A stretch of DNA of 64,000 nt from Tubiluchus corallicola (Eukaryota; Priapulida; Priapulimorpha; Priapulimorphida; Tubiluchidae), in assembly GCA_030141605.1 (NCBI GenBank), contig JAQGDQ010000016.1:1006999-1070998 (forward strand), read 5' to 3'. Under the pieces are notes generated by a model. It did no database searches, was not told the DNA's origin, and saw nothing but the letters and a program-made list of their open reading frames with translations. This document shows positions 1 through 64,000 of this stretch, in pieces. The position numbers and the translations under genes are program-made. The stretch's first letter is position 1. Each line of letters begins with the position of its first letter.

Positions 1-3000
1 GCAATGTTATAAACGAGGGGCAAAATTTTAAACAACTCCTTACGTTCGTAATCAGGCAATTTCTGACCGATCCATTGAGGCAGCCAATCATAAACAACTA
101 TTTTTTGATGAGTAGCAATGACCCACTTTCTGGCTTCATTAAATATTTTCTCATCTGACCAATCATTGTGGCAATTCTTTATCTGTGCTGCAAGGTAATT
201 ATGCCACCGGAACCACAGAATGCCAAACGTGAGCAAGAATGGATTTTCGTTACCACGTGGGTTACCAAGTTCTGAAACACAAAAGATTCACGCTGGTGTA
301 TGTAAGGAAGAATAAATGACAAAATATACTATATACTATGTCAGAAATCCACTTGAGTTTTTATTTTGATTATCAAACTAACGTGAAAAAGATCAATGCA
401 ATATACAAACACTCACTGAAAAATCTATTGACATTTTTTAATCTATCCGCGGTGGTGGAAGATTTCTGATCTCTTGGTGGTGGTGGATTTGCCATTGGAA
501 GTCGTATTCTGTTGATTTCTGGAAAATTAAATTTTTCATCCTCTTCCTTCTTTAACCTTCCATTTTTAAATTCTCTCAAAGCATCTGCCCAGGCCTTTGT
601 AGTGCCATATGTTAGACCTCCATCAAAGTATGCTGTTATTTCATTTAACTAAAAACAGAACAATTCAAAGAGTTTCAAAAGAAATTGGCCTGAAAAAAAG
701 TTGGTGGAAGTAATGAGTATTCTGTGCCAGTATGTAAAATGCAAATTTACTTCTGTAATAATAAGTGGTCCTATTTCTGAATATTGTGCAAATTTTTGCT
801 CCATGAAGGTGTTTGGTAAATTTTTCAAAAAAAATCTGGCAAGTGAGTGGGTCAGGAAAGTGCCTATTGTGGGAAGGCTCTGAGAGTCCAAACTATGTCT
901 ATTACACAATAAGCTGAATGCTAATATAGCAATGCAGAATGCTAATTCCAGTGATATACAGCACCCTATCTTTCACAAGCCTAGTCTACAGATTTCAGTT
1001 TTATAAGTTTTGCAGAAAAACTGGTAAAACCGGCCAGTTTTGGAAGTTTTCAGCTGTCGTTTCTCGTGAACTTCATGAATTGAAAAATGAGCTCCTCTAT
1101 GGAGACTGAGGCAGGTACGTATGATGAACCATTTGTTGTGAACAGTTCAACTGTCGCAGAGAAGATTGTGGATAATACAAACAAGTCTACAAATAACTAA
1201 ACATACCCAGAAAATCAATATGTTGACCAGCCGAACCCTGCAATTTTATGTACAAAAATCCACAAAAACAATTCAAGATTCCCTACAAGCACCAATTCAC
1301 ACCACAACATAACAATACACACACCACACTACACTGCACCAAACTGCAGCACATCATATCACATCAAAACAACAGCACACACCACCCATACCTCAACACA
1401 CCATACTTCACCACAACCAACACTGTACTACATCACACTACACTGCTCCACAACACAACTCACACAACATCCCACCACCCATAGCACACAACACCAAACC
1501 AAAACCAGAACAACAACAACCCACAGCAAACAACACCACACCTAACCATCACGACAACAACCCATGCCACACAACACTGCACCACATCATACAATAACCA
1601 CGACAATGACGACGATGGTGACGGTAACAACAATACCGACAACACAGATGCTCATCATTGAAAAAAATGAGATATGGAGAGTTTACCTGTTGGCGAGGAT
1701 TATTAGGTGAAAACCCCGTCCGCATGTCATAACGACTTCGCAGAAATGGCATTACAAACTCAGAATCATTTTCCTTATTATGCTCATGCCATTCAGGTAT
1801 TTTAATATTCAAGTATTCAGGTGGGCATCCGGGTCTCTGCGCATCCAGAATTTCTTCAACCACTTGCTGACCTACAATAACATATGAAATTATTATTGGA
1901 ATAATGTTTCACTATTGATAATAGGAACATTCATTATATTTCATAAGCCAAATTTGCTAGAAAAAGACAATTTGGATGATTTAAAATTCAAGTTTTAAAA
2001 ACCTCCAATCAAAGTTTATTTACAATTTTTTTCATTTTCCATTTTTTTGGCTAAATTTGGTCTAAAAAACCAAGGGAGCTTTATAATTGAGACAGAAAAT
2101 TAAATTTATATTATATAATTATTGCTATCAAGTTCAGAGCAAAAAGAATAAATAAACACATTTAAATTGACTTAAAACCACCTTGTACTAGATGAAGGAG
2201 TGCAGAAATAAGCACTCAAGTAGTTCAGTTACAATTATTTACTATCAAAATAACCGACTTTGCTACTTAAATTTTGAAATTACTGAAAAATTTGAAAGCA
2301 GATTATGATTAACTGCAAAGAAAGGAGCTACACCCAAGAGCTAAAATATCATGTTTGCTTGTTGTGAGATAATCTACCTGATCTGACAAGGAAACTTCAA
2401 TGTTAATAAAAATTTCATAGCAAAAACTAGTGACATGTAACTCACCAAAAAATACTAGCAAAGCTGTTTTGTTATCATTAGATAAATGGCCAGTTTCTCC
2501 TTTAAAAAGCATATCACTAATTTTAAAAGGATTCGGTCTGTCAAGTCCAGAGGCGTCATATGATCCATCCGAGTATGCTGGTGGTAGAATTCGCACAAGA
2601 GGTGTGTCTAAAAACAAAAAAATATAACACGATTATTAGGTTTAGATGTCTAGTTTTAATCGCTACTTTAGTTAGCTTACCAAAAGTTATCCAACCAGCT
2701 CAAATTTAAAATATTTTTTTGATGGAGCCTGTCATCGATTTACAACCTATTTGATTAGTGGCTGTTCAACATTACTGGTAGTACAAAACAAACAATCAAC
2801 TCAAAGATAATATTATATCTTTATTATACATGTCCGACTTGAGTCAAAATCGTCTTAGGACCAGCCCATCGGAACCGAATGTAGTCCTAAGCCGACCAGT
2901 AGGTGTACAATCTATTAGCTTTTATTTGTGATTATCACTTCTCTTCTTGTTCTCAACATCTAAATTTGATGCAAATATATCTTATGAATGTAGAATACAG

Positions 3001-4724
3001 TTTCCTCTAGAATCCAAACAATTTCTCTAGTTAAACTGTCAATTGTTTGGTGTGTAAGATAAATGGTAAAGGAAATGGGCAAAGAAAAAAAATTCTGCAA
3101 AATTACCAGATCCTTCGATTTGAAGATATTATTCTTCAATTCAATTTCAATTCTAATTTAATTGTACTATTTTTGTCTTAGGGACAAATTAATGGAATCA
3201 ATAAAATAATCATATTATACAAACTGCTATTCATCATTTTCATTCTGTACAACAAAATGTGACACATTAAAAACTTTTCTATCCAAACTGTGTGCAACTT
3301 GCTCATAGTGATAACCAATTAGAGTCAGGCAATGTGGAGAAGGATAAGTGGTGTTTACCCACAGCTCCAAGATCTGGGTGAGCGAGATTGTTGTAGAAAC
3401 CATCATAGCCTTCATATTCAACCTCCCGATCTTGAAGAATAGATTCGCCTTCAGGGAAAAACCAACCTAAAATAACCACAAATGTGGAAGGCTGATAAAC
3501 TGTTTGCTTAACTGTAGCAGTTAAGTTAGTCAGTTAAATTCTTTGAATTTAAGGACTCATGATCATTTATTTATGTAAAGTTGCTTCTGATTTTAATTTT
3601 TATGAATTTTAACCAATTTCTCCAAAAATGTCTACAACATTGTACTCCAGATTTTAAGTTTCTTACTGACATTTAATTGAATGTTTCACAATAATTTGAC
3701 AATTTCTCGCAAAAATGTGAAACTGAGAAACATGGTATAAACTGAAAATAAGCTCTTGGCTTATTACACACTGACTCGACACCATAGGCACAGCCTGAAG
3801 GTTTGTTTAACTGTAGATTTAGTGTCTCTCAGGCCATAATTAAAAAAATTTAATGTAATGAATTTAATTACTTTTGGCCAACTTGCTTTGCATTTCAGTA
3901 ACGGACAGATTAAATTCAGCTGTGTCTTCAATCCTTTCAAACAAAAAAATTATGTGTGGGAGCATGGAGACAGCCCAGTCAGTGCTTGGCCAGTATAACG
4001 ACGAATGTTTTTCAGAGAAATGACAAAAATTTGAATGAACAATATGACTACATAGCAACTAGTAGTGTCAGATGATACACAATGTATGTAAAAACTATTC
4101 GCGTCATTATTCACACATTAAGTTTGTTTGTCCAAAATAAAATAAAATAAACAAACAAATACAATAAAGTGCAAATAAACAAAAATCTCATAAACAAGAT
4201 CTGAAAGCATAAGGATTCAGACTATGATAAACTAAATACCACAGAACTAAATTATGACTACCACAGATAAAAGGTTTGGCCTTGGCAGCGTTGACACCCA
4301 TTGCTAATAACCTAGCTGACGCAACACTTAGCAACAAAGCAAAACAAAACAAAAACTGACTTAAAAGAAACAGAAACAACAATGGTTGAGAAGTAAAAAA
4401 ACGAGCAAAAAATAAGTGTAGCATAACGATGTTGCGGCATTAAGACTATTGCCATAATTATATGATAATAAGGCCTTGAACACGCATAAAGTGTGAAGAA
4501 AGTAAATGTTTAAAACATAGTATGTAACTTACAAACACTGGTAACTTTTATACACAAAGAAACTTACAGCCTTCTGGTCGAAACTCTGTTCCGTTGTATA
4601 TGTCTGATGCATTGCAGCGTGCACTTTCTCGGTTACAACGTTTCTCTTGAGCTACCACGCTTAGAATGGTTAACAACAAAACCACAGCAAGGTAAGCTAG
4701 TATCCACACTTTGCGAATATTCAT
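1..4724 (-). CDS. DUOX: Dual oxidase (DUOX), N-terminal part, six exons, incomplete
   Basis: Exons on the minus strand: 4724-4568, 3466-3359, 2607-2446, 1871-1687, 648-417 and 271-1 (continues off the window). All introns are GT-AG and phases agree. DUOX is a membrane NADPH oxidase that releases H2O2; this part is the signal peptide and the extracellular peroxidase-homology domain. Residues 1-23 are a hydrophobic signal peptide (MNIRKVWILAYLAVV). Diagnostic DUOX stretches follow: YDGFYNNLAHPDLGAV, RPGCPPEYLNIKIP, FLRSRYDMRTGFSPNNPRQQ, and TFGILWFRWHNYLAAQ, which contains the putative proximal haem histidine. At the usual distal-histidine position the sequence is FFGQQVVEE, so that histidine is absent. 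An in-frame ATG at 4757 is an alternative start; 4724 gives a more normal signal peptide. The EF-hand, ferric-reductase and NADPH-binding parts lie outside the window. Confidence 0.93.
1245..1560 (+). repeat. CA/ACC-rich degenerate minisatellite in DUOX intron
   Basis: The plus strand is almost free of G and made of ACAC, CCAC and ACAACA units (for example cacaccacactacactgcac). It gives long meaningless open frames rich in H, T and N. A related short tract lies at 12660-12770. Confidence 0.8.
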
Positions 4725-5792
4725 TTCACTACTGCTAGAAAATTTGTCACAAACCAATCACCCGTCAAACAACAGTGTGTATCTGAGTGAAAAATTCCGT
4801 CAATATATACACACGAAAAAAACTGACATCAAAGTTCAGCGTTCAGGTTCTTTACATAACCAAAAATAAATAATTTGTTTACTCTGCAAAGTTTACTAAA
4901 CAGAAACTACATCATAAAGTCACAAAAATTCTTTCGCTTCACCACAATAAATGTACATTTGCAGCTGCATAAACATCCAGGATGTTGAACCAATCCTCAT
5001 GACTTCCTTCTGAGTTCATAAAAGTGAAAAATTACGCTGTTTGTAACAGTAGACTGTAACACAGAGTGCTTACCTCTGCAGGAATTGATAAATAAGTGTT
5101 GCATAAGAGTTTCCTTCCTCGTTGTTATCGATTAATTATCATGTATTTTTCCTTCAGTCAAAGGTGCAACTTCTATATAGTTAAAGTAACACAGTCTGCA
5201 TTTTAGTGACCAGTGCGACTCTGTTTTCTTTTGTCATGTAAGTATCATTTCTACCTTTCTGTGACTAGCAGTAAATGAGTTATAGATGCAAATGTCAGAG
5301 ACGTTATCAGTAAAAACTCAGATTTGAATTTAAAATGCCAGTTTTTAAATAAAATTTGCTAGCTAACGCTAACAAAAATTCCTCATGAATGGATCGGCAT
5401 TCTATTAATGTGAACACACAACTGCATATACAAACAATTCCTTTTAATTGTAAATCATGCCTAATAAGTGTACAGTTTTTCTTTTTAGAGTCTACTAGTT
5501 TATTTTTTATATTTAAGATGTTAGTAAATAATACACATAATGTTAAATATGTGAAGAAATCAAGGCTTTTGGGTTCTATTCGAAACCCTCTGGGTATAAT
5601 CTATGTTCTTGACAAAAAAAAATCTCACTGCCAGATTGCAAAAAGTATAAATATTATTTTGACAAGCAGTCAATGATCTCAGTCAAAATAATACAGGAAG
5701 ACTGCATTTTCGATTATTATTAAATGACAGAAAATAGCAATTTAAAGAATAAGTTATGATTTACCAGTAGAATAAGCATTTGAATCTACGAA
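4725..5792. promoter_or_regulatory. Bidirectional promoter region between DUOX and DUOXA
   Basis: The DUOX start (minus, 4724) and DUOXA start (plus, 5793) face away from each other across 1,068 bp with no convincing coding sequence. The interval must contain both 5' UTRs and promoters. No clear TATA box or CpG island was seen; the sequence is AT-rich. Shared regulation is inferred from the arrangement, which is also known for vertebrate DUOX/DUOXA pairs. Confidence 0.6.
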
Positions 5793-8700
5793 ATGGCATA
5801 CGGAGCATTTCGATCGTATGGGTATCCTACCATGTACCCATCCAATCTCAATCCAGTGTTGGCAGATGTACTCTTAGCAGGATTTGTGTATGCTGCCTGT
5901 ATTGTTGCATTCTCTTTTCTGGTCATCATGCCCGGAATCCGAGGAAAAGAGGTAAGAAATGGTACCTAATGCCATCAACATTTTTTGCTAATTAGAAAAT
6001 TACCTGAAGTAAGTTACATACCAGCGACTATTCTATAAAAGTGCAACCAACTTTAATCTTATGAAGTGAGACTGTGATCACAGTTTTTTATAAGACCAAC
6101 AATGCACAATACACTTGCTGAAATTTTTTTAATACGTACTAACTGTATTTTAATAACCTTCCAGAGAAAATGGGTGCTAATCAGAGGAATATTCAGCATC
6201 AGTTTGGGAGCCATAATCATGTGTAAGCATTGTACAAGTAATTACTAGGCTAGTGTACAGTATAGTAAAGTGTAAAGCTAAATCTGTGCTTATTTGATTG
6301 TGTTTACCTGTAGTAATGAAGAATTCTTGTCAAGGAACATGGATACAAATTCACAGTAGGCCTACTTAACCAAGTGGCATTGTTTTCAGGAGAAAAGTGA
6401 TTTAAAAAAAATGAAAACTAGGTTGTAATCTGAAATTGAAACTGTGTCTTAAGCACACACACAAAAGTTAATTACTGTAGCACGAAAACTATAATGCCAC
6501 CTGACTGAAGGGAGTAACGCAACTGTGATGCATTAGGTACAACAGCTCAATAACAGAATGCATGCACATTTAGCAAAATATCTCAGGATCAAACACAGAA
6601 TTTGGTCTCTCAACCATCAACATTTCAATTTTTCTCAAATTAATAAACCATGTGTTTTTTTTTCCAATTACATTTCTGCCTGAATTGCAAATATCAATGT
6701 CATCCCATCAACATTATTATCGACATCAATATCTTCGTCACAATCACCATAACAGTCACCTTCACTATCACCATCATCATCATCGTCGTCGTCATCATCA
6801 TCATCGTCGTCGTCGTCATCATCACCATCATGCCCACCACCATCACCACCAACACCACCACCGCAATCATTGCCATCACCATAACTATTATGCTTATGTC
6901 CACAATAACAAGAAACGTTAGGAATCAAAAAACAGCAAATCAATTTAGAAAAGGGATTTTGTTTTCAGTTACCGACATTGATGAAAAGATTGTTAGTCAC
7001 CAAGTTCTGTTAGACATCCGATTCCAAGACGAATTTGCAGCAAAATATGAAAGCAATGAATATAGTAACAATGATAAACAAGCATCAGAGTAACAGATTT
7101 TGTGTCGCCATTGGCATTTTTTATAAGTCCAATTTCGTATAATCACATTTGTGTAATAATAATAAACAATATTACTATAAAACTATGTTTTCAGTAACAA
7201 ACTATGGGCAATCATGGGAAGTAGCACACGTCAAACACAAAACAGCTTACAAAGCAACAACTGGAAAGGAAGTGGAAGCGGAAATTGGAGTGAAGATAGG
7301 ATTGCGAAGTGTTAATATTACGCTGAATGGTAAAATACGTGAATCTTAATGGCTATACTTAAAAAAGCTTGATTTTTCTATTAAACAGGTTATGCTGCTC
7401 AAGTACTGCTTGGGCTATCAAGGTTCACGTTTTACAGAGCCCGACTAAAACAGAATATGAACCGTTAAATTTAGCAGACTGTCATCATATTTCGATGGTG
7501 AAACCAATAAAACAAAACGTAAAGGTTTATATGAGAAAATGTGTTTGAATTTTTATGAAATATAAATAATGCTTTCGTTGGTAAAGTTCTTTCAGCAAAT
7601 ATCAAATTGCTTCTAAACTATTGTACTCTCTAGTAGCAATAAAATAGCTTAGAATGCAGAGTAGAATGGAAACCAATATAATTATATAAGAGTTCTGTCA
7701 ATTCTCAATTACATAAAGTCACCCAAAAGGGATAAAACGCACAGAGAAAACAGTTGTCTTCTTAATGATCAGATTCAGCACAACTACTAAAGAAAAAATG
7801 AATAAACCTTAGAAAGACCAATGCTGTAAACGTAACCAAACTTAATACACTATAAAACACAAAGAGTGCGAATCATCAGTAATAACGACAAGCTTCAACC
7901 ACAAATCAAAACTCAAAAGTTGACATCTTTACTCTTTGCAAAATAAACAGACAAATACTGACAAAATTATACAAGCAATCATCAGAGCTGACATAAAATT
8001 TATCACCAATTTACTGCTATGTTTTCAGCTGATGATGACAACGAACTGAACGAAACAATAAACTACAATGAACGTTTCACATTTGGGTGGCAGAATGGAA
8101 GGATAGGATTTGGACCATACTGTATGTATTAGTTTACTGTAAGCAGTACTATTAGTAGGCATTGTAATTACAAGAGTGCACATTGTAGGTATCTAAATTT
8201 TGAGAAACATTCCTGTTTTTAATGTGTAGTATGTTCTCCCAGCAAACTATAACCTTATATGTTAATTTATTACCTGGGCAATGTTTTCAGGGATCTTACA
8301 ATACACTGCCCTCTGACACTTCCTCTATTAACACAGTTTTAATATTGGCTTATTTGTAATGTAATTAATGTAAAATAAATGTATCTTATACCTTATTTAT
8401 TTCCAAAAACTAATACGTAAGCTGAATAATTCTAAAAAAACATTGTAATCTAGTTGTAGATGATTCACAACTTAAAAATTTGAATTAGATTCCAATAACA
8501 AATGCATCTTATGCATGCATATAGCAAGAGAGGTTTTTTACACTTTAGCAAGCATATTTAATCAGGAGTTTCGAGCGGCACAGTATAGAGGACTGCCATA
8601 TCCCATCTTAGCAGTTGCTGAATACTTTACACTGGATGGAGAAGGAATCCGATGGGGACGTCATTATCGCCAAGCCGGATTCTATGCTCATATCATGATG

Positions 8701-11700
8701 TGGTATGCACATTTTAGCTAAATATACATCTTCCTTTATAGTTAGAAATAACCTGAAAAGTATAACAGGCAAAACCACCCAGATGCAAATTATTGATGGT
8801 CATCCATCCCTGAACCAGTTTTTTAGTCACCCAATTGTTTACTAACCACACTTGGTGCTGCTTAAACTAGAGTAAGTGAACGATGATATTTCTCTTTTAA
8901 TACAACTTAGTACACTGTAAACAGAAATTTAGCACAAAATGGTTGGGCCTATGCTTAATGCTTATGGTTGTGGCTAGACTGAAACCTTATACATTATCAA
9001 ACCAAATCCTCTAAGATGAGACAGTTTGGCACTGAGTATTCATGTTCGGATGTGAATATGTTGCTCCTTGAGGCAAGCAACTGCAATCAGTATGACGAAC
9101 GAAGCCAGTCAAATGAGTATTGAACCAGGAAACAATCATCTATTCCCTAATTAGCACTGGCGATGCTTAATTTCAGGTGTTAGGTAAACACATAACTTTG
9201 CTTTTCCTTCACGCCATAGTGAACACATAGGTCGAAATTCACATTATCCTAATATTCAGATTAGTGTTAGGTTTTGTATTCTCAATAAACTTTAGCTGCT
9301 TGCACTTACAATGCACAACTCAAAATGAGTTCAGGTATATAAACTAACTGAAAACAGTGGTGACAAAATTGATAACACAAAAACATAGTGAAAGCAAAAT
9401 CTATACTATCATCATGTAGCAGGCTCAGTTATCGTGATCTCAACTCAAAAGCAAGTACCTCTTTTACACCAGGTTAGCATTTCCGCTATGGGTACTGACT
9501 AACATTCTGTTCTTCATGGTCATCAGTTATGGAGCAATGTTTCTGGCAATGACCGGTGGAAGTATGCTAACAGCCATCGTTCTGTACTCCAGCATTCGCA
9601 ATAGTGCACCACTCCATATTCAATTTGATGAACACGTAGAATTATCATTCCACTATGGCGCTTCCTATTTCGTTACACTTGTAGCAGGTAACAGTGTTAT
9701 TAATATGAACAATTAAGAAACACGAAAATGACATTTTTTAAAATTCATTTTAATTTTACTTGTAAACTTTTTTATTAGCGCGTACAAGAAAAAATAGCAT
9801 GGCAAGTTCATCAGCAGAAAGTTACAGGAGCAACAAACCAAATGTTCTATAAATAATTTGCCAAGACCTCTTAACCTAAACATGAACTTGGCAAAAATGT
9901 CAGAAAAACTTGGGCTTCATAGCATCAGATCACACTGCAGATATATATTTTGTCTATAGCATGAACAAAATGAATTTTCAGTTGTTTACTTTTATAACAA
10001 CGTTACCTTTAAGACAGCATGGACTAATTCAGACAGTGTTTGTCACTTGCCTATGCCTGGTCCAGTGCATGTGTCATGGCATGCCGTGTGTGACTGAGTA
10101 ATCTGCCCTGATTTTCTTCTTACGGCTTCTATCTTGGACCCTTAAATAATCTCAGCTTTTTAACCACACGATTGTCAAAACCCCTACCCCAGTAATTTAT
10201 CCTGCAGGTAATGTCACTCTATGTACGATAGAACTAGAGTTAAACAACTTTTTACATTCTGGTTTCTGAGACTAAAATCTACGTAACATTTACAGATTAC
10301 CTGATGCATAACAAATAAGCAAGTTAAAAGCATAATTCCTGCACAAATAAAACTTTTCCAGGTTTGATTACTTTGCTGGCAGCCGCAGTCATATACTTCA
10401 TGGATCTCAGATATCCAAATGAAATACATACCTTTTTTGGGCTAGATATTCTGCAAGACTATGAAGACTTTTATGCAGGTAAATTTCAAACCAAATGCAA
10501 ACACTTGATGTTCTGTAAACAGTTGCAATAAACTGCTACAATGAATAAGGTTCCCTGGTGACAAATTTGGTAGTTTATTTATACAATTTGGCCCGCAAAG
10601 GTGAAATCTGGAATTCATGGCAAGGCCTACTTAACACAGAGACCAGAGCCTCTGAAATGGCAGGTGTCTTAACCACATTTGGATACATATACATTCTCAG
10701 TTAATAAGATAAACAACTAGAATCAGTATGTCACATGGAACCACACAGAGCAAGTACTAAATGCAGATGGTCACGAGGCATCCAAGGAGCAACTTAACTT
10801 CGGCTGCAAAGTACACAAACATGGCCACTCACTTAGTCACCTCTCCTCAAAACAACATAATACGCTGTACATGCAAACAGATACTGCGAAATTCAGAGTG
10901 ATTCCTACACGTGACATAGATAAAGTGGCTTTTTTAACAACATTTTAATTATAAAAAAGCAGAATTGAGAATTTTCAAGTGAAAAACAGATACGTTTATT
11001 ACAATGACTAGTTAGTGACTGACTAACCAAAATCAGCAAAACTAGAAACAATTAAAGATGGCCAAGAAAATAAGTGAGAAAAATATAAATATAGAAATGT
11101 ATATGTTATAAACTGGGAGATATCAGTACTAAAAGTACAAGCTATATAAAGAATTCAGAGAACAACAACATTTCACTTAACATATTAATAATTGTTGCTA
11201 CACTGTATTAAAGCATGTGCTAGCACAATTCAAATTTTAAACAGTATTAAAACACGTGTCAGGCAGGTGGGGCCACATAACGTCAATTCTAAATACCACT
11301 TTTAATCACACCTCTGTTTTTCCAGAACCACATGAACTGGGAATAAAGGTCGCACCAGATACAAATATTAAAGATCGCAAAGAAGGCAGTCGAGACGAAC
11401 TTGTGACAAACGAAGCCGGATTAGCAGAGAACGATGTGGAAGCTCCACAAATTAAATTACCGCAGGTAAACACATCATGCAGGGACATAAAATAAAATTA
11501 TCAATGCAGGAATAGACAGTTCTGACAAATCTTCAAAAACAATTCCCATACATAAGAATGGTAACAGTGTTTAAAATTCTGTTCAAAATCATTACACTAT
11601 TTATTTTTTATGTTTAGATTTGTACTGTTAATTTTCAAAGGCACTTACTTCAGCCTATCTTTTTGTATTTTTCTATGAACTCATTTTCAACAGAAATCTT

Positions 11701-12307
11701 TACTACATGTGCTACTATTTTGCTACTGCTAGTGAGTGACGACTAGTGGATAAACAGTACAGCTTTGTGACTGTTATTACCAATGCTATAGCTAGAGACC
11801 ACAAGAAGCTACCAGTCCAATACTGCCACCACTATCATTACTACTACATTAGCTATAAAATGATTAAAAAAATCAAACACTGGCATGCCTAAACTAAATC
11901 TTCACATGCATGCGAATTGAGCTTCTAATTTTTTCATTTATCATATACCCACAGCAAGTACCCGTAATGAGAAGACGAGCCGGAACTAAATTCGCTAAGA
12001 GTGCAGTGAGGAAGCCAGTTATTACTCCACGACACCACAGTAAACACTCAGGTGCAGCACCCGTAACACAAATTGAGGATGATGATGATATTCCTCTGTA
12101 TGAAAACGTGGACCGAAGAGACACCGTTGGGTAAGCATATTAAGACTTTTGGACACCTGAAGCTAAACTAATGCGTAAATTGTAAAAGAAATGCCAACTG
12201 CAATATCAATTTCAGGTCTTAAAACATTTGTTGGTTGTGTATGTCACATGAATGATTTTTTTTTCAGATACCATGCAGCAGCTGAAAATGTTGACCTTGC
12301 CATCTGA
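5793..12307 (+). CDS. DUOXA: Dual oxidase maturation factor (DUOXA), complete, 10 exons, 428 aa
   Basis: Exons: 5793-5951, 6165-6222, 7195-7329, 8029-8121, 8549-8702, 9473-9687, 10362-10478, 11326-11465, 11955-12130, 12268-12307. All introns are GT-AG and the total of 1,287 nt is exactly 429 codons. DUOXA is a multi-pass ER protein that chaperones DUOX out of the ER. TM1 is near residues 25-46 and ends in VIMPGIRGKE, the family's conserved (I/V)xPGIRGK motif. The extracellular loop carries GLRSVNITLN (N-glycosylation at N113) and LNETINYNE (N125), both hallmarks of DUOXA. More TM segments lie around residues 198-240 and 262-285. The C-terminal tail of about 120 residues is polar, with an RRR cluster and an acidic EDDDD run, and is longer than in vertebrate DUOXA2. 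The gene lies head-to-head with DUOX and ends convergently with ZFR. Confidence 0.95.
6700..6905 (+). repeat. CAT/CAC/CGT trinucleotide repeat tract in DUOXA intron 2
   Basis: Imperfect (CAT)n/(CAC)n/(CGT)n repeats lie wholly inside the intron between exons 2 and 3. In the three plus frames they read as His, Ile/Val or Ser runs, and on the minus strand as Asp runs, so the open frames here are compositional artefacts. Confidence 0.88.
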
Positions 12308-15300
12308 TAGCTACTAAGGGAACAGATTTGAAAGGTAACGGTAATGGCATGTCATAAATGCAAAAGCAGTTTGGATGAATGTAACATGACATCAACAAAT
12401 GAGCAATTAAAATGGTCACACTTGATTTCTTCTAAATAATTTAAATTGGTACAATCCTAAAATATGGTCTAAAATTCCTTATAGACAAAATGATAATTGC
12501 TTAATCACGTGACATTATTTGTTTAGCTACTTTGGCATGAGGTTGAGTTTTATGCATATCATCACAATTTTTTAATAGTCTGCATTTAGTCTGTTTTGCA
12601 TTTAATTATTCAAGATTACAACAATAATATAGACTAGCCAAACCCAGTAAAAAATTTTGCACATAAACCTACAAAACAAACCACACCACATCCACAACAC
12701 CACACCACTCACATTACATCACCCACACCATGCTACCTATGTTACGCCCACCCATACCATGCCATCAACACAATTAAAGAAAAATGAGTGCAGATTATAA
12801 AAAGCATAGTTTCCTTACAGATAAACTGACTATAACAAAAGTTTTAGTACTTGTTTTAATAATCTGATTCAATTACAAACAGATTTAAAAAAATGATGTT
12901 GTTTTATTGTAAAATTAGCTTTGTGAATGAAACAAACTGAAGTTTTGAAATTTCAAAATTGATGTTTTTTTGCATTTCTATATATCTGTGCTTATTGTTT
13001 GTAACTGCAGAATTCTAATAATTTAACATTTAGTTTATCTTTGTACTCCTATACATTTATTCACACAAATTCAGGCATCAATTGCTAAAAACTCGTACAC
13101 AAAACTACCGTTTCAAATAATTTATTGGGATGTAACTTGTAAGCAAACAGAAAACTAATCACAATAAGGCTTAACATCCACGTTATGCTGCTATGCTGTG
13201 ATCTACAGTAAATAAACCCATGTTACAAATATGCAACTAATTTCAAGTAGCACATTCTAGCATAACGAGATACTTTTAGTATCCAGTACCACAAACACAT
13301 CCAGCAAAACACAGAATTTTAAATTGTGCCCTAAGTGACAATGTTTGAGTAATACTGGTATTGTAAGAAACCTATACGTATGCAATAATTAATAAATAAA
13401 ATTAGAGAAAGCTCCTTCTTTTACAAATAATTGTGCAGCTTCCTATTGTGTGATCGTTACAATTACAAATATCTTGTACATAAATTGTTAAAAATACATA
13501 AAGAAAACAAATATGGCTAATCCTGCATGAGAAACCAATATTTGTATATTGTGACAATATTTCTATACGATTCGTACTGCTTACTGTAAAGTGGCATTTA
13601 TTATCATGCCGATACGGATGCATTTTCCACCTGCAGAAAAGCATTAATAGGAATAGCTGCAGAAAAAAATAATGCATACACAGGCTGCATAAACGAAACT
13701 TAAAACATATCAACTAAAATGCTATTATAAAAACTAAGTAGTTCAGTTTATTAGTGCTTATAATTCTCGGAATTAGCAAAATCAACAAAATTATTCAATA
13801 GCTTCTGCAGCCTCATTTGCACCTCTATAAAATATATTGCTACTGTGCAAAAATAGAGCTGTTAAATACAGTAAATAAACAATGAAATTCTATGTTTGAT
13901 ATGGCTTGTTATTAAATAATGTCATTACAAATCTACTATTAAAAAGGCCATGCTTACTGCTTAGTCAAAAGTATCTAATCAGAAAGCAATGAAATCAATT
14001 GTACAGTGAGGAGTTCTAAAATAGTCACTGCAATTATCTAGCCTTTTGTTAAAGAAGCCAGTAGCTGTTCAAGCTGAGAGGTAATAGTAGAAAGCAAAAA
14101 TATGGATTCAGGGTCCAAAAAACTACGATTCTTATTATTGATTACTAGTTATAAGGAGTATCTACTGACGTTATTAAAAGACATAATTAGTTTTTATTAA
14201 ATCAAAAGACATGCTTTCCCTTTTGTATCCAAAACAACGTTTACATTTGTGCATGTTCATGTTGTCTGAGTTTGCACATTATATGCTTGATAAAGATGCT
14301 ATTTCAAACAGTTTAACCAGCAGGTGAATCATGCACAGTATATACAATCACTATTTTAAAGCATCTGTTACATCATTAAAAAAAATGGCTACTTGACATT
14401 TATGAACTGATGTGACAGTGCATACATTGCAGTGTCAACCCCACACCATCAAATCAATTAACCAATTACAGCAACATTTCAAACAATGGGACCTACACTC
14501 TACACCCTGCTTGACCTGAGATCCTACAAATAACTATATATACATATTACCACATCAGCTATTCAAGTAATACAGCAACAACATTTAAATAAACCCTAAG
14601 TTTAACTCTTCCTGTCTACAGCCTATCACTGACTTATTAATACATTAATAATATTGATCATTATCAACGATTTGGTTATATTTACAACAGCTACAAATGG
14701 CCAACAATTTTGAAAGTACACCATTAACAATGTTGGAAAGCTTTATTATCACGTACACACATACACACACATATACATACATATATGTATATACACACAC
14801 ATATGCAGCAAATAATCAAAATGTATTTCGATGTTAAAGACAGAAACAATTTTTGATATTAAATGTTACACACAATTTTAGTAGGAGCTTAGAGTTTAAA
14901 GTTAAAGAAATTAACAATTAAAACTTCAACTGCTATCCAAAGTATCAATACAACAAAGATACAGAGATAACAGCTTTCAATTACATTCAATATAATCTTT
15001 TAAGTAATTGCTTGAATTGTTGCATTTGCAAAGAAAAACATATTATAATGTTTCGATGAGCAAGTACAATTTACTGAGCCATAACTGCAATATACCTCCA
15101 GAATAACTTTAACATCAACAAACATAACAAGACAATGATAAATTGATGCACATTTATAAATTTAAGCTTCTACTAGTAAAACTTTCAATGCCATACTTGA
15201 ATTACTTTATAAGAAACTCAACTCTATTGAACATTAAGCAGTAATATACAGTTTTGCAATAACTCTTGTACAAGACTTCACTTAACTTTCACTTTCTTCT

Positions 15301-15533
15301 GTTAAAAGAGTTTATAAATTATTAGTCTAGAAAATGTGAGAATACTCTTTTTTTTACAAACTACACTCTTCATGTTATGACTACTCTATTTTCTTCAAAT
15401 TCCTAGATAAATATTCTCGATTCCTAGCTAGACAAATTTGTGTGCACAGGATTCACTGACAAAAAAGATTTTAATTTTAATAATTTTATAATTACAAATT
15501 TTTGCTCCTAACGCTCATCCGAGGACTAAAAGG
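12308..15533. other. Convergent intergenic region and 3' UTRs of DUOXA and ZFR
   Basis: No coding sequence was recognised between the DUOXA stop (12307) and the ZFR stop (15534). The DNA is AT-rich. It contains a CCACACC-rich tract at 12660-12770 and a short CA/TA microsatellite at 14752-14805. An AATAAA at about 13211 could serve DUOXA, but I could not assign either poly(A) site. Confidence 0.6.
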
Positions 15534-33588
<18,055 letters not shown>

Positions 33589-33746
33589 CGATCATGCTGA
33601 TGAAAATTGTTAAACTTGAACAGTAAACGCTGTTGAATTCACCCACTGGGTTTCACCTTCTCTTTTTCGACATAACAAAATGTTACAGGATGCTCACTTT
33701 TAACGATACGCTCAAGGAAATGTATAACACTAATCGTTTAATAGTT

Positions 33747-34134
33747 AGGGGTGAGCATTCTCTACCAGAAAAAGAATTCGAATCGAACAGAACTTCAGTG
33801 TTTCGCATTCGAACTGAATTCGAATTGAGATTGAATGATTTTCGAACAAGTTTTCGAACCGCCAGTAAAAATTAGTATTACAAAGATCATGCATATTACT
33901 TGATTTTTTTCTGCAATAAAACGACTAGTAATTTGTTTAAAGTTTTGCACAGAAATCACAGCTAAATTATGCTAATTGAATGATGTTTCAATCGTTTTAA
34001 TGATCAGGAACATATGTGATTGAAGTGCTGAATTATTTGAATCTATAGTTTTGGATTCGAATCGAGTTCGAACTAATAAAACTCGTTCGAATTCGATTCG
34101 AATGTTCGAACTCGAACGTTGGATGCTCGCTCCT
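33747..34134 (+). mobile_element. MITE-like element with GGGTGAGCATTC ends, copy 1
   Basis: The left end reads aggggtgagcattctct and the right end, reverse-complemented, aggagcgagcatcc, forming an imperfect terminal inverted repeat over about 388 bp. The inside is rich in TTCGAATTCGAA-type palindromes. There is no coding sequence and I could not define a clean target-site duplication. A related copy in inverse orientation lies at 35370-35744. Confidence 0.7.
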
Positions 34135-34559
34135 ATGAATAGTATGATATGATAGTATAATATCAATAATCATACAATAGTAGCATATCCCTTCTATGAG
34201 ATTATTAAATTTTATCAAATAATGTGGCTATACACACATTAATTTTTTAGTGTAGTATGACAGGAATAAATTCAGAAAATTATTCATCCTGTTCAGAAAA
34301 CACGTGTTAGGTAAACAAGTTATCACGAAACAGTTCTAAAAAACTCAGTCTAATACTGAGGTAAACTCAGTGGTATGGGGTCAGGCAATACGAAACTTAG
34401 TAAACTAAAGTTCACCACATGTTATGATATCACTAGCTGAATGAAATCAATTAAATGGCTAATCTCGTTAAGGGCAAAAATCTCTGAAACCCAAAAAGTT
34501 GAAATATAATCAGGATTGTAAGATCTATGTGTGCATAGTAGTGTTGAAGTCTGGTGATG

Positions 34560-35170
34560 GAGACAATGCAATTTTATTCCAAATCCTCGGAATTAATCAA
34601 TTAATTAGTCAATTAATTAACACAACGAGTTACCACAATTTTTGTTTTGAACCAATGACATCCCTAGATAATAGATAGCTAATCAAGAGAATAATTTGAA
34701 TTTCAACTATTGGGACCTGGAAAGGTGAAATTTCTGTCAAACTAAAATTTGTATATTAAATGGTTCTAATTAATGAACTCATAGTTAACAAATTGCCACA
34801 TTTTTTGAGCAAATAACATTCTACATTGGTTAAACCTGACCTTTAGAATTGTCTTACTAAATTGCAACTCAACTAGATATCAGAACATGAGTTTAGATCA
34901 ATTCAAAATTATTTAATTAAACTTGCTCTAACTGATTGACTAATATTAATATGTTAACTAATCATCATTTAAATCTCAAGTCAAATAGTTCATGAAAACA
35001 TACAATTCAAATCAGTTTGAAATTAATTAATTAATTAAACAGCTAATGAGTTCTACAGATTTTTCTCTTTGAACCAATGACATCCTAGCTAATTATCATG
35101 CTAAGTCTGAACTCAATAGGGTCACGGTAGAATGAAATTTGTATCAATTTAAAATCAATTAATCAATAAC
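34560..35170 (+). repeat. Degenerate tandem array, period about 140 bp
   Basis: The box TTTGAACCAATGACATC near 34650 recurs near 35075, with weaker related units between (around 34780 and 34920), each flanked by AATTAATTAA tracts. This suggests four or so decayed units of about 140 bp. Unit borders are approximate. Confidence 0.5.
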
Positions 35171-35369
35171 AGGTGTGGTAGTTGAATGCTCGGAGTGGAG
35201 CTTCATTTTTGATGCAACCGAATTCCAAAGTTTGGGCAATTTCAAAAATTTTTATCCTGGACTGAGTAAACTGTAAATATGTTCAGCAGCTCCTGTTACT
35301 TCTTCATATTTATTTTATATGTAGAAAAACCAATTAGCAGGCCAGTAATTATAATAGGCTGAGCTAACC

Positions 35370-35744
35370 TCCTCTTCTTTTCGAACGAGTTTTTTAAGTT
35401 CGAATTCGATTCGTATCTAAAATTATAGATTCGAATAATTCAGCATTTCAGCCACACACGTTCTTTATCATGAAAATGTTTGAAACAGTATGCAATTAAA
35501 GCAATTTGGCTGCAGTTTGTGTAAAAAGCTTTTAACAAACTAATGGTGGTTTTACTGCAGAACAAAATCAAATAATATGCATGATCTTTGTAAGGTCACT
35601 TTTTACTAGTGGTTCGAAGACTGCTTCAAAAATCTTTAAAACTCAATTCGAATTCGATTCGGATACGAAATACTGAAATTCGGTTCGAATTCGAAAGTGA
35701 CAAATTCGATTCGAATTCGCTTTCTGGTAGAGAATGCTCACCCT
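35370..35744 (-). mobile_element. MITE-like element with GGGTGAGCATTC ends, copy 2 (inverted)
   Basis: The end at 35730-35744 (gagaatgctcaccctt) is the reverse complement of the left end of the copy at 33747, and the interior has the same TTCGAATTCGAA-rich texture and shared boxes (ATAGATTCGAATAATTCAGCA). The other end, near 35370, is decayed. Length is similar to copy 1. Together the two copies bracket the tandem array at 34560-35170. Confidence 0.65.
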
Positions 35745-36880
35745 TAACACATTGCATAATCACAATGTTGTGGCAGCAATGGTAGCACTCATCCATGAAC
35801 TTCTGGTGCGTACAGTAGTTCTGGATGTCACATGCCAGTCATCAACATGGAACCAATATGGGAAAAGTTAACTCTTTTTTAAGAAAGTGGATAGCTGCAG
35901 AATTTTTGGTGCATTTACTTTAATTCAACACTTATTAAAGCTTAAATGGTTACTTATGAACATGCCTGTGCCCCTGATACGAAATATCTTCAGAGCGAAA
36001 ACCTGCCTTTGCGTCTTGCGTGTTAATTATGTTAACGTTGGGCTTTCAGTTTCATTTCGTGAGTTTTTTTTAATTAATATAGATGTCATTCCTCGCAGTT
36101 AGTAGAGTACGTTTTGCAGCTTTTGTGTTACTTGTAAACTAAAATGTCAAAGTTTCCATTATTTTTCACTTGGGGTTTTTTGGCACAGCAGCAGTTATTT
36201 CAGTAATTGTCAAGAACTACTCAAACTCAGGTCGACGTTATTCAAAGCGTTTAGTTTCGAATTTCGTTACCACCTGTATCAGCTCAAACTGCTACTACAG
36301 TTTGTTGAGACATTGAGTTCTCATCGCCAGTAAACCTGTGGTTCGGTTTGTCCCCTTGCTTTTGACAGCTGAGTGGTTCAGGGTTAGATGCCTATTCATT
36401 GATGACTTGCTGTCACAGCCAATATTACCAGTTATGTCTGTTATGACTATGAAAACACGTGATGAGGAGATTCTAAATTAAAAAACTTGCCTGAATTCTA
36501 TCCTGTGTCCCTCATGCTAGTTGCGACTTCGTAACAAGTGCTCCATCTTCCTACCATTACATGCTGGTATAAAAATTACACTTGCTAGTGTACAATATCC
36601 TCATAATGGATCGAATCATCACAATGCAGAGGGACATTATAGAGAGGGTGAATAAAAATGACATTTTGCATACAGTATTATTTATGTGGCATGTGAGTGT
36701 TAAGGATGCATTAAGCAGTTGCTTATAATAGATTATAGCTAATGTTACCTGTTTTCCCAGAAATTGTAAATTAGTGCTTTGACATTTTTTTGTCTTTCGT
36801 CCCTTCTGTGTGAAAGGCTTAATAAAAAATGTGACTAAAGTTTACTATTTCCCACACACAAAATATTAATTCGTGAAGCA

Positions 36881-36995
36881 GATTAGGATTAAGGGTAGGA
36901 TTAGGATTAGGGTTGGAACTGGGGTTAGGGATAGGATTAGGGTTGGGTTAGGGTTAGGGTTAAGAGTAAAGTTCGGGTTAGGGTTAGTGTTAGAG
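36881..36995 (+). repeat. Interstitial telomere-like repeats (degenerate TTAGGG)
   Basis: Some fifteen or more TTAGGG, TTAGGA or TTGGGTTAGGG-type units are packed into about 115 bp (for example gggttagggttagggtta near 36945). This is the animal telomere motif in degenerate interstitial form, just 5' of the mS38-like coding exon. Confidence 0.85.
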
Positions 36996-37280
36996 TATTT
37001 AGATTGTATGGGGAATTGTGAACTCCTTCCAAAAATGCACTTGTACTAAGTTTTTTAAAAAAAATCAAAATCTGTGTTTTTAAATTACATGGTCTGTTTC
37101 TAAAGGTTATGACATTTTTTAATGTGGTTCTGAACATATTTAATTTGAAATTTATGTGATTCTTTGGCAATAAGTAAAAGCCATGGCACCTGAATACAAG
37201 TTTTCATAACTGGTTTTTCAGATATTGGTGTTCTAGTGCCACATGAATTTTTCACAAGCATTTGTTTTTGTTTCTTACAG

Positions 37281-38530
37281 GTAATTTATCATTACATTGT
37301 GGTGGCATTAATAATGTTCACCATTGGCAAAAGGCTTCATCATCATTGTGGCTTTCCAGCAGACTTCTATGGAGACCTGAACAAGACAGTGAAAAACTTA
37401 TGACAAGTTCAAGCTTAACAAGTCATTTAATGACATTTTATCCTAGCAAAGAAAGTGTTAGCACTCTGAACCCAATTCAGCTGTTAGAATTTCAGCATTT
37501 TAAACTTACAGATAGTGAATTAAAAATCTCCTGTTTAGATTTTATCAGAACTGCCTCTACATTGAAAAATACTGTGGACTACAAGTGCCCATCAAAAACG
37601 ATGTCACATTTTCCATTTGTGTATACTGTCCCTGGTGCTGCAGTTATTGAGAAAATGTTGCCAACAACACATTCTATGGAGTGTTTCGATCCGGAGGTGT
37701 CTTATTGTCCTATGGAGATGCCAGAGCGAATGAATTCTGGTGAAATGTTGGTACGTGGTAAATTACCTTGTGGCCTGCTGAAAATACGCAGACGCAAAAT
37801 GAATAAGCACAAACTTAGAAAACTGCGCAAGAGGATGAAATTCATATGGCGAAGGGTAAGCTTCTTCAGTTTAAAAGTATTAGGCCTGCTAACTTTCCTA
37901 AAGCTAATGAAGTGGTTGGGAAATTTAAGTTAATTTAATTTACTGACCATTTTAAATGCATGTTACACGATTATCAATTGCATCATAATAAATATAAAAA
38001 ATATATATATATATATATATATATGCATCAATATAAAAGTCCTCATTAAGAGCACGGTAGTCTTAAAAGTCTGAATATATTTCTAAAATATATAAATCAT
38101 ATATATAAATATATATGAATAAAAATATAGCTCATTAAAAGTTCACTGAGTTAGAAAACTGAGTATAATAATGCTAATTTTGCTAAAATTCATTTTGTTC
38201 ATTTAACTTTTTAACATTGTCAAATGTAGATTATCTGGAAGTTTCAACTTCAAGGATTTCTGTTGCAATTCGGTAATAATTATGGTCTGCATGTTTTAGG
38301 CAGAATTAAAGAAGGAACAAAAGAAAGAGAAGGCATTCCAGGCTGAACTTGCTATGATCCTCAAAAAAGCAGAAGATTTTAATGCTGAACAGGAAGTTAC
38401 TACAATGTTAAAGAAATACAATGATGCTCTGTATTGGCAAGCAAATCCGCCTAAGAAAGTTCCTCGGGTACCACCAGGTCACTCTATTATACCACCACCA
38501 CCTCGTCAAGCGTATGAGTTTGAGGAGTGA
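37281..38530 (+). CDS. AURKAIP1: mS38 / AURKAIP1-like mitochondrial small-subunit ribosomal protein, first exon missing
   Basis: Two coding exons are supported: 37281-37855 and 38300-38530, joined by a GT-AG intron in phase 0. The family hallmark is the basic block LKIRRRKMNKHKLRKLRKRM, which closely matches the C-terminal COX24/mS38 motif of AURKAIP1, a subunit of the mitochondrial ribosome that contacts the decoding region. The upstream 170 residues are poorly conserved, as expected of an mS38 N-terminus that includes the targeting peptide. After the block comes an acidic/Lys-rich helix and a proline-rich tail (VPPGHSIIPPPPRQAYEFEE) unlike the vertebrate end. Exon 37281 begins one nucleotide after a codon boundary and has no ATG before 37401, so a 5' exon must lie upstream; I did not find it with the right phase. 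Confidence 0.82.
37995..38120. repeat. TA microsatellites in mS38-like intron
   Basis: There is a pure (AT)n run at 38002-38024 and broken ATATATA tracts around 38085-38120. A similar (TA)n lies at 39680-39703. Confidence 0.85.
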
Positions 38531-41190
38531 TATTTGTAATAGTTGCTGGAGGGATATGGCTGTGACAAAATTGGTAATTCATTGTGTACTTACAAAATTA
38601 ATTTTGAAAAGTAAATCGTTCAAAAATTAGAATATGGCACCTCTTTGAGGAATTTCGCTTAGTTTTATTTATACTGTTGTTACCGTTTATCGTTCAGCTA
38701 ATTTTTCTATACAGTAGGCACTGCTTAATAGACTCAGTTTGGGATGAAAATGCTTCGACCCAATCAACCGAGTAAATCCATTAACCGACAGACATAGTAT
38801 TACTAATATAGAAGTATGAATCATCAGCTTAGTATGCACCTCAAAGGCTTTTAATGAATTCTAGAAACAAAATGTTTCTAAAGTTTCAAAAGCAAACCAT
38901 GAGGCAAATGTTTAAAAGTTTGCCTTATAGAAATTCGTGGGTAACGATGTTAATTGCAGTGGATGTGCAGGTCAAAGCAAAACCACTAGGCTAGCGTATT
39001 AGCGTATGATAAATGTTCCTGCTTACTAACAAAATGGTATTTAACATAATTCTTTCTACGTACAGTAGAGCACAAAAGCTAATTAAGATGACATGAAAGT
39101 CATAGAAGCTTATTAGTCACACAAAAGTGTCTTATTGAAGCACGTGAAACAGACATATTGAGACAACGATGCGGATTATTTGAATCTATTATATAGTTAG
39201 TTTTTATATAGATTTGAATAGAAGTGGTCTGTGCCAGATATTTTTGAGTCAACTAGGCGACTGATTCTGTTAACCGTGAATCTAATAAACAGCACCTACT
39301 GTACTAAAAAATAATTAAAGCTGTCTAATTTCACTTGACAGTATTATTATTAGGTCTCCCTGATGGAAAATTGTGTATTAGTATATTAATTCTAGCACTT
39401 TTATTCAAAATACCTAGCTATAACCTGTGGCCAGGGTCAATACTATTTTTTACATTTGACAGAATGCAATAATTGTTTTTTATTCACTTTTTTGTATGTC
39501 TTTCAATTCTTGCATTTACCTGCGATGGATATTACAAGAGAAATAAACAACTCTTTCCTGTTTTCACTGACGTGTTGATTTTTCAATGTTACCAAGTTGT
39601 ACCAACATCATTGAACAACTTAATTAATGAGACAAAAATGAGCTCTTTTACAATAGACCCTTGTACACCTTTTTTCTATATATATATATATATATATATA
39701 TACTGAATTGTTGTATAAGAAGTTACAAAATGTCTATAAATTGGGAATACATTTGGATAGAAAATTCTTTTATTGTAAATAATGGTTTATAATGTGAGGC
39801 CATATCTGTGCTTCAGAATAGAATTTTTTCCACAACACGTGGTTAATTGCTATAAAACAGCTAAGTAATCTTTCAACATTTTTCTTTTTATAGAGTTTAT
39901 AGAGTTTGGCACACTGCAGCTAATATCCAGCATTGTGCTTGGCTTAATAACGATAGTGGTTGTGTCAGAACTGTAACCTAATCATTTGCATGGTTAAGGA
40001 CAGTCTGGTAAGATGACACACTCACCTGCAGAAAGTTTTAGCCACTCTCTCGTCATAAACATTCCCTCCCTCAATGAGAGAAGATAACTTGATAGTAGAG
40101 CAGGATCCCAGTAGTAGAGATAAGGTATAGAGAGAGAGATACATTTGCGAGATAGAGTAGAGACAAGGCACAGGACCCCGGAAGTCACATCATTGCATGC
40201 CACTGTCACAAAGACTTGCTATTGCAATCATTAACATACTATGACTGTAACAGGGCTGAAATTCATATGCACCCGCTAGCTCAATGTTGTAACGACTAGT
40301 GTAGTTAGTCAGTTCCTAGTTCCAAATAGCTGAATCAGGTAAGATATTAATTGTTTACACGCAATGTATACGTGTTATGAATGTTCGTTGACAGAAAATG
40401 TGGTTTTGGTTCTCTTTTTACGATGTATAAGAACAACTTATTTTTGCATCCATCAGGCATTCATGACAGATTGACTTGTGCTAGTGATTCTATGCACAGT
40501 GAAAGCATTAAATCGGCTTGAACGTTATGGGTGATTAAAGCCAAATCATTGGCAGTATATGAGTGCTTATAAAACTCTGTGAAGCAGACATTCAAGAAAG
40601 GCCTAGTGCAGTTTTTTGCACTGGAAATGAAAAACATGGAAATCAAACATTAACTGTTCAAAGAAAATGTACGACATTAGTAAAATACAAACATCATATA
40701 CAAAAAGTAAAATGTGTTTGACCGATCTCTTGTCTTCTTATTACTTTTTGCTAAAATAATTTAATAGTAGTTACACTTAAATTAGTTTCTACTTAGGCAA
40801 AATATCTATTTTTGCAAATTCACATTTTGTCTTCTGTTCAGAGACTAGTGATTTCTAGAGATTACTAGTCCCTTGAACTAGTGTGCCATTTTCATGAATT
40901 TAAACCCTTGTGCAAGAAATATCACTTCATTTGTCAAACATTCTGAGCATTTTTAATAGAGAGAGGCAGTGTAAAATGTGGCTAAGCTACTACTGCTGGT
41001 TCATTATTTCATCTTAGGAGACATAAGTTTTAAAAACTATGATTATATTTGTATACAATTACGTGTACTTAGGGTTTCAATACAAATATATTGGTGTGAG
41101 CCACTAACAACAAGTTGTAAATTTTTAGGTTTAGTCTTGATTATTAATAACCAACTTTACTAATTTATCTCAAATTGAAAACTTATCAAA
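38531..41190. other. Intergenic region, no gene recognised
   Basis: This AT-rich sequence lies between convergent genes (mS38-like on plus, alkaline phosphatase on minus). It contains the 3' UTRs, an AATAAA near 39287 and a (TA)n at 39680-39703. A GAGA-rich patch lies around 40060-40170. Open frames here are short and unlike any family known to me. Confidence 0.6.
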
Positions 41191-42395
41191 CTACAACTGT
41201 AAAAGTTTTGTCAGCATTAGCAACACGCATATCACTATTACGGCACTTGGATATCGTCCTCTTACTCCTCTGTCCAGTCCTCCTCTGTCCAGCCCATCTT
41301 CCTGATGTGGATAGATATCTTTGTAAATTATAGTGGTTGTTGTTGCTGCCCTATCATGACAATTATCCAGGTACTCGCCAATGCATGCTGCATATGTCAT
41401 TGCATGCATTATGTAACTTTGCTCTTGAGTGCCTTGAAACAGATGTGACCATGGTCCAATGGCATACATTGGTACGTCTTCTCCGGCGTGGGCTCCACTT
41501 CTTCGTGGAGCAACAGCTTGTTGCTTGTATTCAGGATTGCCTGCAAAAGCCATGTGCTGAATATAAATTTATTAATATTGCACAGTGCTATATATTTATA
41601 TATATATATTTGTGTTAGATGGTGGCACTTGTCAACAAGCTTTCAACAATCAAACTTGCTGACAAACCTTACATGTCCAATTTTGATGATACAGTCATTG
41701 AATCTGGGGATAGATTGGAAGTTCAACTTACTTCAGATAAAAATAATTGTACAAGCCATCACGACACAACATAAACAGCAAAAATAAAAAAAACGCATAC
41801 TCAAAAGCATTAACTTTAAGGCTTAAGTACGTCAGTACAGGAATGACAACACAACTTTAACTAACATGTGACTGTAAAGCTGTCTCGTCTGTTACTTCCC
41901 CAACAGTAACGGAAATTTGAGATTTTATTACTATAATATAGATTGTGTAATACGCAGTTTAATTTTATTGTTTGGTCATTGTGTAATAGGAGTGGTAGCA
42001 TGCATCACATATCATCAGTGTAACGTGCATGACAGCGAGCTTACATTGTTGGAGATAGACTTTCAAACGATCTAGGCAGTATTCCGACTGAAATATTCAT
42101 TTAAGTGTTACTGGTAAACTTGTTTGTTTACTTAAGGATTGAGGGCTTGGTCAGTAACCATAATGTTCTTATTGGTCTCAAGAAGCTACTTTTCTTGACT
42201 GAATATAAGACAGGTCAAGGCCTATTAGTTCACAACTTAAAAAACGACGTCTTTGTTAACATTGGCGAAGTTATTTACCCGTGTCTACTCCTGTAATGTT
42301 TGGTCTGCCGTCAGGTCCTATTTCAAATCCTGGAGCCAATCCATAAAGCAGTGTCGTATAGGGCTTTTTATCGATCTTCGAAATTCCACCTAGAC
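41191..42395 (-). CDS. Alkaline phosphatase, GPI-anchored, C-terminal two exons only
   Basis: Exons (minus): 42395-42279 and 41540-41191, with a GT-AG intron and matching phase. Alkaline phosphatases are zinc/magnesium phosphomonoesterases at the outer cell surface. The first exon reads LGGISKIDKKPYTTLLYGLA. The second contains VDTGNPEYKQQA across the junction, then the family's conserved metal-site region HAGEDVPMYAIGPWSHLFQG, whose first His is the usual zinc ligand, and EQSYIMHAMTYAACIGEYL. The tail ends with a hydrophobic segment (SAVIVICVLLMLTKLLQL) directly before the stop, as for a GPI-anchor signal. About the first 350 residues, including the nucleophilic Ser and most metal ligands, are not in the window. 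The sequence upstream (minus direction) runs into the palindromic element at 42964-47788 and then into the divergent RhoGEF gene, so this may be a truncated gene. Confidence 0.9.
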
Positions 42396-42469
42396 CTAGA
42401 AAAATCTATTTTTCAAATTTATTTCAAACTTTAAAGCATAAACTAAAGATTTAATGATGGCCTTAATGT

Positions 42470-42530
42470 TTCTAAGGTGCGCGCGCTCGTGTGTGTGTGT
42501 GTGTGTGTGCGCGCGCGCGCGTGTGTGGCT
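42470..42530. repeat. (GC)n/(GT)n alternating purine-pyrimidine tract
   Basis: The tract reads gcgcgcgctcg, then (tg)n, (gc)n and (gt)n, about 55 bp of nearly perfect purine-pyrimidine alternation, the classic Z-DNA-prone composition. A shorter similar patch is at 42658-42688. Confidence 0.85.
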
Positions 42531-42974
42531 GACTCGATGACCTTCTAGTCCTTCTCCACACCCTCTCTACACAGTTTACATAGTTTTTTGTAATTCTCTT
42601 ATGAATATAGTATTGGAGATAAACTTTTGAATTCAAAAAAATTGTGCGCATGTGCTCGTATGTGTGTGCGTGCGCGTGCGTGCGTTTGTGGCCCAAAAGC
42701 TCACCTGGCAAAGCATGTGTCCCGAAAGCACGAAGTTCTGGTTGGGCCACACCTACTTCAATCAATTGGCCATTAGGCTAACTGTTTTAAGAATGACTCC
42801 TCTTAATCTCAGTGCTCACGAGTGTGCGTGCATGTTGTGTTGTGTACGTTTGCGTATTCGATTTTGTGTATGTACAAGTAGTACGTACATACCTTAATAT
42901 GTGCATAATGAATTCAAGTGCTTTAAAGTCAAGAAAGTTGGTTAATTGCACTTTAAAATACATGAGTAGGATAG

Positions 42975-43440
42975 ATGTTACACCTCTGGCCGATTTCCCG
43001 GGGGGGTGGGGATTTCCCCGGGGGGTGGGGAAAAACACCCCTAAAAAAGTGCGAAAATCCGGGAAAACCCCTAAAAAAGTGTGAAAACCCGTGTGAAAGT
43101 GCGCACGTGACCGAAATCGACGAAAAAGCGCGAAAAACAAAGAAAAACGAAGAAAAGGCGTGTGAAACGAGGTAAAAATTTTGCAGTTTTTCCCTCCCGC
43201 ATGGCTTCATTTGGATCGAATGACCTTGAACTCTAGGTCACGTGACCAAAGTTCATTGACCCCTGGCCCCTGGATGGCTTCTTTTTTTGACGCCCCATTT
43301 TAAACCGCGTGAAAGCGCGCGAAAGTGTGTGAAAGCGCGTGAAAGCGCGCGAAAGCGTGCGAAAGTGTGTGAAAGTGTGTGAAACGAGGTAAAAAGCGCC
43401 TCAAACGAAGAAAAAGGGAGAAGTGGAGTTCCCGCCGAGG
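42975..43440. repeat. Left-arm terminal repeats: G-rich tip and GTGAAA/GCGCGAAA array
   Basis: After a G-run tip (gggggggtgggg), the motif cccctaaaaaagtg occurs twice. A second array at 43305-43390 has about ten units of GTGAAAGCGC or GTGAAAGTGT. The mirror-image arrays are at 47360-47455 and 47640-47760. Short tandem units like these near the ends of inverted repeats resemble terminal repeats of linear viral genomes. Confidence 0.8.
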
Positions 43441-43686
43441 ACTAATTAGTGCTAATTGGCGCTAATTGGGGAGCCCCTGCCACCCCTCCGCCGCATGCAA
43501 ACGTCCATCCCGGGGGTCGGGGACCCCCCCCTGCAACCCACCCCTCCGTCGCGTGGAATCGTCCACTGCAGGCAATGAGGGAAATCTTTTTCTCGCCACT
43601 CGCGCAGTGCCGGCCCTTTTCCGCGACCACTTCTCTCTCTCTCGGGTGCCCTCCCTTTTCCGCGACCACTTCTCTCGCGGGTTTAG

Positions 43687-43687
<1 letters not shown>

Positions 43688-43734
<47 letters not shown>
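43688..43734. repeat. (GT)n microsatellite in left arm
   Basis: A pure (TG)n run of about 46 bp. The mirror position in the right arm (47035-47062) has only about 26 bp of (CA)n, one of the differences between arms. Confidence 0.9.
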
Positions 43735-43738
<4 letters not shown>

Positions 43739-43882
43739 GGAGATTTATTTCAAATGCCAAAGTTTGATAAATGCATTTTCACAAATCTTTTTTATTGATG
43801 GATTACAGGTGTGGAGATTTATTTCAAACGCCAAAGTTCGATAAATGCATTTTCACAAAACTTTTTTTATTGATGGATTACA
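43735..43882. repeat. 74-bp tandem duplication, left arm only
   Basis: The block starting gtgtggagatttatttcaaa at 43735 is repeated at 43809 with a few substitutions. The right arm has one copy (about 46965-47040). It contains the putative poly(A) signal region of the TBP-like gene. Confidence 0.85.
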
Positions 43883-44182
43883 AAAAATTTTTTTACATTT
43901 TTTATGCAAAATACATACGTGCTAAAACTAGATTATTATTATGGTGACATGATAGTTCTACATTTTACGTTTTTTTTCGCAAATTACACAAATTATGCAA
44001 ATTACAGTAAAACTACACTAATGACGACGAGCGAGTACATGGATTGTCGTCGTCGTCGTCGATGTGATACAGACAAACGTTATTGTTGTTAAAAACGAAT
44101 TCGTTAAATTTACGGAAAACACGAGAGAAATCCTCGACCTTTGTCCCGCCCATCATTATTATGCTTCCGGTGTGAAAAATGT

Positions 44183-44660
44183 TCAGAGTAATTTATGCTC
44201 GCATTTGCAAGTTAGTTTGGGAAATAGTTCCACTTCGTAAAACACTTCTCTAAAAGAATGCGTCGAAGGACGAACGAGTTCTTCGTACAGTGCACCCAGT
44301 TTCAATCTGCAGTGAAGTTTGGCTCTGGCGGTGATGGTGCGAATTGCGATCCCGTCGGCGGGCGTCAGTCCGAGACCTTTCGAGAGTTCTTCGATCGCAT
44401 TGCGTAGTGCTTTTTCCTCCGAAAAACCGTTGGCCACCACGGAGCCGGAGGCAAAAATCATCAGCGTCCCGCCCAGTCGCTTTAGCAGAAGCATTTGCGG
44501 TTTCCTTTCGTAGCGTCTTCCGCCCGTTCTCCGCCGGAGTTCGTTCAGATCGAAGCGCTGCGAGAACGAAGCAGTGGCGACGATGTTGACCGTTTGGACT
44601 GACACGTTAGAACGTAGTTGGCAATCGTTTCGGACGCCCGAACCGCTCTGCCTCGCCCGT
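44183..44660 (-). pseudogene. TBP-like gene, left-arm copy, frameshifted
   Basis: This is the mirror copy of the TBP-like gene at 46230-46831. It keeps both saddle halves up to ELFPKLTCKCE. A 2-nt difference near 44193-44198 relative to the right arm then shifts the frame and gives an early stop at 44183, removing roughly the last 60 residues including the final strands. The upstream end is not marked by an ATG, as in the intact copy. Confidence 0.75.
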
Positions 44661-45057
44661 TGCTCTGCCAACGTATGGCGGGCGGCGGGTGCTCGCTTTC
44701 CAAATCTTCTACGCGTATGACCACGCGATTTTTGGGGAGATGTTTTTTGACGAAATCGTACATCTCTGCTCCCTTGACGTAGGTGATCCTGCCTCTGGTG
44801 GTCTGTCGTAGAATGTTTTCCAATTCTGCGTACTCGATCATTCCCTCCTCCCACGAGATGCCGTGTATGTGTCTGATTAGGTAGTTGTAGGTGGATCGCT
44901 TGTGCTGGGGAACGCGATTCCAGGGGTGGGGCGGTTTGAAGGTGTAGTTGTGATATATGCCGGTCTCTATTTCGCGAATTACCAAATTTTTGACCAGGTA
45001 TTCTTCTTTTCCGCACTGGAAGGCATCTACGGTGAGAACTATGCTCGATTCAGACAT
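44545..45057 (-). CDS. Element protein C, left-arm copy, 170 aa, unknown family
   Basis: It starts MSESSIVLTVDAFQCGKEEY. Its ATG overlaps the stop of the basic protein (ATGTCTGA), a compact arrangement. Notable stretches are NYTFKPPHPWNR, HIHGISWEEGMIEY and RITYVKGAEMYDFVKKHLP. From memory, proteins with the order FKPP, HGxxW and YVKG turn up in invertebrate genomes as uncharacterised, mobile-element-associated proteins; an RNase H-like fold is possible but not shown. The right-arm copy (45789-46301) differs at a few residues (for example ESEHPPP versus ESDHPPP). Confidence 0.6.
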   Translation of the reverse strand: MSESSIVLTVDAFQCGKEEYLVKNLVIREIETGIYHNYTFKPPHPWNRVPQHKRSTYNYLIRHIHGISWEEGMIEYAELENILRQTTRGRITYVKGAEMYDFVKKHLPKNRVVIRVEDLESEHPPPAIRWQSNGRGRAVRASETIANYVLTCQSKRSTSSPLLRSRSASI

Positions 45058-45280
45058 CTGTGACGATGGGGGGTCCTTCTACGCCGTCGGCAACGAGTTT
45101 TCCTTCGATGACGATTTGCTTGTGATTGTTCACAAATTCCAGAGACTTGATTTTTTCGAAGGTGTATTTTTTTATGACCTTGTTGGGGGCACTCTTGCGT
45201 GCGTTGGCGCGCTTGCCGCCCCGCGTCCCCGCTTGTTGTTGTTGCTTGCGAGGAACGGTGGTTAGAGGTTGTTTGAAATC
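45050..45280 (-). CDS. Element protein B, small basic protein, left-arm copy
   Basis: The frame covers DFKQPLTTVPRKQQQQAG, a basic KRANARKSAPNKVIKK stretch and a C-terminal part ending EGKLVADGVEGPPIVTDV. No ATG opens this frame. Immediately upstream is a pyrimidine-rich ttcttctcttgcag, which looks like a 3' splice site at 45281-45282, so this may be a terminal exon. Function unknown; the charge suggests nucleic-acid binding. Confidence 0.5.
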   Translation of the reverse strand, partial: DFKQPLTTVPRKQQQQAGTRGGKRANARKSAPNKVIKKYTFEKIKSLEFVNNHKQIVIEGKLVADGVEGPPIVTDV

Positions 45281-45592
45281 CTGCAAGAGAAGAAGAACAA
45301 TAGTTATAGTATTGTTGTTCGCTAACGACAACTAGGCATTTTTGATGAGCCATTCTTTCAGATTTCTAGGTTTTTTGGGGGCAGTGGGGGTGAGCACCAT
45401 CGGCGGCGATGGAGGGGGCGTCGCGGAAATTACGAGTTTGTCTTCTTCTTTATCATCATCTTTCTCCTCTTCCTCCTCCTCCTCTCGAAAGATGTCCATT
45501 CGTGTCCCTCTCTCGCGTCTGCTTTTACACGGAGGGGCGGAGGTGCCGACGTCCGTGTCTGGCAGACTTCTTTCCGTCCAGTTTGTCCAGTT
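45254..45592. other. Unique centre of the palindrome
   Basis: These 339 bp have no mirror copy. On the minus strand they encode the end of another protein (45332 to about 45510): MDIFR, a run of Glu/Asp/Lys, a proline-rich stretch and PRNLKEWLIKNA before the stop. This acidic tail lies upstream of protein B in the left-arm gene order, as if the left arm retains slightly more of the internal element than the right. Confidence 0.7.
45332..45510 (-). CDS. Acidic C-terminal gene fragment (element protein A)
   Basis: The minus frame begins at an ATG near 45510 with MDIFREEEEEEEKDDDKEED and ends ..PRNLKEWLIKNA at 45332. Upstream of the ATG the frame stays open into the right arm, but there it is antisense to gene B, so the natural N-terminus has probably been lost at the arm junction. 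No family recognised. Confidence 0.4.
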
Positions 45593-45599
45593 CCTCGCA

Positions 45600-45796
45600 A
45601 GCAACAACAACAAGCGGGGACGCGGGGCGGCAAGCGCGCCAACGCACGCAAGAGTGCCCCCAACAAGGTCATAAAAAAATACACCTTCGAAAAAATCAAG
45701 TCTCTGGAATTTGTGAACAATCACAAGCAAATCGTCATCGAAGGAAAACTCGTTGCCGACGGCGTAGAAGGACCCCCCATCGTCACAGATGTCTGA
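45600..45796 (+). pseudogene. Element protein B, right-arm copy, 5'-truncated
   Basis: It matches the left-arm protein B from the RKQQQQAG stretch onwards and ends in the same VTDV. The arm junction at 45592 removes the first dozen residues and the splice-acceptor-like sequence found in the left arm. Its stop overlaps the ATG of protein C at 45789. Confidence 0.55.
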
Positions 45797-46301
45797 ATCG
45801 AGCATAGTTCTCACCGTAGATGCCTTCCAGTGCGGAAAAGAAGAATACCTGGTCAAAAATTTGGTAATTCGCGAAATAGAGACCGGCATATATCACAACT
45901 ACACCTTCAAACCGCCCCACCCCTGGAATCGTGTTCCCCAGCACAAGCGATCCACCTACAACTACCTAATCAGACACATACACGGCATCTCGTGGGAGGA
46001 GGGAATGATCGAGTACGCAGAATTGGAAAACATTCTACGACAGACCACCAGAGGCAGGATCACCTACGTCAAGGGAGCAGAGATGTACGATTTCGTCAAA
46101 AAACATCTCCCCAAAAATCGCGTGGTCATACGCGTAGAGGATCTGGAAAGCGACCACCCGCCGCCCGCCATACGTTGGCAGAGCAACGGACGAGGCAGAG
46201 CGGTTCGGGCGTCCGAAACGATTGCCAACTATGTTCTAACGTGTCAGTCCAAACGGTCAACATCGTCGCCACGGCTTCGTTCTCGCAGCGCTTCGATCTG
46301 A
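45789..46301 (+). CDS. Element protein C, right-arm copy, 170 aa, unknown family
   Basis: Same product as 44545-45057, intact from MSESSIVLTV to the stop at 46301. The ATG overlaps the end of the preceding basic-protein frame. Its 3' end overlaps the start of the TBP-like frame, which lies in the -1 frame relative to it. Frame conservation between two diverged arms suggests it was under selection while the element was active. No host homologue is known to me. Confidence 0.6.
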   Translation: MSESSIVLTVDAFQCGKEEYLVKNLVIREIETGIYHNYTFKPPHPWNRVPQHKRSTYNYLIRHIHGISWEEGMIEYAELENILRQTTRGRITYVKGAEMYDFVKKHLPKNRVVIRVEDLESDHPPPAIRWQSNGRGRAVRASETIANYVLTCQSKRSTSSPRLRSRSASI

Positions 46302-46831
46302 ACGAACTCCGGCGGAGAACGGGCGGAAGACGCTACGAAAGAAAACCGCAAATGCTTCTGCTAAAGCGACTGGGCGGGACGCTGATGATTTTTGCCTCCG
46401 GCTCCGTGGTGGCCAACGGTTTTTCGGAGGAAAAAGTACTACGCAATGCGATCGAAGAACTCTCGAAAGGTCTCGGACTGACGCCCGCCGACGGGATCGC
46501 AATTCGCACCATCACCGCCAGAGCCAAAATTCGCTGCAGATTGAAACTGGGTGCACTGTACGAAGAACTCGTTCGTCCTTCGACGCATTCTTTTAGAGAA
46601 GTGTTTTACGAAGTGGAACTATTTCCCAAACTAACTTGCAAATGCGAGCAAATTACTCTGAACATTTTTCACACCGGAAGCATAATAATGATGGGCGGGA
46701 CAAAGGTCGAGGATTTCTCTCACGTTTTCCGCAAATTTAACGAATTCGTTTTTAACAACAATAACGTTTGTCTGTATCACATCGACGACGACGACGACAA
46801 TCCATGTACTCGCTCGTCGTCATTAGTGTAG
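46230..46831 (+). CDS. TATA-binding-protein-like protein of the element, right-arm copy
   Basis: About 195 residues with the two-repeat TBP layout. Repeat 1 holds VQTVNIVATASF, GGTLMIFASGSVVANGFSEE and an arginine/leucine-rich helix. Repeat 2 holds FREVFYEVELFPKLTCKCE, LNIFHTGSIIMMGGTKVED and VFRKFNEFVF. These parallel the TBP motifs with F..SG.(V)..G(A) and ELFP.L, so the saddle fold is likely. TBP recruits RNA polymerase to promoters; a selfish element carrying its own could direct its transcription, as giant-virus TBPs are thought to do. No ATG opens the domain; the frame lies -1 to gene C and overlaps its end, so initiation could be by splicing, frameshifting or a non-AUG codon. An AATAAA lies at 46980. 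Confidence 0.72.
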
Positions 46832-47339
46832 TTTTACTGTAATTTGCATAATTTGTGTAATTTGCGAAAAAAACGTAAAATGTAGAACTATCACGTCACC
46901 ATAATAATAATAATAATCTAGTTTTAGCACGTATGTATTTTGCATAAAAAAATGTAAAAAAAATTTTTTGTAATCCATCAATAAAAAAGATTTGTGAAAA
47001 TGCATTTATCGAACTTTGGCGTTTGAAATAAATCTCCACACACACACACACACACACACATCTAAACCCGCGAGAGAAGTGGTCGCGGAAAAGGGAGGGC
47101 ACCCGAGAGAGAGAAGTGGTCGCGGAAAAGGGCCGGCACTGCGCGAGTGGGGGGGGGGAAGATTTCCCTCATTGCCTGCAATGGACGATTCCACGTGACG
47201 GAGGGGTGGGTTGCAGGGGGGGTGTCCCCGACCCCCGGGACGGACGTTTGCACGCGGCGGAGGGGTGGCAGGGGCTCGCCAATTAGCGCCAATTAGCACT
47301 AATTAGTCCTCGGCGGGAACTCCACTTCTCCCTTTTTCT

Positions 47340-47770
47340 TCGTTTGAGGCGCTTTTTACCTCGTTTCACACACTTTCACACGCTTTCGCGCACTTTCACA
47401 CACTTTCACGCGCTTTCACACACTTTCACATGCTTTCGCGCGGTTTTGCGCGGTTTAAAATGGGGTGTCAAAAAAAGAAGCCATCCAGGGGTCAATGAAC
47501 TTTGGTCACGTGACCTAGAGTTCAAGGTCATTCGATCCAAATGAAGCCATGCGGGAGGGAAAAACTGCAAAATTTTTACCTCGTTTCACACGCCTTTTCT
47601 TCGTTTTTCTTTGTTTTTCGCGCTTTTTCGTCGATTTCGGTCACGTGCGCACTTTCACACGGGTTTTCACACTTTTTTAGGGGTTTTCGCGGATTTTCGC
47701 ACTTTTTTAGGGGTGTTTTTCCCCACCCCCCCGGGCAGCCAAAGGGGGGGTGGGGAAATCGGCCAGAGGC
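47340..47770. repeat. Right-arm terminal repeats (mirror of left tip)
   Basis: Arrays of TTTCACACACTTTC/TTTCGCGC units occupy 47360-47455. The acttttttaggggttttc units at 47665-47715 and a C/G-run tip (47720-47755) complete the mirror of the left-arm arrays. Unit number and the G-run structure differ between arms. Confidence 0.8.
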
Positions 47771-48247
47771 AAAACATCTATACTACTGAGGCCGAAATAC
47801 CTGGGAAAGTTAAAGTTGTCCAAAAGTCCTGTAAGACCTTCACGACCTGGTAGAACCAGTACTTGACAATAATTATTGAAATTATCTCTTTTACTGCATT
47901 TGTCACAGACTGGCAATGTTTAAAGCATGTGACGCAAATTGTGGCCTTCAACTATAGGTGACAGTAGGAAATTGTAATAAAACCCATCGACCTGTTTTTG
48001 TGACTTGATTATAGCTTTTTAATATAAGGCTTAGTTCTAAAAATCCTAACGTTGATTGGGATAATATGTACAAAACATCCAGGTTACAGAATTCTTGAGA
48101 TTCGAACACCAAACTATCACTGTCCGTTTGTTTTGGATTTTTTTTTGTAAAAAATAAACCAAAACAGGTACACCAGGGGAAAGTAATTTTTGTTATTATA
48201 ATGGTTATTCTCGCGGTGATTTCCAAATAGTTGTTTTCTTTTTATAG

Positions 48248-62350
<14,103 letters not shown>

Positions 62351-63143
62351 ACAGATTAATTTTTGATGTAAACTGTCTGTGATGAGATATGTAAATAAAT
62401 TTTATTGTTCAGTAAAACAGTAGCTTTTAATTGGCTTTTTTCCTTTTTAACTTATTGTTCAAACTAGCGATATTATAATCAATATTGCACATGCAAAAGC
62501 ATTAAAAGAACCTTTCTAAGATGATTAGCACTATTGGCACTAATTGGGAACTCTTCGCTCTCCGTTTACTAAATGTAGTGTTCGGCTAACTTCGTTTATT
62601 TTTAGATACAAATTGTCTCAAACAAGGCCATTAGCTACTCAGGGAAAGAGTTACAATAGGAGTGGAAATATGAGTACATTTCCAGAACAAAAGTATTCTT
62701 GTAAGTTGAAAGGGAAACAATTTTATAGCAGGAGGTTTCACTGATAACTTGTGCATACACAGTCCATTTGAAGAGTTCCACTATTACCTGGTATAGACTG
62801 GAAAGCGAAGTTGACAAAGCACGCAGAAAAATATTATCATTGGTAGAGCATTCCAAGCTAACGGATATTCTTGAAAACTTTAGATTTCCTTGGAAATCAA
62901 ATCTCACAGTTTTCCGTCATCTGCAGAAGCTGTATTCCTCATATCTGTATAACCTCAAAGGCCTGTCTCCAAGAGGTGGATCTCGTGGGACTCATCGATA
63001 CTTATAGCCCCTTTTTGCCCTTCATTCCAATGCAGAAATCGAAGTTTTAACAATGAGGAGATCATCCTTGTCAATGGCGGTTCCGATCTTTTAGAACTGG
63101 CGACCATTTCAAATACACTTGTGGGAAAATCACCAGTGTTATG

Positions 63144-63194
<51 letters not shown>

Positions 63195-64000
63195 ATGCGT
63201 GTGTCCAAAATCTTTCAACCAAGAGCTGTGTGTGTGCGTGCGTACGTGCGTGCGTGTGTATGTCCAAAATCTTTCAACCAAGAGCCGTTGAATTTAACAA
63301 AATTCACTAACTGGAATAGTCAATAGAGTGATATAATTCACAAGTACTGCTGAGATGAACTAATAGATCATGCGACTACAATACTGCAAAACTATCCGCT
63401 TGTTACAGAATAATTTTTTCGAAAGCTCACAATGACTTGGTCAAACCTAACATTAAAATTTCGTCTTCTGTCTGGATCCTCAGGACTTTTTCTTCTGTCT
63501 TTTTGAATTGTCTTTCACAAAGCCAGTTCAGTCAAATTCTGTAGATGTTTCATGAAATCGCGCGTTTGTGTTTGAAGCAACCCTTCCCTATTCAGAATAT
63601 GCTGGCCGACAGTATGGCTTCAAACAGTTCCATAAGATCAGAGAGTTATTCAACGTGTTGGGTTTTGCAAGGTTACACGTGTATGATACAGATTTCTTGT
63701 GACGTATCAGCACGACGAATAGGCCACCAATACCAGGTAAGAATTAAACATTTTGTAAATTAATTTCTCCCAATTTTCATTTACAGAATTTTGTAGTTTG
63801 TAAATTTTTGGAAAATTTGTTGATCGTGTTCACACTTATAAAAAAAGTTTTCATGAAATTATATATTCATTGCATTATAGCTACTGTAGTCTCAGTGTAT
63901 TTCAAGAAATTAAGATTACGTGTATTTTAGAAGTGAACTAAGTTTTACACCTAAATGTTAGTGGATTCTCACCTAGCATTAACGATAACCTACCATTTCT
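62351..64000. other. Region 3' of RhoGEF, no recognised gene
   Basis: It contains the RhoGEF poly(A) signal (62394-62399). A 79-codon plus-strand frame at 62768-63007 (WYRLESEVDKARRKILSLVE...) looks protein-like but matches nothing I recognise. (GT)n/(GC)n microsatellites at 63150-63260 surround a repeated TCCAAAATCTTTCAACCAAG (63205 and 63263). A short protein-like frame lies at 63575-63690 (YSEYAGRQYGFKQFHKIREL), with stops either side. Confidence 0.5.
63145..63285. repeat. GT/GCGT microsatellite with duplicated unit
   Basis: (GT)n followed by (GCGT)n and the block TGTCCAAAATCTTTCAACCA; the whole unit is then repeated once, period about 59 bp. Confidence 0.88.

Follow-up and report, generated by a model that had tools for sequence, protein, structure and literature searches.

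What is the inverted repeat that occupies part of the window (the whole 64,000-nt stretch analyzed here, C2:1006999-1070998): a mobile element in its own right, the remnant of a larger one, or a product of genome assembly? An initial annotation had read it as the long inverted termini of a linear, virus-like DNA element, brought together once the interior had been lost, with a giant fold-back transposon as the alternative. We compared the two arms with one another and searched their own genome (343.5 Mb in 2,344 contigs) with the arm core.

Structure of the palindrome

The palindrome has its tips at 42965 and 47787, in a window free of N, and its parts are listed in Table 1. As first described, two inverted arms of ~2.2 to 2.3 kb surround a unique centre, whose measured length is 333 bp. 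Over a 1,061-nt core (44196-45256 against 45590-46650), the arms are 99% complementary; the outer blocks, which are longer than the core, are 88 to 100% complementary and are interrupted by indels in simple repeats. This symmetry is far beyond chance. Substitutions and indels separate the two arms, including the 2-nt indel that cuts short the left TBP-like ORF, and the coding differences amount to 8 synonymous and 6 nonsynonymous codons (5 and 2 in ORF 2, 3 and 4 in the TBP ORF, and none in ORF 1). From the centre outward, each arm carries a small basic ORF (ORF 1), a 170-aa ORF (ORF 2), and an ORF with a TBP domain; the ORFs overlap in both arms, which bears out the compact gene set that had been claimed, and the claimed contrast in composition is also present (46 to 50% G+C per kb in the palindrome versus 30 to 42% in the rest of the window). 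Scanning the window for Rfam families and tRNAs returned no match. The window also contains a RhoGEF gene, from which its surroundings look like an animal genome.

Table 1. Features of the palindrome, in window coordinates
Feature	Position	Strand	Remark
Left arm	42965..45256		Letter comparison
Right arm	45590..47787		With its flank, identical in 12/12 other scaffolds compared
Centre, 333 bp	45257..45589		Reads as Maverick interior next to the arm; contiguous in C1626
Junction microhomology, 9 nt	45590..45598		
Left tip	42965..42999	+	AGTAGG type
Right tip	47753..47787	-	AGTAGT type
TBP-fold ORF, left	44183..44602	-	Cut short by 2-nt indel
TBP-fold ORF, right	46244..46831	+	Pfam TBP, E 2.9e-21, on longer open frame 45830-46831
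ORF 1, left	45050..45331	-	Small, basic; no in-frame ATG after the preceding stop
ORF 1, right, shared part	45590..45796	+	Identical to left
ORF 2, left	44545..45057	-	170 aa
ORF 2, right	45789..46301	+	170 aa
C-terminal piece of an ORF that spans 311 aa in C1626	45332..45497	-	

Genes encoded by the arms

The TBP domain (PF00352) matches the TBP-fold ORF in two stretches, one for each repeat of the domain (E = 2.9e-21), and 32 PDB sequences match it as well (best E, 5.6e-9), with an alignment over residues 141 to 304. TBP inserts phenylalanine residues into DNA, and three of the four positions concerned seem, by eye in the PDB alignment, to be kept. Judged by these matches, the predicted product is a divergent TATA-binding-protein-fold protein. 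Its sole close relative, P0001, comes from a 1,855-bp contig and shares 59% identity over 72%; a profile search added two distant TBPs (28% identity), and viral contigs and phages yielded no relative. Among the 23 arms other than the reference, the TBP ORF is free of stops and frame-breaking indels over the parts aligned in 20 (the exceptions being C387, C2033, and the left arm of the window), and ORF 2 is likewise intact in 21 (all except C387 and C2033), with 11 of the 23 covering ORF 2 only in part. Summed pN/pS values, which are crude, drawn against one reference, and uncorrected for shared ancestry, are 0.58 for the TBP ORF and 0.35 for ORF 2. Only 11 of 5,000 synonymous shuffles, in which dinucleotides spanning codon borders are not preserved, leave the TBP frame open over ORF 2, and this hints that the two overlap as coding sequence. 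A spliced start for the TBP gene was considered and rejected: the best donor scored 1.5 (with approximate weights), under the cut of 3, and hence there was no donor-acceptor pair.

ORF 2 has no match at E 0.001 among 52 protein-database candidates and none in viral contigs, phages, Pfam, PHROGs, or NCBIfam; its one PDB match is meaningless. A single-sequence model (mean pLDDT, 37.7) predicts strands and helices in the order b-b-b-a-a-b-a-b, in which an RNase H-like fold is only a lead. Equally only a lead is the possible PC4-like nature of the 311-aa ORF (E = 0.057, below the cut-off and without PDB support). This ORF, ORF 1, and the TBP ORF lie in one frame, with single TAG and TGA codons between them, in both the window and C1626.

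A long copy continues into Maverick-type genes

The arm core has at least 45 matches in its own genome (40 of 63 candidates scored). In one of these, contig C1626, the sequence does not turn back after the centre, which is 96.8% identical to that of the palindrome over 341 columns: arm and centre run on into a Maverick-type interior for at least 12,566 bp from the tip to the contig end, with the right end missing. Arms attached to a longer interior, with an integrase and more weakly supported Maverick-type ORFs, are thus present in the assembly, and the prospect that all copies might be as short as the palindrome, which had been named as a point against the virus-like reading, does not hold. 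The interior encodes, in order, the 311-aa ORF, a P-loop ORF, ORFs of 145 and 276 aa, an integrase, two further ORFs (269 and 163 aa), a capsid candidate, a protease-like ORF, and, where the contig ends, a PolB-like fragment on the opposite strand.

The predicted integrase is of the retroviral type (rve, E = 1.8e-17, above the cut-off; chromodomain, E = 8.4e-6), an assignment that we regard as secure; the ATPase-, protease-, PolB-, and capsid-like ORFs are assigned to Maverick-type genes more weakly. The P-loop ORF resembles FtsK (E = 0.0095) and AAA_14 (E = 0.0059), and the protease-like ORF resembles Peptidase_C5 (E = 0.0071), all below the curated cut-offs; searches with the 145-aa and 276-aa ORFs gave no match. 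The fragment at the contig end is putatively the C-terminal part of a PolB, as it carries PolB-like motifs; it has no Pfam match up to E 0.1 and no match in viral contigs, and the PDB returned designed proteins only. Likewise from motifs, together with gene order, we take a 434-aa ORF (counted from its ATG; model pLDDT, 29.9) to be the capsid candidate; the ORFs concerned have no Pfam, PHROG, or PDB match. A further contig, C2033, contains the arm, the centre, and parts of the same interior at 83 to 98% identity, with a large deletion. The long copy could itself be misassembled; C2033 repeats its arm, its centre, and parts of its interior.

Terminal tips

A pattern search found that all 22 distinct tips start with AGTAG (17 AGTAGG and 5 AGTAGT), a count that leaves out C1850, C354/C2254, C387, and C2033, which have no tip in the stretch examined. 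Vertebrate Mavericks, in the portion of PMC8097293 drawn on here, most often have (AGT)2 or (AG)3 ends, terminal inverted repeats (TIRs) of 46 to 1,447 bp, and 6-bp duplications, and intact ones are 12.7 to 24.6 kb long. The AGTAGT tips are (AGT)2, and all 22 AGTAG tips are close to this published end. On the strength of the interior genes of the long copy and the AGTAG tips, it is well supported that the arms form the ends of a Maverick/Polinton that carries a TBP-fold gene; the PolB, the capsid, and a target duplication are putative. Inverted tips within one locus occur in the window, C47, and C229. A 6-bp target duplication was found at none of the three, where the two ends may not belong together, and the flanks among the tips examined gave no exact pairing; the arm matches examined did not include the right end of a full copy.

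One right arm and tail in 13 scaffolds

The pairing of the two arms in the window is a separate matter from their identity. In ten scaffolds, exactly 342,739 bases lie between the right-arm core and the contig end, and three further scaffolds start with the mirror of this tail; centre, right arm, and tail are common to all 13. The tail is identical in all the pieces sampled: the 2,894 nt from the centre through the right arm into the flank, as well as the outermost 301 nt, agree with C2 in 12 of 12 others, 301 nt from mid-tail in 4 of 4 compared, and 1,201 nt of the tail in the one compared. In seven of the 13 scaffolds, a full left arm follows with no intervening N, and all seven left arms are different; one more begins inside the arm, and the other five read N beside the shared segment, and nothing is drawn from these. 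Because seven different left arms meet the same right arm and tail, no more than one or two of the joins can be real; because a true duplication would not always stop at the last base of a contig, there appears to be a single right arm and tail, joined from many sides by the assembly. The pairing in the window is therefore unproven, and it is probably an assembly artefact. Fold-back by the assembly had been named as what would count against the virus-like reading, and it applies in part: the window pairing is one of many on a single right arm, while the idea of the element itself still fits. More generally, a single 343-kb sequence present in 13 scaffolds is a warning that palindromes and copy numbers read from this assembly can be false.

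Taken at face value, the palindrome at 42965-47787 would be a single Maverick insertion that has undergone an internal deletion and bears genes at both of its ends. Of the 13 joins, one could be genuine (two if the genome is diploid), and the window has no N; we nevertheless consider this reading unlikely, given that twelve other scaffold contexts precede the same right arm and tail, that the flanks show no 6-bp duplication (TACATG on the left versus GAGGCC on the right), and that the left arm of the window is closest in the tree to the arm of the long copy (support, 0.876). An argument against a false join from one host gene across both flanks was dropped; the left exons had no useful family match.

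The shared tail also bears on the stand-alone giant fold-back transposon, of ~4.8 kb, that had been offered as an alternative. Such an element would show the same arm-centre-arm layout in several scaffolds, as is the case, but these scaffolds have one right arm and tail in common and are not independent. Moreover, in the long copy, Maverick-type genes follow the arm and centre, the arms contain no transposase, and the palindrome itself is without an integrase, the sole integrase or transposase seen being that of the long copy. Unless the contig of the long copy is chimeric, this alternative is already contradicted, and we regard it as highly improbable.

Short forms and their junctions

Three junctions between interior and opposite arm were resolved by script, and all show microhomology: 9 nt at the junction shared by the window and the tail, 8 nt in C197, and 10 nt in C229. 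The junction in C47 has ~9 nt, by eye only, and a further short palindrome, with a different middle, lies in C354 (a locus common to C2254). These short forms would fit an origin by microhomology deletion or template switching between the interior and the opposite end, and the palindrome was likely made by microhomology deletion at one locus. Since C47 and C229 have no 6-bp duplication, false joins are possible there too. The view that the long termini of a linear, virus-like element were joined after loss of its interior thus gains from the continuation of the long copy into Maverick-type genes and from the 9-nt junction, with the pairing in the window being the part in doubt. Defective fold-back genomes of the adenovirus type keep their ends, lose their interior, and carry an inverted copy of an end joined at microhomology; the layout here is the same, but it is seen as genomic insertions and known from sequence.

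Gene content of the two ends

No copy was seen that is full length and retains both ends. It is possible, though we lean the other way, that full copies have the gene set at one end only and that the second inverted arm arose by fold-back duplication of that end. The deleted copies C47, C229, and C197, with genes on one side and the outer arm alone on the other, speak for this arrangement, as do the many arm matches that break near core positions 590 and 714, breaks that could mark where the true repeat stops on its inner side or could be produced by the assembly. Both tip types, however, occur on gene-bearing arms: the TBP region is present in all five AGTAGT arms (in C2005, up to the contig end). 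Nor does a tree of 23 arms separate AGTAGG from AGTAGT tips (supports, 0.06 to 0.95); mean p-distances are 0.0147 for G-G (n = 105), 0.0106 for T-T (n = 10), and 0.0143 for G-T (n = 75) comparisons. The mixture of tip types in the tree, together with the TBP region on AGTAGT arms, is in keeping with repeats that carry the genes at both ends, or with ends that change places.

Comparison with known elements

With vertebrate Mavericks, as far as PMC8097293 is drawn on here, the element shares (AGT)2-type tips, a retroviral-type integrase, a G+C content unlike that of the host, and ORFs resembling a packaging ATPase, an adenovirus-type protease, PolB, and a capsid. It differs in the length of its arms (~2.2 kb versus TIRs of 46 to 1,447 bp), in the TBP-fold gene and orphan ORF 2 at its ends, in its AGTAGG left tip, and in that no target duplication was found. 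Polinton-like viruses, in the account consulted (PMC12220804), also have an integrase, inverted end repeats, and strong G+C contrast to the host; they were described from cryptophytes, whereas the present element lies in what appears, from the RhoGEF gene, to be an animal genome, and its capsid candidate could be placed in no capsid family.

The sections of the sources used here report viral TBP genes in mirusviruses (59% of genomes; PMC10132985), a Chrysochromulina virus (PMC12085832), and Megavirus (PMC11464507), which resemble our element in being virus-like with a TBP-fold protein of their own; those viruses, however, are large, and the TBP here has one close relative only. That the arms are a fragment of a larger TBP-bearing virus, for example, a mirusvirus or giant virus, is extremely improbable despite these precedents: the arms are accompanied by a Maverick-type integrase, tips, and gene order, and viral contigs hold no relative of the TBP. 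Open-access literature on TBP and polintons, in the parts seen and with subscription papers not covered, places TBP in mirusviruses, mirusvirus-like elements, or giant viruses. For a Maverick, ends that encode a divergent TBP-fold protein and an orphan 170-aa protein are unusual.

Proposed origin and implications

We consider it probable that the arms are the ends of a young multicopy Maverick/Polinton, that the centre is the adjoining interior, that the palindrome arose by a deletion through a 9-nt microhomology, and that the window shows one pairing made by the assembly. The arms would be terminal regions of this family, with the centre as the interior beside them. In a deletion, the interior next to one end would be joined to the inverted end on the far side at 9 nt present in both, and the product would be a palindrome of two ends in which the genes for integrase, capsid, protease, ATPase, and PolB are missing; an end-only remnant of this kind would presumably need the proteins of full copies. 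The junction would come from a single genomic place, the head of the 343-kb tail, and, the copies being near-identical, the assembly would have hung this one tail on many left halves, the window being one such pairing. Judging by its fold, the TBP-fold protein would most likely help host RNA polymerase II to start on promoters of the element.

More speculatively, this may be a Maverick lineage whose terminal arms, at one end or possibly at both, contain a promoter-recognition module of its own, consisting of the divergent TBP, the overlapping ORF 2, the basic ORF, and the 311-aa ORF; interior loss would then leave module-only palindromes, which could supply or compete for the transcription of full copies. 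If this tentative view is true, the family would be a transposon-virus with a general transcription factor of its own in its ends, which would suggest how Mavericks control their transcription.

Possible coding overlap and other copies of the element

The TBP-fold frame remains open across the entire span of ORF 2 (window 45789-46301), which was the case in only 11 of 5,000 synonymous shuffles.

Elsewhere in the assembly, the copy on scaffold C387 (34920-35975) has 88% identity, carries stops and frame-breaking indels, and is older; that on C2033 retains the arm, the centre, and putative PolB-side sequence, lacks most middle genes, and is a further internal deletion. Another palindrome, besides that of the window, occurs at loci L026/L027 (C2254 and C354): here, the arm runs up to position 727 of the arm core and is followed by ~106 nt of interior and an inverted arm from core position 594.

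Neighboring features and the shared tail

The small element right of the palindrome, judged by eye from its sequence, resembles a non-autonomous hAT element; its flanks (AATTAAAG / ACTTAAAG) match at 7 of 8 positions, and pieces resembling it also lie at about 51430-51990 of the window. The RhoGEF/PH-domain exons farther right point to a eukaryotic host genome, probably that of an animal.

Features right of the palindrome in the window
Feature	Position	Strand	Detail
Trinucleotide satellite	48452-48836		Higher-order unit, 76 nt
Small element	48942-49273		Inverted ends, CAGTGGTTCCCAAA
Host RhoGEF/PH-domain gene, exons	56431-56655 and 59160-59531	+	Domain matches: RhoGEF, E 9.2e-14; PH, E 5e-6 (slightly under cut-off)

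A single 342,739-base tail, extending from the right-arm core to the scaffold end, is present in 13 assembly scaffolds (C2, C2066, C2200, C2159, C1781, C1850, C2271, C14, C2228, C2185, C628, C457, and C2254), which inflates the gene and repeat counts of the assembly in this region.
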